A stretch of DNA of 64,000 nucleotides, from positions 4,155,501 through 4,219,500 of the forward strand of contig NZ_AP023368.1 of NCBI RefSeq assembly GCF_014218355.1, written 5' to 3'. This stretch comes from Anaerocolumna chitinilytica. GTDB taxonomy: Bacteria; Bacillota; Clostridia; Lachnospirales; Lachnospiraceae. Below, in pieces: positions 1 to 64,000 of the stretch; within the stretch, counting starts at the first letter, position 1; every line of letters begins with the position of its first letter. The translations under genes were made by a program, and so were the position numbers. Under the pieces are notes generated by a model, which saw only the letters and a program-made list of their open reading frames with translations, was not told the DNA's origin and made no database searches.

Positions 1-607
1 TGATTCTGCCGATTGCAAAAAAATAAAGAAATACCATGATATATGCAGCAGCTTTAAAAAAATTCTCAATATACACATTATTCTGGGAATCCCTGTCCTT
101 TTCCTCAAAGGATAAACTCACACCTCTATCCATGGTAGCATCAAGCTTCTTAGTCAAATCTCTCGCCGAAATGCTACTGTTATCGGAAAGGCATTGCTGT
201 GCTGCTGTAAGATATCCTTCCAGCATATATTTTAACGGTAAAACTTCCTTTTTACCGGTTTCTGACAGTCCCATAACAGGTTTATTCCCCTGCATAAAGT
301 CTTTCTGATAATACTGTGGGATATCCAGTATATAATCATATTGTACATTAGACAAATAATCCAGATAAGCATCGGAGGAATCGGAAATTACCAGCCTGCA
401 ATATCTGCTCAGATATTTTATAAGGCTATTTGTAAGTTCACTGCCGGAATCCCTGTTTATGATGAGAACTTCTGATTTCATATCTGCTGTAATCTTGTTT
501 TCAGATTCTTTATACTGAGAATATTTAGCGGATAACATAAGTAATGCAAGCATAAGTACAGGTATCATTATGGAGTTTTTTAAAAGTTTACTATATATTT
601 TTGCCAA
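1..607 (-). CDS. ABC-2 type transporter permease, partial (C-terminal part off window)
   Basis: An open minus-strand frame runs from a TTG start at 607 off the window edge, about 202 codons. The TTG is preceded by GAAAGGAATAG, a reasonable ribosome site, and no better ATG lies upstream. The product begins LAKIYSKLLKNSIMIPVLML, a short cytoplasmic leader and a first membrane helix, followed by a long soluble extracytoplasmic stretch and the start of a second hydrophobic segment at the edge (AAAYIMVFLYFFAIGRI). That layout is typical of NatB/ABC-2 exporter permeases. It lies 38 bp downstream of a second permease gene and probably forms a heteromeric exporter with it and the ATPase at 1839-2771. 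The substrate cannot be told. Start-codon choice is inferred. Confidence 0.7.
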   Translation of the reverse strand, partial: MAKIYSKLLKNSIMIPVLMLALLMLSAKYSQYKESENKITADMKSEVLIINRDSGSELTNSLIKYLSRYCRLVISDSSDAYLDYLSNVQYDYILDIPQYYQKDFMQGNKPVMGLSETGKKEVLPLKYMLEGYLTAAQQCLSDNSSISARDLTKKLDATMDRGVSLSFEEKDRDSQNNVYIENFFKAAAYIMVFLYFFAIGRI

Positions 608-645
608 CTTTTCTATTCCTTTCTACTTTTCCAACTAATACTTCC

Positions 646-1746
646 TTATTCCTCCTGCCTTTTATACTTTATATAAATCCATACTATGATTATTAAATTA
701 TAAAGAAGCAACAGCAGTCCATCCTTTATAAGCAAAAAAAAGCCATCCTGTAAGGTGATACAATAAAGCATTTCTGTAATAAGTGAAGGTGGATTGATTA
801 GCTTAATATATGGCAAATTGCTGGTAATATAATATCTGGAGGCTGCCGGTGTAAAAAAGGCTGCCAAAATCATAACCACCATAATAATATTAAGCATTAT
901 ATCCTTTACTTTCAAATTCAGCTTTTTTATTGAACCAATGAGCAGCCCTGTCAGAATTCCTCCAAGGGAGCCAAGTGCTGCTGTTAAAAAATACAATTCC
1001 CGCCTTAATTGCAAACCATTTCCGATAGTGCTTATGATAATAAACGAAAAAATCAATATACACACGGTCTGCAGAATATATACACAGGAAAAGTGAATCA
1101 AGAAAACTTTCCATTTGGGAGCAGAACTAAAGCGAAGTTTTTTACCAATACCAGAATGCTCCGGAACTAATTCCTTCATCTCTTCAAATCCCCATCTAGC
1201 TCCTAGAATACAAAGCGAAGCTGTAATATATAAAAATGCCAGGATTTTTTTATCCGGCAGCGTCATCGGTACTGTCATACTAACAATCAAGTTACTCTGA
1301 TTTATTTGAGACGACTCGCTGGTTTTGTCAAAGGATTCATCCTGCTTAGAAGAATCCAGTTTAAGATTTCTTTGCGCTTCACTGTCCAGATAACCTTTAA
1401 TAATTGACTGCTTGTAACCCATATCGTTAATATAAAGTTTTACTTCATTCCCGGTTGTAATATAAGCATCAATTTTTTCCTCTTTTAACAAGGTCTGCAT
1501 CTTCTCCCTGGTTCCGTAAACCAGGTGAAATTCCTCCCCCTTCAGAAAAGAATAAGGCAGTTTTATATCATCCCCTGCAACTATTCCTAGCTCTATTCGC
1601 TGTGTGTCTCGTCTATCAGGCAATGTATCAAACATGAAATTAATAATTCCCATCACAAAAAGAGGCAGTACCAAAGTGAATATAATAATTTTCTTCCGTC
1701 TGCATAAAAGCTTTGTTCTGGCGATAATAAGCTCCCAGTAATTCAT
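646..1746 (-). CDS. ABC-2 type transporter permease
   Basis: This 366-residue membrane protein has an N-terminal helix (about residues 17-40), a large extracytoplasmic domain and a C-terminal block of about five helices, the ABC-2/NatB pattern. I start it at the ATG beginning MNYWELIIARTKLL because AAAGGGGTTAGA lies just upstream; the frame is open for 8 more codons upstream but without a ribosome site. A polar Ser/Gln/Asp-rich stretch in the extracytoplasmic domain (KQDESFDKTSESSQINQS) is probably a loop. It sits between the ATPase gene and a second permease gene, so the three likely form one exporter operon. Family is clear from architecture; substrate unknown. Confidence 0.75.
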   Translation of the reverse strand: MNYWELIIARTKLLCRRKKIIIFTLVLPLFVMGIINFMFDTLPDRRDTQRIELGIVAGDDIKLPYSFLKGEEFHLVYGTREKMQTLLKEEKIDAYITTGNEVKLYINDMGYKQSIIKGYLDSEAQRNLKLDSSKQDESFDKTSESSQINQSNLIVSMTVPMTLPDKKILAFLYITASLCILGARWGFEEMKELVPEHSGIGKKLRFSSAPKWKVFLIHFSCVYILQTVCILIFSFIIISTIGNGLQLRRELYFLTAALGSLGGILTGLLIGSIKKLNLKVKDIMLNIIMVVMILAAFFTPAASRYYITSNLPYIKLINPPSLITEMLYCITLQDGFFLLIKDGLLLLLYNLIIIVWIYIKYKRQEE

Positions 1747-1838
1747 TCTAACCCCTTTCGTGAATATCAAATCTTCCCTTGGATATTCCTATATCACAGG
1801 CACAGTCTTGTGTATGAAAATTAACGTTCTTTTACTCT

Positions 1839-2771
1839 TTAATCTTTCAGTTCTTTACCGGTTATCTCCAGATATACATCATCTAATGTAGGCATCTCGG
1901 TAATAATCCTGCCAAAAGGAATTTTTTGTTCCTGCAGATAATCCAACAGCATCACCAGATTATTTCTGCCCTTTTTTGCTTTTACAACCAGCATTTGATT
2001 ATCATATTCTGCTCCGGAAACATTAGGAAGCTCTCTGATGATTTGGAGCTGGCTTTCTAAAAGTGAATAGACCTCAAGTGTTATCTTCTCGCCAAGTGAA
2101 ATCATATTCTTTAACTCTTCCTTCGTCCCTTGGGCAATTACACGACCTTTTTCTAACATTGTAATTTCCGTACAGAGCTGCTCTATCTCATCAATGTTCT
2201 GAGAGAAATAAAGAATGGTAGTCCCCCGGTTCTTCAGTTCTATGATGCAGTCTGCCAGCTTCTTTCTACTATGTGGGTCTGTGCCGTCAATTGGTTCGTC
2301 CAAAATTAAAAGTGTGGGCTTATGAACGATACCACAGGCAAATTGCAGTCTTTTCAAAAGCCCCTGGCTTAACTTTTTGGGATATAGTCTCACAAAATCT
2401 TCCAGCCCTAAAAATTCAATTGTTTCCCTTGTAAGCTCTTTTACTTTCTGTTTATCTGTTTCATAAAGACTGCAAAAATAAGAAATGTTTTCGTATAAGG
2501 TCAATTCCTCGAAAACCGCTTCTTCCGCCAAAACCACTCCAATATTTCTTTTTATATCATAGGAATCTTTCTCCAACTTCTTATCCCATAAAAGAATCGA
2601 TCCTTTATCATATTTCTTCAGACCTAAAATACATTCTAGCAGGGTTGTCTTCCCGGAGCCTGCAGGTCCTAATATACCGTGGATTTGCCCTTCTTTTACT
2701 TTTAATTCAAGATAATCCAGTGCAATAATCTTATCATAGCGCTTTACCAGATTCTTTACTTCTATCACCAT
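1839..2771 (-). CDS. ABC transporter ATP-binding protein (ABC-2 exporter)
   Basis: A 310-residue nucleotide-binding subunit. Visible motifs are Walker A GPAGSGKTT (about residue 36), signature LSQGLLKRLQ (a Gln replaces the second residue of LSGGQ), Walker B LLILDEP and a D-loop at IDGTDPHS. The H-switch position reads LYFSQNIDEIE, so the usual His appears replaced by Gln, which could slow hydrolysis. The C-terminal domain of about 90 residues is the CcmA/NatA type. First gene of an operon with two ABC-2 permeases downstream. A promoter-like TTGCGT-17-TATAAT lies upstream, back to back with the promoter of the divergent two-component genes, which may regulate this exporter. Confidence 0.85.
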   Translation of the reverse strand: MVIEVKNLVKRYDKIIALDYLELKVKEGQIHGILGPAGSGKTTLLECILGLKKYDKGSILLWDKKLEKDSYDIKRNIGVVLAEEAVFEELTLYENISYFCSLYETDKQKVKELTRETIEFLGLEDFVRLYPKKLSQGLLKRLQFACGIVHKPTLLILDEPIDGTDPHSRKKLADCIIELKNRGTTILYFSQNIDEIEQLCTEITMLEKGRVIAQGTKEELKNMISLGEKITLEVYSLLESQLQIIRELPNVSGAEYDNQMLVVKAKKGRNNLVMLLDYLQEQKIPFGRIITEMPTLDDVYLEITGKELKD

Positions 2772-2824
2772 TAGAAAGTCCTGCCTATAAAGTATTTTTT
2801 ACCAATCAGTAACACCTTTTTCTC

Positions 2825-2853
2825 ATTATACTGAAAGTATTACCCCTACGCAA
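2825..2853 (-). promoter_or_regulatory. Probable sigma-A promoter of the ABC-2 exporter operon
   Basis: On the minus strand TTGCGT (2848-2853) and a perfect TATAAT (2825-2830) are separated by 17 bp, upstream of the ATPase start at 2771. It lies 6 bp from the oppositely directed promoter of the histidine kinase gene, so the two promoters share a short control region. Confidence 0.5.
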
Positions 2854-2859
2854 TATGAA

Positions 2860-2888
2860 TTGCTTTTTATTACTGATTTTGTTATGAT
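2860..2888 (+). promoter_or_regulatory. Probable sigma-A promoter of the histidine kinase gene
   Basis: TTGCTT (2860-2865), 17-bp spacer and TATGAT (2883-2888) precede the kinase start at 2982. Inferred from consensus only. Confidence 0.5.
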
Positions 2889-2981
2889 ATAGGAAAAATA
2901 AAATTCCATATAGAATGCTATAAAACATGTACTTATGTTATATCTTTCAATAATAAAATTGGGGAAAGGAAGGAAAATCAA

Positions 2982-4076
2982 ATGCAATTTATTACGGATA
3001 AAATGATTCTCTTCGGTATTTGTCTGGCATTATACCTATTTTCCTACCCAGATACCTTTTCTCCCGTTCACATATTGGCCTTTATCATATTGACCTGTTT
3101 ATGTTCATATACAGAAAACCAGCGCATCCGTCTTGCTTTGTTTCTGTTGGCTCTTGGTGTCTGCCAGTACTTTCCGCCCTGTCTTCTGCTTATGCCCTTG
3201 GTTTACTATGATATCTTATATGGCATATATGGAAATTTTGTATTTTTAATCCTGATACCATTATTTATGAATTTTACGGAATACCATACAATAACTTACA
3301 TTCTGATATTAATGTTATTTACACTGGCAACTTTCTTAAAGCATAAATCCTTCCAGTACACCAAAATGATATTGGAGTATAATGAGCAGCGGGATACTTC
3401 AAAGGAACTTTCTCTTTTACAGGAAGAAAGAAATCAAAGCCTGCTGGAAAATCAGGACTATGAAATTAATGTTGCCACCTTAAATGAACGAAATCGTATC
3501 TCAAAAGAAATCCATGATAACATCGGACATATACTCTCCAGAGCTTTGCTGCAAATCGGTGCCTTGCTGATGGTGTCATCGGATGAAATTCAAAAGGAAG
3601 GCTTACAAGATCTAAGGTCATCACTCTCTCAAGGAATGGATAGTATCCGTTCAAGTATCCACAATATGTATGACGAATCCATTGATTTATACACTTCTAT
3701 TGAAACTCTGACGAAAGATTTTACTTTTTGTCCTGTGAATTTCGATTATGATATCCGAAATACACCGGATATCAAGCTGAAGTACGCATTGATTGCCATC
3801 ACAAAAGAGGCTCTCTCCAATATTATGAAGCATTCAAATGCCACTAAGGTCCGTATTAGCCTGCTGGAGCATCCGGCCATGTACCAGCTTATTATCTCCG
3901 ATAATGGGCATCTCAGTGAGGAAAAATTGATTAAATTAAAAGCATTGGATAAGAGCCAGAACTATTTTGACGGAATGGGACTGCAGAATATGATGGACCG
4001 TGTAAAAGGCTTTCAGGGTATTATGAATATTACTGCTGATAATGGTTTTAAAATATTTATCAGCATCCCTAAGTAA
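2982..4076 (+). CDS. Sensor histidine kinase, NarL/LiaS type
   Basis: A 364-residue membrane kinase. The first 120 residues contain about five to six membrane helices with short loops, so sensing is probably within or at the membrane. A coiled-coil linker (about 127-170) leads to a HisKA_3 dimerisation domain with the phospho-acceptor His178 in NRISKEIHDNIGH. A HATPase domain follows with the N-box around ITKEALSNIMKHSNA and the G-box GMGLQNMMDRV. The ribosome site is GGAAAGGAAGG before the ATG. The response regulator gene follows at 4237. Divergent orientation to the ABC-2 exporter suggests it may sense a compound handled by that exporter; that link is inference. Confidence 0.88.
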   Translation: MQFITDKMILFGICLALYLFSYPDTFSPVHILAFIILTCLCSYTENQRIRLALFLLALGVCQYFPPCLLLMPLVYYDILYGIYGNFVFLILIPLFMNFTEYHTITYILILMLFTLATFLKHKSFQYTKMILEYNEQRDTSKELSLLQEERNQSLLENQDYEINVATLNERNRISKEIHDNIGHILSRALLQIGALLMVSSDEIQKEGLQDLRSSLSQGMDSIRSSIHNMYDESIDLYTSIETLTKDFTFCPVNFDYDIRNTPDIKLKYALIAITKEALSNIMKHSNATKVRISLLEHPAMYQLIISDNGHLSEEKLIKLKALDKSQNYFDGMGLQNMMDRVKGFQGIMNITADNGFKIFISIPK

Positions 4077-4236
4077 CCGTAGTATAAAAAGATATTAACG
4101 ATGAATAAGTCTTTATGATGGTATCAGATGCATCGCTGACCGGATTCTATAAGGGTTTGCTTCGTATAAAAGCAGTTTCAAAATAATTTGCATCAGCGCA
4201 GGATTATGAACTGTGTTGAAAATATGGAGGTTTAAC

Positions 4237-4860
4237 ATGAAGGTTCTTATAGTGGATGATGACAAACTTGTTTGCTCTTCCCTGAAAATTATACTTTCTT
4301 CTGACAAAGAAATCACGGTCTGCGCTAGTGGCAACAATGGGGAGGATGCTATCCGGCTATACGCAGAGCATTTACCGGATATTTTATTAATGGATATACG
4401 TATGGAACCAATGTCCGGTCTTGTTGCAGGTGAAAAAATCCTTGCCGCGTATCCAGAGGCAAAAATCCTCTACCTTACTACCTTTCTAGATGATGATTAT
4501 ATAATTAAGGCATTGAATATCGGCGCAAAAGGTTATATGTTAAAACAGGATTTCGAAAGTATCCTCCCGGCCCTCAATGCTGTTTATAAAGGTCAGAATG
4601 TGTATGGAAATGAAATAATTACGAAATTACCCGGCCTGTTGCAGCAGTCCAGCAGCCAAATAAACACTGCAAATTATGGAATAACAGAAAAAGAATACGA
4701 GATCATCTGTAAAATAGCCGACGGTCTATCCAACAAGGAGATTGCAGAACTTCTATTCCTAAGCGAAGGTACTGTAAGAAATTATATCAGTCTGATTCTT
4801 GAGAAACTCTCCTTACGAGATCGTACTCAGATAGCAATCTTCTATTATAAAAATTGTTGA
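4237..4860 (+). CDS. DNA-binding response regulator, NarL/LuxR type
   Basis: A 207-residue regulator starting MKVLIVDDDK, with TATGGAGG 6 bases before the ATG. The receiver domain has the acidic pair at residues 7-9, phospho-acceptor Asp53 in LMDIRMEP, and conserved Thr/Lys positions (YLTTF and MLKQD). The C-terminal GerE/LuxR HTH (about 148-205) includes EKEYEIICKIADGLSNKEIA and the recognition helix near SEGTVRNYIS. It is the cognate partner of the upstream kinase and is followed by a strong terminator. Probable target: the divergent ABC-2 operon. Confidence 0.9.
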   Translation: MKVLIVDDDKLVCSSLKIILSSDKEITVCASGNNGEDAIRLYAEHLPDILLMDIRMEPMSGLVAGEKILAAYPEAKILYLTTFLDDDYIIKALNIGAKGYMLKQDFESILPALNAVYKGQNVYGNEIITKLPGLLQQSSSQINTANYGITEKEYEIICKIADGLSNKEIAELLFLSEGTVRNYISLILEKLSLRDRTQIAIFYYKNC

Positions 4861-4869
4861 TTTATCAAA

Positions 4870-4911
4870 AAGTCCCTTATTTCAGTAACTACCGAAATAA
4901 GGGACTTATCT
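4870..4911 (+). terminator. Intrinsic terminator after the two-component operon
   Basis: A 14-bp stem (4870-4883 with 4894-4907) with a 10-nt loop, followed by a T-rich tract. Confidence 0.85.
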
Positions 4912-4983
4912 ATTTTTATTTAATTTACAGTACTGTAATGCGTAATTATCTGTCATTATAATCGAAGCAGATGAAAACAATCT

Positions 4984-5280
4984 CTAAAAAAACAACCAAG
5001 CTATTAAAGCAAATAACCCAAGAATCAGGATAGCTATCGGCATAAAGATTAATAACGCTGACAAAGTTAATGCTAACATATCATGCTTTTCAATCTCCAT
5101 GCCATTTTTCCTGTGAGTTCTTGATGATTTTTTAGGTTTAGCATTTATAGACTTATCCTCTATATCATCCGCTGATTCCGGTGTAAATGGCGCTTCACCA
5201 TCCAGGCCTTCAACTTCTTTTTGATTTGTTTCTTTCAGCCAATTCATGGCTCGTTCATTTTTCTTTTCAAAGAGCACCAT
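4984..5280 (-). CDS. Small single-pass membrane protein of the opp operon, function unknown
   Basis: A 98-residue protein whose first 65 residues are charged and probably disordered (rich in Glu, Asp, Lys). A single C-terminal membrane helix follows (about residues 70-97, ending GLFALIAWLFF), so it resembles a tail-anchored protein. GAAGGTGAA precedes the ATG. The gene lies 27 bp behind oppF and is the last gene of the oligopeptide operon before the convergent terminator region. I do not recognise a family; a role as an accessory of the transporter is suggested only by position. Confidence 0.6.
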   Translation of the reverse strand: MVLFEKKNERAMNWLKETNQKEVEGLDGEAPFTPESADDIEDKSINAKPKKSSRTHRKNGMEIEKHDMLALTLSALLIFMPIAILILGLFALIAWLFF

Positions 5281-5307
5281 TTCACCTTCTTTCAGCTTGC
5301 ATACTTA

Positions 5308-6855
5308 TTACAGATTTATCTTATGATGGCACGCTACAAAATGTCCAGGTCTTACTTCTTCAAAATCAGGAGTCACCTTTTTGCAGATATCTGTTGCATA
5401 ACGGCAGCGTGTATGGAATTTACATCCTGTAGGAGGTTTAATAGGACTTGGTATGTCTCCTTCCAGAATAATTGCTTCTTTCTTATTATCCACATCCGTT
5501 GTAGGAATTGCAGATAACAGTGCTTCCGTATAAGGATGTGTCGGATGAGCGAAGAGTTCTTCTGTGGTAGCTAATTCTACGATATTTCCGAGGTACATAA
5601 CACCTACACGATCACTGATGTATTTTATAACGCTTAAATCATGAGAAATAAAGAGATAAGTTAAATTCTCCTGCTCTTTTAAGTCCAGTAACAGGTTAAT
5701 AATCTGAGACTGGATAGATACATCAAGAGCGGAAACTGCCTCATCACAAACTACAAACTTCGGTTTCAGAGCCAGGGAACGGGCAATACCGATACGCTGA
5801 CGCTGACCGCCTGAGAACTGGTGAGGGTAACGGTGAATAAAGTAAGGTGCCAGACCGCACTTTTCCATTACTTCCATTACGTAGTTCTGCATCTTCTCGT
5901 CGTTCTTATCAAAATATTTATGAGCTAAAAGGCCTTCGGAGATAATCTGGCCTACAGTCATTCTTGGATTCAATGAAGAATAGGGATCCTGAAAGATTAA
6001 TTGCAAATCCTTACGAAGTTTACGGCTCTCTTCTTCTGTTAATCTCGCAAGATTGATTCCTTTATCTCTATATACCTCATATTTAGCGAAATCAGGATTA
6101 CTCTCATACTTTTTCATAAGCTTGTAGATTTCCATACGGATTTCTTCCAGCTCTTTTTCTTTTATTTTGATAATTTCTTCCTGCTTTTCTATCTGTGACA
6201 ATGCATTGCTTGTTGCTGCATCAATCTGTTCCTTCGTCTTTCCTTTCTCTTTTTGGAAAGAACGGGCTCCTTCATATGCAACACGGGCATCATTAAGTTT
6301 TTCTTTTAATTTGCGATATTCAACTCCTGCTTTATATTCTTTTACAAGAATATCTGAGATAGGAGCTAAATCTTCAGCTACAAAGAATCCGCCGATTAAC
6401 TGTACGATGTCCAAAAAGCTGTCTCTGGCATGCTTTTCAGCTTCTAATAAGTGTGTACGCATGGAATATTTCTCATCACCATCCGGTAATGCATCATATT
6501 GCTTTCTTACATTTACTTCTTTTTCTTTTAAGTTAAAGTATTCTTTCTTTCTATCAACTAAAGACTTTAAGATATCCAAAACATAATCAGGTGCAATTTC
6601 ATCTACATCCCTGCCATAATACATGGTTCTTCCGTCTGTTTGAGCGTATAACTGAAGCAGGGTACGTCCAAGAGTTGACTTTCCGCAGCCGCTCTCCCCA
6701 ACCAAACCAAGGGTTTCTCCCTCATAAATATCCAGGGTAACATCATCGTTTGCCCTTACATAAAGTTTCTCCTTCTGGATAAAACCCTTCTTTATGGGGA
6801 AGTATTGCTTTAAGTTCTGAACACGTATGAGTACTTTTTTGTCCTTATTTTCCAT
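5308..6855 (-). CDS. oppF: Oligopeptide ABC transporter ATP-binding protein OppF with a large coiled-coil insertion
   Basis: The second ATPase of the Opp/Dpp peptide importer, 515 residues against about 320 for usual OppF. Motifs are Walker A GESGCGKST (residues 53-61), Q-loop FQDPYSSLNPRMT (about 289-300), signature FSGGQRQRIGIARSLAL, Walker B FVVCDEAVSALD, H-switch ISHDLSV, and a C-terminal oligo_HPY Cys motif (PTGCKFHTRC...C). The extra length is one segment of about 185 residues (about 86-270) between Walker A and the Q-loop. It is rich in Lys, Glu and Asp with long heptad-like stretches, so probably a helical arm. The core motifs are intact, so activity is expected. The start overlaps the end of oppD by 11 bp. 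Confidence 0.9.
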   Translation of the reverse strand: MENKDKKVLIRVQNLKQYFPIKKGFIQKEKLYVRANDDVTLDIYEGETLGLVGESGCGKSTLGRTLLQLYAQTDGRTMYYGRDVDEIAPDYVLDILKSLVDRKKEYFNLKEKEVNVRKQYDALPDGDEKYSMRTHLLEAEKHARDSFLDIVQLIGGFFVAEDLAPISDILVKEYKAGVEYRKLKEKLNDARVAYEGARSFQKEKGKTKEQIDAATSNALSQIEKQEEIIKIKEKELEEIRMEIYKLMKKYESNPDFAKYEVYRDKGINLARLTEEESRKLRKDLQLIFQDPYSSLNPRMTVGQIISEGLLAHKYFDKNDEKMQNYVMEVMEKCGLAPYFIHRYPHQFSGGQRQRIGIARSLALKPKFVVCDEAVSALDVSIQSQIINLLLDLKEQENLTYLFISHDLSVIKYISDRVGVMYLGNIVELATTEELFAHPTHPYTEALLSAIPTTDVDNKKEAIILEGDIPSPIKPPTGCKFHTRCRYATDICKKVTPDFEEVRPGHFVACHHKINL

Positions 6856-7840
6856 TTGCCCTCACTCCTTTCTCCGGATAAAAACAACGAATAGGATGAC
6901 CTTTTTCGACCTCAACCAAAGAAGGCTCTTCATTACGGCATTTATCCGTTGCATATTTACATCTGGGGGCAAATTTACAACCCTTCGGAAGATCCAAAGG
7001 ATGAGGTACAGCTCCCGGAATAGCCTCTAAGCGAACACCGGTAGGTGTATCCAATCTTGGAATAGAGTACATTAAACCTTCGGTATAAGGATGGGAATAG
7101 TTATTGTCTTTTCCGAAAATAACTCCCACCGGAGCCATCTCAACTACCTGACCGCAGTACATAACCGCTACATCATCTGCCATTTCATTAATAACCCCAA
7201 GGTCATGTGTAATGAAAAGGATAGAGGTTCCGTTTTCCTTCTTCAAAGCATTCATAAGCTTAAGAATCTGCGCCTGTATAGTAACATCAAGGGCTGTTGT
7301 AGGTTCATCGGCAATTAAAAGCTTGGGCTTGCAGGCAAGGGCCATAGCAATCATAACACGCTGTCTCATACCACCGGATAACTGATGGGGATACTGTTTC
7401 GCCACCGCTTCCGGATTGGGTATATTAACTTGTCTTAGCATCTCAACAACTTTCTTAGCTGCCTCTGCCTTTTTCATTCCCTGATGTACGATAAAAGGCT
7501 CAGAAACCTGCTTCTCTACAGTAAAGACCGGATTCAAGGAGGTCATTGGTTCCTGAAAGATAACTGAGATATCATTTCCTCTTATCTTACTCATGTCCTT
7601 GACGGAAACATCTGCAAGGTCTTTTCCGTCAAAGATAACTTCGCCGCTGTCAATGTAACCGTTACCGTCTAACAGCTTTATAATACTCATAGCAGATACG
7701 CTCTTACCACTGCCACTCTCGCCAACAACGCCGAGAGTCTTACCAGCTTCTACTTTGTAAGAAACACCATTAACTGCCTTTATTATTCCCTTTTTCGTAG
7801 TAAAAAATGTGTGTAGGTCTCTTAATTCCAGTAATGCCAT
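6845..7840 (-). CDS. oppD: Oligopeptide ABC transporter ATP-binding protein OppD
   Basis: A 331-residue importer ATPase of normal length. Walker A GESGSGKS, Q-loop FQEPMTSLNPVFTVEKQ, signature LSGGMRQRVMIAMALA, Walker B LLIADEPTTALDVT and H-switch ITHDLGV are all present. The C-terminal oligo_HPY region carries GCKFAPRC...C, the cysteine cluster seen in OppD/OppF. It pairs with OppF beneath the OppB-OppC membrane dimer to energise peptide uptake. It lies between oppC (11-bp gap) and oppF (overlap). Confidence 0.93.
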   Translation of the reverse strand: MALLELRDLHTFFTTKKGIIKAVNGVSYKVEAGKTLGVVGESGSGKSVSAMSIIKLLDGNGYIDSGEVIFDGKDLADVSVKDMSKIRGNDISVIFQEPMTSLNPVFTVEKQVSEPFIVHQGMKKAEAAKKVVEMLRQVNIPNPEAVAKQYPHQLSGGMRQRVMIAMALACKPKLLIADEPTTALDVTIQAQILKLMNALKKENGTSILFITHDLGVINEMADDVAVMYCGQVVEMAPVGVIFGKDNNYSHPYTEGLMYSIPRLDTPTGVRLEAIPGAVPHPLDLPKGCKFAPRCKYATDKCRNEEPSLVEVEKGHPIRCFYPEKGVRANGK

Positions 7841-7851
7841 TGTATTTCCTC

Positions 7852-9678
7852 CTAACGTTCCTGAGATTTCGGATCGATTGCATCACGCAGTCCATCACCG
7901 GTCAGATTGATGCATATTACACAGATACCAAGAACGATCGATGTAAATACCCATCTCCACCAGTAGTTCTGTATAACGATACTGTTATTGCTGCCATAAA
8001 GCATGTTGCCCCATGTAGGCTGGGGAGCCGGAACACCAAAGCCTAAATAGGAAAGTGTCGCTTCTGTAAGCATACAGGTTGCAAAATCTAAGGTAGCAGT
8101 TACGATAATAACTGAAATAACATTTGGCAATATGTGCTTAAATACAATTGAAAACTGCTTTACACCAACAGCTCTTGCTGCTGTTACGAATTCTTTCTCT
8201 CTTTCTGAGAGCACCTGAGCACGAACCAGACGAGAAAGACTTGGCCACTGTAATAAGCCTAAGATTATCATCATTAAATAGATTCTCTGATTGGAGGTCA
8301 GAGTATTTCCTAATAAAGCGGAAAGAATCATAGCAAATGGCAGGAACGGGAGTCCTGAGATAATCTCAACAACACGCTGTAATATGATATCTATCTTGCC
8401 GCCAAAGAAACCGGAAACACCACCGATAATAACTCCTATGATTGTTGATATAATAACAGCGATAGCGCCGATAGTCATTGACATCTTACCACCATTTATT
8501 AATCGATTGAAGATATCTCTTCCCAAATCATCGGTTCCCATCAAATAGCCCTTTAAGCCCCAGGTTAACACTTTTCCGCTATCTGTAATTGCATAGTTCT
8601 GGTAGAAGCCAGTATAAATCTTCGTTACTTTAGCATTCTTAACAGAAGCAGGAATTGTAGATTGTTTAAAATTATTATATCCCCAGGCTACTGTTTTGCC
8701 GTCTTCCATCACCCCGGTGTAATGATATCTTCCTCCCTGGATTGCAACAACCTTACCCTTAAAATCAGGAACTTTTCCTTCACCACGTTCAGAAAGATTT
8801 CCCCATACGAATACCTTTCCGTCACTATTAACTGCTGCCATTGTGGAAGCGGTAGCTGCTATATCTACAATCGTTCCCATATTCTCAGGCATTTTGGAAT
8901 AAATACCGGTCTGCTTGCCAAGATATACGGCTGTGCCATCTTTTGTCAGGCCTAAAACAGCATCAGAAGTAGTTACTACTTTTGCTATCTGTCCTTGATA
9001 CTTGTGACCACCCATATAATCGTTGTTTGCCTCATTACCAAAGAAATAAGTATGTCCGTCTGCAGTAAGGATAATGGAACATTGATAACCTGCGATAACA
9101 TCCACAATATCAGTAAGCTGATTTACTTTATCAGGAATATCACACTGCTTTTGTCTGTCACTTCCCCAGGCGAAAACTTTTCCATCGGCATTTAATGCCA
9201 GTACATGATCATAACCAGCTGAAATTTTTACTATTTTACCCATACCTGAGGGTACATACTTTACATTTACAACACTTGTAATTCTGGTTTTTCCCCACAT
9301 ATACAGCTGTCCGCTGTCAGACACAGCGACTGTAAAAGTCGGACCAACTGAAATCTCTCCTACCTTACCTTGCAAGGAAGAAGGAACGCTCATAAAATCA
9401 AATCCCGGAGCCACATTTTGCTGGCTGGTTTCTGTATATGCTAAATCTAATTTTACAAAAAAAGGTCCGATAATAACGGTTGCAAATATTAAAAAGAATA
9501 CTATCAGTCCAATCATTGAAAGTCGATTACTCAAAAAATTCTTAATTATAGTCTTAACGGGACCCTGCATCTGTTCTTCTTCCAGAACAGATAATTTCTT
9601 CTTTCCTGCGCCAAAGGCCTTTATTAAAAGAAGGCGGAAGAAGCTTCTTCTCTTTTTAGAAGTATTATTATTGTCCAT
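7852..9678 (-). CDS. oppC: Oligopeptide ABC transporter permease OppC with an embedded seven-repeat RCC1-like beta-propeller
   Basis: 608 residues against about 300 for ordinary OppC. Residues 1-50 are a basic cytoplasmic tail and 54-72 the first membrane helix. Residues about 104-376 are seven tandem repeats of about 39 residues, each with the pattern GKVxxIxxG...(A/L)xxDGKVxxWG, the hallmark of RCC1/BLIP-II propellers. The last blade runs straight into MGTDDLGRDIFNRL, the conserved OppC motif that precedes helix 2. Four to five helices and the EAA loop (EFVTAARAVGVKQFSIVFKH) then follow normally. The propeller therefore sits in the first extracytoplasmic loop, beside the docking face for OppA. 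The permease core looks intact. The ribosome site is AGAAGGAGG. RCC1-type domains bind proteins or peptides, so a ligand-handling role is plausible but inferred. Confidence 0.93.
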   Translation of the reverse strand: MDNNNTSKKRRSFFRLLLIKAFGAGKKKLSVLEEEQMQGPVKTIIKNFLSNRLSMIGLIVFFLIFATVIIGPFFVKLDLAYTETSQQNVAPGFDFMSVPSSLQGKVGEISVGPTFTVAVSDSGQLYMWGKTRITSVVNVKYVPSGMGKIVKISAGYDHVLALNADGKVFAWGSDRQKQCDIPDKVNQLTDIVDVIAGYQCSIILTADGHTYFFGNEANNDYMGGHKYQGQIAKVVTTSDAVLGLTKDGTAVYLGKQTGIYSKMPENMGTIVDIAATASTMAAVNSDGKVFVWGNLSERGEGKVPDFKGKVVAIQGGRYHYTGVMEDGKTVAWGYNNFKQSTIPASVKNAKVTKIYTGFYQNYAITDSGKVLTWGLKGYLMGTDDLGRDIFNRLINGGKMSMTIGAIAVIISTIIGVIIGGVSGFFGGKIDIILQRVVEIISGLPFLPFAMILSALLGNTLTSNQRIYLMMIILGLLQWPSLSRLVRAQVLSEREKEFVTAARAVGVKQFSIVFKHILPNVISVIIVTATLDFATCMLTEATLSYLGFGVPAPQPTWGNMLYGSNNSIVIQNYWWRWVFTSIVLGICVICINLTGDGLRDAIDPKSQER

Positions 9679-9692
9679 TTTCTATCCTCCTT

Positions 9693-10679
9693 CTAACGGT
9701 TAACCCTGACACGGGGATCAACAAAACCATAGCTTAAATCTATAATTAAATTACCAATTAATGCGACAACCATATAAAACATCTGTACCGCAAGCGCAAC
9801 ATTATAATCCTGATTCATTAAGGCATCCATGTAGAATTTACCCATACCATTTAGATTAAACATCTGCTCAATAACAAGTGAGCCGGAGAAAATACTGATA
9901 AACCATCCAATAATTAAAGTGATAACCGGAAGAAGCGCATTTCTCCAGGCATGAGAGTAAATAACAACCTTTTCCTTTAGACCTTTTGCTCTGGCTGTAC
10001 GGATATAATCCATTCGAAGTGCTTCAATCATAGCCGCACGAACGTATCTGGTCATACCGCCAAGAGACCCAATGGTCATAACAATCAATGGCAATGCCAA
10101 GTGCTGCATTTTATCAGCAAAGGCAACTAGACCTGTCCCATGGAAATTAGGCGAATGCATACCGCTGACAGGGAACCATCGCAAGTTAACTGCAAAGAAA
10201 AATATACTAATAAGAGTAATAATAAATATTGGTAAGCTATACCCGACAATGGTCAAGACTTGTACCACATTATCCATGATGGAATTCCGCTTGACAGCGC
10301 AAATAATACCAAGTGGTATCGATATACCAAGGGCTAAAACAGTAGCGAAAATATTAATAAAGATGGTATTACCCATAGGTGCCTTAATCAAATCAATAAC
10401 AGGCTTCTTATGTCTTGTGGACATACCGAAATCTCCATGTAAAATACCGCCAATCCACTTACTATATTTAACTATGATCGGATCATCAAGGCCCATCTGC
10501 TGTCTTAATTGTTTGTACCTCATCTGGTACTGTTCCGCTGTCAAAGTGGTTTTAACAGGTTCCAATTGGGCTCTGGCCGGATCTCCGGGTATCAGATTAT
10601 ATAAAAAGAACATAACGAGAGACATGATTAAAAATACAAATACCATGTAAAGCACTCTCTTACCAATATACTTTAACAT
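9693..10679 (-). CDS. oppB: Oligopeptide ABC transporter permease OppB
   Basis: A 328-residue inner-membrane subunit starting MLKYIGKRVLYMV. I choose this ATG because GGAGGAATAAGG is immediately upstream; 15 further upstream codons are open but lack a ribosome site. It has the typical OppB N-terminal helix, the NLIPGDPA motif, a five-helix core and the EAA motif around DYIRTARAKGLKEKVVIYSH. It forms the translocation pore with OppC, 14 bp downstream. Confidence 0.92.
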   Translation of the reverse strand: MLKYIGKRVLYMVFVFLIMSLVMFFLYNLIPGDPARAQLEPVKTTLTAEQYQMRYKQLRQQMGLDDPIIVKYSKWIGGILHGDFGMSTRHKKPVIDLIKAPMGNTIFINIFATVLALGISIPLGIICAVKRNSIMDNVVQVLTIVGYSLPIFIITLISIFFFAVNLRWFPVSGMHSPNFHGTGLVAFADKMQHLALPLIVMTIGSLGGMTRYVRAAMIEALRMDYIRTARAKGLKEKVVIYSHAWRNALLPVITLIIGWFISIFSGSLVIEQMFNLNGMGKFYMDALMNQDYNVALAVQMFYMVVALIGNLIIDLSYGFVDPRVRVNR

Positions 10680-10744
10680 CCTTATTCCTCCTGCAAAATT
10701 ATCTAACTTATCCTTTACGAACATCCTATAATGAATGAATAGGC

Positions 10745-10881
10745 TTCTTCACTGAGTTTAGCTTATTCCATCTTCCTCTAAGCACAGTGAAGAATCCTAT
10801 TCTTATCTATAGACTTTACTTGTTTAAATCAGTAAACAAGTTTTAATCATGAGAAATAGGGTATGTAGCATACCCTATTTC
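10745..10881 (-). promoter_or_regulatory. Three consecutive hairpins between oppA and oppB
   Basis: Stems are 10745-10754/10785-10794 (with an inner 10761-10765/10779-10783), 10819-10826/10833-10840, and 10853-10864/10870-10881. None is followed on the minus strand by a proper U-tract. I read them as processing or partial-termination structures that would raise oppA mRNA over oppBCDF, a common arrangement for binding-protein genes. Inference from position and structure only. Confidence 0.4.
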
Positions 10882-10910
10882 GTCAATCATATTTGATTCT
10901 TACTTCTGAT

Positions 10911-12836
10911 TTATTCTGTTACGTTTGCGTAAAGAATAGCATATTTCATATCCCAAATACCATTAGGGTTATAGTTCTGTAACTTAGCGTTATAGAAATC
11001 ATGATACTGGTTAGAATATAAAGGTAGATCAGGAAGTAACTCATTCCATCTGATAATAAAGTCTTCAAACTTGCTTTCAAATGTAGTCTTGTCAGCAGGA
11101 TCTACTAATACCATATCCTGTGCAGTCTTTGCAAGTTTATCATCCTTAATAAAGTTGGTGTTAGCACCATTCTTTAACTGTTCAGGATCTGTTGTATAAG
11201 CTGAAGCCTGATCATATACAGGAGTAAAACCAGTTCCTAAGTTAAACATATTGTAGGTAGGTACTGCATATTTCTTATCGGTAGAACCATCTCTATAAAT
11301 GTAATTTAATAATTCTGTAAATGTCATAACTGTCTGGTTAATCTTCATACCTGCAGCTGCAACATCAGGATTGTTCTGTAATTTTGTTACAAGTAATTCA
11401 GAAACAGGATTCTGTTCGGAAGATGCCCATTCAAGTACAAGAGGCATATAAGTTCCGTCATCTAACTTCTTATAACGGATACCGGAAGAATAAGCCTTTC
11501 CGTCTTTGTCATATACCCAGCCGCCATCTTCTAATAACTTGATAGCATCATCAAGGCTGTAAGCATAAGAATCTAACTTGCTTTCAAGATCATCCTTAAC
11601 ATCCTGATACATCCACATAGCAGGTCCGTAAGGTCCGTTTACAACAGAACCGAAACCGCCGGTGAAAGCTTTTGCGAAATCGTTACGATCTAATAAGTGA
11701 GCTACAGCCTGACGAACCTCTACAAACTGTGTAGGTCCGAAATCGCATACGAACTGTAATTTACCATATCCGTTACGGTCATAAGCGGTATAGTTGAAGC
11801 CACCTTTGTCAACTAAGTCAAGACCGGCATTGATTTCATCACCACTTGACATACCGGTTAATAAGTCTACAGAACCGGTTGATAATTCATCCATAGATGT
11901 TTCAGTTGTAACTTTTTTGTAAACGATAGTTTTGATATGAGCTGTCTGTTTCTGATAGTCTCCTAAGTATTTAGGGTTAACTTCAAGAACAGCTTCTTTT
12001 GTAGAAGAATCATACTTTGTTGCATTGTAAGGTCCGCATGTAATTGCAGGAACCTTTGTTCTTGCAGCATTGATTTTAGCTTCATAATTCTCTTTTGTAA
12101 AGTTATCAGAAAGGTAAGCACCTTTTCCATCATCATTTACAGTTACAGTATCATCTGTAAAGAATGATAATTTGAAAGGCTGAAGGCTTGCCATATTTAA
12201 TTCATAGAAGTAAGGAAGGTTAGCTTTATCAATTGTAACTGAGAAGCTGTCATCACCGAGTAATCTAACACCGGTAAATTCTTTTGCCTTTCCAGTTGAA
12301 TAATCCTGGAATCCCTTCCAATATTTTGCTACTATTGTATTATCTGCGCCCATATCGGTAATAACTTTAGAGGACCAGAAAAGAGCTGTAGCAACATAAT
12401 CCTTTGCAGTGATAGGAGTGCCATCATTCCAAACAAGATTATTGTTAATAGTCCATGTATAAGTCTTAGATCCGTCATCATTATCTGTTGTTTTCATGTC
12501 TTTAACTACTGTAGTATCAACAACAAATTCACCAGCAGGTGTAATATCTACTGTTGCATAACCGTTTGTTAAACGGAAGATATCATTGTCAGCAGCGCCG
12601 TTCTGGAAATAAGGCATGAATTCACCGCTGATATCTGTTGAACTTCCGATAATAATCTGACCGGTAGGCTCAGTGGATGTTTCTGTGGGGGTTGGGGTTG
12701 CTGTTGCTTCATTTGTGCTATCAGCAGGCGTTGTAGTAGGCTCTGTTGATATTCCCGTGTCATTCTTTCCTTTGCATCCTGCAAGAGAGAATACCATGAC
12801 TACGGTCAGCAATAATGCTAACACTCTTTTTTGCAT
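10911..12836 (-). CDS. oppA: Oligopeptide-binding lipoprotein OppA (SBP family 5)
   Basis: A 641-residue extracellular binding protein. The signal peptide ends in a lipobox, FSLAGC, with Cys21 the lipidated residue. A Thr/Pro/Ser/Glu-rich linker (about 27-60) precedes the SBP_bac_5 domain, recognisable from NNNLVWNDGTPITAKDYVAT and the AVAHLLDRNDFAKAFTGG segment. It delivers peptides to OppBC. AAGGAGGAAATTTT precedes the ATG. First and probably most highly expressed gene of the operon, with a perfect promoter about 220 bp upstream. Confidence 0.93.
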   Translation of the reverse strand: MQKRVLALLLTVVMVFSLAGCKGKNDTGISTEPTTTPADSTNEATATPTPTETSTEPTGQIIIGSSTDISGEFMPYFQNGAADNDIFRLTNGYATVDITPAGEFVVDTTVVKDMKTTDNDDGSKTYTWTINNNLVWNDGTPITAKDYVATALFWSSKVITDMGADNTIVAKYWKGFQDYSTGKAKEFTGVRLLGDDSFSVTIDKANLPYFYELNMASLQPFKLSFFTDDTVTVNDDGKGAYLSDNFTKENYEAKINAARTKVPAITCGPYNATKYDSSTKEAVLEVNPKYLGDYQKQTAHIKTIVYKKVTTETSMDELSTGSVDLLTGMSSGDEINAGLDLVDKGGFNYTAYDRNGYGKLQFVCDFGPTQFVEVRQAVAHLLDRNDFAKAFTGGFGSVVNGPYGPAMWMYQDVKDDLESKLDSYAYSLDDAIKLLEDGGWVYDKDGKAYSSGIRYKKLDDGTYMPLVLEWASSEQNPVSELLVTKLQNNPDVAAAGMKINQTVMTFTELLNYIYRDGSTDKKYAVPTYNMFNLGTGFTPVYDQASAYTTDPEQLKNGANTNFIKDDKLAKTAQDMVLVDPADKTTFESKFEDFIIRWNELLPDLPLYSNQYHDFYNAKLQNYNPNGIWDMKYAILYANVTE

Positions 12837-13058
12837 AAAATTTCCTCCTTAAAATTTTCTTGATATTATCCTGTTATTATTTGATTCTACGATGTTAATA
12901 TGTATTTAACTCTTTATCATTTTAAAGTGTTAAACTCAAAAAATATTATACAAAAAAAGCCTTTCTTAACCCACAAAGAGTCATTCAGAAAAGCAACATC
13001 GCAAATCATTTTTAATAGGACTATATCACTACGACTTTAGGCCGTCATCACATGTTGT

Positions 13059-13087
13059 ATTATATAATACAATTTCATCAATGTCAA
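13059..13087 (-). promoter_or_regulatory. Perfect sigma-A promoter of the opp operon
   Basis: On the minus strand TTGACA (13082-13087), a 17-bp spacer and TATAAT (13059-13064) are exact consensus. Transcription would start near 13052, leaving a leader of about 215 nt before oppA. I see no recognised riboswitch in that leader. Confidence 0.75.
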
Positions 13088-13865
13088 TGAATCTTTGCAA
13101 CCCCTGTATTTATCTATATTTATACAAAAATCACAATGGACTTTACCCTTTTACAGGCATTTTTAATGCAGAAAAATACAATTAGAGTGATTACTTATCG
13201 ATTTATGAGATAAAAATGTTTCTATTTCGATATTTTCTGCCAATAAAAGACTATCCTTGTATAAAGATTGTTAAAATAATATAAAATTTAAATAAAATTT
13301 AATCCAATTTTTTTACAGATTTATGAAATCATTATTTCATATTGTATTCATATTGTACTATTTAGATAATTTTCCAGCAGCCTTTCTGGAGATTCTTCTA
13401 AATTTTAGCATATACATATTTAAAAGCACGTCCTGTGTTTCAGACGTGCCTGTGGTAGGAGTTTATATATATATCAGCGCTCATTACCTTTACATTATAT
13501 TACATTCCAAATATTGTCAAGTAATACTTTAGTCTTGATTTGAACAAAATTAATTCTAAACGCAATAAACCATAAATCTGTTCTAAGACCAATCTTAAGT
13601 CAAAATCATGTCTCCTATCGATATCTCCACCTTTTAGGCTACACATTATATATATAATACTTTCCAATAGAGTACAAGTAATTATTTACATTTTTGTAAA
13701 ATTGAGTTATATTTGTACATTATAAGCACAAAATTTTAGCAAAGCTAATTTGGATTTTCTGATATTGCACTGGTAACGATCAATTTATCCCCCTATCTGC
13801 ATCATACAAGCTCGGAAGAATCTTTTTAGAAATCTGACTTTAGCATCTTGAATGAGGTGTTACTT
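13088..13865. other. AT-rich intergenic region
   Basis: No convincing gene is visible. The stretch is very AT-rich, with poly-A/T and short TATA repeats, and contains one clear hairpin at 13426-13449. A 69-codon plus frame at 13323-13532 lacks a ribosome site and coding character. Confidence 0.5.
13426..13449 (-). terminator. Hairpin, possible terminator of an unknown minus transcript
   Basis: GCACGTC (13426-13432) pairs with GACGTGC (13443-13449). On the minus strand it is followed by TTTTAAATATG. No gene is visible that would need it, so it may be a relic or belong to a small RNA. Confidence 0.35.
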
Positions 13866-13886
13866 ATGCAATTCCGTTCAAGTTGA
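13866..13886 (+). CDS. Possible leader peptide MQFRSS upstream of the exporter gene
   Basis: A six-residue reading frame (ATG 13866, TGA 13884-13886) has a good ribosome site, GAGGTG, 7 bases upstream. It ends 34 bp before the exporter ATG. It could be a translated regulatory leader or the truncated relic of a gene. Too short to prove. Confidence 0.25.
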   Translation: MQFRSS

Positions 13887-13920
13887 ATAAATCAGGTCTA
13901 ATACATATGGGAGGACAATT

Positions 13921-15522
13921 ATGAAAAAGTTTGTAAAAAGCAATAAATATAGTTTAATCATAGCCTTAATCTTAGTATTTATAAGTTCTGTTTTTAGCAC
14001 CATTGTTCAATTTAATAAAGGCGATGTTTTGGATAATGCCTTAGCGCGTGATAAAAGCATTACTTTGTTCAGCATTATATCATTAATCATTTTTATTTTT
14101 TTAGAAATTATTTTTCACTATTTTTATGATCAGTACAGGGCTGCTTTTACAGTTAACTGCATTAGCCAATTAAGAACAAGCCTTTTTAAAAATACTATTA
14201 ATAATAATTATGTAAGTTTTTATAAAAACACGAAAGGCGAATTCCTATCAAAATATACGAATGATGTTGAAATGATTCAAAATTCTTATTTTGCAACGAT
14301 ACCTTTGTTGATAGAAATAATTATTAAGATTATTTTAGTAAGTATAGGATTATTTATTCTTGATTGGCGTATTGCTATTGTTACTTTAGTTCTATTGACT
14401 ACCCCTTTGTACATTCCCAAAATCATTGATAAAAAACTTCAAAAAGCAAAAAAAGAATATTCTGAAGCATTTGAAAATAATTTATCGAAAGTTACTGATT
14501 GGTTAGCAGGGTTTGAAATAATAAAAAATTACTCTATAGAATCAAGAATAATAGATAAGTTTACAACATCAAATAAATATACAATGCAAAAAGCTTTAAA
14601 AAATAAAAGAATAAATTATACCACGAACTTAATAACAACCTTAATTTCCTATTTATCTTATTTTATCATCTTAACTTTATCCGCAACATTTGTTTATAGA
14701 CAGATATTTACAGCTGGTGATTTTTTTATTGCAATTGGTATGATTGATCAACTTTCATATCCCTTGATAGCCTTATCTGTTTTTATTCAAGACCTGATAT
14801 CTATAAAACCAATATGCGATGAAATTATGAATATTGCAGAAATGAAAGAAGACGATGAAAGCAAAAGACTTAACCCAGCAACATTAACTGTGAATAATAA
14901 TATATTATTTGATAATATTACTTATGGTTATAACGAAGAAAATCCGTTAATAAGCGATTTTTCATTATTACTCCAAAAAAACCAAAAGAACTTAATCCAA
15001 GGTCGAAGCGGAACTGGAAAAACTACTCTAATTAATCTACTTTTAAAATACTATACTCCTGATAAGGGAAATATTTATTTAGACAATATTCCTATTCAAG
15101 ATATTGATAATTTATTTGGGATCATTACCATTGTGAGACAGGAAGCGTTTTTATTCAATGATACTCTTAAGAATAATTTATCGATGTACTCGGATATCAG
15201 TGATGAGGTCATTCTAGATGTTTTAGAAAAAGTAAATTTACATAAATTTGCTAACCTATCCAGTCTTAATATGGATATAGCAGAAGGCGGAAATAACCTG
15301 TCTGGTGGTGAGAAAAAGAGATTATGTATTGCACGGGCTCTACTTAGAAATACAAACGTATTAATTTTTGATGAGCCTTTAGCGAATCTTGATAATGAAA
15401 ATGTTTCAACAATTGAAGATATTCTACTGAATATTAATGACAGAACGCTAATTATAGTTTCCCATCAGTTCAGTGAATCCAAATTGAATCAGTTTGATAA
15501 AATAATTAAACTGGATGCTTAA
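13921..15522 (+). CDS. ABC exporter, fused membrane and ATPase domains
   Basis: A 533-residue half-transporter. An ABC_membrane domain of six helices (about 1-300) precedes an ATPase with Walker A GRSGTGKTT, Q-loop IVRQEAFLFNDT, signature LSGGEKKRLCIARALL, Walker B VLIFDEPLANLD and H-switch VSHQF. GGGAGGACAATT precedes the ATG. Base composition is much more AT-rich than the neighbouring genes, with heavy use of AAT, ATA and AAA codons, and it stands alone between unrelated operons and tRNA genes, which suggests acquisition by transfer. Such exporters often move peptides or drugs. No precursor peptide, peptidase domain or immunity gene is seen, so the substrate is unknown. Confidence 0.88.
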   Translation: MKKFVKSNKYSLIIALILVFISSVFSTIVQFNKGDVLDNALARDKSITLFSIISLIIFIFLEIIFHYFYDQYRAAFTVNCISQLRTSLFKNTINNNYVSFYKNTKGEFLSKYTNDVEMIQNSYFATIPLLIEIIIKIILVSIGLFILDWRIAIVTLVLLTTPLYIPKIIDKKLQKAKKEYSEAFENNLSKVTDWLAGFEIIKNYSIESRIIDKFTTSNKYTMQKALKNKRINYTTNLITTLISYLSYFIILTLSATFVYRQIFTAGDFFIAIGMIDQLSYPLIALSVFIQDLISIKPICDEIMNIAEMKEDDESKRLNPATLTVNNNILFDNITYGYNEENPLISDFSLLLQKNQKNLIQGRSGTGKTTLINLLLKYYTPDKGNIYLDNIPIQDIDNLFGIITIVRQEAFLFNDTLKNNLSMYSDISDEVILDVLEKVNLHKFANLSSLNMDIAEGGNNLSGGEKKRLCIARALLRNTNVLIFDEPLANLDNENVSTIEDILLNINDRTLIIVSHQFSESKLNQFDKIIKLDA

Positions 15523-15595
15523 AATGGGCAGCAAATTCTGATTGTTTGGTTCTTAAATTAAATAATCTATTGTTCAAATAGGCTTGAGACTATTG

Positions 15596-15624
15596 GAACG
15601 CATTGTCATGATGCGTTCTTTTTT
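15596..15624 (+). terminator. Intrinsic terminator after the AT-rich exporter
   Basis: GAACGCAT (15596-15603) pairs with ATGCGTTC (15611-15618), followed by six T residues. Confidence 0.85.
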
Positions 15625-15655
15625 ATGGAAACAAACTCCAATTAAATCCCAATAC

Positions 15656-15681
15656 AAGAAAAAAGCACCCTTACGGATGCC
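15656..15681 (-). terminator. Terminator of the tRNA operon
   Basis: On the minus strand GGCATCC-GTAA-GGGTGCT (15664-15681) is followed by TTTTTTCTTG, downstream of the two tRNA genes. Confidence 0.8.
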
Positions 15682-15731
15682 TTAACTTCTTTATTCAATC
15701 TATAACCATTGATTTTACTGCATTTCTTATA

Positions 15732-15804
15732 AGCTGGAAATGGGATTCGAACCCACGGCTTCCTCATTACGAGTGAGGTACTCTACCGGCTGAGTTATTC
15801 CAGC
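15732..15804 (-). tRNA. tRNA-Thr (anticodon CGU)
   Basis: A complete cloverleaf on the minus strand. The acceptor stem is GCTGGAA/TTCCAGC, the anticodon stem CCTCA/TGAGG with loop CTCGTAA (anticodon CGT in DNA), and the T-arm contains GGTTCGAATCC. The 3' CCA is not encoded. It reads ACG threonine codons. Confidence 0.95.
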
Positions 15805-15814
15805 ACATAAAAAA

Positions 15815-15888
15815 TCGAGGTGACGGGATTCGAACCCACGGCCTCTGCGTCCCGAACGCAGCGCTCTACCAATCTGAGCCACACCTCG
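15815..15888 (-). tRNA. tRNA-Pro (anticodon CGG)
   Basis: A complete cloverleaf on the minus strand. The acceptor is CGAGGTG/CACCTCG, the anticodon stem CTGCG/CGCAG with loop TTCGGGA (anticodon CGG), and the T-arm has GGTTCGAATCC. CCA is not encoded. It lies 10 bp upstream of the tRNA-Thr gene and is probably co-transcribed with it. Confidence 0.95.
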
Positions 15889-16050
15889 TTTTACAAGAAG
15901 TAATAATTAATCTTGCCAAACTATTATGCTACTTTAACTGTTAAAAGTCAAGAAAAAAATTACTTATTTACAATATATTATGATAATTATATGTATTACT
16001 TGGTGAAAATGGAATATATATTTAACTAGAACTTACTTTTGAGGTCTCCT

Positions 16051-17349
16051 ATGATAATTCACGTGGTAGAACCGGGCGATACTATTTATTCCATTGCCGA
16101 AACCTATAAAATATCTCCGGAAGCCCTCATCCGGGACAACGGAATTGTTAATTATAATAATCTAGTAATCGGACAGACTATTGTCGTTGTCTATCCACAG
16201 GAAGTTTATACAGTTGCTCCGGGGGACACCTTGTATAGTATCGCATCATCACATGGAGTAACTCCTCTTTCACTGTTAAGATACAATCCAAACCTATCAG
16301 ACAGAAAATATCTCTATCCCGGTGAGCAAATTATCATAAAATACGATAATAATGGAGGACGCTTAAAGGTCAACGGTTATGCATACCCTTTCATTGACCC
16401 TGAAATTCTAAAAAAGACCTTACCCTATTTGAGTTTTCTCACAATATTTGAATACAGGCTCTCACTAGATGGTACAATTACAGAGAATAATGATTCCGAA
16501 CTCGTCAATATGGCTAAGTCATACGGTGTCGCTCCGATTATGGTATTAAGTGCTTATAATACCGTCGTTTCCGATAATTCTTACTCCTATTTTACTCAAG
16601 TTAACTCGGCAGAAACCAACCAAAGGACCTTCATAACAATAATAGAAAAATTAGTTGAAAAGGGGTATCTTGGTGTTAATATTTACGTTCAGAGAGTTAC
16701 GGAGGAAACTCTTGAGATTCTAACAGATAATTTAAAGGCATTCTCTGTGTTACTGAAAGAAATTGGATTTACCATAATGCTTACGCTTACTCCTGAGACC
16801 TTTGACCTCCCCCAAGGTGTTACTTATCTAAATATAAACTACAGCGCTCTTGCTGAAGCCGTAGATTATATTTTGCTTCTCTCCTACAACTGGGGGTATA
16901 CCTATGGACCGCCTGCTGCTGTCACTCAGGTGAATATCGTCAGAAGGAATCTTACTTATGCCATCAGTCAGATTCCGTCCCATAAAATATTTTTGGGTGT
17001 TCCTATTATCGGTTATGACTGGAGGCTAATTGGTGAGAATGGCCAATATGTTGCAAATGCCTTGACTTCTGATGCTGCTGTTTTATTGGCTTCAGATGTA
17101 GGTGCGGTCATACAGTTTGACTATAATGCTATGGCCCCTTTCTTTACCTACACCAGCAGGGATAATAATACTGATGTGAACCACATTGTCTGGTTTAAGG
17201 ATGCCAGAAGTATCAGTGTGCTTTATGGTTTAATGCAGGAGTTCAACCTTTCCGGTGCTGCGGTTTGGAACATTATGCATTTCTTTAAACAAATGTGGTT
17301 CATTGTAAGTACACAATATGAAATCATCGGTCCATTTGATACGATCTGA
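16051..17349 (+). CDS. LysM-LysM-GH18 protein of the SleL/YaaH type, probably without glycosidase activity
   Basis: 432 residues. Two LysM peptidoglycan-binding repeats (about 2-48 and 51-97, each with PGDTxYSIA) precede a GH18-type barrel (about 105-425). The barrel matches spore cortex-lytic SleL/YaaH in segments such as YNWGYTYGPPAAV and KIFLGVPIIGYDW. The catalytic strand that normally reads GxNIDFE reads GVNIYVQ (residues 208-214): both the Asp and the acid Glu are replaced. It is therefore likely a non-hydrolysing, wall-binding relative, perhaps a spore structural or germination accessory protein. I start at the ATG at 16051, preceded by GAGG and 6 bases; a TTG four codons upstream is the alternative. 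There is no signal peptide, as usual for spore-surface members. Confidence 0.85.
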   Translation: MIIHVVEPGDTIYSIAETYKISPEALIRDNGIVNYNNLVIGQTIVVVYPQEVYTVAPGDTLYSIASSHGVTPLSLLRYNPNLSDRKYLYPGEQIIIKYDNNGGRLKVNGYAYPFIDPEILKKTLPYLSFLTIFEYRLSLDGTITENNDSELVNMAKSYGVAPIMVLSAYNTVVSDNSYSYFTQVNSAETNQRTFITIIEKLVEKGYLGVNIYVQRVTEETLEILTDNLKAFSVLLKEIGFTIMLTLTPETFDLPQGVTYLNINYSALAEAVDYILLLSYNWGYTYGPPAAVTQVNIVRRNLTYAISQIPSHKIFLGVPIIGYDWRLIGENGQYVANALTSDAAVLLASDVGAVIQFDYNAMAPFFTYTSRDNNTDVNHIVWFKDARSISVLYGLMQEFNLSGAAVWNIMHFFKQMWFIVSTQYEIIGPFDTI

Positions 17350-17411
17350 TTTTATTACTGTTTGTTTCTAAAATGAGGATTATACTTATATATCCTTACG
17401 AAGTAAAAGCA

Positions 17412-17469
17412 AGAAGGAGCAAGATGTTTTAAATACACTAATGCTGTATGAAAACAAACCGCTCCTTCT
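17412..17469. terminator. Bidirectional hairpin between convergent genes
   Basis: AGAAGGAGC (17412-17420) pairs with GCTCCTTCT (17461-17469), and an inner AT-rich stem shortens the loop. It lies between the GH18 gene and the convergent degV gene and could end both transcripts. The T-tracts are weak. Confidence 0.5.
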
Positions 17470-17506
17470 ATATAATTCGAATTATATATTATCTGTTTAT
17501 AATCTT

Positions 17507-18385
17507 TTATACATTTGCTTTTCCTTCTCCCATAAAGCATATACCGATAGCACCGGGTCCGGAATGTGCTCCTATACTCGGGCTAATAACATTTACAATA
17601 ACGGACGCTCCGGCAACTTCTTCCTTTATCAGCTTTACCACCCGTTCTGCATCCTCTGCAGCGTCTCCGTGAACTACACAGATAGTACCAGGATTATTTA
17701 GGTATTCTCCCATTTGTTTAACCATATTAGCAACAATGGTAGAGAGGGATTTTTTACGTCCTCTGACTGTGCCTGCCGGTATTAACTTTCCTTCATCATT
17801 TATTATCAATATTGGTTTAATATTAATCATACTTCCAACAATAGCTGTCATTTTAGAGACTCTTCCACCTCTTTGCAAGTGAAATAAATCGTCAACGGTA
17901 AACTGAACACAGAAATTCTTTAGATGTTCTATAAGCCATTCTTCAATCTCATCTAAGCTTTTACCCGCTTCTTTTAACTCAACAGCTTTCATAACCATCA
18001 GACCCTGGCCCAAAGAGGCATTTAAAGAGTCGAACACTATAATCCTGGCATCCGTGAATTCTTCACACAACTCCCTTGCACCGGCAGCTACATTATTATA
18101 GCCTCCGCTTAAAGCAGATGAAAAGCTGATATGTAATACATCCTTGCCTTCTTGAATGTATCCTAAAAAGGTCGAATGAATTACCGCCGGATTACTAGCC
18201 ATTGTACTCGGTAATTTTCCAGCTCTCATGCTGTCATAGAATTCTTTTGGTGTCAGATTAAGCTCATCCCCATAAACTTCATTATTTAGTTCATAGTAAT
18301 GAGGAATAATTCCCACCTTTTTTTTCTCCACGTACTCGGGCAGTAAATCGCAGTTCGAATCAGTTGTTATCACAAAATCTCTCAT
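17507..18385 (-). CDS. DegV family fatty-acid-binding protein
   Basis: A 292-residue two-domain DegV/EDD protein starting MRDFVITTDSNCDLLP. GGAGG lies 5 bases before this ATG; another ATG four codons upstream is less likely. Hallmarks are the N-terminal TDSxxDL motif, the SSALSGGYNNV fatty-acid carboxylate-binding loop and the RGGRVSKMTAIVGSMINIKPIL segment. In Firmicutes these proteins present fatty acids to the FakA kinase for phospholipid synthesis. No fakA gene is adjacent. A second paralogue lies at 31468-32304 in this window. Confidence 0.92.
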   Translation of the reverse strand: MRDFVITTDSNCDLLPEYVEKKKVGIIPHYYELNNEVYGDELNLTPKEFYDSMRAGKLPSTMASNPAVIHSTFLGYIQEGKDVLHISFSSALSGGYNNVAAGARELCEEFTDARIIVFDSLNASLGQGLMVMKAVELKEAGKSLDEIEEWLIEHLKNFCVQFTVDDLFHLQRGGRVSKMTAIVGSMINIKPILIINDEGKLIPAGTVRGRKKSLSTIVANMVKQMGEYLNNPGTICVVHGDAAEDAERVVKLIKEEVAGASVIVNVISPSIGAHSGPGAIGICFMGEGKANV

Positions 18386-18634
18386 CTTAACCTCCATGCT
18401 GCCAACTACCGAAGTTTAGGCGTCAGCACTAATAACTTTTATTGTTAATGCTTTATGTAAACTCGTTCTTCTATTATACCTGATGAGTTATAGGTTTGTA
18501 TAGCTTTTACATCCGACATTTTATTAATATATTACTATTATATCTTATTCCTGTTATCGTAATCAGACTTTATCTCCTTTATCTATACACAGAATATTTG
18601 AAAATCTTGCATTTTGACAAATTATTTTAAATCT

Positions 18635-18664
18635 TTCACACCATTCGCCAATTTATCATATAAT
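18635..18664 (+). promoter_or_regulatory. Probable sigma-A promoter of the split ABC ATPase gene
   Basis: TTCACA (18635-18640), an 18-bp spacer and TATAAT (18659-18664) lie 27 bp before the ATPase ATG. I see no riboswitch between promoter and gene. Confidence 0.6.
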
Positions 18665-18690
18665 ACAATATAACAAAATCGGAGGAAACT

Positions 18691-19353
18691 ATGGGAAAAT
18701 TACTTAAAATAAACAATGTAGGCTATACCTACCATAGTTTAGACGGAGAAACTTTGGCGTTAAAAGATATCTCTTTTCATGTAAACGACGGTGAGTTTCT
18801 TGCAATTGTCGGACCTAGCGGCTGTGGTAAGTCAACGCTACTTTCATTGATAGCAGGACTGATAACTCCTGATACCGGTGATATTTTAATAGATGGAAAA
18901 GATTTAAAATCATCTGGTAAAAATATTGGGTATATGCTTCAAAAAGATCACCTGCTTGAATGGAGATCAACACAGAAAAATCTTACTCTTGGACTTGAAA
19001 TTCAGAATAAGCTTACAGATAACAGCTATATCTGCATTAATGAAATGCTCTCTACCTATGGTCTTATTACCTTTCGCGATTCAAAGCCCTCTTCCCTGTC
19101 CGGAGGTATGAGACAGCGGGCGGCTCTTATTAGAACTCTTCTGTTAGAACCTGATATTCTTCTCCTTGATGAACCCTTTTCTGCTCTGGATTACCAAACA
19201 CGTATTGAAGTTTCTGATGATATTTGGGGAATAATACGTAATGAACATAAGACGGCTATATTAATTACCCATGACATATCAGAAGCTATGACAACGAAAA
19301 TGCTACAGTTTTTTCGCCATTTTTCACCTTTTTCTGATTTTTTCATATACTAA
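18691..19353 (+). CDS. NitT/TauT-type ABC transporter ATPase, 5' portion interrupted by an integrated element
   Basis: The first 197 codons (to 19281) encode an importer ATPase of the SsuB/TauB/ThiZ class: Walker A GPSGCGKST, Q-loop MLQKDHLLEW, signature LSGGMRQRAALIRTLLL, Walker B ILLLDEPFSALD and H-switch ITHDISEA. From GAAGCT (19282) the frame enters the integrated element and gains 23 unrelated codons ending at 19353, giving 220 residues instead of about 258. All nucleotide-binding motifs lie before the break, so the truncated product lacks only the last ~60 residues. The missing end resumes at 21782 in frame. Ligand class (nitrate, sulfonate or thiamine-precursor-like) cannot be resolved, since no binding-protein gene is next to it. 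GGAGGAAACT precedes the ATG. Confidence 0.9.
   Translation: MGKLLKINNVGYTYHSLDGETLALKDISFHVNDGEFLAIVGPSGCGKSTLLSLIAGLITPDTGDILIDGKDLKSSGKNIGYMLQKDHLLEWRSTQKNLTLGLEIQNKLTDNSYICINEMLSTYGLITFRDSKPSSLSGGMRQRAALIRTLLLEPDILLLDEPFSALDYQTRIEVSDDIWGIIRNEHKTAILITHDISEAMTTKMLQFFRHFSPFSDFFIY
19282..19304 (+). other. attL: left junction of the element
   Basis: The shared core GAAGCT is at 19282-19287. The element-side arm CTATGACAACGAAAATGCT (19286-19304) is an inverted match (16 of 19) to the arm at the right end, 21761-21779. Left of the core is ATPase coding sequence. Confidence 0.8.
19326..19352 (+). promoter_or_regulatory. Sigma-K-like promoter before the repeat-protein gene
   Basis: AC (19326-19327), 16 bp, then CATATACTA (19344-19352) fits the mother-cell sigma-K pattern AC-N16/17-CATANNNTA. 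The ATG is 25 bp further on. The consensus is short and the region AT-rich, so a chance match is quite possible. Confidence 0.35.
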
Positions 19354-19377
19354 TAAAAAAGAAAAGGAGTGAATTAT

Positions 19378-19620
19378 ATGCCCGATAACAAGAATAACAA
19401 AGATGTTGAGCAGACAGGTTGTTCCAACTGCGGCGGTTGGCCGAATTACTGGGGACCTGGACCTTGGGGACCCGGACCTGGACGTGGGCCTTGGGGGCCA
19501 GGGCCTGGACGCGGACCTTGGGGTCCCGGACCCGGACGCGGACCTTGGGGTCCCGGACCTGGACGCGGACCTTGGGGTCCTGGACCCGGACGCGGACCTT
19601 GGGGTCCTGGCCGGTGGTAA
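19378..19620 (+). CDS. Gly/Pro/Trp/Arg repeat protein carried by the element
   Basis: An 80-residue protein. A short polar N-terminus with a CxxC motif (TGCSNCGGW, about residues 13-21) is followed by about five tandem nine-residue repeats of GPGPGRGPW to the C-terminus. AAAAGGAGTG precedes the ATG at 19378, an excellent ribosome site. The repeats are encoded by a 27-bp GC-rich unit, sharply different from the AT-rich surroundings. No catalytic domain is possible. Composition recalls structural coat or exosporium-type proteins, but I do not recognise a family. It lies just inside the left end, behind a sigma-K-like promoter and before a strong terminator, so it appears to be an independent cargo gene. 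Confidence 0.7.
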   Translation: MPDNKNNKDVEQTGCSNCGGWPNYWGPGPWGPGPGRGPWGPGPGRGPWGPGPGRGPWGPGPGRGPWGPGPGRGPWGPGRW

Positions 19621-19711
19621 ATTCAAGTAAAGAAAACTCATATGCTGTTTTAAGGGCAGCAACTGTTTTCCTTAATATGTAATATTCATACTATCAATAA
19701 CTCATTTTTGC

Positions 19712-19748
19712 CTGCCTCATCGGTTTAAAAAACTATGAGGCAGTTTTT
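19712..19748 (+). terminator. Intrinsic terminator inside the element
   Basis: CTGCCTCAT (19712-19720) pairs with ATGAGGCAG (19735-19743), followed by TTTTT. It ends the repeat-protein transcript and would also block read-through from the ATPase promoter towards the permease while the element is integrated. Confidence 0.88.
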
Positions 19749-19769
19749 AATAAACTTTATCTTTGATTT

Positions 19770-19829
19770 GCTTACTGACACTTTGCTTATTGACACTTTC
19801 CTTACTGACACTTTGCTTACTGACACTTT
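19770..19829 (+). repeat. Four tandem 15-bp repeats
   Basis: Units at 19770, 19785, 19800 and 19815 follow (G/C)CTTA(C/T)TGACACTTT. They lie between the terminator and the end of the small minus-strand gene and show no coding logic. They could be binding sites for an element-encoded protein, or simple slippage repeats. Confidence 0.75.
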
Positions 19830-19848
19830 CCTTGCAAGCTTTTCTCGC

Positions 19849-20013
19849 TTAATCTTCATTTATCAATATACTTATTATCCTCTCGTACTCCATCGTTCTA
19901 TCCTCTTCTGCTTTACTCAGGATTACCTGCTTTAGAAGTTCAGCAATAAGCTGATTTCCTATTTTTTCTACAAGCGCTCTGCCATCCTCCGGATTTTTAA
20001 TAATAATCTTCAT
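19849..20013 (-). CDS. 54-residue protein, candidate accessory or directionality factor of the recombinase
   Basis: A minus-strand frame from ATG at 20013 to TAA at 19849-19851. The product starts MKIIIKNPEDGRALVEKIGN and is a charged, mostly helical small protein. It is divergent from the recombinase gene (starts 113 bp apart). The ribosome site is weak (CTGGATAAACG), which lowers confidence, but the amino-acid composition looks like a real protein. Recombination directionality factors of serine integrases are small, highly diverse and usually encoded nearby, so that role is plausible but not shown by any motif. The recombinase-proximal position is the only functional clue. Confidence 0.5.
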   Translation of the reverse strand: MKIIIKNPEDGRALVEKIGNQLIAELLKQVILSKAEEDRTMEYERIISILINED

Positions 20014-20126
20014 ATCGTTTATCCAGCCTGCTTCTATATCACAAACTATTCTTTGCCTTTCTGATTTATGTAAGAATCGTCATGTTCTTCCGCTTTTTAC
20101 CGTATATTAAGCTAGGAGGTGATCCG

Positions 20127-21770
20127 ATGAATATAGCCATATACAGCCGTAAATCCAAGTTCAGTGAAACCGGAGAATCCGTCGAAAATCAAATACAGTA
20201 TTGCAAATCCTATGCCGCCGTACATCTGCGTCCGGCACAGGATATTACCTTCTATATCTATGAGGATGAAGGTTTTTCCGCGGCTACTTCCATGCGTCCT
20301 CAATTTCAGAAATTATTATCAGATATCCGGAATGGAAAGATACAGCTTCTCATGTGTTATCGCCTCGACCGTATTACCAGGAAAGTATCCGACTTCTCAG
20401 AAACCTTAGAGCTTCTTGAAAAAATGAATGTCGGCTTTATCTCTGCCACCGAAAATTTTGACACTTCCACTCCTATGGGAAAGGCTATGATTTATATAGC
20501 CTCTGTATTTGCTCAGCTGGAGCGGGAAACCATTGCAGAGCGCGTTCGCGACAATATGCTTGCCCTGTCAAAGACCGGCAGATGGTTAGGAGGACTTACT
20601 CCCATGGGCTATGTTTCAAAAGAAATTATTTATCTTGATTCTGAATTTCGGGAGCGAAAGTTGTATCAGCTGGTCTCTAAAGAAGAGGAATTACATACCG
20701 TAACGCTGCTTTTTTATAAATATCAGGAACTGGGCAGTCTCTCAGCTGTTGAGAACTATTGCTTTATTCATGGAATAAAAAGCCAAAAGAATTGTTTCTT
20801 TAGCAAAGGCAGTATTGCAAAAATTCTTGAGAATCCTACTTATTGCATTGGAGATCAGGATGCCTATGCGTATTTCTCATCACTTGGCTGCTGCATTACA
20901 TCCTCCGTTTCGGAATTCAATTCAGACAGAGGAATACTGTGCTATAACCGTACAAACCAGCAGACCAAGAACCACCGAAAAAAACGACCTCCCACCGAGT
21001 GGATTATCGCTCTTGGCAAGCATCAGGGTGTTATATCCGGCAGGTTGTTTACAGAAACTCAGGCAAAGCTTAAGAAAAACAAAGAAAAGGCCTCCCCCAG
21101 AAAGGATACCTCCGCCTATTCTATTGTTTCCGGTAAAATACTATGTTTAAAATGCGGTTCTAAAATGCGTATCAAGAATATACGAAAAGAGAATAAAATC
21201 ACCCGCTTTAGTTACGCCTGTGAAAGAAAAACACTTACAAAAGGGGTGAAGTGCAACACTCCTAATATAAATGGAGCTGAATTTGACAAAGCTCTGATCG
21301 AGACTCTGTGGGAATACCTGCAATCTTCCCTTGATTACAACCAGGTAATAAGTCTTTTAAAAGCACAAAATACAGCTCTACTAAAAGCAGATCCAGACAT
21401 TTCAATACAAAAAACTTTGGAAAAGGAAAAGGCCTCTTATCAAAACGAGATAGATCAACTTATAAACCAGTTATCCAGAAATCCCTCCCCGCTATTAGAA
21501 AAGTATCTGCTCCCTAAGCTGTTGGAATTAGATCGAAAGATAAATGATGTAAGTAATCAGCTAACTATGCTGTCAAAGTCTTCTGAAGGATTAACTTGGC
21601 CTGCATCAGTTCCTAACCTTCACCAAAAAAATCCAAATGATTTAGCATACATCATTAAGAACGCAGATATCCAAACCAAGAAGACCTTGGTAAATGCACT
21701 GATTGACTCCATAGAATGGGATGGAAATGCAGCGTATTTAAACTTCCGTACATCAAACGGAGCATTTTAG
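20127..21770 (+). CDS. Large serine recombinase (site-specific integrase)
   Basis: 547 residues from the ATG at 20127, preceded by TAGGAGGTGATCCG; the frame is open 15 codons further upstream without a ribosome site. The resolvase catalytic domain (about 1-150) has the nucleophile Ser10 in AIYSRKS and catalytic arginines in YRLDRITR and ERETIAERVR. A recombinase domain (about 160-290) and a zinc-ribbon (CLKC...C...C, about 350-395) follow, then a coiled coil (about 430-490). This is the full large-serine-recombinase layout, and all key residues seem present. It lies against the right end of its element, and its stop codon is inside the right attachment arm, as is usual for integrases. It probably catalyses excision and integration at the GAAGCT core. 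Confidence 0.95.
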   Translation: MNIAIYSRKSKFSETGESVENQIQYCKSYAAVHLRPAQDITFYIYEDEGFSAATSMRPQFQKLLSDIRNGKIQLLMCYRLDRITRKVSDFSETLELLEKMNVGFISATENFDTSTPMGKAMIYIASVFAQLERETIAERVRDNMLALSKTGRWLGGLTPMGYVSKEIIYLDSEFRERKLYQLVSKEEELHTVTLLFYKYQELGSLSAVENYCFIHGIKSQKNCFFSKGSIAKILENPTYCIGDQDAYAYFSSLGCCITSSVSEFNSDRGILCYNRTNQQTKNHRKKRPPTEWIIALGKHQGVISGRLFTETQAKLKKNKEKASPRKDTSAYSIVSGKILCLKCGSKMRIKNIRKENKITRFSYACERKTLTKGVKCNTPNINGAEFDKALIETLWEYLQSSLDYNQVISLLKAQNTALLKADPDISIQKTLEKEKASYQNEIDQLINQLSRNPSPLLEKYLLPKLLELDRKINDVSNQLTMLSKSSEGLTWPASVPNLHQKNPNDLAYIIKNADIQTKKTLVNALIDSIEWDGNAAYLNFRTSNGAF

Positions 21771-21787
21771 TATTCATAGGTGAAGCT
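21761..21787 (+). other. attR: right junction of the element
   Basis: The element-side arm AGCATTTTAGTATTCATAG (21761-21779) overlaps the recombinase stop codon, then GT and the shared core GAAGCT (21782-21787), after which ATPase coding sequence resumes. With the attL arm it forms a symmetric 44-bp attP around the dinucleotide GA. Confidence 0.8.
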
Positions 21788-21967
21788 GTCTCTATGGCTG
21801 ACCGTATTATCGTTCTAAGCAGCCGGCCGGGCACTATCAAATGCGAGATAGATGTAAATCTATCCCTGGATGAACGTACCCCTTTCAAAGCCAGAAGTGC
21901 TCCGGAATTCAAAGATTATTTTAATCTAATCTGGAAGGAGTTAAGCCATGGCAAAGTCAACAGCTAA
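21782..21967 (+). pseudogene. 3' portion of the split NitT/TauT-type ABC ATPase gene
   Basis: 61 codons plus stop continue the ATPase in frame after the element: EAVSMADRIIVLSSRPGTIK..., a sequence that normally directly follows the H-switch in this family. It holds the C-terminal ~60 residues, which stabilise the subunit and contact the permease. On its own it has no convincing start, although an ATG at 21795 follows GGTGAAG. Its end overlaps the permease start by 20 bp, indicating that ATPase and permease were translationally coupled before insertion. Confidence 0.88.
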
Positions 21968-22754
21968 CACCAATTACTCCCCTGCCCACCAGGTTTATTT
22001 AAAAAATTATTATAAAAAGAAATGCTTCATACGAATCATGCAGTTTGTCATAATTATAAGCTTTCTGGCTTTATGGGAAGTTTCTACCCGCATTGGCTTG
22101 GTAGACTCCTTTATATTCAGCAGTCCCTCCAGGGTGGCAGGGACTTTTCTTGATATGGCAGCTGATGGCAGTATCTTTTATCATACTGGTATTACTTTGC
22201 TTGAAACTTTTGTCAGCTTTGCCATTGTAAATATTTTTGGTATAGCTATGGCTGTACTGCTTTGGTGGAATGAAAAACTTGCCAAAGTCCTGGAGCCTTA
22301 TCTGGTAGTATTAAACAGTCTTCCAAAATCCGCTCTGGCTCCGGTTTTTATTGTATGGCTTGGAAATAATGTCAAGACTATCATCGTTGCAGCCGTTTCT
22401 GTCGCAGTATTTAGTACTGTTATCACCCTTCATACCAATTTCAGCAATACAGAGGAAGATAAAAAGAAGCTTATACTAACACTGGGAGGCGGCAAAAAAG
22501 ATATCCTTCTTAAAGTCGTAATTCCAGGGAATATTCCGCAAATCATCAGCATTATGAAGGTTAATATCGGCTTATCCTTGGTCGGAGTTATTATCGGAGA
22601 ATTCCTTGCGGCAAAAGCCGGACTGGGTTATCTGATTATCTATGGCAGTCAGGTGTTTAAACTTGATTATGTCATTATGTCAATCGTTATTCTATGTATT
22701 CTGGCTACTTTTCTATATCAGCTGCTCACTTATTTTGAAAAGAAGTACAAATAG
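21948..22754 (+). CDS. NitT/TauT-type ABC transporter permease
   Basis: A 268-residue inner-membrane protein with about six helices and the binding-protein-dependent EAA motif around TLGGGKKDILLKVVIPGN, which contacts the ATPase. The class is that of SsuC, TauC and ThiX. GGAAGGAGTTAAGCC precedes the ATG. Its start overlaps the 3' fragment of the split ATPase gene, so the two were one operon; with the element in place it lies behind an internal terminator and may be poorly expressed. No periplasmic-type binding protein is encoded here. The riboflavin operon follows but has its own promoter, so a link to flavin precursors is speculation. Confidence 0.9.
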   Translation: MAKSTANTNYSPAHQVYLKNYYKKKCFIRIMQFVIIISFLALWEVSTRIGLVDSFIFSSPSRVAGTFLDMAADGSIFYHTGITLLETFVSFAIVNIFGIAMAVLLWWNEKLAKVLEPYLVVLNSLPKSALAPVFIVWLGNNVKTIIVAAVSVAVFSTVITLHTNFSNTEEDKKKLILTLGGGKKDILLKVVIPGNIPQIISIMKVNIGLSLVGVIIGEFLAAKAGLGYLIIYGSQVFKLDYVIMSIVILCILATFLYQLLTYFEKKYK

Positions 22755-22775
22755 CAAAGAAGCAAATTATACTGT

Positions 22776-22804
22776 TTGACATTCTTTATTCCTGCTGTTA
22801 TAAT
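22776..22804 (+). promoter_or_regulatory. ribD: Perfect sigma-A promoter of the riboflavin operon
   Basis: TTGACA (22776-22781), a 17-bp spacer and TATAAT (22799-22804) are exact consensus and lie immediately before the FMN riboswitch. Confidence 0.88.
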
Positions 22805-22822
22805 GAACGCAATTGAATATAC

Positions 22823-22929
22823 ATCTTCAGGGCAGGGTGCAATTCCCTACCGGTGGTATAGCCCACAAACCGTAAGGTACGATTCGGTGAAACTCCGAAG
22901 CCGACAGTAAAGTCTGGATGGAAGAAGAT
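22823..22929 (+). promoter_or_regulatory. FMN riboswitch (RFN element)
   Basis: The conserved RFN blocks are in order: ATCTTCAGGGCAGGGTG, CCCTACCGGTGG, AGCCCACAAACCG, GATTCGGTGAAACTCCGA, GCCGACAGT, AGTCTGGATG and GAAGAAGAT. The outer stem pairs 22823-22828 with 22924-22929. FMN binding should promote termination at the hairpin downstream and so switch off rib synthesis when flavin is plentiful. Confidence 0.97.
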
Positions 22930-22966
22930 TTTATAAAAGCTGCAATTAGCATTCTTTTGTATAATT

Positions 22967-23003
22967 ACTCTGAAATGATTTTTTTCATTTCAGAGTTTTT
23001 TTA
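22967..23003 (+). terminator. Riboswitch-controlled intrinsic terminator
   Basis: ACTCTGAAATGA (22967-22978) pairs with TCATTTCAGAGT (22985-22996), followed by eight T residues. It lies 37 bp after the aptamer, the normal place for the expression platform. Confidence 0.9.
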
Positions 23004-23031
23004 TCTACAAAGAAAATAATCAGGAGCTCCT

Positions 23032-23062
23032 GCCTTGAATATATATGTTCAAGGCATTTTTT
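23032..23062 (+). terminator. Second terminator-like hairpin directly before the ribD ribosome site
   Basis: GCCTTGAA (23032-23039) pairs with TTCAAGGC (23048-23055), followed by ATTTTTTAT and, nine bases later, the ribD Shine-Dalgarno. It may be a back-up terminator or affect initiation. Confidence 0.7.
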
Positions 23063-23078
23063 ATTATCGGAGGTACCT

Positions 23079-24182
23079 ATGTCTGATGAAGAATATATGA
23101 ATTACGCTCTTTTACTGGCAGAAAAAGGCGTTGGTTATGTGAACCCCAATCCTTATGTAGGCGCTGTTATAGTCAAAGACGGTAAAATTATCGGTCAGGG
23201 CTGGCACGAAAAATACGGCAGCTGGCATGCCGAGAGAAACGCACTTGCCGATTGTCTTAAGAGTCCCGAAGGCGGAACCTTGTATGTTACCTTGGAGCCT
23301 TGCTGTCACCATGGAAAGACACCCCCATGTACTGACGCCATTTTGCAAAGCGGAATAAAAAAGGTTGTCATTGGCTGCCTAGACCCAAATCCCCTTATAG
23401 CCGGAAAAGGTGCCGCTCTTTTGCGTAAAGCTGGTCTTGAAGTAATTACCGGTGTATCAGAGGATAAATGTCAAAAACTAAATGAGGTATTTTTCCACTA
23501 TATCCAAACACATACTCCTTATGTTGTGATGAAATATGCTATGACAATGGATGGAAAAATAGCAACAGCAAGCGGAGATTCCAAATGGATTACAGGTTCC
23601 AGTGCAAGAGAAAATGTTCACAGAAGCCGGAACAAATACTCTTCGATTATGGTTGGCGTGGGTACTGTAATTACTGACAATCCTTCCCTTACCTGCCGCA
23701 TTCCCGGTGGAAGAAATCCAATTCGAATCATCTGTGATACGGATTTAAATACTCCCCTGGATTCTACCGTTATCACCACAGCAAAAGAAGTAAGAACCAT
23801 AATTGCCACTGCCTGTACCTGCAGCAATAGGCAAAAGCCTTACCTTACATATGGCTGTGAGATACTTTTAGTCAATCGTTATGAAAATTATATCGACCTA
23901 AAGCATTTGATGACAGAGCTTGCTAAGAGAGGTATTGACAGCATTCTGCTGGAGGGAGGTTCTGCTCTGAATTTTTCTGCACTAAAAAGCAGGATTGTAA
24001 ATAAGGTACAAGGTTATATTGCTCCGAAACTTTTTGGAGGAGAACAATCAAAATCACCTATAGGCGGCACCGGCATTCAGGAAGTAACTAATTGCTTTAC
24101 TCTAAAGAACCGGACTCTCACTTGGTTTGATGAAGATGTTCTAGTTGAAGGGGAGGTGGACTATACATGTTTACAGGAATAG
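23079..24182 (+). CDS. ribD: Bifunctional diaminohydroxyphosphoribosylaminopyrimidine deaminase / reductase
   Basis: 367 residues, normal length, catalysing the second and third steps of riboflavin synthesis. The N-terminal zinc deaminase (about 1-145) shows the HAE motif (SWHAERNAL) and PCCHHGKTPPC zinc ligands. The C-terminal NADPH reductase (about 146-365) includes MKYAMTMDGKIAT and LLEGGSALNFSAL. ATCGGAGGT precedes the ATG. First gene of the FMN-riboswitch operon; its end overlaps the ribE start by 16 bp. Confidence 0.97.
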   Translation: MSDEEYMNYALLLAEKGVGYVNPNPYVGAVIVKDGKIIGQGWHEKYGSWHAERNALADCLKSPEGGTLYVTLEPCCHHGKTPPCTDAILQSGIKKVVIGCLDPNPLIAGKGAALLRKAGLEVITGVSEDKCQKLNEVFFHYIQTHTPYVVMKYAMTMDGKIATASGDSKWITGSSARENVHRSRNKYSSIMVGVGTVITDNPSLTCRIPGGRNPIRIICDTDLNTPLDSTVITTAKEVRTIIATACTCSNRQKPYLTYGCEILLVNRYENYIDLKHLMTELAKRGIDSILLEGGSALNFSALKSRIVNKVQGYIAPKLFGGEQSKSPIGGTGIQEVTNCFTLKNRTLTWFDEDVLVEGEVDYTCLQE

Positions 24183-24796
24183 TGGAAGAAACCGGCATTG
24201 TCAGAAATATAAGAAAAGGCGCCAAATCTGCCGTATTAACCATTGAAGGCAAAAAAATATTTGATGATTTAAAGCCCGGTGACAGTGTGGCAACAAATGG
24301 TGTATGTTTAACCGTTACAGATAACAAGAACTTTTCTTTTACCGCTGATGTGATGAATGCGACTCTTTTACGCTCTTCTCTTGGAAGCCTGACTGCTGGA
24401 ACCAGAGTTAACCTGGAACGCGCCTTGGCGGTAAACGGAAGATTCGGCGGGCACATCGTTACCGGACATATTGACGGAACAGGTAAGATTACCTCCATTA
24501 AAAATGACGATATTGCCGTTTGGTATACAGTGAAAACCACTCCTGGAATTATGTCGTATATCATTGAAAAAGGCTCTATTACCATAGACGGAATCAGCCT
24601 GACGGTTGCAGAGGTTATGCAGGATGGCTTTCTTGTATCAGTTATTCCCCATACAGCCAAAGAAACCATACTTTCTGAGAAAAAAATAGGAAGTATCGTA
24701 AATATAGAGAACGATATTGTAGGTAAGTATATCAAAAAATTTACTCAAAAGAATAGCAGTATTACAGAAACATTCCTGTATGAAAATGGATTTTAG
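24167..24796 (+). CDS. ribE: Riboflavin synthase, alpha chain
   Basis: A 209-residue protein that dismutates two 6,7-dimethyl-8-ribityllumazines to riboflavin. It begins [12 protein letters not shown], the signature start of the family, and contains two lumazine-binding repeats, with [13 protein letters not shown] in the first and [12 protein letters not shown] in the second. It overlaps ribD by 16 bp, suggesting translational coupling. GAAGGGGAGGTGG precedes the ATG. It is followed by a short hairpin (GTTACC/GGTAAC, around 24795-24824) before ribBA. Confidence 0.97.
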
Positions 24797-24843
24797 TTAC
24801 CGGAGCCTTAAAGGCCCCAGGTAACGGAAAGGCTAGGTTTTAT

Positions 24844-26046
24844 ATGTTTAAATTCAGTACCATACCAGAAGCATTGGACGCTCTGAAAAAAGGGGAGATT
24901 ATTCTTGTAACCGATGACGAAGACCGAGAAAATGAAGGAGATTTTATCTGCGCTGCAGAATTTGCCACTACTGAAAATATTAATTTCATGGCAAGTAACG
25001 GAAAAGGATTAATCTGTATGCCTATGAGCAATAAATATATCAGCCGTTTACAATTTCCTCAGATGGTATCCAACAACACTGACAACCATGGCACATCTTT
25101 TACTGTATCCATCGATTATGCACAGACAGCAACAGGTATATCCGCGGCAGAAAGAAGTATGACTGCGCTTAAGGTAGTTGACGAAAAGGCTAAACCCGAG
25201 GATTTTCGCCGCCCGGGTCACATGTTTCCTCTCCTTTCAAAAGCCAACGGTGTGCTGGAACGAGCTGGTCACACCGAGGCCACCGTGGATTTAATGCGTC
25301 TTGCCGGCCTCAAAGAGTGTGGAATATGCTGCGAAGTCATGGGAACAGACGGGCAAATGATGCGTTCTTCCGAACTTATTCAGCTTGCATTAAAGTGGAA
25401 TATGAAATTTATTACCATCAAAGCGTTACAGGATTATCGTAAAAAATTCGATAAGCTGGTTGAGTGTGTTGCAAGTCCTGCTTTACCAACATCCTATGGT
25501 GATTTTCGTGCTTATGGTTACCGAAATAAATTAAATGGGGAACATCATGTGGCAATGGTAAAAGGTGATATTGGTGAAGGTCAGGAGGTTCTATGCCGTG
25601 TTCACTCCGAATGTCTGACCGGTGATGTTTTTCACTCCAGCCGCTGTGACTGCGGGGACCAGTTGGCACAAGCCATGAAAATGATTGAAAAGGAAGGCAG
25701 AGGTATCCTTCTGTATATGCGCCAGGAAGGTAGAGGTATCGGCCTCTTGAATAAGCTAAAGGCTTATGAGCTTCAAAGTCAGGGCATGGACACCATTGAA
25801 GCAAATCTTGCCCTTGGTTTTGCAGAGGATATGCGGGAATATTATATCGGTGCTCAAATACTCCGGGATCTCGGCGTAAAAACCATGCGGCTTATAACCA
25901 ACAATCCGGACAAAGTATATCAATTATCTGATTTTGGCATTGAGATTACAGAACGGGTTCCTATTGAAATCGAAGCAAACGAACATGACAAGCAATATTT
26001 ACAAACAAAGCAAACTAAAATGGGACATTTCTTAAATATAAGATAA
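24844..26046 (+). CDS. ribBA: 3,4-dihydroxy-2-butanone-4-phosphate synthase / GTP cyclohydrolase II
   Basis: A 400-residue bifunctional enzyme supplying both precursors of riboflavin. The RibB domain (about 1-200) shows [16 protein letters not shown] and [13 protein letters not shown]. The RibA domain (about 205-400) has the zinc cysteines in [18 protein letters not shown] and the GTP-binding [16 protein letters not shown]. Length and motifs are complete. It lies 47 bp behind ribE; the ribosome site is GGAAAGG. Confidence 0.97.
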
Positions 26047-26252
26047 AAAAGGCTTGTAAGAAAATAAAAGTATAATTTACTTTAATCTTCTGCCTGTGAT
26101 AACCTCCGTTCAAATATGAAATTATTGAAGAAGGTATCATAAGGCATGAAATGCTGAAAGGCACAAACAATGCACATATTCCCGCATGGAATATCCCTGT
26201 AAAACAGAAACAGAATTTACAAACATAAATTTAAGAGAGGCAAGGATTAACT

Positions 26253-26723
26253 ATGAAAACATTTGAAGGAAAACTAGTATCAGAGAGCATTCGAATAGGT
26301 ATTGTTGCAGCAAGATTTAATGAATTCATCACCTCAAAATTACTGAGCGGTGCCATAGATGCTTTAACAAGGCATGAAGTAAAGGAGGAGGACATTGAAT
26401 TAGCCTGGGTTCCCGGTGCTTTTGAAATTCCTCTCCTGGCTGCAAAAATGGCTAAAAGCGGACGGTATGATGCAATTATATGCCTGGGTGCAGTAATCCG
26501 CGGCAGCACTACCCATTATGATTATGTCTGCAGTGAAGTCTCCAAAGGAATTGCAAATGTTTCCCTAAGCAATGATATACCGGTTATGTTCGGAGTGCTT
26601 ACAACTGAAAATATTGAACAAGCGATAGAGCGCGCCGGTACGAAAGCAGGAAACAAAGGTTTTGATTGCGCTGTGGGTGCTATTGAAATGGTGAATCTGA
26701 TAAGGGAATTTGACCGAATATAA
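26253..26723 (+). CDS. ribH: 6,7-dimethyl-8-ribityllumazine synthase
   Basis: A 156-residue protein condensing the RibA/D and RibB products. Family motifs are [40 protein letters not shown] and [11 protein letters not shown] with the catalytic His in the TTHYD segment. AAGAGAGGCAAGG precedes the ATG. A 206-bp gap separates it from ribBA, in which I see no gene or clear promoter. Last gene of the operon. Confidence 0.97.
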
Positions 26724-26761
26724 ATTATCTTTTGATAGAATTAAGTTTCTATTAATGTAAA

Positions 26762-26806
26762 ATAAAAGCAAACCTTGTCTGGGTTATTCCCGCTGCCAAG
26801 GTTTGC
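26762..26806 (-). terminator. Terminator between ribH and the convergent secreted-protein gene
   Basis: GCAAACCTTG (26768-26777) pairs with CAAGGTTTGC (26797-26806). The minus-strand side is followed by TTTTATTTTA, and the plus side is only weakly T-rich, so it may serve both directions. Confidence 0.75.
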
Positions 26807-26873
26807 TTCAACATACAAATATTTTTCGTCATAAAAATCAAAAGCTATCCACTCTAAACCAATCCCGAACCTC

Positions 26874-28103
26874 TTATTTAAACTGTGTAAGTATCTTACC
26901 AGTAGAATCTGCAACATACCATGTAATCCCAACATATCTGCCTCTCCATCCATAGCTGGCATCATTGTAGTCCATACAGGTTACTGGAATTAACAGATAG
27001 TCACCAAGTTTTTTAACCGATGCATAATAATCATATTTTTTATTTTGCTTGTAAGATATAGTAATAAAAGATTTAATAAAACCTTTCTTATTGGTTCCGG
27101 ATGTAAAACGGGATACTCTAATCGATTCCTTACCGTCAGCTTTCGCACAATAAGTTTTATCTCCTAGAATATTGAAGGATTCTGTTCCAGTGGTTTTATA
27201 ACTATAGGTGGAGGTTTTACCGGTCATTACATTGTATATATATCGTTTTTCGCTGCTTTCGGTTCCGTTATTAAAAATGCCCTTTTCATTATAATAAATC
27301 CTATCTTCATATAACTGTTTCACGATAACGGATTTTTTATTAGTATTGGAATCTAATTTTTTTAAAGTTCCATACCAATAGTTGCCGGAACCTTGATACG
27401 TTCCATATTGATAATAAATATCCCCGTTTAATTTAACAACATCAGAGACCTTGGGTATTCCTGGTTCATCTGAGGCAATTTTATCCGTGGTCAAAACTGA
27501 TAGCTTTGTCTGACCAGACATCAGCGTATATAATGTTAGTTGTGAGGAACCTTCCTTAAACTGACTAAAATACAAAGTATTGTCTATGGCTTTCACAAAA
27601 TTAAAGTTCTCATTTCCGGTAAAAATCAAGGTAGCCTCTGCGCTTTCATAATTCCTTTTATATAGTTTGCTTTCTTCTCCATTCATTACCGTATAATAGA
27701 TACTGCTGTCATCAAGATAAAGAAAGTAGCCGTCGCAAATAGTTTTTTGTTCTTTGGTATCAATGGAAACAGTTGAAGTCTGATAAGTGTCTTTTTCTCC
27801 ATTATAACAGGTATAATACAAAGAGTTGTTATGAATCATCATTCCCAGTATATCATTCTTTGACGTTAATAATCTGGTTTTATTACCTGTAGCTACCTCC
27901 AATTGATAGATATCATAGGAATACACATCGCCTTCTACTCTCTGGATATAATAGATATCTCCCTTGTCTTCCAGCATGGGTGAATATTCATAAACTGTCT
28001 TATTTGTGGCTGCACTGGTAATCATAGCATTATTTGGCAGAAAAAAGACCGTTATAAGTAAAATAATTATAAAGTTTCGTATTCGTTTTGTTATTGTGTT
28101 CAT
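26874..28103 (-). CDS. Secreted DUF5050-like beta-propeller protein
   Basis: 409 residues. An N-terminal signal peptide (about 1-32, hydrophobic core FIIILLITVFFLPNNAM, cleavage after TSAA) is followed by repeated strands of the type xxxLYYTxxNGxxxxLYKxxxxxxxxxxL. I count about seven such units, consistent with a DUF5050/TolB-like propeller exported to the surface. No catalytic residues or anchor are evident. First of an accessory cluster on the minus strand with no recognisable partners. Function unknown. Confidence 0.75.
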   Translation of the reverse strand: MNTITKRIRNFIIILLITVFFLPNNAMITSAATNKTVYEYSPMLEDKGDIYYIQRVEGDVYSYDIYQLEVATGNKTRLLTSKNDILGMMIHNNSLYYTCYNGEKDTYQTSTVSIDTKEQKTICDGYFLYLDDSSIYYTVMNGEESKLYKRNYESAEATLIFTGNENFNFVKAIDNTLYFSQFKEGSSQLTLYTLMSGQTKLSVLTTDKIASDEPGIPKVSDVVKLNGDIYYQYGTYQGSGNYWYGTLKKLDSNTNKKSVIVKQLYEDRIYYNEKGIFNNGTESSEKRYIYNVMTGKTSTYSYKTTGTESFNILGDKTYCAKADGKESIRVSRFTSGTNKKGFIKSFITISYKQNKKYDYYASVKKLGDYLLIPVTCMDYNDASYGWRGRYVGITWYVADSTGKILTQFK

Positions 28104-28216
28104 AGCATTCCTCTTTTCTCTAGTAGTTCATATTATTTGCAAATTCAGTATTAAATATAGATACACTCCAGATATACATTCAAGGTATTATCATGTCTTT
28201 TTGTATTGTAATCTAA

Positions 28217-28726
28217 TTAGTCACTTTGAATCATACATAGTTTCCCGTGTTCCGGGTCTGACTTCTTCCATTCATATGTAATAAGATAATCCGTGCCATC
28301 GGCTTTTATCATCTTTAGAACCAGCATTGGACATTCTAATGCTATATCCCTTCCATTCTGATTTATTGTAATCTCCATTTTATTTTCCTGGATGCTTTTT
28401 ACAGATGTAACACATGTTATATTCCAGATTTGATTCTGATCCTTAACAAATACTATTTGCATGACACATAATGCAAGAAGAATCAGACTTAAAAACCTGT
28501 TAGATTTTTCCCCTTTTTCTTTCATACTTTTGCTTATTGTTAATAACATCCAGATAATAGTAGCAATGATGCTTAGAAAAGGTATAAGTCCTAGGAACTC
28601 ATGTACATTGTAACTGAAAATAGTGTAGATACCATATCTCGACATCTCATTATCACTAAGATATACTAACCAAAGCAACAATGCAACTAAAAAAATAATA
28701 ACTATGTTTTTTCTCCTATCATTCAT
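28217..28726 (-). CDS. Membrane protein of unknown function
   Basis: About 169 residues from MNDRRKNIVIIFLV. Three hydrophobic segments (about 8-24, 36-55 and 72-92) are followed by a ~70-residue soluble, probably extracytoplasmic, domain ending at a stop at 28217. A start six codons further upstream (28744) is possible; neither has a strong ribosome site. Low GC, no recognised family. It lies between two other exported-protein genes. Confidence 0.55.
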   Translation of the reverse strand: MNDRRKNIVIIFLVALLLWLVYLSDNEMSRYGIYTIFSYNVHEFLGLIPFLSIIATIIWMLLTISKSMKEKGEKSNRFLSLILLALCVMQIVFVKDQNQIWNITCVTSVKSIQENKMEITINQNGRDIALECPMLVLKMIKADGTDYLITYEWKKSDPEHGKLCMIQSD

Positions 28727-28828
28727 AATCAGCGCTTTCTGCATTCATAATATTGTTTTATATAGTATTTAATTTTCTTTCTGTATTTGTAAAACTAGGT
28801 TACAATTGCCTCTCTGAAATCAGAAATG

Positions 28829-29344
28829 TTAATATGCATAAACTGTTACGGGAATACTTTTCCGATTAACATCATAGAGTTCAAAACTTTCACAATTATC
28901 CGGAAGAATGACAGTAAAGGGTTTTGTAGGATCAACTAATATGGGAGAAATGTCTTTGTTTCCAAAAACAATTGTTTTTACCTTGTCACGATTCATAGAT
29001 AGAAGCAAAGAACCATAATCTAAAAAGGTGAATTCTGCCACACCATCTGCTATCGCACCCTCTGAACCACCTGTATAAAAGAAATAACCCAAAGAAAATC
29101 CCTTCCTATTCAGATAGATAGAGTATACCGATTCATCCGAATGATCGCCATAAAAAATCATTGCACCGATATTATCACTGACTGCTTTTTCGACCGACCA
29201 GGATTTCACAATATGCTGATTTTTTCTGGCATCCTGTTCTAATCTTGATGCAGTGATTCCTATAATCCCGAAATTGTAGAGAAGCAAGGAAATAAAAAGG
29301 ATACTTACAACAACTGTAATCATTATTTTAAATCTTTTCATCAT
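28829..29344 (-). CDS. Membrane-anchored protein of unknown function
   Basis: A 171-residue protein with one N-terminal membrane helix or uncleaved signal (FKIMITVVVSILFISLLLY) and an exported domain of about 140 residues. GGAGAG lies close before the double ATG; I use the first. There is no lipobox, and I do not recognise the exported domain. The size and position resemble small surface proteins of accessory clusters. Confidence 0.6.
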   Translation of the reverse strand: MMKRFKIMITVVVSILFISLLLYNFGIIGITASRLEQDARKNQHIVKSWSVEKAVSDNIGAMIFYGDHSDESVYSIYLNRKGFSLGYFFYTGGSEGAIADGVAEFTFLDYGSLLLSMNRDKVKTIVFGNKDISPILVDPTKPFTVILPDNCESFELYDVNRKSIPVTVYAY

Positions 29345-29412
29345 ACACTCTCCTGTTTTTTCATAAAATTATATTTTTTTCTATTCAGGCAAATGCCAAA
29401 ACCCTACCCTGC

Positions 29413-30079
29413 CTACGACATGATTTCATAAGTTATTTCCAGATCCTTGAAGGCATCAAAATCTCTCTCGTGTAAATTTAGATAAGCGTTTCTTTCATGT
29501 GAACATACGGCGAGAACGATATTATCATTCTCATAAAAAGTAATGTCCTCATATTCGATTCCATCAATTATATATGGAAAATCATATAATCCCTTCATAT
29601 TAGTTACAATGGATGAATAAACTTGACCTATTTTAAAATAACACATTTCAAAAACCGGGTTCATCGTTACCGGAGTAACTCTGGTATACATTGTTTTAAT
29701 AAATTCATCAGATGTAGATGTAAATCTATTATCCGGTTTTTCAGAAAAATTACTATATTGCAGTTCTTCAAACATTGCTAATTCCTGATTAAAGAGTTCA
29801 TCAAAATATGAAAATGCATCATGTTCGTTATTAAAATGTAACATATCGTTTAGTCTGAATTGATAATTATTCCGATTATTTTTATACTTTTCTCTACGTT
29901 CCGCATCCTCTTTGTATATATTCTTTATATTCCTTTTGCATTTGTATGAATTCTGATTCATTCAAGAAATCAGTATAATATCTGGACACTGATATAGAAT
30001 TGCTTCTCTTACTTACCAAGTTTATCAGTTCAATAAACCTTCCACTGATAACATCTTCACAGATTGATATCTTTATCAT
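29413..30079 (-). pseudogene. Frameshifted hypothetical gene
   Basis: Two overlapping minus frames look like one broken gene. The upstream frame (30079-29894) has an excellent AGGAGGACAATTC ribosome site and starts MIKISICEDVISG, but stops after about 61 codons. The downstream frame (open to 29413) continues with similar Glu/Lys/Tyr/Asn-rich sequence ending LEITYEIMS, yet its first ATG (29961) has no ribosome site and lies inside the upstream frame. A single-base shift in about 29900-29960 would yield a protein of about 220 residues. It may be a true mutation, a sequencing error or, less likely, programmed frameshifting. The family is not recognised. Confidence 0.65.
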
Positions 30080-30112
30080 GAATTGTCCTCCTATATTTCT
30101 CAATTACACATC

Positions 30113-31198
30113 TTATTTCCATACATAATGTCTCGGGCATTTAATATAGTAACATTCGTATAAAATATCATAATAAGTATCTGCTTTAGGTACTATATCC
30201 TCATTAAAAATCTCATTATAACATTTCCATATATCATCTAGTCTCTTTCTCTCTGATGATATATAATATTCTAAGTCCTCTTCCTCTTCAAAGTCTGATG
30301 TATTACTTTGTTTTTCAAGTACATCAAGTTTTATCTTTTCTGTGATATCATGTAATTTTTCTAATGCTTCTTCGAATTTACCGAGTTGTTTCAGTGAGTA
30401 AAAATATTTATTAAGCCAACTAGCGTCCTCAAGATAATTACATCTATCGTATAAATCAACACATTCCTTATAATCTTTTAAAATATACAAATAATCAGCC
30501 ATTTCATCTATATCAAAATCAAATTCCTGGTATGACGTTTTCATAAGCAACCGGGCGATTTCTTTCGCTCGTTTTATATCACCTTTAAGTGCTAATTCTC
30601 TGCCAAGGGTAAGTGCAATTTTGGCATCTTGTTCTTCATTATCAAATGGATATACGTATAAAGATTCTAATATTTTAATTCCCTCTTCAAGTCTTGAATC
30701 TGCCAATAAGCTTACTGCTTCACAGTATGAATATATTCTTTTTTCCGAGTTAATAAATGCTTTATGGAACCATTCAGATGCCATTTCGAATCTCTTATTT
30801 TCGAAGTAGTATTTTCCCAATGCATAGTATGTATTAGGAAATTTTGAGTTATGAAAAACTGCGTTTTGTAGCAGCTCAACTGCTTGCTGTTCTTTTTCTT
30901 TCCCACATTCCTCGAGATAAAAATAAGCTATATCAGTAGCCCATAAAGCATAGCTATCATTTGAAAAATTATCTTTATTCTTATCATAGCATTCTTCTAA
31001 CACTTTAAGGGATTGGTTCGTATCTTCTCTTAATTCACACAGTATCATTGCCAGTAAGCAAAATGCTTCAATATTTTTAGAATCTGAGACGATTATTTGT
31101 TCTAAACGTTCCTTGTATACTGTAAATATTTCAGCTCTTTCTTCAAAATCCAATTCTATAGAGCTCTGCAATTTCAGTATTATATCATTTAAATCCAT
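30113..31198 (-). CDS. TPR-repeat protein
   Basis: A 361-residue soluble helical protein with tetratricopeptide-like repeats, clearest at NTYYALGKYYFENKRFEMAS and at LNKYFYSLKQLGKFEEALEK. The N-terminus also pairs helices in the TPR manner. GGTGGTGAG precedes the ATG. AT-rich and located 33 bp before the frameshifted gene. Similar TPR proteins accompany toxin or secretion loci, but no toxin gene is visible, so function is left open. Confidence 0.75.
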   Translation of the reverse strand: MDLNDIILKLQSSIELDFEERAEIFTVYKERLEQIIVSDSKNIEAFCLLAMILCELREDTNQSLKVLEECYDKNKDNFSNDSYALWATDIAYFYLEECGKEKEQQAVELLQNAVFHNSKFPNTYYALGKYYFENKRFEMASEWFHKAFINSEKRIYSYCEAVSLLADSRLEEGIKILESLYVYPFDNEEQDAKIALTLGRELALKGDIKRAKEIARLLMKTSYQEFDFDIDEMADYLYILKDYKECVDLYDRCNYLEDASWLNKYFYSLKQLGKFEEALEKLHDITEKIKLDVLEKQSNTSDFEEEEDLEYYISSERKRLDDIWKCYNEIFNEDIVPKADTYYDILYECYYIKCPRHYVWK

Positions 31199-31315
31199 TT
31201 GCTCACCACCCGGTCTGAAAATATAGCTTTATCTGAAGGTATTATAACATTATATAAGTGTAAATTACAGTAAATTTTCGTTATTAGAAGCTACATGTGC
31301 TCAATAATATACAAT

Positions 31316-31364
31316 ACAAAAAACAGACCTGAGACAGGGCGGTTCAATGCCCTATCTAGGTCTG
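31316..31364 (-). terminator. Terminator of the second degV gene
   Basis: CAGACCT (31324-31330) pairs with AGGTCTG (31358-31364) around an inner AGGGC/GCCCT stem. The minus strand continues TTTTTTGTATTG. Confidence 0.88.
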
Positions 31365-31467
31365 AATTTATAGATGCTCTCGCATAATTTTCTATTTTTA
31401 TTTTCTACTGTCAAGATAAATAGGATTGCTTTTTGAGATCTAGGTTTATTCAGCGACAAAATCTTTA

Positions 31468-32304
31468 TTAGTAACAAATAATTATTCCGCCATCTCCTGC
31501 ATACATCGTACTGACTCCGGCAGTCGAAACAATGATACAGTCCTTGAAATGAACTCTTTTTAATACCTCATCCCTAACATACATGGCTCTTTCAAGATTA
31601 TTGCAATGAGCGATTGCAAATATTCTCTCTTCCGGTTTCTTCACATCTTTTTCTACGGAATCTACCATTATTCCAAGTGCTTTCTGTATTCCTCTTGCCT
31701 GGTCTAATTTATTGATCGTTCCCTCCGGTGTTCCGTACATGACCGGTTTTATATTTAATACGCTGCTTATAATAGCCTTAAGGCCAGTTAACCGCCCGCT
31801 CTTTCTAAGTGTGTCCAGATTCTCAAGTACGAATTTTGTACTCATGCCTTCACGGAATTTATGAACCAGTTCCACAATCTTGGCAAATTCCATTCCTTTT
31901 TCAGCATATTCCTGTATCTTTAATGCGATAAGAGTCTGACCCACAGATGCGGAACAGGAATTGAAGATTTCTATATTCTTATGAGGGTTCTCTTCCAGGT
32001 ACAGCTTTTTAGCAACCTCTGCACTGTTAAAAGAACCGCTTAAATTGCCGGAAAGAGTGACTACATAAATATCTTCTTCTCCTTTAAAATGCTCCATATA
32101 GGCATCCGGCGAAGGGCATGAGGATTTCGGTGCTATCGGTGACTCGCTCACCAGCGTAAGAAATCTTCTCTGATTAAAGGTTTCATCATCAACGATTGAT
32201 TTCTCTCCCACTTGTAAAGTTAGGGGTACAACACAGAAATGTTCGTCCTTTCTCATTTCCTGTGTCAAATCCGTGCAGCTATCTACAATTATCCTGTATG
32301 ACAT
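31468..32304 (-). CDS. DegV family fatty-acid-binding protein (second copy)
   Basis: 278 residues with VDSCTDLT at the N-terminus, TLSGNLSGSFNSAEVA as the fatty-acid loop and KSGRLTGLKAIISSVLNIKPVM in domain 2, so a complete DegV protein. TTTGGAGGG precedes the ATG. It is clearly diverged from the copy at 17507-18385; having several FakB-like proteins with different fatty-acid preference is usual in Firmicutes. Single-gene unit with its own terminator. Confidence 0.93.
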   Translation of the reverse strand: MSYRIIVDSCTDLTQEMRKDEHFCVVPLTLQVGEKSIVDDETFNQRRFLTLVSESPIAPKSSCPSPDAYMEHFKGEEDIYVVTLSGNLSGSFNSAEVAKKLYLEENPHKNIEIFNSCSASVGQTLIALKIQEYAEKGMEFAKIVELVHKFREGMSTKFVLENLDTLRKSGRLTGLKAIISSVLNIKPVMYGTPEGTINKLDQARGIQKALGIMVDSVEKDVKKPEERIFAIAHCNNLERAMYVRDEVLKRVHFKDCIIVSTAGVSTMYAGDGGIIICY

Positions 32305-32522
32305 TGTTTCCCTCCAAATTTAAGATTCACTTTTATAGGCAGTATCTTAATAAATAATAATATCATTTGCAATTTGGTTACCATAATACATATTAGTTAT
32401 GTCAACCATATTTCTTTATTCCAAATACTAGGTTATGTAGTTTTGATTACTACCAATTGTAACATATATTATTATACTTTTAAAGAGGTTAAATTATAAA
32501 ATTTTAAAAATTATTTCAAAAA
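32305..32522. other. Intergenic stretch between degV and htpG
   Basis: AT-rich and without a visible gene. It probably contains the degV promoter on the minus strand. The htpG terminator follows at 32523-32555, and a further 115 bp to the htpG stop hold nothing I can identify. Confidence 0.5.
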
Positions 32523-32555
32523 GGCAGCCTGATTCTTATTAAAAATCAGGCTGCC
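32514..32555 (-). terminator. Terminator of htpG
   Basis: GGCAGCCTGATT (32523-32534) pairs perfectly with AATCAGGCTGCC (32544-32555). The minus strand then reads TTTTTGAAA. Confidence 0.88.
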
Positions 32556-32670
32556 CTTCTGCTAATTCTCTATATAATTTGCTTTTTTACTCTGAAATTT
32601 ATTCAGACAATATTTACTGTCCTATTAAGTGTTTTGTTTCCAACATAGGTTTGATTTATAAAGGAAGGAA

Positions 32671-34743
32671 CTATTTTGCTAATATCTCCATAATCTCATT
32701 GCTTCTTGCAATAAAGTTTGTCATAGCTTCTGCTTCCAGAGGCTTGTGGCTTAATAAGGCAAGATCATAGAGCTGTGAGCAGAATAAGGATACATACTGG
32801 CTGTCCTCATGTTCGAAGATATATTGAACAAGCTTATTATTTGCATTGAGTACTAAAGTCTCACTGCTGCCAAACATGTTAGGATCCATACCATACATGT
32901 TATACATCTTCATCATATCCTGCATTCTGCGGCTTTCTTCCGATAAAGTTATCATGGAAGAAACTTTATCATTCTTAAGTTTAAGAACCTTTACCTCCAG
33001 CTTTTCTTTATTAAGAGTCTTTCTAAAGAGTTCTGTAAGCTTGTCGTTCTCTGCTTTTAGAGCCTCCTCGCTATGACCTTCTTCTTTAAAGCTGTCCGTA
33101 ATGTCCGCATCAATACGCTGGAATTTGTAGCCTTGCTCCGTTTGCTCCAGCTGGGTGATAAAAGGCTGGTCAATATTGTGGGTAAGGATAAGGGCGTCAA
33201 TTCCCTCCTGCTTGAACATATTGATGTACTGGCTCTGCTGCTGTTCATTCGTTACATAGTAAACGACATCTTTCTGTTCTTCCTTCTTATCGGAGGCATC
33301 CTCAGAAGCAGTATTATCTTCCTTCTTAGGCTCTTCTGCTGTTTCAGATGCAGTATCTGCTGAATCTGCTTTCGCAGCTTTTACATATTCCGGTAATGTT
33401 AGGTATTTACCATCCAGGTTCTTAAAGATAATAAAATCCTTCATCTTCTCTCTGAATTTATCATCCTTTAAGCAGCCGAATTTGATGAAAGGGCTGATAT
33501 CATCCCAGAATTTCTCATAGTTTTCTCTTTCAACCTTATACATACCGGATAACTTATCGGCAACCTTTTTGGAGATGTATTCGGAGATCTTCTTTACAAA
33601 GCCATCATTCTGAAGTGCGCTTCTGGATACGTTAAGAGGCAGGTCAGGACAATCAATGGCACCCTTTAAAAGCATGAGGAATTCAGGAATAACTTCCTTG
33701 ATATTATCAGCGATGAATACTTGATTGCTGTAAAGCTTAATGGTTCCCTCTAAAGTATCATATTCTGTGTTTAATTTAGGGAAATATAAAATACCCTTAA
33801 GGTTAAAAGGATAATCCATATTTAGATGAATCCAGAATAAGGGCTCTTTATAATCATGGAATACATTACGATAGAATTCTTTATATTCCTCTTCCGTTAC
33901 ATCATTAGGGTGCTTTGTCCACAAAGGAGTAGTATTATTGATGGGCTTTGGCGCCTTAGGCTTCTTCTCTTCTGTCTTAGCCTCAACAGCTCCTTCCGTA
34001 ACATTACCGTCTTCATCAACGGAAGCATCTATGATATCCTCATTTGAATCCTCAGCTTCCTGGGTTTCTAACTCATCTTCCTCTAACTCTGCTTCCGGTT
34101 CTTCTTTCGCATTTGCATTCTTAAAGTAAATCTCAACAGGCATAAAGGAGCAGTATTTTTCAATTACTTCTTTTGCACGGTATTCATTTGAAAATTCATA
34201 GCTATCTTCGTTGAGGTAAAGGGTGATTTCAGTTCCTCTAACTGTTTTGTCCCCAGGTTCCATTGTAAACTCTGTGCCGGCTTCAGATTCCCAGTGTACA
34301 CTTTCAGCACCTTCCTGCCAGGACAAGGTATCAATTGTTACCCTATCTGCTACCATAAATGCACTGTAAAAACCTAAACCGAAGTGTCCGATAATTTGCT
34401 CTTCGTTGGTCTTATCCTTATACTTATTTAAGAAATCTGTTGCTCCGGAGAAGGCGATCTGGTTAATATACTCTTTTACTTCATCAGCAGTCATACCGAT
34501 TCCGTTATCAATAAACTTTAAGGTTTTTTCTTCCGGGTTTACAATCACATCAATTCTGTATTTATTATCCTCCGGAAGGTTAGCTTCTCCCATAAGTTCC
34601 AATTTCTTCAATTTTGTGATAGCATCGCTGCCATTGGATATTAATTCACGAAAGAAAATATCATGGTCGGAATACAACCATTTTTTTATAATGGGAAATA
34701 TGTTTTCGGAATTAATGGACAGACTACCATGTTCATTCTTCAT
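32671..34743 (-). CDS. htpG: Hsp90-family chaperone HtpG with two acidic linkers
   Basis: 690 residues against about 625 for E. coli HtpG. The N-terminal ATPase (1-210) has the GHKL motifs: Asn37 in FRELISNGSDA, FIDNGIGMT and GHFGLGFYSAFMV. The middle domain contains the catalytic-loop Arg in NVSRSALQND. Two additions stand out: an acidic, Glu/Asp-rich linker of about 58 residues (about 210-268) between the N and middle domains, like the charged linker of eukaryotic Hsp90, and an acidic segment at about 458-491 within the middle domain. AAAAGGAGTG precedes the ATG. A CIRCE element upstream indicates HrcA control. Confidence 0.95.
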   Translation of the reverse strand: MKNEHGSLSINSENIFPIIKKWLYSDHDIFFRELISNGSDAITKLKKLELMGEANLPEDNKYRIDVIVNPEEKTLKFIDNGIGMTADEVKEYINQIAFSGATDFLNKYKDKTNEEQIIGHFGLGFYSAFMVADRVTIDTLSWQEGAESVHWESEAGTEFTMEPGDKTVRGTEITLYLNEDSYEFSNEYRAKEVIEKYCSFMPVEIYFKNANAKEEPEAELEEDELETQEAEDSNEDIIDASVDEDGNVTEGAVEAKTEEKKPKAPKPINNTTPLWTKHPNDVTEEEYKEFYRNVFHDYKEPLFWIHLNMDYPFNLKGILYFPKLNTEYDTLEGTIKLYSNQVFIADNIKEVIPEFLMLLKGAIDCPDLPLNVSRSALQNDGFVKKISEYISKKVADKLSGMYKVERENYEKFWDDISPFIKFGCLKDDKFREKMKDFIIFKNLDGKYLTLPEYVKAAKADSADTASETAEEPKKEDNTASEDASDKKEEQKDVVYYVTNEQQQSQYINMFKQEGIDALILTHNIDQPFITQLEQTEQGYKFQRIDADITDSFKEEGHSEEALKAENDKLTELFRKTLNKEKLEVKVLKLKNDKVSSMITLSEESRRMQDMMKMYNMYGMDPNMFGSSETLVLNANNKLVQYIFEHEDSQYVSLFCSQLYDLALLSHKPLEAEAMTNFIARSNEIMEILAK

Positions 34744-34784
34744 ATTAAATCACTCCTTTTATTAATTTGTTTCACATAAAAATT

Positions 34785-34813
34785 ATATTAATACGCTTGT
34801 AATAGTTTGTCAA
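34785..34813 (-). promoter_or_regulatory. htpG: Promoter of htpG
   Basis: On the minus strand TTGACA (34808-34813), 17 bp and TAATAT (34785-34790) precede htpG. The CIRCE operator lies directly upstream of the -35 box. Confidence 0.7.
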
Positions 34814-34820
34814 GACAAAA

Positions 34821-34847
34821 TTAGCACTCATCTACAATGAGTGCTAA
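34821..34847. promoter_or_regulatory. CIRCE element (HrcA operator)
   Basis: TTAGCACTC (34821-34829), 9 bp, GAGTGCTAA (34839-34847): a perfect copy of the CIRCE consensus. It lies 8 bp upstream of the htpG -35 box. HrcA usually controls groESL and dnaK; an htpG gene under CIRCE is less usual. Confidence 0.95.
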
Positions 34848-34866
34848 CAAATTCTATCCTATTGAT

Positions 34867-35367
34867 TTAACTATAGTCTTCCGCTGCAATATTTTCTTTT
34901 TTCAGGAATTTTCTAATGCTTTCATCCCAATAATTATCCAGTGTTTTATCCAAAGTAAATGTACTGATAGAGGTTCCTGTAGTAATTAAGAGGATATCCT
35001 TTTCATACCGGATATTCAAATATAGGCCATTAATATCTCCTGGAGTTAAAGAAGCACCGGATTGTTTCAGTACTCTTTCCGTATTCTCCGAAGATAACAA
35101 CATTACGATTTTTATAAATGCCGGAAGCTTGTTTCCTTTTATGATTGAGAAAACATAGGGCTTTATTTCAGACCATTTCGCATATTGTTCAAGTTTTAGT
35201 TCTTCTTTTTCTTCTTCCGTATAAAATTTCATATTCATTCTGCCCTCGATGGAAAAATGGGCATAGGTTGTAATCTCTGCCTCGGAGAGAAGAAAACTGT
35301 CAAAAACCTTTTGTATCAAAAGGCTTCCCATAAAGCTCTTAACATCCAGAATTTTTAATGATAACAA
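34867..35367 (-). CDS. DUF5721 family protein
   Basis: 166 residues, starting at a TTG (35367) that lies 8 bases behind GGGAGG. The product reads LLSLKILDVKSFMGSLLIQK, matching my memory of DUF5721 proteins of Lachnospiraceae (start MxALKIxDxKxFxxKL). A longer frame to 35403 has no ribosome site. The C-terminus contains the conserved-looking NGLYLNIRYEKDILLITTG. Soluble, no motifs of known enzymes. Function unknown. Confidence 0.75.
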   Translation of the reverse strand: MLSLKILDVKSFMGSLLIQKVFDSFLLSEAEITTYAHFSIEGRMNMKFYTEEEKEELKLEQYAKWSEIKPYVFSIIKGNKLPAFIKIVMLLSSENTERVLKQSGASLTPGDINGLYLNIRYEKDILLITTGTSISTFTLDKTLDNYWDESIRKFLKKENIAAEDYS

Positions 35368-35465
35368 GTATATTTCCTCCCAACATACAAATACTAATGC
35401 CAAAATATAATAACCTATTTCATTTCCATACAGAAGTTTTTTATTTCAGTAAGGAGGGATTTTAT

Positions 35466-35651
35466 ATGTATTTTGACCATTCTAAAAGAAGTTATTACCG
35501 ATTTCCAAATCAAAACAGCGTAACTGATTTTGACTCCCAAGAGCCAATGTATTTCCCGGATAAACATTCAGAACTATATAATCAATACTCTGACCTTTAT
35601 CTGGATTCCAACGGTTACCAGAGAGAAGATCTACAGGATAGGTATTCCTGA
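35466..35651 (+). CDS. Small Tyr/Asp-rich protein of unknown function
   Basis: A 61-residue protein from the ATG at 35466, preceded by AAGGAGGGATTTTAT. It is rich in Tyr, Asp, Ser and Asn (MYFDHSKRSYYRF... to ...QDRYS), has no membrane segment and no family I recognise. It stands alone between two minus-strand genes and is followed by a terminator. Real-gene support comes from the strong ribosome site. Confidence 0.6.
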   Translation: MYFDHSKRSYYRFPNQNSVTDFDSQEPMYFPDKHSELYNQYSDLYLDSNGYQREDLQDRYS

Positions 35652-35683
35652 CTTTTCTGATTTTGTATAATTATTTACTGTCA

Positions 35684-35709
35684 GGGGCTTTTGCAACAGC
35701 CCCTTCTCT
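35684..35709. terminator. Terminator between convergent genes
   Basis: GGGGCT (35684-35689) pairs with AGCCCC (35698-35703). T-richness is moderate on the plus side. It serves the small gene at 35466 and possibly the convergent GH13 gene. Confidence 0.6.
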
Positions 35710-35715
35710 TGTCAG

Positions 35716-37770
35716 CTAATTCACACTTTGGTTTTTACGGCTTTTATAAACATTGATTGTTTTTCCAGGAAGCGTAAAGGATTTAACCTTTTCCCCAGCT
35801 TCTGCTGCTATATTGCCCTCTGACGTAGAGAGCAACAGATTCCATACCTGCCCGGCTGGTAAATCCGGCAGATGAAACTCCTTTTTTTCCTGATGAAAAT
35901 TAAAAGCGATATAAAAACTGTCATCAAAATTTCTATGGTCCGTACTTGCATAGGCTCCGCAGAGCATAATACCTAGCAGTCTGCTGTAATGGTCATACTG
36001 GGTATACCAGGGAGTGGTTCCGTGAAATGAGATATCCGGCATCCCACAGAAAATATAGTCCGTCTGACGAAAGGGTTCCATTCTGCGAAAAACTGGATGC
36101 TCCTTCCTAAGGGCAATCAGTTCCTTCACCCATTGAAAAGTGTCATTTTCCTTTTGAAGGTTCTCCCAGTTAAGCCAGCTGATCTCATTATCCTGACAAT
36201 AAGGATTATTATTTCCCTCCTGGCTGTTTAAGAATTCATCTCCGGAAAGTATCAGGGGGGTGCCTTGGCTTAGTAACAGCATGGTAAATGCGTTTCTTAC
36301 CTGCCTTTTTCTTAATTCCAGTATGGCAGTCTTCCCTGTTTTTCCTTCTTTTCCACAGTTCCAGCTATAATTGTAATCTTGACCGTCTCTGTTATTTTCT
36401 CCATTAGCCTCATTATGCTTCTTATCATAGGAAAACAAATCAATTAATGTAAAGCCGTCATGGTTGGTAATATACTTTATACAGCCCCAGTCTTCACTGA
36501 GCTTTGTAAACTCTCCTGCAAATCCTCTGACCTGCTCTTCCTCTCCTCGCAGTAAACGCTTACTGGCTATACTATAGCTGTTGGTACATTCTGCATAGTT
36601 TAAGAATATTTTATTCTTCTCTATGGCCGTCTTATAATCCCAGCCTTCGGATATAATCTTGCAACGGCCAAGTACCGGGTCAGTGGCTAAAACAGATACC
36701 GGAAGTACTTCATTGGATAATTTAAAGCCGTCTATATGATAGGCTCTAACCCAATATCGAAGGCACTCCAGGGCATAGACTGTATTGGTACCGGGAGTAA
36801 AATTCATCTCCAGAATAACTTCCAACCCATTTGAGTGCAATGCCTTCACCATATCCTTCATTTCTCTGTCGGCCTCATCGGGCAGACTTGCATAAGAAGC
36901 TTTGGGTGCAAAATAAGCGTTACTCCCTCCATAGCCCCAATAATTAATTCTGTCCTCTATCCCTTCTGCCTTCATGGACTCTTCAAAATCATAAGCCGGC
37001 ATTAATAGAAGACAATTAACACCAAGTTCTCTAAGGTAGGAAATCTTTTCTGTAATTCCTCTAAAAGTTCCCGGATTTTTAACTCCTGATGTGGTATCCC
37101 TGGTAAAACCTCTTACATGCAGTTTATAAAGAACTGTTTCACTGTATGCCCTGCCAAGGGGGAGGTCACCTTCCCAGTTATACACATCTGTTGCAATTCC
37201 GCTAAGAAGCTTCTTTTCTTTCTTCCTTCCGAATTCTTCTCTTCCATATATCAAAGTAGCACATGGATCCAGAAATTCTCCCCTTCTTGTTTCATAAAGA
37301 TAACCCAGCTCTTTTAAGTAGTCTTCCCGGTCACCAAAATATTTCATTAAATTCTTATGTTTTATGAATACCGAAAAATTATTCCCAGTCTTAACTTCTT
37401 CTGTCAGCCGGTAAGAAAGAAGCAGCCTGTCTGAAATCTTATCATAGAAATTCAGCCTGCATTCTTTCTCGGTAGACGAAAAATAAGTAAATGTAAGCCC
37501 TTCTTTTGAAAATGTTACACCTAATTTATCTGGGGAAGCTTTTGCTGCTGCGGTTGCTTTGATCACTGAAGCTGCTTTCGAAGCAACTGTATTTTTCGAA
37601 CCAGCTGCTTTTCTTAATTCCTTCATTTCATTCTGTGTAGTTTCCTCTTCCTTCTGTGCAGTTTCCTCTTCCAGCTCTCCAGTTGTTTCTGTAACCCTTT
37701 CTTGCCTTTTAACCTTCATCCGTACCTTCCTTCTCGAAATAGGTTTGCACCTTCTTTTCATGGCTTCCAT
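35716..37770 (-). CDS. Isoamylase/GlgX-like GH13 protein lacking the catalytic nucleophile
   Basis: 684 residues. A charged, repetitive N-terminal extension (about 1-80, with repeated EEET and ETTQ) precedes a CBM48-like domain (about 85-180) and a GH13 barrel of the debranching type (about 210-600, with NYWGYGGSNAYFAPKASY and LSGDEFLNSQEGNNNPYCQD). Catalytic region II should read DGFRFD but reads DGFKLS (347-352), so the nucleophile Asp is Ser. Region I (normally DVVYNH) reads EMNFTP. The acid/base Glu375 and region-IV HD (437-438) remain. Hydrolytic activity is therefore unlikely; a glycogen-binding or regulatory role is inferred. A start at 37719, behind GAAGGAAGG, is an equally good choice. 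Confidence 0.85.
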   Translation of the reverse strand: MEAMKRRCKPISRRKVRMKVKRQERVTETTGELEEETAQKEEETTQNEMKELRKAAGSKNTVASKAASVIKATAAAKASPDKLGVTFSKEGLTFTYFSSTEKECRLNFYDKISDRLLLSYRLTEEVKTGNNFSVFIKHKNLMKYFGDREDYLKELGYLYETRRGEFLDPCATLIYGREEFGRKKEKKLLSGIATDVYNWEGDLPLGRAYSETVLYKLHVRGFTRDTTSGVKNPGTFRGITEKISYLRELGVNCLLLMPAYDFEESMKAEGIEDRINYWGYGGSNAYFAPKASYASLPDEADREMKDMVKALHSNGLEVILEMNFTPGTNTVYALECLRYWVRAYHIDGFKLSNEVLPVSVLATDPVLGRCKIISEGWDYKTAIEKNKIFLNYAECTNSYSIASKRLLRGEEEQVRGFAGEFTKLSEDWGCIKYITNHDGFTLIDLFSYDKKHNEANGENNRDGQDYNYSWNCGKEGKTGKTAILELRKRQVRNAFTMLLLSQGTPLILSGDEFLNSQEGNNNPYCQDNEISWLNWENLQKENDTFQWVKELIALRKEHPVFRRMEPFRQTDYIFCGMPDISFHGTTPWYTQYDHYSRLLGIMLCGAYASTDHRNFDDSFYIAFNFHQEKKEFHLPDLPAGQVWNLLLSTSEGNIAAEAGEKVKSFTLPGKTINVYKSRKNQSVN

Positions 37771-37853
37771 TAAATTCCTGAATTATAGTATTAATTATAT
37801 CATTTCAGTAAATATGAATCAAGTTTATCCAGTATCAAAGCTGTTATAAACAA

Positions 37854-37970
37854 AAAAGAAGTTCTGTTCTCCGAATATCTTGTGCCAGCTCAGCAAACAG
37901 ATAGTTTATTGGTAACAAGTAACCTGTTTATGATATGAAGCACAATTAGTCAGAGAACAGAACTTCTTTT
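37854..37970. repeat. 117-bp inverted-repeat element with 18-bp perfect arms
   Basis: Positions 37854-37871 pair perfectly with 37953-37970. Inside, TTGTGC pairs with GCACAA and AAACAG with CTGTTT, so the whole segment folds into one long branched hairpin. Both strands end in CTTCTTTT, so it could terminate transcription either way, including that of the exporter genes upstream. It is far longer than an ordinary terminator, so a miniature inverted-repeat element or structured RNA is an alternative. Confidence 0.7.
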
Positions 37971-38053
37971 CTTGAAACAAAACATGAAATTATATGTTTA
38001 TACAGCTTTTGTTCTTTTATAAAACAGCTTTATTTTAGTATGATTTTGTTTAT

Positions 38054-39847
38054 TTATACCTGGTAATTTGCCGCTTGTGACTTAAAGAGTTTGTAGTACA
38101 TTCCCTCTTCCTTCTCCATTAATTTCTTATGGCTGTCAAAATCAGCAATAATGCCGCCGTCCAAAACCAAAATCTTATCGCAGAACACACTGCTGGACAT
38201 ACGGTGGGAGATATAGATAGCTGTTTTATCGCCTACCAGTTGATTAAAATGTTCGTAAATTTCTGCCTCAGCCAAGGGGTCTAGGGCACTGGTGGGTTCA
38301 TCCAGGATAATAAGTGAAGCTTCCTTATAAAGAGCCCTGGCTATTGCAACCTTCTGACTTTGTCCGCCGGACATCTCAATCCCTTCCGGATCATATTGCT
38401 TACCAAAGAGTGTATCCACTCCCTTTTTTAGTTCAGCTATTTTTTCTTTCAACCCAACTTGTTCTAACAGATTTTCCACTCTTTGTCTTTGTATCGAATC
38501 TTCTTCCGAGGCTTCCCCGCCTTTTATATTTTCTAAAATCGAAAAGGCAAAGAGCTTATAATCTTGAAAAACTGCCGCCAGGCATTTCATGTAACTGCTG
38601 AATTCATACTCATATATATCTCTTCCATTGATATAAATGGTACCGGAAGCAGGCTTATATAGTCTGCACAGGAGCTTTACAATGGTTGATTTTCCAGCGC
38701 CGTTTAAACCTACGATTGAGATTTTCTCCCCCTTCTTAATCTCAAAGGAGATACCTTTTAATACGTAATTCTCTGATTTTGGATAATGGAAGGATACATT
38801 TTCAAAACGCAGGCTTTCCACTGCACCTTCAAAGGGTACAGAACCTTCTCTTTTAGCCTCATCCGGCAAGGACATAAACTCCATAAATGGCTGAAGATAA
38901 CCTAACATCTGGATAACTGTCATGATGTTTTTTCCTAAGTCCGTAGCAGATGTGGTAAAACTAATAGCAGCTGATACATACATTGTAAAGGAACCGATTC
39001 CTATTTTTCCACCGAATTTATCTGATATAACACGAATACCCACATATCCGTAGGCAATGGCTGCCTGCAGGTCGTTGATAACGCCTACAAATCCCTGAAA
39101 TAATCCCTGTTTCTTTGTAAAGCCTTTGAACCAATCATAGATTTGACGGCTGTAATCCAGAACTCTATCCGTAAGCATCCGATTCATGTTGTAGACCCGG
39201 ATATCCTTTTGATATTTTCCTTCAAAAGCCAGCCCGACATAATATCCATATCTTCTATTGATTGGTATCAGTTCCTGATAGATTTCAAGCTGATACTTAG
39301 AAAATAATTTTTGGGCTATAATAGAGATTGATATGGTTAACACTAAGATTAATACGAATACCGGACTTAAGGTGAACATAACCACAAGTAAACTTATAAT
39401 AGTTACAGCATTCTTTAATACTCTTGCTACACTGCCAATCAGATTCTCCAAGGCACTCATCGTGCGGCATGCAAATACTGCTCTTTCCTTAAGGTCCAGA
39501 TAATAAGGGTCTTCCAGACAGGCAAATTCAACTTTCATAATCTTATCCGCCATGGCCTGATTCAACTTTTCCTTCATATAAATATTACGTACATCCATAA
39601 ACCTCTTCATTGTTTTATTGAAGAATAGAAATGCTACATTTGCAAGAACAATATATAATCCAAAACGAATCAGGTTCGCTTTGTCTCTTCCTCCTACCAA
39701 CTCATCCACCAGATATTTTGGAAGTATGACATTGACTAATATCTGTCCTGTTTCCATGATAGACTGAAACACCAACAGAAAAAAGTAAGATGGTGATATC
39801 TGAAAGCTGATACTGATAAACTTCTTAAGGGTCTTTCCGTTACTCAC
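38054..39847 (-). CDS. ABC exporter half-transporter (second of pair)
   Basis: About 597 residues from a GTG at 39847, chosen because AGGAGGTGG lies about 6 bases upstream; an ATG at 39865 is the alternative. A six-helix ABC_membrane domain (about 15-310) precedes an ATPase with Walker A GLNGAGKST, Q-loop VFQDYKLFAFS, signature MSGGQSQKVAIARALY, Walker B LIILDEPTSALDP and H-switch ISHRMSS. The start overlaps the stop of the preceding exporter gene, so the two are coupled and probably form a heterodimer. Substrate unknown; regulation probably by the ArsR-type gene upstream. Confidence 0.9.
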   Translation of the reverse strand: MSNGKTLKKFISISFQISPSYFFLLVFQSIMETGQILVNVILPKYLVDELVGGRDKANLIRFGLYIVLANVAFLFFNKTMKRFMDVRNIYMKEKLNQAMADKIMKVEFACLEDPYYLDLKERAVFACRTMSALENLIGSVARVLKNAVTIISLLVVMFTLSPVFVLILVLTISISIIAQKLFSKYQLEIYQELIPINRRYGYYVGLAFEGKYQKDIRVYNMNRMLTDRVLDYSRQIYDWFKGFTKKQGLFQGFVGVINDLQAAIAYGYVGIRVISDKFGGKIGIGSFTMYVSAAISFTTSATDLGKNIMTVIQMLGYLQPFMEFMSLPDEAKREGSVPFEGAVESLRFENVSFHYPKSENYVLKGISFEIKKGEKISIVGLNGAGKSTIVKLLCRLYKPASGTIYINGRDIYEYEFSSYMKCLAAVFQDYKLFAFSILENIKGGEASEEDSIQRQRVENLLEQVGLKEKIAELKKGVDTLFGKQYDPEGIEMSGGQSQKVAIARALYKEASLIILDEPTSALDPLAEAEIYEHFNQLVGDKTAIYISHRMSSSVFCDKILVLDGGIIADFDSHKKLMEKEEGMYYKLFKSQAANYQV

Positions 39848-41693
39848 TGACAGCCACCTCCTCATTGTAATATTTGCCTTGAATCATAAACATATTGTAA
39901 TAAGCACCTTTTGCATCCATTAATTCCTCATGGCTGCCGTACTCTCTTAACCCGTCTCCGTCAAAAAATGCTATTCGGTCACAGAATTTTGTGCTGGCAA
40001 GCCTGTGAGAGATATAAACTGCTGTTTTACCCTCAACCAGATCGCTGAAGCTTTCATAAATTTCCGCTTCTGCCAGAGCATCCAGCGCAGCAGTCGGTTC
40101 ATCCATAACCACCATTCTGGCATCCTTATACAAAGCTCTGGCAATAGCAAGCTTTTGACTTTCACCGCCGGAGAATTCCACCCCATCCTCTTCTATTACC
40201 TTCAGCATAGTTTGGTTGATACCTTTCGGAAGCGTATTTATTTTATTCTTAAGTCCTACCTTTTCCAGAGCATTTGTAACTTTTTCTTCATTAATATCAA
40301 TAGAAGAACAGGCAATGTTCTCCTTGACGGTATATGCCAGTACATTGATTTCCTGGAACACCGCTGAGAACATGGCATAGAGTTCCTTTTTGTTAAATTC
40401 GCCAATCGGTATACCATTAATCCGTATTTCTCCCTCGGTTACATCGAACAAGCCCATCATAAGCTTTACAAGTGTACTTTTTCCTGCGCCGTTAATACCG
40501 ACAATAGCCAGCTTTTCACCTTTATGTATGGTGAAGTTCAGGTTCTTAAAGATATATTTATCTGTGCCAGGATAGCAAAAGCTTACATTATCAAATACAA
40601 TCTCAAGAGTTTCCCGTTCCTTTATACTCTTGACCTTCTCAGATTTATCTTGGTGTTCCTTATCTCCCATATCCGCATCAATAAATTGAAAATAATCATA
40701 TACATACTGGCCTTCATTTAGGATAAAGCTGAACTGCTCCGCTAACGTAGCCAGCATGACAGTCAAGGTGGTAACTGCGGTAATATACATAGAGAAGTCT
40801 GCAATTGACATTCCGTTTACCGTTTTATACACCAAGATAGCATAAGTAAGACCATTACTGATAAAGAAGGAGAGAATTTCAAGAAGCCCAATGAAATATT
40901 CCTGGTTCTTTATTCTTCTTTGAACTTTTACATAGCCCTTTATTTCACCGTTATAATTCTGATCAATTCTATCTTGAAAACGGTATAGCCTGATATCCTT
41001 TCCATATCCGAAATCATGGGTGGTATTGTAGTAATATCTCATTCTGCGTTCCGCATGGGCTACATCCTGCTTCCTTTTATAAAGGAATTTTGATGCGCTG
41101 CGTTTCACCCATATACCTGCGGTAACATTAAGAAGAAGCCCAAGGAGAATCCAGATATTTAACCTGCCGATAAATAGGATCAGTCCTAATGCGGTTAATG
41201 CTACCGGACCGGCATCAAATAGTCTGGAATACACACCTTCTACGCCGTTATCATTGGAATTAGTAGAGTCCAATGCCCTGCTGTTATCTTCTAAAAAATT
41301 AGCGTCTTCCATGTATTTGTAATCAATACTCACCATCTTATCAAAGGTCTTTCCAAGATACTGAAGTCTTACATAACTTATTCTCGGGTAAGCCAAGGCC
41401 CTGATAAAAGTTCTTATAAATCCGAAGAACGCCATGAGAGCCAGAAAGATCAATACAATGGTAAGAATATCTTTCATCTCCCCATCGGGCTTTGAAATTG
41501 CATTTAAGAGATACTTTGGCAGCAGAACCCCAAGAAAGGGATAAAGCCCTCCGGTTATCGTAAATATTACAAAGTATAGATAGATATTCTTATCTGCTTT
41601 AAAACAATATTTCAACATCTTTTTTAAAGTCTGCCAAACAGGATATTTTATATTTTCTTCCATGCTAACTCCTTCCATGCTAACTCCTTCCAT
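39840..41693 (-). CDS. ABC exporter half-transporter (first of pair)
   Basis: About 617 residues, with the same architecture as its neighbour: six helices, Walker A GINGAGKST, Q-loop VFQEINVLAYT, signature FSGGESQKLAIARALY, Walker B MVVMDEPTAALDA and H-switch ISHRLAS. Both ATPase sites of the pair look canonical. The start region holds three tandem 15-bp units, each bearing GGAGTTAGC-ATG, so starts at 41693, 41678 and 41663 each have a ribosome site; 41708 has none. I give 41693. It lies behind the ArsR-type regulator gene in the same direction and was probably co-transcribed with it. Confidence 0.88.
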   Translation of the reverse strand: MEGVSMEGVSMEENIKYPVWQTLKKMLKYCFKADKNIYLYFVIFTITGGLYPFLGVLLPKYLLNAISKPDGEMKDILTIVLIFLALMAFFGFIRTFIRALAYPRISYVRLQYLGKTFDKMVSIDYKYMEDANFLEDNSRALDSTNSNDNGVEGVYSRLFDAGPVALTALGLILFIGRLNIWILLGLLLNVTAGIWVKRSASKFLYKRKQDVAHAERRMRYYYNTTHDFGYGKDIRLYRFQDRIDQNYNGEIKGYVKVQRRIKNQEYFIGLLEILSFFISNGLTYAILVYKTVNGMSIADFSMYITAVTTLTVMLATLAEQFSFILNEGQYVYDYFQFIDADMGDKEHQDKSEKVKSIKERETLEIVFDNVSFCYPGTDKYIFKNLNFTIHKGEKLAIVGINGAGKSTLVKLMMGLFDVTEGEIRINGIPIGEFNKKELYAMFSAVFQEINVLAYTVKENIACSSIDINEEKVTNALEKVGLKNKINTLPKGINQTMLKVIEEDGVEFSGGESQKLAIARALYKDARMVVMDEPTAALDALAEAEIYESFSDLVEGKTAVYISHRLASTKFCDRIAFFDGDGLREYGSHEELMDAKGAYYNMFMIQGKYYNEEVAVSE

Positions 41694-41705
41694 GCTAACT
41701 CCTTT
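41661..41705 (-). repeat. Three tandem copies of a ribosome-site-plus-start module
   Basis: The minus-strand unit of 15 bp, (A/G)AAGGAGTTAGCATG, occurs at 41691-41705, 41676-41690 and 41661-41675. Each supplies a Shine-Dalgarno and an in-frame ATG, so copy-number change would keep frame but alter the number of initiation sites. Confidence 0.85.
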
Positions 41706-41750
41706 CATACTAAATCTTGTTTTGATGTTTCTGAACCCTATTTCCTCCGG

Positions 41751-42851
41751 TCAATCTAAAGTATCAGTTGCACCAAGCAATTTAACCGCATCACCTAAAG
41801 CTTTGGTTCTTGAGGTATTGATTTCATAGAACACTTTTTTAGCATTGGTGCTGTCTACTGTGATACTGACTAACCTTTCCTGTAAAAGAACATTCATGTG
41901 ATGGGATACGGTAGCCGGCGTCAATTCCAATATTTCAGCCATTTCCTGAATATACATCTTCTTGCCGGAAAGCATATGAACAATCTTTATCCTGGTTGCA
42001 TCTCCCAGTGCTTTTAATGCTCCTGTCAGCTCTGCATCGTTTCTGAAGTAATCACTTTCCAGTGCATCCGGAAGAAGCATGTAGATTCCGGTATCAGCTA
42101 TAATATCTCGGCTCTCCTCTAATACCCAGTCAATGGAAAGCTGATTATAAGCTATAATACAAGGCTGTACGGCAATCCCGTTTACTGCCCCAAGCTTAAT
42201 GACCTCAAGTCTGTCAAAATAGTCCTCCATATTTCTCTTATCCTGCAAAGTTATAACAGCCTTTTCAAAGTCTTCCTGAATAATATGAAAGTGTTCTTGT
42301 AATATCTGAATGCCTTTTATTACGAATTCCTGAAGCCTCGGGAAAATGGTATAACGCTCTGTAAAGAACATAATTAATCGAAATTTAACACTATCTTCTT
42401 CCTCTACATTCTTTAGAAAAGATATGATATCCTGCAGGCCTTCAAAATGTTTGTCATTTTGCTCTGATTCGTTAATGGACTTTGCCCAATTCTCCAAAAC
42501 ATCCAATACAATCTTGTCGATTTCCTCTGTGGTATGCTCTATGGCAAGCACTTTGCGGCTGGCAAGACTTGATAGGATATGTCTGGCTCTATTATCTTCC
42601 TCCGCTAGACTTTTTGAAAAATAGGGCTTAATATCCTGATATTCATCAAGTAGAGGCAGTACCTGGGCAAGCACTTTTTGTTTAAACTCCTTAATATTAA
42701 ACAAAAATTCTTCTATTTCTTTTTCGCTCATTACGAATTTTCTGGTCTTTAATGTATCTTCCTCTCTTTTTCCGTCCTTCTCCAATATACTTTCAATCAG
42801 TTCATATTCCCAATTCGGTTCGCTGTAAATCCTATATTCACCTATTTCCAT
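41751..42851 (-). CDS. ArsR-family transcriptional regulator
   Basis: 366 residues starting MEIGEYRIYSEPNWEYEL; AGGGAGGTGG precedes this ATG, 13 codons inside the longest frame. The last ~90 residues are an ArsR winged helix: ALKALGDATRIKIVHMLSG, then QEMAEILELTPATVSHHMNVL as the HTH, then the wing. The first ~260 residues are a helical effector-like domain I cannot name. No ArsR metal-binding CxC is seen in the HTH, so a non-metal signal is likely. First gene before the two exporter genes and probably their repressor. Its promoter contains repeated ATCTAATATAATT. Confidence 0.85.
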   Translation of the reverse strand: MEIGEYRIYSEPNWEYELIESILEKDGKREEDTLKTRKFVMSEKEIEEFLFNIKEFKQKVLAQVLPLLDEYQDIKPYFSKSLAEEDNRARHILSSLASRKVLAIEHTTEEIDKIVLDVLENWAKSINESEQNDKHFEGLQDIISFLKNVEEEDSVKFRLIMFFTERYTIFPRLQEFVIKGIQILQEHFHIIQEDFEKAVITLQDKRNMEDYFDRLEVIKLGAVNGIAVQPCIIAYNQLSIDWVLEESRDIIADTGIYMLLPDALESDYFRNDAELTGALKALGDATRIKIVHMLSGKKMYIQEMAEILELTPATVSHHMNVLLQERLVSITVDSTNAKKVFYEINTSRTKALGDAVKLLGATDTLD

Positions 42852-42876
42852 AATCCACCTCCCTTTCGTTTGATTT

Positions 42877-42906
42877 AATATAACATCCATCTAATATAAT
42901 TGTCAA
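42877..42906 (-). promoter_or_regulatory. Promoter of the ArsR-exporter operon
   Basis: On the minus strand TTGACA (42901-42906), an 18-bp spacer and TATATT (42877-42882). The spacer carries one copy of ATCTAATATAATT (42889-42901), and a second copy lies upstream at 42945-42957, 56 bp apart: candidate operators of the ArsR protein. Confidence 0.65.
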
Positions 42907-43094
42907 TATTATTTTATGAATATCTTTTAATTTATTTGATTAACATCTAATATAATTCATTTATTAGCAGATTAAGTATTAATAAATACTAATATTCTTC
43001 TAATCCATAGATAAAAACTTAATTTCCAAAAAATAATTTCCATTTTCAAGAATATATTATTTGACACTCATCTATTATAATACATTAGGTGCAT

Positions 43095-43132
43095 AAACAA
43101 AAACAGCCGCATATGGAATTTCCATATGCGGC
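43095..43132 (-). terminator. Terminator of the ABC-2 exporter operon
   Basis: A 13-bp perfect stem (43106-43118 with 43120-43132). On the minus strand it continues TGTTTTTGTTT. Confidence 0.85.
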
Positions 43133-43163
43133 CCGCTTTAAACTTACTGTATTTTCTGTTTGA

Positions 43164-44378
43164 CTAAATCTGAATATCTCTTTTCTTAAATACCACAAGG
43201 GAAATTGCTAAAAACAAAACCGCTGTGAAAGCCGACATACCAGTCACCATCTGCCAGGTAAACAAAAAGGATCCCGTACGTGAAACAATTCTTCCCGTTA
43301 TAATATTATCAATATCTGAGTAATGAAGGAAGATAAATGGTGAAATCTTACGGTAAGATGTCGACAAGTTATAAACGATATTACTGCCAAGGATAGCACA
43401 GATTAATACTGTCATGGTAACGACACTGGATTTAGACATCGTGGAAATCAACAGAATAAAGGTCACCATAACTATCAGGAATAATAATTGCAGAGCCAGA
43501 GCCGCTATTAAATACTTCCAAAGCAAGATAAAATGCCCGCTGCCGGCTACTTCCGTAATAAAACGCTTTCCATTCTGATAAGTATATTCGAATTTTACCC
43601 CAACCAGATAAGGCCGGTTAAAGCTTCCGAAACCTTTAATAATCCCAACTCCCAGGAAGAATAACACTTGAGTTATCATAATCAAAGCAGTAGAACTTAA
43701 CACCATTACAACGAATTTGCTAAGAAGCACCTTAATTCTCGATACCGGCTGTACCAGAAGAAATTTCAATGTCCCGGGATTATACTCATTTGATACATTA
43801 TCACCGTTAAATAATGACAGACCGATTGCCAAGAAGCTTGCTGCGATCATTGTTACATTTAGAATATAATAATTAATACCTGTGTTATAATTCTCCGAAT
43901 CCAAAGGAACATTATGCTTTTGATAAATCTTAAGTCTCTTAAGCTCCTGCCCCTGAACTTTTTTAGACTGGGCGTCACTTGCTTCTTTCACAATCTTTTC
44001 CTGTTCTTTTATCCTGTTATCCAGTGCTTCCTTCCAGTTCTCCTTGCTGCTGTTCTCAAGTTCAGCTTTTGCTGACTCAAGCTGTACTTTCAAGCTGGCG
44101 ATATAGCTCTGGGTTTGTACTTCATTTGCTTTTTTCTCGTCTTCTGAAAGAGCTGCATCTGATTGAATAGTCTTAAGGTATTCCTCCTGGCTGGATATTT
44201 CATTGGCCAAATTTTGAACCTGTGCTTTCGGACTGTTATATTTTAAATAAGTTTTTTCAGAGGATTCACTTACAATTACAAGTATAATGCAAAGTAAAAT
44301 GAACAAGCCCCAGATTATAAAAGTCTTCTTCTTGGCAAAAAGCTTGATAAATTCATTCTTTATTAATCCCAAAAACAT
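43164..44378 (-). CDS. ABC-2 type exporter permease with an extracytoplasmic coiled coil
   Basis: 404 residues. An N-terminal helix (about 20-38) is followed by a 100-residue Glu/Lys/Gln-rich coiled coil (about 50-165), then five helices towards the C-terminus. This is the layout of bacitracin/lantibiotic-type ABC-2 permeases. Its ATG overlaps the stop of the ATPase gene (ATGA), so the two are coupled. Substrate unknown. Confidence 0.85.
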   Translation of the reverse strand: MFLGLIKNEFIKLFAKKKTFIIWGLFILLCIILVIVSESSEKTYLKYNSPKAQVQNLANEISSQEEYLKTIQSDAALSEDEKKANEVQTQSYIASLKVQLESAKAELENSSKENWKEALDNRIKEQEKIVKEASDAQSKKVQGQELKRLKIYQKHNVPLDSENYNTGINYYILNVTMIAASFLAIGLSLFNGDNVSNEYNPGTLKFLLVQPVSRIKVLLSKFVVMVLSSTALIMITQVLFFLGVGIIKGFGSFNRPYLVGVKFEYTYQNGKRFITEVAGSGHFILLWKYLIAALALQLLFLIVMVTFILLISTMSKSSVVTMTVLICAILGSNIVYNLSTSYRKISPFIFLHYSDIDNIITGRIVSRTGSFLFTWQMVTGMSAFTAVLFLAISLVVFKKRDIQI

Positions 44379-45286
44379 TACCGGATACCTCCTTTGATTA
44401 ATTCCATATAGCGCTCTTCCAGTTCCTTTAAATGTCTTGAGAAAGTCTGTACTTCTATACCTGCCATTACGATATCCCTCAGCACTTCACTGGATTTCCG
44501 GTCCTTTAGTTCCAAGGTATAGCCGTTATCCGCTTCACGAATATTGTCAATCCCTTCAATCTTTTTTAGCTTTACAAGGGTTTCTTCTGACTTTTCTATT
44601 TCTAATACGTAAATATAGGTTTCATGTACGGCTGTCATACTTTCAACCGTGGTGATAACACCATTCTCAATAAAAGCTACGGTATCGCATAACTGTTGAA
44701 TCTCACCAAGGATATGTGAGGATACAAATACCGCCATGCCATATTCCCTGGCAAGTCTCTTTAGTATATTTCTTAGTTCAATCATTCCGTTAGGATCAAG
44801 ACCATTGGTAGGCTCGTCCAGAATAAGAAGCTTCGGATCCGGTAAGAGCGCTGCCGCAAGCCCCAGCCTTTGCTTCATACCCAGGGAATATTTCTTCATT
44901 TTATCATGGATACGCCCTGTAAGACCTACTAGTTCCACTACTTCTTCAATTTTCTTCGTTGATATTCTTCTGATGCGTGCAATCTGGGCAAGATTCTCAT
45001 AGCCTGTTAAATAGCTGTAGAGTTCCGGTGATTCCACCACTGCGCCTACATATTCCAGTGCTTTTTCCCGCCGTTCTTTAATATCGCACCCCATAATACT
45101 GATGCTTCCGGCATCCATCTTGATTAAATCCACCATCATCTTAATAGTGGTGGTTTTACCGGAACCGTTCGGCCCTAAGAAGCCAAAGATTTCTCCTTCT
45201 TTTACAGAAAAGGATATTCCTTTGATAATCGGCCTTTTTCCAATACTCTTATACAGATTTTCTACTTTTAATACGTTTTCCAACAT
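44378..45286 (-). CDS. ABC transporter ATP-binding protein (ABC-2 exporter)
   Basis: 302 residues: Walker A GPNGSGKTT, signature YSLGMKQRLGLAAALL, Walker B LLILDEPTNGLDP, H-switch VSSHILGEI. The C-terminal ~80 residues resemble the regulatory tail of BcrA/NatA-type ATPases. GAAAGAGGTA precedes the ATG. It forms a two-gene operon with the permease at 43164 and has no regulator beside it. Confidence 0.9.
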   Translation of the reverse strand: MLENVLKVENLYKSIGKRPIIKGISFSVKEGEIFGFLGPNGSGKTTTIKMMVDLIKMDAGSISIMGCDIKERREKALEYVGAVVESPELYSYLTGYENLAQIARIRRISTKKIEEVVELVGLTGRIHDKMKKYSLGMKQRLGLAAALLPDPKLLILDEPTNGLDPNGMIELRNILKRLAREYGMAVFVSSHILGEIQQLCDTVAFIENGVITTVESMTAVHETYIYVLEIEKSEETLVKLKKIEGIDNIREADNGYTLELKDRKSSEVLRDIVMAGIEVQTFSRHLKELEERYMELIKGGIR

Positions 45287-45876
45287 TACCTCTTTCCTGA
45301 ACTTATAAAGCCAAAGACAAATTTAAAGTTAAGCTACACACATATATAACAAATTTTACCTTTTTATTCTACCCATAAATGGTAATTTATTCAAGGAAAA
45401 GAATCTTACAATTTCTTTAATATTGCACGTAGTATAACATTTTACTTAGTCTCAAGAGCGGATAATATCTAAAAAGATATACCCGTATGTATATATGGTT
45501 TATTTTGTAAAATTAGTTGCATGTAAATTATTAGTATGTTAAAATGACTATAGCTATAGTTATTAAATAAAAACTATAGTTATGCTTTTAAATCACTAAA
45601 GAAAAGCAGTAAAACAGTATTATTCAAAATTTTAAGGGTGTTATATGTCTAATTTAGAAAGGAGTTGATGATTTTGTTATTTTCGTAAGCTGGTTATCGT
45701 TAATCAAGTTTATTTTAATAACCATATCCAGTTTTTACGGTTATTGTAACATCTCAACACTACTGTATTTTTAAGCAACTCTGTTGTTTAAAAGTAACTA
45801 ATCACTGGCTCTTTATTCTTTTTATATCATATTTATTATTACATAAGAATAAAAAGCCCAAACAGGGAGGATAAAT
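45287..45876 (+). promoter_or_regulatory. 590-bp AT-rich upstream region of the secreted-protein gene
   Basis: It contains the palindrome ACTATAGCTATAGT (45547-45560) and a CTATAGTTAT direct repeat (45554-45563 and 45574-45583, 20 bp apart), which look like an operator. Two tiny frames with good ribosome sites follow: MSNLERS at 45645 and MILLFS at 45668, the second starting on the stop of the first. A 14-bp stem with one mismatch (45807-45820 with 45845-45858) lies just before the ribosome site of the gene at 45877. No larger gene is seen. Confidence 0.45.
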
Positions 45877-47289
45877 ATGAAACGTTTAATTAGTCTTTTA
45901 ATCACATTAAGTCTTATTATTACAATGAGCAGTACTGTCTTTGCTGAAAATTATGACACAAAGAAAACGGAAATCCTGACCAACGGTGTTTCAATGTCAG
46001 CTGCTGACTTTCGAGACACATATTCCGGTGCTCCTTCATCCCGAATGGCTGTATCCACCGCAAAATCTGTGACTGATACTTCCATATCACTATCAGACAT
46101 CGTAATTAATGATGATGAAATCAGCTTTAATGCTTCATTAACCGTTAACAATAATACCACTAATCTTCCTGTAAAAGGTAGGCTTTCCTCAAGCTATAAA
46201 TTTCAAAGAGGTATTAATAGTATTATTATAGATATCCCTGATTCTGTTAATGGATATAATTTTTTACTTTTTGAAATCTATAATGATTCTAAGCAAGACA
46301 ACTTGCTTGTTACTAATCAGAAAGATAAGGAATCCCTTTCAACCAGTCCTCATCTGAAAATCTATATCCAGGACAAAGACCGTAACCTTTATCTTTTTGA
46401 AACAAAAATGCCTGATGTATTTTCTAGTCTGGATGCCAGTAAATATCAAAAGGCAAACAAACTACATGATGCATTATGGGCCAGCAATTTAGTGACACAT
46501 GAAACACAAGAACTGACTACTGACAGTTCTATTATGCAAAATCTTGGTTTAGGTATTAAACCTATGGGGCTTAATACCTGGACTACCTGGGTAAACCCCA
46601 CAACATATTATGATGCTTTCTATGTAGGTTCTGATTATACTCAATGCTGGTCTCTCCCCTATGTAGAATATAAACATGTAAATGTCCGTTCTCAGGATTC
46701 AACTTGGTCAGCAGCTTTTAAAGTAGCTGAACATATGTCAGTTGCTGGTTATACATATTATGGAAACAATGTATTTGAATACAGAAATTTAAAAATGGCA
46801 TTCGCATGTGGTGATAAAACAACTTTTGTCCGTACATTCCAGGAAGGGAGGGTATATGATTATACAGCTTTTATACCAGCCACAAAAGCAGCAGGCTCCA
46901 GCATAGCTGTAAGCTTATTGAACAAAGCAGTAAGTGCCTTGCCCTATGGCTCAACTTTCCAAACAGTTCTGGGCTATATTAATTCAATAAGTTCAGCAAA
47001 CGGTAATGTTACCCTAGGTAGCACCGGCGTAACACTTACTAATAGAAAAACTACCGCTGTTGGTGAAAAGTTAAGTAATTTTTCATTCGAAGAATGTACA
47101 GACCATAATGGCAGCATTAACAATGGACACTATTTTACTTATCAAGGTGTTCTGCAATATGAAGCTGCTTCCGGCAATACCAATACTGTGGGAGCTTTAG
47201 CTGTTTCATTTGACAAGTTCTATTGGAGTGATTATTCATCTACTCCCATATCAGTAAACTTCCAATTGGATTATTCTTCTCAACCATAA
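45877..47289 (+). CDS. Secreted protein of unknown function
   Basis: 470 residues with a clear signal peptide (MKRLISLLITLSLIITMSST, cleavage after VFA near residue 23). The mature part is rich in Ser, Thr, Asn and Tyr and probably beta-structured, without Cys-rich or sorting motifs; it ends ...FQLDYSSQP. CAGGGAGG precedes the ATG. I do not recognise a family. The next gene, a small membrane protein, is 26 bp downstream with its own AGGAGGTG, so the two form an operon. The long structured leader suggests regulated expression. Confidence 0.75.
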   Translation: MKRLISLLITLSLIITMSSTVFAENYDTKKTEILTNGVSMSAADFRDTYSGAPSSRMAVSTAKSVTDTSISLSDIVINDDEISFNASLTVNNNTTNLPVKGRLSSSYKFQRGINSIIIDIPDSVNGYNFLLFEIYNDSKQDNLLVTNQKDKESLSTSPHLKIYIQDKDRNLYLFETKMPDVFSSLDASKYQKANKLHDALWASNLVTHETQELTTDSSIMQNLGLGIKPMGLNTWTTWVNPTTYYDAFYVGSDYTQCWSLPYVEYKHVNVRSQDSTWSAAFKVAEHMSVAGYTYYGNNVFEYRNLKMAFACGDKTTFVRTFQEGRVYDYTAFIPATKAAGSSIAVSLLNKAVSALPYGSTFQTVLGYINSISSANGNVTLGSTGVTLTNRKTTAVGEKLSNFSFEECTDHNGSINNGHYFTYQGVLQYEAASGNTNTVGALAVSFDKFYWSDYSSTPISVNFQLDYSSQP

Positions 47290-47315
47290 CATAAACTTAT
47301 TCAGGAGGTGATTAT

Positions 47316-47597
47316 TTGTTTTCCGAACTAGAAAAGTTATCCAACCTATTTATTGTACTAGCGGTAATAAGTGGAGTAGGCTCTGTATTCTCTTTTATTC
47401 TGCTTCATGACTACTGGCATTTGCTGCAGACAGACTTTAAACCTTTCTTTTTCATATGTGGTTATTTGTCCGTTTCTTTACCTGTTATATTTGCAGCGCT
47501 TGCAGTTACAGTCAAAAAGATTGTAAGAGAGATGAGGATAAAAGATAATTATATAAGTGAACGCATAAGAAAGTTGGAAGCTCAATTGGATAAATAG
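47316..47597 (+). CDS. Small two-helix membrane protein
   Basis: 93 residues starting at TTG (47316) behind AGGAGGTG. Two membrane helices (about 10-28 and 42-65) are followed by a basic, coiled-coil-like C-terminus (RIRKLEAQLDK). It resembles holin-like or accessory membrane proteins in size only. Co-transcribed with the secreted protein upstream. Confidence 0.65.
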   Translation: MFSELEKLSNLFIVLAVISGVGSVFSFILLHDYWHLLQTDFKPFFFICGYLSVSLPVIFAALAVTVKKIVREMRIKDNYISERIRKLEAQLDK

Positions 47598-47657
47598 GAA
47601 GATAATTGTCCTCTTGAATTTGCAGAAGGTTAACAACCAAGAATAGTTTTAAAATCA

Positions 47658-47714
47658 AGAACTGCTGCATTAAAATGTATCTAATACATACTCATTAATG
47701 CAGTAGTTCTTTTT
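47658..47714 (+). terminator. Terminator after the secreted-protein operon
   Basis: A long stem, AGAACTGCTGCATTA (from 47659) with TAATGCAGTAGTTCT (to 47710), contains an inner ATGTAT/ATACAT stem and is followed by TTTT. Confidence 0.85.
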
Positions 47715-47978
47715 CCTGTAACTTCTTTAAACTGGTTAACGGACAGCAGACTTAACCGGTGCTTAGAATAATCTCCTTTATAGAACTGCTGCGGTCTTTC
47801 AAGAAAACACTTGCAAATTGGAGAATATACGATAAAATAGATATGAATGTGTTTTCACAGTGTCCGTAATATAATGAAATAACGAGCAGATAGGAATCGC
47901 TCTTATTTTCCCCAAAGCAGTTAAACTGTTATTTAAGAAAGACCACATAAAAGACCTGATATCAGAAAAGGAGTTAAA
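47715..47978 (+). promoter_or_regulatory. Upstream region of the ABC-F gene
   Basis: No gene is visible. A small GAGC/GCTC hairpin lies near 47883-47910. I looked for the leader peptide and attenuator typical of resistance ABC-F genes and did not find a convincing one. Confidence 0.4.
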
Positions 47979-49613
47979 ATGATTCAAGCTAGTAATATTA
48001 CCTTAAGACTTGGTAAAAGAGCCTTATTCGAAGATGTAAATATTAAATTTACAGAAGGAAACTGTTATGGATTAATTGGTGCCAATGGTGCCGGTAAATC
48101 TACTTTCCTAAAGATACTCTCCGGTCAGTTGGAGCCTACAAAAGGTGATGTAATAATAACCCCCGGCCAGAGACTTTCCTTCTTACAGCAGGACCACTTC
48201 AAATATGATCAATATGATGTATTGAATACGGTTATTATGGGTAATCAAAGGCTTTATGACATCATGAAGGAAAAGGATGCCATCTATGCCAAAGAAGATT
48301 TTACAGAGGAAGACGGCATTAAAGCCAGTGAATTAGAGGGCGAATTTGCAACTCTTAACGGCTGGGAAGCAGAATCCGATGCTGCTACTCTTCTTAACGG
48401 CCTTGGTATCGAGACCGACCTGCACTATAAGATGATGAGCGAGTTAAACGGTAACCAAAAGGTGAAGGTACTTCTTGCCCAGGCTCTCTTTGGAAATCCT
48501 GATATTCTTTTGTTAGATGAGCCTACAAACCACCTTGACATGGAAGCGATTCGATGGCTGGAAGAATTCCTTATCAATTTTGATAATACGGTTATCGTAG
48601 TATCCCATGACCGTTACTTCCTGAATAAAGTATGTACCCACACTGCTGATATCGATTATGCAAAGATTCAGCTTTATGCCGGAAACTATGATTTCTGGTA
48701 TGAATCCAGCCAGTTAATGGTTAAGCAGATGAAGGAAGCCAATAAGAAGAAGGAAGAAAAAATTAAGGAATTGCAGGAATTTATCCAGCGATTCAGTGCA
48801 AATGCTTCCAAATCCAAGCAGGCTACTTCTCGTAAGAAAGCACTGGAGAAAATTGAACTGGATGATATCCGCCCCTCCAGCAGAAAGTATCCTTATATTG
48901 ACTTTAGACCTTTCCGCGAAATTGGTAATGAAGTATTAACCGTTACCAACCTTTCCAAGACTGTAGACGGTGTTAAAATACTGGACAATATATCCTTTAC
49001 TATTAGCCATGATGATAAAGTAGCTTTTGTAGGACCTAATACGATTGCGACCACCTTACTGTTCCGTATTCTGGCCGGTGAAGTAGAACCGGATGAGGGC
49101 AGCTATAAATGGGGAATTACCACCAGTCAATCCTATTTCCCGAAAGATAATACTTCTTATTTTGCATCCGAGGACACTATTGTTGACTGGCTGATGCCCT
49201 ACTCTCCTGAAAAAGAAGCTACTTATGTCAGAGGATTCCTTGGCAGAATGCTCTTTGCCGGCGAAGAAGGCGTAAAAAAAGTAAATGTACTCTCCGGTGG
49301 TGAAAGGGTTCGAGTTATGCTCTCTAAGATGATGATACTTGGTTCCAATGTATTGATTATGGATGAGCCTACGAACCATCTTGATATGGAGTCCATTACC
49401 GCACTGAATAATGGTCTTATGAAATTTAGCGGTGTGGTTCTCTTTACCTCACAGGACCACCAGTTTGTTCAGACCATTGCAAACCGTATTATGGAGCTTA
49501 CTCCCAACGGACTGATTGATAAGGTTACTACTTACGACGAATATCTGGATAATGATGAATTTGCTAGAAAGAGACAGATTATGCAGATTGATCGTGAGGA
49601 TGACAATAACTAA
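47979..49613 (+). CDS. ABC-F ATPase (YbiT/YkpA group) with a degenerate second Walker A
   Basis: 544 residues, two ATPase domains joined by a charged linker (about 245-300) and no membrane part: an ABC-F translation factor. Domain 1 has Walker A GANGAGKST and Walker B ILLLDEPTNHLD, with the signature position reading LNGNQKVKVLLAQAL. Domain 2 has signature LSGGERVRVMLSKM and Walker B VLIMDEPTNHLD, but its Walker A reads GPNTIATT, without the lysine (YbiT/YkpA relatives usually keep IAKTT). ABC-F factors bind the ribosomal E site; members of this group are mostly housekeeping rather than resistance factors. AAAGGAGTTAAA precedes the ATG. Confidence 0.92.
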   Translation: MIQASNITLRLGKRALFEDVNIKFTEGNCYGLIGANGAGKSTFLKILSGQLEPTKGDVIITPGQRLSFLQQDHFKYDQYDVLNTVIMGNQRLYDIMKEKDAIYAKEDFTEEDGIKASELEGEFATLNGWEAESDAATLLNGLGIETDLHYKMMSELNGNQKVKVLLAQALFGNPDILLLDEPTNHLDMEAIRWLEEFLINFDNTVIVVSHDRYFLNKVCTHTADIDYAKIQLYAGNYDFWYESSQLMVKQMKEANKKKEEKIKELQEFIQRFSANASKSKQATSRKKALEKIELDDIRPSSRKYPYIDFRPFREIGNEVLTVTNLSKTVDGVKILDNISFTISHDDKVAFVGPNTIATTLLFRILAGEVEPDEGSYKWGITTSQSYFPKDNTSYFASEDTIVDWLMPYSPEKEATYVRGFLGRMLFAGEEGVKKVNVLSGGERVRVMLSKMMILGSNVLIMDEPTNHLDMESITALNNGLMKFSGVVLFTSQDHQFVQTIANRIMELTPNGLIDKVTTYDEYLDNDEFARKRQIMQIDREDDNN

Positions 49614-49633
49614 AATAACTTAATTAACTTAAT

Positions 49634-49720
49634 AAAATCCCCCTGAGTTCTGATATGTACCCCTTTACTGAACAAAAACAGCAAAGGAGATACATCAGAA
49701 CTCAGGGGGGATTTTATTTT
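49634..49720. terminator. Long-stem terminator after the ABC-F gene
   Basis: An arm of about 20 bp (49634-49654) pairs with 49695-49715, apart from one bulged G; the plus strand continues ATTTTATTTT. The minus side is also T-rich, so it may serve the convergent aldehyde dehydrogenase gene too. Confidence 0.8.
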
Positions 49721-49800
49721 TACTTCCGCAAATGATAGCATCTGCCAATGTAGTGTATTAAGTTTGAGTTAACACAATTCTGCAGCAACTACTCCTGCTT

Positions 49801-51285
49801 TTACCTTTCTTCATACCAGCCTGCGATACCCGGATTCAGGTTAATGTTAATCTGTTTTACTTCCTGATATTCCTCCAGCCCTTGTATGCCAAGTTCTCTG
49901 CCATAGCCACTCATCTTATACCCACCCCAGGGTGCTTCATTATAAGTAGGATTATAACAATTTATCCAGGTAATACCTGCCCTGATTTCTTTTACAACTC
50001 GCAGGGCCCTGGAACCGTCTTTTGTAAATACAGCTCCAGCAAGGCCATAAATTGTATCATTGGAAAGTTTTATTGCTTCCGCTTCTGTCTTAAAGGTCTG
50101 TATTGTTACCACTGGTCCGAAGATTTCTTCTCTTACTATGGTCATGTCCCTGGTACAGTTATCAAAAATAGTCGGCCTCACAAAATAACCATTAACACAA
50201 TCTCCCTCTGTATAGCGGCAACCTCCGCATACCAAGGTTGCTCCTTCCTCTTTCCCTGTCTCAATATATTTAAGAACCGTATTCATATGACTTTCCGAAA
50301 CCAAAGGGCCCATATCCGGGTTATCAAGGCCATTGCCTAGTGTCATAGCATTGGCCCGTTCTGCTAATCTTGTTACAAATTTATCTTTTATACTCTCTTC
50401 GATAATAATTCTGGACCCGGCAGAACATACCTCTCCCTGGTTAAAGAAGATACCAATCATCGCCCATTCAACGGCGCCTTCAAAGTCAGCATCGGCAAAT
50501 ATGACATTCGGTGACTTTCCGCCGAGCTCCAACCCCACTTTCTTAAGATTGGCGATGGCAGACCTAGCAATATCCTGCCCCACCTCCGTGCTCCCTGTAA
50601 AGGTAACCATATCCACGTCTGAACTTGCTGCAATCTCATGCCCAACACTTCCCCCGGCTCCCATTACCAGATTCACCGTTCCCTTTGGTACTCCTGCCTT
50701 TTCCATAATTTCAAATAATATTACGGAAGACAAGGGAGTGTTGGTACTTGGCTTAAAGACGATACAGTTACCTGCACTAAGGGCCGGTGCTATCTTCCAG
50801 GCTGCCATTAGAAGCGGATAATTCCAGGGAGTAATCTGTCCGCACACTCCTACCGGTTCATGTATGGTATAAGAATGCATCTGACCAAAGTTATCATTTA
50901 CGTCATATACCCCGCCATAAGGTGCTTTAATCATTCCCGCATAATAACGAAAGCAATGAATAGCATCATCCACGTCACCTTCCGCTTCTCTTAAGGGTTT
51001 TCCATTATCTAAGGTATCTGTTCTTGCCAGCTCTTCTTTTCGCTCTTCCATTATGGCTGCTATTGTTAATATAATATCCGCTCTTTTCTGAGAATCCATT
51101 CTTCTCCACTCACCGGTCCCATAAAAGGCTTCTTTAGCCGCTGAAACGGCAAGCTTAACATCCTCTTCATTTCCTTCTGCTGTCTCTGCAATTACTTCAC
51201 CATTTGCAGGGTTCAGAATTTTTCTGGTTTTACCGGAGAGAGCCGGAATCCATTCCCCGTTAATGTAATTCTTTCTTAACTCCAT
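49801..51285 (-). CDS. Aldehyde dehydrogenase, probably 4-aminobutyraldehyde (PuuC/PatD-like)
   Basis: 494 residues of the NAD(P)-dependent ALDH superfamily. The catalytic Cys lies in NQGEVCSAGSR, the catalytic Glu in GLELGGKSPNV, and the cofactor loop in FTGSTEVGQ. Length is normal. It follows the putrescine aminotransferase gene by 105 bp in the same direction. In that context its role would be to oxidise 4-aminobutanal to 4-aminobutyrate (GABA). The substrate is inferred from the neighbours; betaine-aldehyde-type activity cannot be excluded. Confidence 0.88.
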   Translation of the reverse strand: MELRKNYINGEWIPALSGKTRKILNPANGEVIAETAEGNEEDVKLAVSAAKEAFYGTGEWRRMDSQKRADIILTIAAIMEERKEELARTDTLDNGKPLREAEGDVDDAIHCFRYYAGMIKAPYGGVYDVNDNFGQMHSYTIHEPVGVCGQITPWNYPLLMAAWKIAPALSAGNCIVFKPSTNTPLSSVILFEIMEKAGVPKGTVNLVMGAGGSVGHEIAASSDVDMVTFTGSTEVGQDIARSAIANLKKVGLELGGKSPNVIFADADFEGAVEWAMIGIFFNQGEVCSAGSRIIIEESIKDKFVTRLAERANAMTLGNGLDNPDMGPLVSESHMNTVLKYIETGKEEGATLVCGGCRYTEGDCVNGYFVRPTIFDNCTRDMTIVREEIFGPVVTIQTFKTEAEAIKLSNDTIYGLAGAVFTKDGSRALRVVKEIRAGITWINCYNPTYNEAPWGGYKMSGYGRELGIQGLEEYQEVKQININLNPGIAGWYEER

Positions 51286-51390
51286 AGATACCTCCCTGTT
51301 ATTAAGACATTTTAATCATAATTTCATTTACAAATCAATTACTTCAACATGTATATAGACAATTGCCGCTCCATTGTAAAAAGCTTACCA

Positions 51391-52746
51391 TCAAAGACTA
51401 AGCTCCTCCTTGGTCTCTGCTACTGCCTCTTCCAAACGTATGAGTATATTATCCATATCCTCATAAGTAATTACTGCTGCCGGTTCAAAGCGGACACACT
51501 TTGAATTTACAAGGGTACCTGCTGTCAAAACTCTTCTTGCGAACATCCCCTTCGCAACGCTATAGCCAACATCGCTGGTAACAAATTCAAGACCTATCAT
51601 AAGGCCGATACCCCTGACATCTTGAATTACTGTCGGATATTTCTCATGAATTTTCCGAATACCTGCTATGAGATATTCACCCTTATCTCTGCACTGACCG
51701 GGGATATCATTTTCCAGCATATATTTAATGGTAGCGATAGCTGCTGAACAAGCCAGAGGGTTACCGCCAAAGGTAGGAGAACCAAGCAGCCATGGATTAT
51801 CGATTAACTCCTGGGTCCAAAGATTAGGCCTGCAGATAATTCCTGTTATAGGCATTATGCCGCCTCCAAAGGCTTTTCCATAAGTCATGATATCCGGTAC
51901 CACATCCTCAGCTCCACACCGAAACATTGTACCTGTTCTTCCCATACCTGTTTGAATTTCATCAAAGATAAGAGCAACGCTGTACTCATCACAGATTTCT
52001 CTTACCTCTTTTAAATATCCCGTCGGCGGTACTATAATTCCTGCTTCTCCCTGAATCGGCTCCAGAATAACGCCTGCTACTTTTTCCCCTACTGCTTTTA
52101 AATTACGGATTGCCTTTCTGATATCCTCTGCCACACCATACTCCACATGCTGCACCTGCTGCACCATAGGTGTATAGGGAACTCGGTAAGTCCCCTTACC
52201 GGCCATAGAAACAGCTCCCATGGATTTTCCGTGAAAAGCCCCCACTGTTGAGATAAACCATCTTCCTCCGGTTGCTATTCTGGCAAGCTTAAGAGCCATC
52301 TCCACAGCTTCTGCTCCTCCATTAGTAAAGAAGCATTTCTCCAGATCACCTGGTGTTATATCAGCCACAGCCTTGGCAAGATATCCCCTTAGGGGATCCA
52401 AAAGTTCCTGTGAGTGAAGAGCTTGATGATTAAGCTGAGCTTTAATAGTGTCAATAATTTCCTGGTTCCTGTGGCCGCAAGTATAGATACCAAATCCTCC
52501 AAGACAGTCTATGAATTCTTCTCCATATAATCCGGAGCAGTATGCACCATAATCCTTCCATTCTACTACTGCAGCATTGGTTGATACCGATTTTCTGTAT
52601 TTTAACCAGCCTGGACTGACATAGGTATCAAAGTATTCCACCGTCTCCTGGGTGATTTCCTTCTTTTCTTCCTCTGTCAGCTCATCGCTATGAATGAATC
52701 TGATTACCTTGTTTAATTCTGTTACTACCTGTTCTTTGTTTTTCAT
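51391..52746 (-). CDS. patA: Putrescine aminotransferase
   Basis: 451 residues, class-III PLP aminotransferase closely resembling PatA/YgjG. The N-terminal helical extension (about 1-70), the FFTNGGAEAVEMALKLAR motif, the cofactor Asp in ALIFDEIQTGMGRTG and the PLP Lys in DIMTYGKAFGGG are all present. It transfers the amino group of putrescine to 2-oxoglutarate, giving 4-aminobutanal, which the next gene's product would oxidise. It lies 82 bp behind potD. The whole pot-pat-aldehyde dehydrogenase order fits putrescine import and breakdown. Confidence 0.92.
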   Translation of the reverse strand: MKNKEQVVTELNKVIRFIHSDELTEEEKKEITQETVEYFDTYVSPGWLKYRKSVSTNAAVVEWKDYGAYCSGLYGEEFIDCLGGFGIYTCGHRNQEIIDTIKAQLNHQALHSQELLDPLRGYLAKAVADITPGDLEKCFFTNGGAEAVEMALKLARIATGGRWFISTVGAFHGKSMGAVSMAGKGTYRVPYTPMVQQVQHVEYGVAEDIRKAIRNLKAVGEKVAGVILEPIQGEAGIIVPPTGYLKEVREICDEYSVALIFDEIQTGMGRTGTMFRCGAEDVVPDIMTYGKAFGGGIMPITGIICRPNLWTQELIDNPWLLGSPTFGGNPLACSAAIATIKYMLENDIPGQCRDKGEYLIAGIRKIHEKYPTVIQDVRGIGLMIGLEFVTSDVGYSVAKGMFARRVLTAGTLVNSKCVRFEPAAVITYEDMDNILIRLEEAVAETKEELSL

Positions 52747-52828
52747 ACTATACCTCTTTCCTGAATATCTGCCCTTTTATGAATATCCATTTTTCATTTA
52801 ATTGCTTTTAAGTTTCCTGTAACTTATA

Positions 52829-53884
52829 TTATTTTGTAAATTCAGCCCACATCTCACTGTAGGTATCCACCGTCTTGCCGATATTCTGAACATATTTTCC
52901 TTTATTAATTTCCTCTGCCGGTATGCTGATTGCGGGGTTACTCTTATAATCCTCACCCATCAGAGCAACACCTGCCTTGTTTGGATTGAGATAAGGAAAT
53001 TCCGTTACAATTTCTTTATTTGTTTCAGCCTTTATAACATAATCAATAAATTTGTATGCATTTTCTGCATTCTTAGCATCCTTGGTAATACACAGGTTAT
53101 CCAGGAATAAATACATACCTTCCTTCGGATATGCTACTGCCAGGTCCTTATTTTCATTGATTGCAATGGCTGCTTCACCGCTCCAGAAAAGTCCTGCCTT
53201 GGTTTCCTCCGTAATCATTAAGGTCTTGGGTGAATCGCTGTCAAGGCTCTTGATATTGGGCTTTAGTGTCAGAAGTTTTTCTTTTACTTTTGCTAATTTA
53301 GCGGCATCGGTTTCGTTCATGTCATAACCCATACTAAAGGAGGTAATACCGATAATTGCCCTGAAATCATCAAGAACTACCAGGGAATTGGTATAATCGG
53401 GCTTAAAAAGCTCCCCATAGGTTGTAAAATCCGCTCCCGGAGCAACCAGCTTCTTGTTATAAACTATAACGCCTGCTCCTCCCAGGTAAGGCACTGAATA
53501 CTTACTGTCCGGGTCAAAGCTTTTATTCAGGTAGGCTGTATCCAGATTCCCATAGTTGGTAAGTTTCGATTTATCCAATGTAAGGAGCATTCCTTGGGAA
53601 ATCATGTTTTCTACCATATAATCACTTGGGCAAACGATATCGTAGGTGCCTGCGCTGCTTCCCTTTACCTTGGCAAGCATCTCTTCATTGTTGGAATAGG
53701 TCTGCATCTGTACTTTTATACCTGTTTCCTTTTCAAAACCCTGTATTACGGAATCCGGAATATACTCTGTCCAGATAAATAAATTCAGTGTACCATTCTT
53801 TCCTCCTCCGCTGCTGCAGCCCGATAATGCAACTATCAACATAAGAGCCAGTGCTGTAAATACTACAACATTCCATTTTTTCAT
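52829..53884 (-). CDS. potD: Spermidine/putrescine-binding lipoprotein PotD
   Basis: 351 residues. The signal peptide ends in a lipobox, IVALSGC (Cys about residue 23), followed by a Ser/Gly linker and an SBP_bac_1/PotD domain beginning NLFIWTEYIPDSVIQGFEKE, the typical PotD/PotF start with the ligand-binding Trp/Glu. It captures polyamines outside the membrane for PotBC. AAGGAGGATGATTCT precedes the ATG. It lies 13 bp behind potC. Confidence 0.93.
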   Translation of the reverse strand: MKKWNVVVFTALALMLIVALSGCSSGGGKNGTLNLFIWTEYIPDSVIQGFEKETGIKVQMQTYSNNEEMLAKVKGSSAGTYDIVCPSDYMVENMISQGMLLTLDKSKLTNYGNLDTAYLNKSFDPDSKYSVPYLGGAGVIVYNKKLVAPGADFTTYGELFKPDYTNSLVVLDDFRAIIGITSFSMGYDMNETDAAKLAKVKEKLLTLKPNIKSLDSDSPKTLMITEETKAGLFWSGEAAIAINENKDLAVAYPKEGMYLFLDNLCITKDAKNAENAYKFIDYVIKAETNKEIVTEFPYLNPNKAGVALMGEDYKSNPAISIPAEEINKGKYVQNIGKTVDTYSEMWAEFTK

Positions 53885-53897
53885 AGAATCATCCTCC

Positions 53898-54713
53898 TTA
53901 TAAATTTTCCGACTTCATTTTCTTATATTTGGAATCTTTTGAATCTCTTTGTGAAACCATTACTAAAGTTATTGTTACTATCAGTACAATGGTTGAAAGT
54001 GCATATACATCCGGTGTAATACCCGTTTTGGTAAGCTCCATTACCTTTAGTGGGAAGGTATTACTTCCGGGACCCGTGGTAAAAAAGCTGATAATAATAT
54101 CATCAATAGACAGGGTAAAGGAAAGGAAGGCTCCGGATATAACGCCTGGCAGGATTATTGGCAAGGTAACCGTGAAGAAGGTTTTTATTCTTCCTGCCCC
54201 CAAATCCATAGCTGCTTCTTCCACCGACCTGTCAAAACCTGCAAGTCTGGCATTCACTGTAAACACTACAAAAGGAATGCAAAAGGTTCCATGTGCTATG
54301 ATAAGGCTGATTAAACCCATGGGAATCCTGGATAAATTAAAAATAGCCAGTAAGGATATACCAAGTACTATTTCAGGGATAACAACAGGGATATAAAGCA
54401 GAATATCAATTATATTCTTTCCTTTGAATTTATACTTTGACATACCATAGGAAGCCAGGGTTCCGATAACCGTTGCAATTATCGTACTGCTAAGTCCTAC
54501 TATCAGGGTATTACCATATGCCTCTAACAACGGTTGGTTGGTAAAGAGTTCCCGGTACCAGCGTAGAGTAAAGTTTTCGAATACGATATTTCTCTTAGAA
54601 GTGTTAAAGGAAAATAAAATTACCACTCCAATGGGCAGATACAAAAAGATGTATATCAGGAAATTGTAAATACTTGTAAATAACTTTCCATTGGTCTTCT
54701 TTTTTCTACTCAT
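53898..54713 (-). CDS. potC: Spermidine/putrescine ABC transporter permease PotC
   Basis: 271 residues, about six membrane helices. The EAA motif (EEAAMDLGAGRIKTFFTVTLP) is present, as is LRWYRELF near the N-terminus, typical of PotC. Its ATG follows the potB stop without a gap, so the two are translated together. It forms the polyamine channel with PotB. Confidence 0.93.
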   Translation of the reverse strand: MSRKKKTNGKLFTSIYNFLIYIFLYLPIGVVILFSFNTSKRNIVFENFTLRWYRELFTNQPLLEAYGNTLIVGLSSTIIATVIGTLASYGMSKYKFKGKNIIDILLYIPVVIPEIVLGISLLAIFNLSRIPMGLISLIIAHGTFCIPFVVFTVNARLAGFDRSVEEAAMDLGAGRIKTFFTVTLPIILPGVISGAFLSFTLSIDDIIISFFTTGPGSNTFPLKVMELTKTGITPDVYALSTIVLIVTITLVMVSQRDSKDSKYKKMKSENL

Positions 54714-55580
54714 CTAAAGCACCCCCAAATCCTTCATGTCACCGCCGGCCTTTTTATAAACAGTTACCATGATGATAATAATTGCAATCAGCAGCATAGA
54801 AAAAGCGGCTCCCAAGGGCCAGTTATTGGCTGCCTTAAACTGATTTTCGATGAGGTTTCCAATCAACTGTGTTTTTGCTCCTCCCATAATATCCGATACA
54901 AAGAAATATCCGAGAGAAGGAATAAATACCAGTATAGTGCCTGAGAAAATCCCAGGAGCTGTCAAAGGAAATGTAAGATATAAAAATGTTTTAACTTTAT
55001 TTGCCCCTAAATCATTCGATGCTTCTAATAAACTCATATCCAATTTATCTATGGAGGCAAATAATGGAAGTACCATGTAAGGAAACAAGATATATACCAT
55101 ACCAAGGATAACCGCTCCTCTGGTATAGAGAATCTCAAGAGGCTGGTCTATAAGCCCAAGATGAAGCAGCAAGGAATTCAAAGCTCCGGTCTTTCCAAGA
55201 AGGGTTTTCCAGCCATTTAGTCTTATCAGGGAATTGGTCCAGAAAGGTACCATTAACAGTAGCATCATAATGGTCTTTTTCTTTTTTGCCGCCCGTGCCA
55301 TGGAATAAGCAAAAGGGTAACCAAAGAGAATACAGGCAAGGGTGGTAAATAAAGCAAGGATAAAAGAATTGGAGTAAATTTCAAGATAAGTCGGGTTTAA
55401 CAGTTCCGTATAATTCGATAAAGTAAATCGGTACACCACGTTATAACCGTCAGTACTTAAGAAACTTAGGAAAAATACATAGATAAGAGGTGCTGCTACC
55501 AATAATATCAACCAAATAGTAACAGGAGAAACTGTGGCAAGAAGAGGTATCCGTTTATGCAGCTCATTACTTTTCTTCAT
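54714..55580 (-). CDS. potB: Spermidine/putrescine ABC transporter permease PotB
   Basis: 288 residues with about six helices, the SNYTELLNPTYLEIYSNS segment and the EAA motif LEASNDLGANKVKTFLYLTFP. It directly adjoins potA (stop/start contact) and potC. Partner of PotC in the membrane. Confidence 0.93.
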   Translation of the reverse strand: MKKSNELHKRIPLLATVSPVTIWLILLVAAPLIYVFFLSFLSTDGYNVVYRFTLSNYTELLNPTYLEIYSNSFILALFTTLACILFGYPFAYSMARAAKKKKTIMMLLLMVPFWTNSLIRLNGWKTLLGKTGALNSLLLHLGLIDQPLEILYTRGAVILGMVYILFPYMVLPLFASIDKLDMSLLEASNDLGANKVKTFLYLTFPLTAPGIFSGTILVFIPSLGYFFVSDIMGGAKTQLIGNLIENQFKAANNWPLGAAFSMLLIAIIIIMVTVYKKAGGDMKDLGVL

Positions 55581-56720
55581 CTAATCCCCTCCCAGTTTCA
55601 CATTCTCAATGACATTATGGATAAGATATTCTCTGGACTTCATAATCACCACATCATCCAGATTCCAGTACAGGTTAACAACCTCCCCAATCCTTGGCAC
55701 GTCATCGATATCCATACGGCTTATCTTTACCACTTGCCCGTTGGCAAGTATCACATTGCTCTTAATGATGTTTCCAACATATATTTGCTCCTTCACCCTG
55801 CCGCAGAGATGAAAGCCTTCTTTTTCCTCCTTGGAAAAGAGCATCTTTTCCGGTCTTACACAGATATGCACCATCTCCATCTCTGAAAGGGACACCTCCT
55901 TTTCAGCCTGCGCAAGAACCTCACCTACTTCCAGACCTAGCACGATTTGAGTGCTTCCCGATTTTTTTACCGTTGCCTCAAAAATATTGGACTCCCCGAT
56001 AAAATCAGCCACAAATTTTGTTTTTGGCTTTTCGTATATGCCTTCCGGTGTATCAAGCTGATCTAAATATCCCTGATTCATAACAGCAATTCGGTCGCTC
56101 ATGGTAAGGGCTTCCTCCTGATCATGAGTTACATATACAAAGGTAATACCTAATTTTTTCTGCAGATTTTTCAGCTCCAGCTGCATTTCCTTTCGAAGCT
56201 TCAGATCAAGGGCTCCCAGAGGTTCATCTAACAAAAGTACCTTGGGATTGTTAATGAGAGCTCTGGCAATTGCCACTCTTTGTTTCTGACCGCCGGAGAG
56301 TTGGCTCGGATAGCGTTTGTCATAACCGTTTAACTGAACCAGCTCCAACATCTCCTGTACCCTTTTCTTAATCTCCTCCTTTGGTACTTTCTTCATTTTC
56401 AGACCATAGGCAATGTTTTTAAAAATAGTAAGATGGGGAAACAGTGCATAACTTTGGAATACTGTATTGACATTTCTTTGAAAAGGCTCTTTTTCTTCTA
56501 CATTTTCTCCTTCAATCAGGATTTCCCCGCTGGTTGTTTCTTCAAAACCGCCTATCATTCGAAGTATCGTTGTCTTACCGCAGCCGGAAGGACCTAACAT
56601 CGTGAGAAACTCTCCTTCATAAATTTCCAGCTTCAAATCATGGACTACATGATTGTCAGCATATATCTTATTTACATTCCTTATTTCTACAATTGCTTTT
56701 CTGTTTCTATCCCCAGTCAT
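55581..56720 (-). CDS. potA: Spermidine/putrescine ABC transporter ATPase PotA
   Basis: About 379 residues from the ATG at 56720, behind CAGGAG; a GTG three codons upstream is possible. Walker A GPSGCGKTT, Q-loop VFQSYALFPHLT, signature LSGGQKQRVAIARALI, Walker B VLLLDEPLGALD, H-switch VTHDQEEAL and a C-terminal TOBE domain (about 270-370) as in PotA. First gene of the pot operon, which continues with patA and the aldehyde dehydrogenase gene. It is separated from the PII-like gene by a terminator, so the operon probably has its own promoter in 56730-56850. Confidence 0.94.
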   Translation of the reverse strand: MTGDRNRKAIVEIRNVNKIYADNHVVHDLKLEIYEGEFLTMLGPSGCGKTTILRMIGGFEETTSGEILIEGENVEEKEPFQRNVNTVFQSYALFPHLTIFKNIAYGLKMKKVPKEEIKKRVQEMLELVQLNGYDKRYPSQLSGGQKQRVAIARALINNPKVLLLDEPLGALDLKLRKEMQLELKNLQKKLGITFVYVTHDQEEALTMSDRIAVMNQGYLDQLDTPEGIYEKPKTKFVADFIGESNIFEATVKKSGSTQIVLGLEVGEVLAQAEKEVSLSEMEMVHICVRPEKMLFSKEEKEGFHLCGRVKEQIYVGNIIKSNVILANGQVVKISRMDIDDVPRIGEVVNLYWNLDDVVIMKSREYLIHNVIENVKLGGD

Positions 56721-56844
56721 CCCAATCACTCCTGTCCTTCTGATATTTCATATAACACAATTCCATTTTTCCCCGCTCCCATCTGTGATTCAAAAACACC
56801 TCATATATTGATTGTTCCGGCAATTCCGGACTGCCTTATTACAA

Positions 56845-56876
56845 ACAAAAAAATGCCGACTTACCATTGTCAGCAT
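56845..56876 (-). terminator. Terminator after the PII-like gene
   Basis: ATGCTGAC pairs with GTCGGCAT on the minus strand (56853-56876, one mismatch), followed by a run of T residues. Confidence 0.75.
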
Positions 56877-56927
56877 CCTCGCATCATTCTATATTAGCTT
56901 TCTATAATTCTTAGACCGAGCTTTATT

Positions 56928-57272
56928 TTATATTGCGTCGTTTCCGCGCTCTCCGGTACGAATTCTCATAACGTCTTCCACACTCTTAATAATTACCTTA
57001 CCATCACCTACCTGGCCGGTAGCAACTTTGTCCCTGATATCCAACAGCAGTTCTTCTACAATCTCATCCCTTACAATGGCTTCTACCTTAATCTTGGGTA
57101 TCAGATTGATATTGGTGCGAAGTCCTTTAAAATCTACTGTTTTGGTGTCTCCCATCTGAATTCCGCAGCCCATGATACTCATAACAGACATCCCCCCGCA
57201 GCCATGCTTTAGCAGAACTTCTTTTACCACCTCTAACTTTTCCGGTTTGATATACATTGTAACTTCCTTCAT
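56928..57272 (-). CDS. PII family nitrogen-regulatory protein with a non-canonical T-loop
   Basis: 114 residues. The fold signatures are present: KPEKLEVVKEVL near the N-terminus and the C-terminal VEDVMRIRTGERGNDAI, together with TGQVGDGKVII in the B-loop region. The T-loop reads GIQMGDTKTVDFKGLRTNI and lacks the Tyr of the uridylylated GHTELYRGAEY motif. It is therefore probably a specialised PII that senses ATP/ADP/2-oxoglutarate without uridylylation. GAAAGGAGAGG precedes the ATG. Placed between the XRE-cupin regulator and the polyamine transporter, so it may regulate polyamine nitrogen uptake; that is inference. Confidence 0.88.
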   Translation of the reverse strand: MKEVTMYIKPEKLEVVKEVLLKHGCGGMSVMSIMGCGIQMGDTKTVDFKGLRTNINLIPKIKVEAIVRDEIVEELLLDIRDKVATGQVGDGKVIIKSVEDVMRIRTGERGNDAI

Positions 57273-57351
57273 ACTGAACCTCTCCTTTCATGGTTATCCT
57301 TTTATGTTGATAAATACTCCGTTTTACTTCTTGCCAAAGCCTGTTTTAAAT

Positions 57352-57388
57352 AAAAAAGAGCGCTTAAGAGAAGAGTCTCTTAAACGCC
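57352..57388 (-). terminator. Terminator or attenuator between the XRE-cupin gene and the PII-like gene
   Basis: A stem of 11-12 bp (57360-57371 with 57376-57387, one mismatch) and 4-nt loop; the minus strand continues TCTTTTTTATTTAAAAC. It could end the XRE transcript, but it also lies about 45 nt downstream of a consensus promoter for the PII-like gene, so it may attenuate that transcript. Confidence 0.75.
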
Positions 57389-57437
57389 GTTGTTTGGTGT
57401 ATCCATATTTTAGATATTTCTTTTTGAATTAAGATGA

Positions 57438-57466
57438 ATTATAACGTTTGTGCGTTATATTGTCAA
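57438..57466 (-). promoter_or_regulatory. Perfect sigma-A promoter with overlapping operator, before the PII-like gene
   Basis: On the minus strand TTGACA (57461-57466), 17 bp, TATAAT (57438-57443). The inverted repeat ATAACGTTTGTGCGTTAT (57441-57458) overlaps the spacer and -10 box, so a bound repressor would block the polymerase. The AACGCA half-site matches that at the XRE-cupin promoter. Confidence 0.78.
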
Positions 57467-57486
57467 TATCCATTTTATAAATATTT

Positions 57487-58041
57487 TTAATCCCAGGTAA
57501 ATGTTACACTGAACTTAACAATTGAATCCCCGTCATTCTGATAGGTATGGCTGCAATAAGTCGGAAAACGAATGGAATTCTCTGCTTCTATCTCATATGT
57601 GTCTTCTCCCACTTTTAATGTAAGCACCCCTGTAAAGACCGTTAAGAATTCATAGGTATTGTCCCCATGTCCCTCCGACTGATAGGCAGAATGAGCTTCC
57701 AGATCCATCATATATACTTCAAAGGTTCTGTCTTCCTCATAAGGAAAGTACTCATAAGCTTTATAACTGGCGTCTTCACTGATGTATGAAGGGGTAAGTT
57801 CTTTTTTATTTACCTTGATGATATCATTTTTTTCTGAGCTTATCAGGGAATTAAAAGACACTCTAAGGCCGCTTACAATCTTTCCGAGAGTTTCCACCGT
57901 AGGCACTGAGACTCCTCTCTCGATCTGTCCAAGCATACTTTTACTGATACCGGTTTGTTTTGCCACATCATCAAGACTCATCTCTTTATTTTTTCGAATT
58001 CTTTTAAGATTTCTGGCAACATTTTGAGTAATAAATTCCAT
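57487..58041 (-). CDS. XRE-family regulator with C-terminal cupin
   Basis: 184 residues. The HTH_3 domain (about 8-62) contains MSLDDVAKQTGISKSMLGQI and ERGVSVPTVETLGKI. The cupin (about 110-180) has the GHGDNTYEFLTVFTGVLTLKVG core and a FPTYCSHTYQN motif with likely metal-binding His residues. This is the PuuR-like layout used for polyamine- or amino-acid-responsive repressors. It is next to genes for polyamine uptake and GABA breakdown. Matching AACGCA inverted repeats lie at its own promoter and at that of the PII-like gene, so it is probably autoregulated. Confidence 0.88.
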   Translation of the reverse strand: MEFITQNVARNLKRIRKNKEMSLDDVAKQTGISKSMLGQIERGVSVPTVETLGKIVSGLRVSFNSLISSEKNDIIKVNKKELTPSYISEDASYKAYEYFPYEEDRTFEVYMMDLEAHSAYQSEGHGDNTYEFLTVFTGVLTLKVGEDTYEIEAENSIRFPTYCSHTYQNDGDSIVKFSVTFTWD

Positions 58042-58067
58042 CCGATGTTCACCCTCTTTCCTTCGTG

Positions 58068-58109
58068 TGCGTTTTAACGCATATTAAACCGTAATTAAAT
58101 ATTTGTCAA
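58068..58109 (-). promoter_or_regulatory. Promoter and operator of the XRE-cupin gene
   Basis: On the minus strand TTGACA (58104-58109), 17 bp, TAATAT (58081-58086). The palindrome TGCGTTTTAACGCA (58068-58081) starts at the edge of the -10 box and covers the expected transcription start: a strong autorepressor candidate site. Confidence 0.78.
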
Positions 58110-58175
58110 GGTAATTTTTTATTCCTTAAATTTTGAATTAATTTACAGTGATTCTAATTTTATAAATAATTGCAA

Positions 58176-58213
58176 GCATAAAAAGCAACTGCATAGGAAG
58201 TTATGCAGTTGCT
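58176..58213 (-). terminator. Terminator of the pirin gene
   Basis: AGCAACTGCATA (58184-58195) pairs with TATGCAGTTGCT (58202-58213). The minus strand continues TTTTTATGC. Confidence 0.85.
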
Positions 58214-58239
58214 ATCTATATTTTAGTCTATCTCGCGAT

Positions 58240-59088
58240 TTATCTCTTTATAAATGTATCATTATCCAATTCCCGAAAAGCTTCTTCCAGCTCTTCTCTG
58301 GTATTCATAACTATTGGTCCACCCCAGGCTATGGGTTCCTTCAATGGTTTTGCACAAAGCAGAAGAAAACGGAGTCCAGTGTTACCTGCTTTTACATAGA
58401 ATTTATTCCCTTCCTCAAAGAGAATCGCATGTTTTTCCTTCACTGCCTCATTATTTTCCGGTGCAAAAGTCCCTTCTCCCTGAAAAATGTAGATAAACAG
58501 AGTATTATTTTCAGCTGTTTCATACTCCCAGACTGTACCGGGAGCCAGCTCTACATCCAGATAATCCGCTTTTACATAAGCCCCTTCAAAGGCTCCTTTT
58601 ATTTCACAATAACTACCGGCAATGACACGTATAGTAACTCCCTTTTTCTGCACGACCGGAACGTTCTCTTTCTTAATATCTCCGTAAGCTGGTGCAGTCA
58701 TTTTATCCTTAGCCGGAAGGTTCAGCCAAAGTTGGGCTCCAAGCATTTTTTTTGAGGCTTGCGGCATTTCCTGATGAATGATTCCGGAACCCGCAGTCAT
58801 CCACTGACAGTCTCCATCTTTTATACTTCCTTTATTCCCCAGAGAATCTCCATGCTCAATATCACCTTCTATCAGATAGGTAATAGTCTCAATACCTCTA
58901 TGGGGATGCCAGGGAAAGCCCTTTACATAGTCTGCCGGATTTTCCGAGTCAAAGGCATCCAGCATTAAAAAAGGATCATAATCCGAGGTATCCTCATATC
59001 CGAACACTCTTACCAGCTTCACGCCAGCACCGTCTACACCGGCTTTGCCTGTGGTAATTTTTTTTATTTTTCGTAACTTATCCTTCAT
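58240..59088 (-). CDS. Pirin family protein
   Basis: 282 residues with two cupin domains. The metal ligands are visible in FPWHPHRGIETITYLI (two His), IEHGDSLGNKG (His) and HQEMPQ (Glu). The length fits bacterial pirins, some of which have quercetin dioxygenase activity or bind metabolic enzymes. GGAAGC lies about 10 bases before the ATG. It stands between the regulator gene and gabT with its own terminator. A role in the polyamine pathway is not supported by the sequence. Confidence 0.9.
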   Translation of the reverse strand: MKDKLRKIKKITTGKAGVDGAGVKLVRVFGYEDTSDYDPFLMLDAFDSENPADYVKGFPWHPHRGIETITYLIEGDIEHGDSLGNKGSIKDGDCQWMTAGSGIIHQEMPQASKKMLGAQLWLNLPAKDKMTAPAYGDIKKENVPVVQKKGVTIRVIAGSYCEIKGAFEGAYVKADYLDVELAPGTVWEYETAENNTLFIYIFQGEGTFAPENNEAVKEKHAILFEEGNKFYVKAGNTGLRFLLLCAKPLKEPIAWGGPIVMNTREELEEAFRELDNDTFIKR

Positions 59089-59359
59089 GCTTAAAGCTTC
59101 CTTTCCGCAGTCCAGGGTATGCTTTAAACTGCTTACGCTATTCTTGGCATTCCGCTTTGCAGCTAAACTCGACCTGGCACAATCATTATAATTTATTTCT
59201 GAATAAATCCTGCTTCTTAGTATAACACTATTTTTCTGTTATCGAAAGAGATTTACACATTCTCCCCGAATCACATGAAGGATAACCAAATATATCCGGT
59301 TAATCGTTTAGATAAGCAGTCGGTCAGGTTAATTTGAACACGATGTTCAAGTCTAGTGA

Positions 59360-60709
59360 TTACCTGCAGGCTATGATTGCCGATTTGAGTATTTGCAGAC
59401 CGCAGTCAAGCTGATTATCCGTAACTACAAGGGGGCACAGAAAACGTACCACATTGGAATAAGTTCCGGCATTTTCAATAATCAGTCCATTGTTAGCACA
59501 GTATCCCACAATATCAGATACCAAGCTGGCATTTGGAGTCTTACTCTTTTTATCAGTAACAAACTCTATTCCCATCATACACCCAATACCTCTTACATCT
59601 CCGACTTCCTCAAACTCCTCTTTCCAGGATTCGAATTCTTCACGGCATTTAGCTGCAATCTCCAGAGACCTGCCGCAGAGATTCTCTCTTTCCATTATCT
59701 CAATTACTTTTAACGCGGAAGCACAAGCCAGAGCATTCCCTCCAAAGGTCCCGCCTATAATACCGTTTCTTACTCCGTCCATTATAGTAACCCCAGCTGT
59801 AATCGCACTTAAGGGGACTCCACCGGCTATGGATTTTGCAGTTGCTAAAATATCCGGTGAACAGCCTGCCTCCTCCCAGTAATTTGCCACAAACATTCTG
59901 CCTGATCGTGCAAAACCTGTCTGTACTTCATCTGCAACCAGAAGAATTCCCTTTTCATCACAGATTTTTCTTACAGCTTTTACCCACTCTAGGGGAGCCG
60001 GTATAAAGCCGCCTTCTCCTTGAACAGGTTCCACTACAATGGCAGCCACTAATTCAGCCGGAGCACCTTCTTCGAATACCTTCTCCAGCTTCTCGATATA
60101 ATACCTGACAGAATCCTCTTCGCTGTACCCTTCCGGCCCTCTGTACAGATTAGGAAACTCCGCACGATATATACCATCAGGAAAGGGACCAAAGCCGACT
60201 GAATATGCTTTTTTGGCTGTCATAGTGGAGGCAAGAAGAGTTCTTCCATGAAAAGCACCGGAAAATACAATAATATTTGGTCTGCCTGTATAAGATTTAG
60301 CAATCTTAACTGCATTCTCCAGGGCCTCTGCCCCCGAGTTTGCAAACATTGTTTTTCTTTTATGTTCTTTTACCGGCACTATCTGATTCATCTTTTCTGC
60401 CAGTTCAATATAACCCTCATGGGTTACAACATTCATCATAGCATGGAAATATTTTTCCGACTGACTCTTAACAGCTGCAACAAGCTCCGGATGGCTGTAG
60501 CCGATGTTTAAAACACCGACACCTCCAACCCAGTCCATAAAAATATTCCCGTCTACATCTTCAATCATAGCACCTTCTCCCCTGCTTATCACACAAGGGT
60601 ACACGGACTTAATGGCACCGGGTACAGCCTCTTTTCTTCTCTCTAAAATTGCTGCAGCCTTTGGTCCCGGCAACGTTGTCTTTATTTCAGGTAAAGCTTC
60701 TTTTAACAT
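59360..60709 (-). CDS. gabT: 4-aminobutyrate aminotransferase
   Basis: 449 residues, class-III PLP aminotransferase of the GabT branch: FANSGAEALENAVKIAKSYT, SGAFHGRTLLASTMT, cofactor Asp in LLVADEVQTGFARSG and PLP Lys in ILATAKSIAGGVPLSA. It converts GABA to succinic semialdehyde. AGGAGGAATAT precedes the ATG. The next upstream gene encodes a 4-hydroxybutyrate-type dehydrogenase, its natural partner. Distinct from the patA product at 51391. Confidence 0.93.
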   Translation of the reverse strand: MLKEALPEIKTTLPGPKAAAILERRKEAVPGAIKSVYPCVISRGEGAMIEDVDGNIFMDWVGGVGVLNIGYSHPELVAAVKSQSEKYFHAMMNVVTHEGYIELAEKMNQIVPVKEHKRKTMFANSGAEALENAVKIAKSYTGRPNIIVFSGAFHGRTLLASTMTAKKAYSVGFGPFPDGIYRAEFPNLYRGPEGYSEEDSVRYYIEKLEKVFEEGAPAELVAAIVVEPVQGEGGFIPAPLEWVKAVRKICDEKGILLVADEVQTGFARSGRMFVANYWEEAGCSPDILATAKSIAGGVPLSAITAGVTIMDGVRNGIIGGTFGGNALACASALKVIEIMERENLCGRSLEIAAKCREEFESWKEEFEEVGDVRGIGCMMGIEFVTDKKSKTPNASLVSDIVGYCANNGLIIENAGTYSNVVRFLCPLVVTDNQLDCGLQILKSAIIACR

Positions 60710-60766
60710 ATATTCCTCCTATTCTAAGCTTTAGCGCTCATTCCAGCGTAAGCTATTCTATACGAA

Positions 60767-61897
60767 TTATATTGATTTCCGATATATATTCTTTATCTCC
60801 TCCAGGCTAAATACAACCGGGTGATTGGCCATACTGGGAGCAGAAACTTTCAGGCAGTTTTCCGCAAGCCAATCCACATCTTTTTCTTCCACTCCCATTT
60901 CTCCTAAAGTTACCGCCAAGTTAAGTTTTTTTAATAGCAATCTGATACGGTCAGTAAAATCCCTCTCATTTTGCCCGCCAAGAAGAACTGATAATTTTGC
61001 AAATTTATCCGTCCTTCCTCTTATGGAAGCTTCATAGAGGTGAGGTGCCAGAGCTGCAAGTCCTTTGCCGTGCACAACATCTTTTAGCCCGCTTACAGGG
61101 TGTTCCATTCCATGCAGAGCGGTAACTCCTGCTGTATTAATAACCATGCCTCCCAAGGTGCTGGCAAGGCATAAACTGTCCCAGCTGTCAAAGTTCTCAC
61201 AATCCTCATAAAGTATCGGAAGACTGGAGGCTGCAAGTCTTACTCCTTCAAGAGCCATCATATCTGTTAGAGGTTGGGCAATAGAAGAAATATAAGCATC
61301 CATGTTATGACAAAGAGCATCAAAGCCCACACTGGCAAGCACTTCCTTTGGCATTGTCATCATCAGCAGCGGATCTATAATAGAGCAGGCAGGCACAATG
61401 GCACTGCAGCGCAAAGATTTCTTATCCGATGTTTCCGGATTCGTCATAACTGCGAATCCGTTCCCCTCGCTTCCGGTACCGCAAGTGGTAGGTATAGCGA
61501 GTATTGGAAGAGCCTTATTGCTTGATTTTCTTCCGTAAATGTATTCGTTGATATCGCCTCCGTTTACAGCCTGAAAAGCGATTCCTTTTCCTGCATCTAT
61601 ACTGCTGCCTCCGCCAAGAGCTATTACCATATCACAGCCATTGGCTACAGCCAGCTCTGCCCCTTCATAAACTGTTGTTGTTAATGGATTGGGGGTAACT
61701 TTGTCAAAAATTGTGACAGAAAGGCCATTATTTTTCAGCAATTCCTCCGTCTTTTCAAGGAGCCCGGAACTTTTGGTACTCTTTCCACCCGTAACTATTA
61801 AGGCGTGCTTTCCAAGCTCTTTTGCTTTTTCTCCGATAATCTCAGATTTTCCCCGGCCAAATACCAGATTCACCGGCAGATAATATTGAAATTCCAT
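60767..61897 (-). CDS. Iron-containing alcohol dehydrogenase, probably 4-hydroxybutyrate dehydrogenase
   Basis: 376 residues of the Fe-ADH family. The nucleotide-binding GGGSSIDAGKGIAFQ, AIPTTCGTGSEGNGFAV, and metal-binding Asp/His residues in GFDALCHNMDAYI and GMEHPVSGLKDVVHGKGLA are present. AAAGGAG precedes the ATG. Paired with gabT, it should reduce succinic semialdehyde to 4-hydroxybutyrate, feeding a butyrate route. The specificity is inferred from the neighbour. Transcribed just before gabT (57-bp gap). Confidence 0.88.
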   Translation of the reverse strand: MEFQYYLPVNLVFGRGKSEIIGEKAKELGKHALIVTGGKSTKSSGLLEKTEELLKNNGLSVTIFDKVTPNPLTTTVYEGAELAVANGCDMVIALGGGSSIDAGKGIAFQAVNGGDINEYIYGRKSSNKALPILAIPTTCGTGSEGNGFAVMTNPETSDKKSLRCSAIVPACSIIDPLLMMTMPKEVLASVGFDALCHNMDAYISSIAQPLTDMMALEGVRLAASSLPILYEDCENFDSWDSLCLASTLGGMVINTAGVTALHGMEHPVSGLKDVVHGKGLAALAPHLYEASIRGRTDKFAKLSVLLGGQNERDFTDRIRLLLKKLNLAVTLGEMGVEEKDVDWLAENCLKVSAPSMANHPVVFSLEEIKNIYRKSI

Positions 61898-62091
61898 TTA
61901 TGAACTCCTTTCCTATATATCCTTTTTAAAGATATATTTATACAGGGTGTTGTGAAAACGAAAAGGGCAATTTTCACGAAATAATGAAGGCGTTGGACAT
62001 ATATGAAGGGTATTGTAAGATGAAGCTTTTATATTTTTAAGCTCTCATCTCACACTCCCCTCATATCATGGCTGATTTGCCAGCAATTCTG

Positions 62092-63039
62092 TTATTTTAC
62101 ATTTGTGGTTTTGCCATCATCTACACTTACAAAATAATCTTCCGTTAGGCCATAATTCTTTAAAATAGTAAGCAAGGAGCCATCTTCCTTCATAGCATTT
62201 AAGGCGGTGTTCACTTCCTTTAAGAAGTCTTCATCTTCAAAACGTACGGCTGCTCCAATCTGTCCGCTGGCCTCTGCTTCGTAAGGTGACAGAAGTTTAA
62301 GCTTAAGTGAACTATCCGATGAAAGGGTGTAACCGGCTACAATACCATCTGTTACTACCGCATCTACCTTGCCCATATTAACGGCTGTCATGAGAGTTGC
62401 CTGGTTATCGAAAGCATCCAGTTTACCGATTTTACCGTCATCCAGCCATTTTTGGGCAGTTTCATAGAAGGTCGTTCCCGGCTGTGCACCTATGTCTTTG
62501 CCTTTCAGGTCTTCTTTACTGGCTATGGCAGAATCAGAGGGAATTACCACAGCCTCCCCTTCCTGATACCATTTATCCGTAAATGCCGCAACCTGGAGTC
62601 TCTCATCTTTTACATACATGGCATCCACTACCATATCAATATTATTATTATTTAGCTCTACAAGAAGATTTGCAAAATCCACTACCTTCATTTTAATATC
62701 CGGTATACCAAGTCTCTTACATATTTCCCGCAGAATCTCAATGTCAATTCCTTTTAGTTCTCCGGTACTTACATCCGTATAGCAAAAGGGAGCATCATTG
62801 GAAGAACCAATGGTAATATATCCTGTTTCCTTTATTTTTTTTAGAAGCTTGGATTCTGCAGCTCCACCCGTATCGGCAGCCTTTGCTCCCTCCTCTGTTT
62901 TAGCAGTGGGTGTAGCTTCTCCGGTGGCTGCCGTCTCTTTACTGTTATCATTCGACTTTGAACCGCAGCCGGTTAAGGCCAGTGCCATTACAAGAATCAG
63001 AATTCCCGCAATGCTTTTCCTTAGATTCATCTTTTTCAT
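62092..63039 (-). CDS. Polar amino-acid ABC transporter binding lipoprotein
   Basis: 315 residues with a lipobox (ALALTGC, Cys about residue 25), a Thr/Ala/Glu linker (about 30-60) and an SBP_bac_3 domain (KIKETGYITIGSSNDAPFCY to the C-terminus). GGAAGGAAATTT precedes the ATG. It delivers an amino acid to the permease encoded just upstream; next to a GABA pathway the ligand could be glutamate- or GABA-like, but the sequence does not decide this. Confidence 0.9.
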   Translation of the reverse strand: MKKMNLRKSIAGILILVMALALTGCGSKSNDNSKETAATGEATPTAKTEEGAKAADTGGAAESKLLKKIKETGYITIGSSNDAPFCYTDVSTGELKGIDIEILREICKRLGIPDIKMKVVDFANLLVELNNNNIDMVVDAMYVKDERLQVAAFTDKWYQEGEAVVIPSDSAIASKEDLKGKDIGAQPGTTFYETAQKWLDDGKIGKLDAFDNQATLMTAVNMGKVDAVVTDGIVAGYTLSSDSSLKLKLLSPYEAEASGQIGAAVRFEDEDFLKEVNTALNAMKEDGSLLTILKNYGLTEDYFVSVDDGKTTNVK

Positions 63040-63163
63040 AAATTTCCTTCCTTCCTGCTATTAAGCATCATCCAGTTTGTTATCATGTAACTTAAACTTA
63101 TTCAAGCAATACCTGTATTTCCGTTAAACGAAAAACTTCTTTCGTAATATATAGTACTTTCAA

Positions 63164-63859
63164 TCAACGTACCTGTTTTAACTTTTGCTCCACAATTCTG
63201 CTTAATTGGGAAAGTGGTAAGCTTAAGGCCAGATAAACAAGGGCAAGTATCGTGTACGCTTCCACTGTTAAGAAAGTCTGGGAGGCATAGGTTTTCGTCC
63301 GAAGCAGCAATTCCTGAACAGTAATCATTGCAAGCAATGAGGTATCCTTAATTAACATAACCAGATAATTACCGAAGACTGGTACGGAATTCCTTAGTGC
63401 CGGTGGTATGATAAAGTGAAATAATACCTGATTTTCACTGAAACCCAATGCCAGACCTGCCTCTCTCTGACCGGAATCAATAGCCAGAATCGCTGATCGG
63501 ATAACTTCCGACATATAACAACCATAATTTATGGCAAACCCTATGATGCCGCAAGTCGTGGCTTCAAGCTGTATCTTGGTATCCATTCCAAATATGGCAA
63601 GAAAACCGTTTAATAATGTCGGTACTACATAATAGATATAGAAAAACTGCACTAATAAAGGTGTTCCTCTTACAATCTCAATGATGACAGCAAGAAGTCT
63701 TCCGAGGATTTTGCTCTTTGATAGTCTGCCGATTGCTACCAACAGTGCCACTATTAAGGCACAAGCAAATCCGGCAATGGTAATATATATTACTATTCCG
63801 ATACCACCCAGCAGATTAGGTCCAAGAGTATCAAATGCTTTTCTAAAATGTAATTCCAC
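63164..63859 (-). CDS. Polar amino-acid ABC transporter permease
   Basis: 231 residues of the HisM/GlnP type, starting at GTG (63859) behind TTGGAGGTGAAG. About five helices; the EAA motif (AGLALGFSENQVLFHFIIPPA) and RGTPLLVQFFYIYY near the N-terminus are hallmarks. It lies 16 bp after the ATPase gene and before the binding-protein gene. Confidence 0.92.
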   Translation of the reverse strand: MELHFRKAFDTLGPNLLGGIGIVIYITIAGFACALIVALLVAIGRLSKSKILGRLLAVIIEIVRGTPLLVQFFYIYYVVPTLLNGFLAIFGMDTKIQLEATTCGIIGFAINYGCYMSEVIRSAILAIDSGQREAGLALGFSENQVLFHFIIPPALRNSVPVFGNYLVMLIKDTSLLAMITVQELLLRTKTYASQTFLTVEAYTILALVYLALSLPLSQLSRIVEQKLKQVR

Positions 63860-63875
63860 TTTGCTTCACCTCCAA

Positions 63876-64000
63876 TTAGAGCACTCTTGCTAAAAATGAC
63901 TTGGTTCTCTCGTTTTTGGGCTGTGAAAAGATATCTGCCGGTGCCCCTTCTTCTATCACATATCCTCCATCCATGAAGATAACTCTATCCGCCACATCTT
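63876..64000 (-). CDS. Polar amino-acid ABC transporter ATPase, C-terminal fragment (runs off window)
   Basis: The last ~41 codons of a GlnQ-type ATPase on the minus strand, ending at TAA 63876-63878. The visible product includes [17 protein letters not shown] and then [13 protein letters not shown], the conserved C-terminal end of this family. First gene of the transporter operon with the permease and binding-protein genes. Confidence 0.9.

Follow-up and report, generated by a model that had tools for sequence, protein, structure and literature searches.

A very small skin-like intervening element in the transporter gene ytlC of Anaerocolumna, probably excised in the mother cell

In Anaerocolumna chitinilytica a gene for an ABC transporter ATPase is cut in two by a short element that encodes its own recombinase. 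Is the gene dead, is it a chance docking site for a mobile element, or is it put back together when the cell needs it? We analysed a 64-kb window, inside one 5.62-Mb contig, whose numbering is used throughout. The ATPase frame that starts at 18691 breaks after codon 197 and picks up again at 21782, with GAAGCT present at both edges of the element (19282-19287 and 21782-21787). When 19282-21781 are deleted, a single 258-codon frame results, reading HDISEAVSMADRI across the joint. The breakpoints, the repeat and the 258-codon join had been given in a first-pass annotation of this DNA, and all proved exact. The locus contains the following features.

18640..18665, + strand: sigma-K-like block before ytlC, ACC-N14-CATATAATA, kept in 14 of the 14 genus genomes that have the gene
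18691..19281, + strand: first 197 codons of ytlC (5′ part), spanning Walker A to the switch H-loop, with an omega of 0.024 across 8 carriers
19260..19305, + strand: attL (approximate), with its core GAAGCT at 19282-19287 and crossover presumed at the dinucleotide GA, 19282-19283
19282..21781, + strand: intervening element of 2,500 bp, identically placed in nine of the 15 genus genomes
19326..19352, + strand: a further sigma-K-like block, ACC-N15-CATATACTA, which lies within the element and aligns across all nine elements
19378..19620, + strand: gene for a Gly/Pro/Trp-rich peptide of 80 aa, coat-protein-like by composition only, with a comparable gene in 9 of 9 elements
19849..20013, - strand: gene for a 54-aa protein, candidate recombination directionality factor, with a homologue at the same place in 9 of 9 elements
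20127..21770, + strand: gene for a large serine integrase of 547 aa, with Resolvase, Recombinase and Zn_ribbon_recom domains, phrog_95 integrase, omega 0.08 in 9 elements
21757..21805, + strand: attR (approximate), core GAAGCT 21782-21787
21782..21967, + strand: remaining 61 codons of ytlC (3′ part) with the stop, a conserved open frame in all 8 carriers read, omega 0.074
21948..22754, + strand: ytlD permease gene, overlapping the end of ytlC, BPD_transp_1, downstream of ytlC in relatives

The names of matched records, together with the permease directly downstream, identify the split ATPase as ytlC of a NitT/TauT-type ytlCD pair. Matches to the intact gene are named ytlC in NCBI records P0001, P0002, P0004, P0013 and P0068, and CmpD in P0012. 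In B. subtilis, ytlA, ytlC and ytlD are placed under sigma-K in published tables (PMC3416734), as is ytlC (CD1927) of C. difficile (PMC3789822), and the function of YtlACD is given as unknown (PMC11466899). The main text of a B. subtilis study of mother-cell transcription (PMC517825) names no ytl gene. We treat ytlC as a putative mother-cell gene on its name, on published sigma-K regulation in other species and on its conserved promoter block. The sigK gene of this genome, the best match over a curated cut-off that 0 of 14 control genomes passed, is a single open frame. No binding-protein gene was recognised beside ytlCD in the Anaerocolumna ORF lists that were looked at; in one more distant genome (G468) a lipoprotein gene lies directly upstream of ytlCD and might be a candidate for this role.

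Sigma-K-like blocks were called with motif letters that we take to be those of this sigma factor. Across the genus the block before ytlC consists of ACC, a gap of 14-16 bp and CATATAATA, with the variant CATATATTA in G009. The block inside the element lies upstream of the Gly/Pro/Trp-rich peptide gene and is imperfect in G009 (CATATAATG). The strict form occurs twice in the window against 0.2 expected, and the two sites are those before ytlC and before the peptide gene; the loose pattern is not enriched (9 found, 6.75 expected). The block before ytlC also scores 11/12 as a sigma-70-type site, so that sequence does not settle which sigma factor acts there. The published gap between the -35 and -10 regions of sigma-K promoters is 14-16 nt (PMC517825, in part). 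Alignment of the elements revealed no common promoter of mother-cell type before the 54-aa gene or the integrase, and -10-like matches there appear in some alignment rows only.

The first-pass annotation had proposed that integration puts a terminator ahead of the permease gene. This claim is weak, as the terminator-like matches on the + strand inside the element are short: 8 pairs at 19643-19661 and at 20482-20502, 5 at 19940-19954 and 6 at 21744-21762. The whole 4.5-kb stretch holds 9 such matches against a shuffle mean of 3.7. Directly 3′ of ytlD, at 22776-22933, a perfect (12/12) sigma-70-type promoter match and an FMN riboswitch precede riboflavin genes; with these signals of its own, that operon is separately controlled.

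The element carries both its own site-specific recombinase and att sites. Joining its ends gives a near-palindrome in which 16/20 arm positions pair around a GA centre; none of 5,000 shuffles of the arms scored as high, and GA outscored the other centres tried. The earlier proposal of a near-palindromic attP of the large serine integrase type, centred on GA, therefore holds. In three carriers (G012, G014 and G011) drift of the left core to GATGCA leaves GA as the sole contiguous core common to both ends, which supports GA as the centre. The reconstructed attP is symmetric in all nine carriers, with 12-17 symmetric positions out of 22 where shuffles average 5.8-7.0, and is weakest in the same three genomes.

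Three likely genes were confirmed, in agreement with the small serine-recombinase element first described. The integrase has Resolvase, Recombinase and zinc-ribbon domains in a single protein, as expected of a large serine recombinase. The Gly/Pro/Trp-rich peptide matched no family in family searches, and in G006 its reading frame loses the repeat pattern part-way. The small reverse-strand protein is 54-69 aa long across the nine elements; the 54-aa form matched no known family, known factor or PDB chain in family and PDB searches, and a query with the G008 protein found matches solely in elements, in 5 of 15 genomes. Family searches placed no phage structural, lysis or transfer gene in the 2.5 kb. 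Identity as a prophage was considered and set aside, none of the three likely genes matching a structural family, and a phage origin was not visible in these searches. A scan of IMG/VR with an alignment of the integrase returned two relatives, at 40% and 25%.

Related integrases adjoin a piece of a split sigK (at least 45% identity) in at least 8 of the 34 loci examined, and these loci look like skin elements; this count is a lower bound because many of the loci cover only 1.5 kb of flank. One such integrase lies beside the 3′ part of sigK in G002, a genus member with intact ytlC, probably as part of a skin element (L023 1489-3556). In Anaerophilus nitritogenes (L088 4150-9989) a tandem pair of related integrases separates the two parts of sigK. 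The analogy to skin in sigK drawn at first pass is thus supported, both by these loci and by the reported sigma-K regulation of ytlC.

We consider it likely that the element is a minimal, skin-like sporulation-gene-intervening element that is excised from ytlC in the mother cell. In growing cells and in the spore line the element would stay in ytlC and no working YtlC would be made. During sporulation the mother cell would turn on ytlC, and a small factor would redirect the integrase. This factor is probably the 54-aa protein, by analogy to C. difficile skin, where the integrase is produced at all stages and its factor, CD1234, in the mother cell only (PMC5025042, in part). Recombination of attL with attR at GA would then rejoin ytlC, to be read on into ytlD. 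The 2.5-kb circle, retaining the peptide gene and its promoter block, would be lost with the mother cell, while the spore copy would keep the element. We infer excision in cells, its timing, the directionality factor and the substrate of the transporter. Weighed against this reading were the absence of excised DNA from the sequences examined, the lack of a common mother-cell promoter before the 54-aa gene or the integrase, the lack of a match between the 54-aa protein and a known factor, the lack of enrichment of the loose sigma-K pattern, the sigma-70-type score of the ytlC block, the absence of ytl genes from the main text of PMC517825 and a gap in the 3′ part of ytlC in G011, where 23 codons are missing in frame.

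The annotation had suggested an on/off switch, developmental or stochastic; the developmental form is the one favoured here. A stochastic switch, in which excision and reinsertion would flip YtlC in growing cells and so diversify the population, is permitted by the geometry of the element, and in C. botulinum the yin circle and the restored gene were found at all time points (PMC10747680, in part). We nevertheless regard it as improbable: the host gene is reported to depend on sigma-K, related integrases occur in sigK, and excision by large serine integrases usually depends on a factor (PMC5025042, in part).

The distribution of the element bears on whether it is simply mobile. The gene is cut at this codon, with a recombinase next to it, in nine of the 15 genus genomes (G000, G004, G006, G008, G009, G010, G011, G012 and G014); an insertion at the same codon in nine species is not chance. 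The first-pass annotation had named the lack of any relative with an uninterrupted gene as one sign of a fixed relic, but ytlC is whole in five genomes (G002, G003, G005, G007 and G013). The remaining genome, G001, is 63% complete and gave no ytlC match. Element length is 2,500-2,719 bp in eight carriers, the ninth, G011, being spread over two contigs, and the halves of ytlC are in register in 8/8 continuous carriers, so that removal restores the frame exactly. All nine elements have the same three kinds of gene (Gly/Pro/Trp-rich peptide, reverse-strand small protein and large serine integrase), and the other eight integrases are 51-61% identical to that of the window. In G011 the contigs break exactly at the attL core (end of L065, start of L064). 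Such a break could arise where excised and integrated DNA are mixed; this genome is a MAG, and an assembly error is also possible.

On the host tree the presence of the element needs two changes, and a single change sufficed in 0 of 200 bootstrap trees. The intact G007 stands amid carriers, with support of 94/93 and 89/88 (not starred), and has no scar; the simplest reading is therefore one gain and one clean loss. Most supported groupings in the integrase trees agree with the host tree. The exception is G009, which groups with G010, G008 and G006 at 86 (unstarred) in the quick integrase tree and with the G000 group at 98/95 in the host tree. The best reading is that the Anaerocolumna element is minimal and vertically inherited.

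Outside the genus, other elements interrupt ytlC at this codon in two Vallitalea MAGs (about 4.0 and 4.4 kb), G060 (about 20 kb), G468 (about 3.5 kb) and G579 (about 2.6 kb). The integrases of these five are 34-42% identical to that of the window, and each element has a shared core and 14-19/22 symmetric positions centred on GA. The gene is also interrupted at a second site, the codons of Walker A, in G041, G370 and G352 (6.5, 5.6 and 6.0 kb; core GGTAA), in G035, where the gene spans two contigs and the core is less clear, and in G397, of which the 3′ side only is present. At Walker A the attP is modestly symmetric, with 15, 13 and 12 of 22 positions when the best among several centres is taken, without a shuffle control. 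The other elements in ytlC likewise give in-frame joins. As to cargo, the Vallitalea elements (L091 5201-7918, L087 4732-6142) carry signal peptidase-like and Asp/Glu racemase-like genes (Pfam for L091 only), with an HTH regulator in addition in L091. The cargo of two Walker A elements (L099 3366-8591, L078 7656-12857), which includes a PfkB kinase and a serine-dehydratase-alpha-like protein, looks metabolic (Pfam for L099 only). On a contig labelled as provirus in IMG/VR (IMGVR_UViG_3300010278_000408; L144 6001-6132), ytlC stops at the Walker A core GGTAA, and two proteins beside it matched no Pfam family.

Among 98 relatives the ATPase was matched at 1e-70 in 57, and 11 of these matches are partial at one of the two sites. 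The 392 genomes of the order gave at least 5 splits among the 150 matches listed, and 66 of 196 genomes of the class had a match, 4 of them ending at the H-loop, including the unsettled G612; the three samples overlap. In G612 (L152 17461) the N part ends at the H-loop codon and no C part lies within 19.5 kb, which points to a larger element or a truncated gene. G612 was not counted as a split, nor were G493, where the match starts at residue 30, and G065 and G458, where it meets contig edges. The permease gene is also interrupted: among the 57 of 98 genomes with a permease match, a different serine-recombinase element splits ytlD in G006, G008 and G010; the core is GGTAG in the first two, and the join is shifted in the third. 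Matches in two adjacent pieces (G050) or at contig edges (G032 and G049) were not counted. These three genomes have both ytlD and ytlC split (L067, L068 and L069 for G008, G006 and G010, respectively), and the ytlD element of G010 also encodes a LysM plus GH18 protein. By comparison of all these loci, similar splits of ytlC have arisen several times across clostridia.

An ordinary mobile element that uses ytlC merely as its attB, with no developmental role, would account for some of these data. Several different elements and the IMG/VR contig stop the gene at two conserved motifs, as expected for integrases with a conserved attB. A quick tree places the four Walker A integrases together in a starred group and does not unite the twelve H-loop integrases, which suggests repeated capture. 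Within Anaerocolumna, however, two changes suffice on the host tree and most supported integrase groupings match it (G009 excepted), and the 2.5-kb element has no phage structural or transfer gene. We judge this explanation very improbable for the element of the window.

Selection on the two halves of ytlC shows whether the gene is still used. In eight carriers (G011 excluded) the 3′ part evolves at an omega of 0.074 (2ΔlnL 176 against omega 1), compared with 0.063 in five intact relatives. The value for the 5′ part is 0.024 in carriers and 0.013 in intact relatives, and that for the integrase is 0.08. Decay of the detached 3′ part would be expected had the element never left; its strong purifying selection therefore indicates that an uninterrupted gene must at some stage be formed. 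P0040, a database protein of 258 aa encoded on a 66-kb contig, agrees at 258/258 residues with the join predicted for G012 (Clostridium sp. KNHs205), whose own assembly has ytlC split. It was alone, among the 140 database proteins listed, in reaching at least 95% identity to any carrier's join, and may come from either an excised copy or an element-free strain. A fixed relic, that is an old immobile insertion with ytlC dead in carriers or its truncated protein put to other use, would fit the integrated form seen in all eight carriers with continuous assemblies and the missing codons of G011, but is strongly disfavoured and was rejected on the low omega of the 3′ part and the integrase, the absence of stops in 8/8 carriers read, the att symmetry kept across carriers, the scarless G007 and the identity of P0040 to the G012 join.

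Excision from ytlC in the mother cell is thus the reading that we retain: this very small element, in a sporulation transporter gene of soil bacteria, is probably passed on vertically and excised in the mother cell. With it, a transporter operon would be added to the few sporulation genes known to be interrupted by excisable DNA. The element has a mere 2.5 kb and is kept in nine species, and the single operon is open to repeated and even double capture (ytlC and ytlD). The prediction that YtlCD is wanted in the mother cell only makes a sigma-K transporter of unknown substrate testable, and the size of the module suits it to study as a compact set of integrase, factor and att sites. More tentatively, ytlCD as a whole could be a general clostridial sporulation gate gene repeatedly brought under DNA-level control, related integrases having captured ytlC at Walker A and at the H-loop and another kind of recombinase ytlD, and the Anaerocolumna element could be a domesticated module of three genes, the first of which, under a sigma-K-like promoter of its own, would serve the spore coat. 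If so, some cells would need two excisions for one transporter, and the locus would give the coat peptide before and after excision and the transporter after it only.

Almost all elements of this type are reported to lie in mother-cell genes, with spoVFB, spoVR, gerE, sigK and spsM named (PMC6957869), to which yabG has been added (PMC10747680); ytlC is in neither list as far as the available parts of these papers extend. We found no report of a split ytlC in the literature searched, most subscription papers and bioRxiv being outside its scope. The element resembles skin (SpoIVCA in B. subtilis, CD1231 and CD1234 in C. difficile) in its large serine integrase, its putative mother-cell host gene and the restoration of the frame, and its candidate factor is 54 aa long against 53 for CD1234 (PMC10747680, in part). 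Unlike skin, it sits in a transporter ATPase gene and not in a sigma factor gene, and it has 2.5 kb and three genes, with excision presumed. It shares with gin in gerE of B. cereus ATCC10987 a serine recombinase, a split sporulation gene and a lack of phage genes, but gin is 28.6 kb long, with 31 genes and three recombinases, and its excision has been demonstrated (PMC5595907, in part). Like vfbin (spoVFB), SPbeta (spsM) and yin (yabG), which are excisable, it interrupts a sporulation gene; those three are described as prophages or prophage-like, unlike the ytlC element (PMC6957869 and PMC10747680, both in part). Yin is reported from one strain only (PMC10747680, in part), whereas the ytlC element is present in nine species. 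Its host genes resemble B. subtilis YtlACD in the gene name given by NCBI records and in the pairing of an ATPase with a permease.
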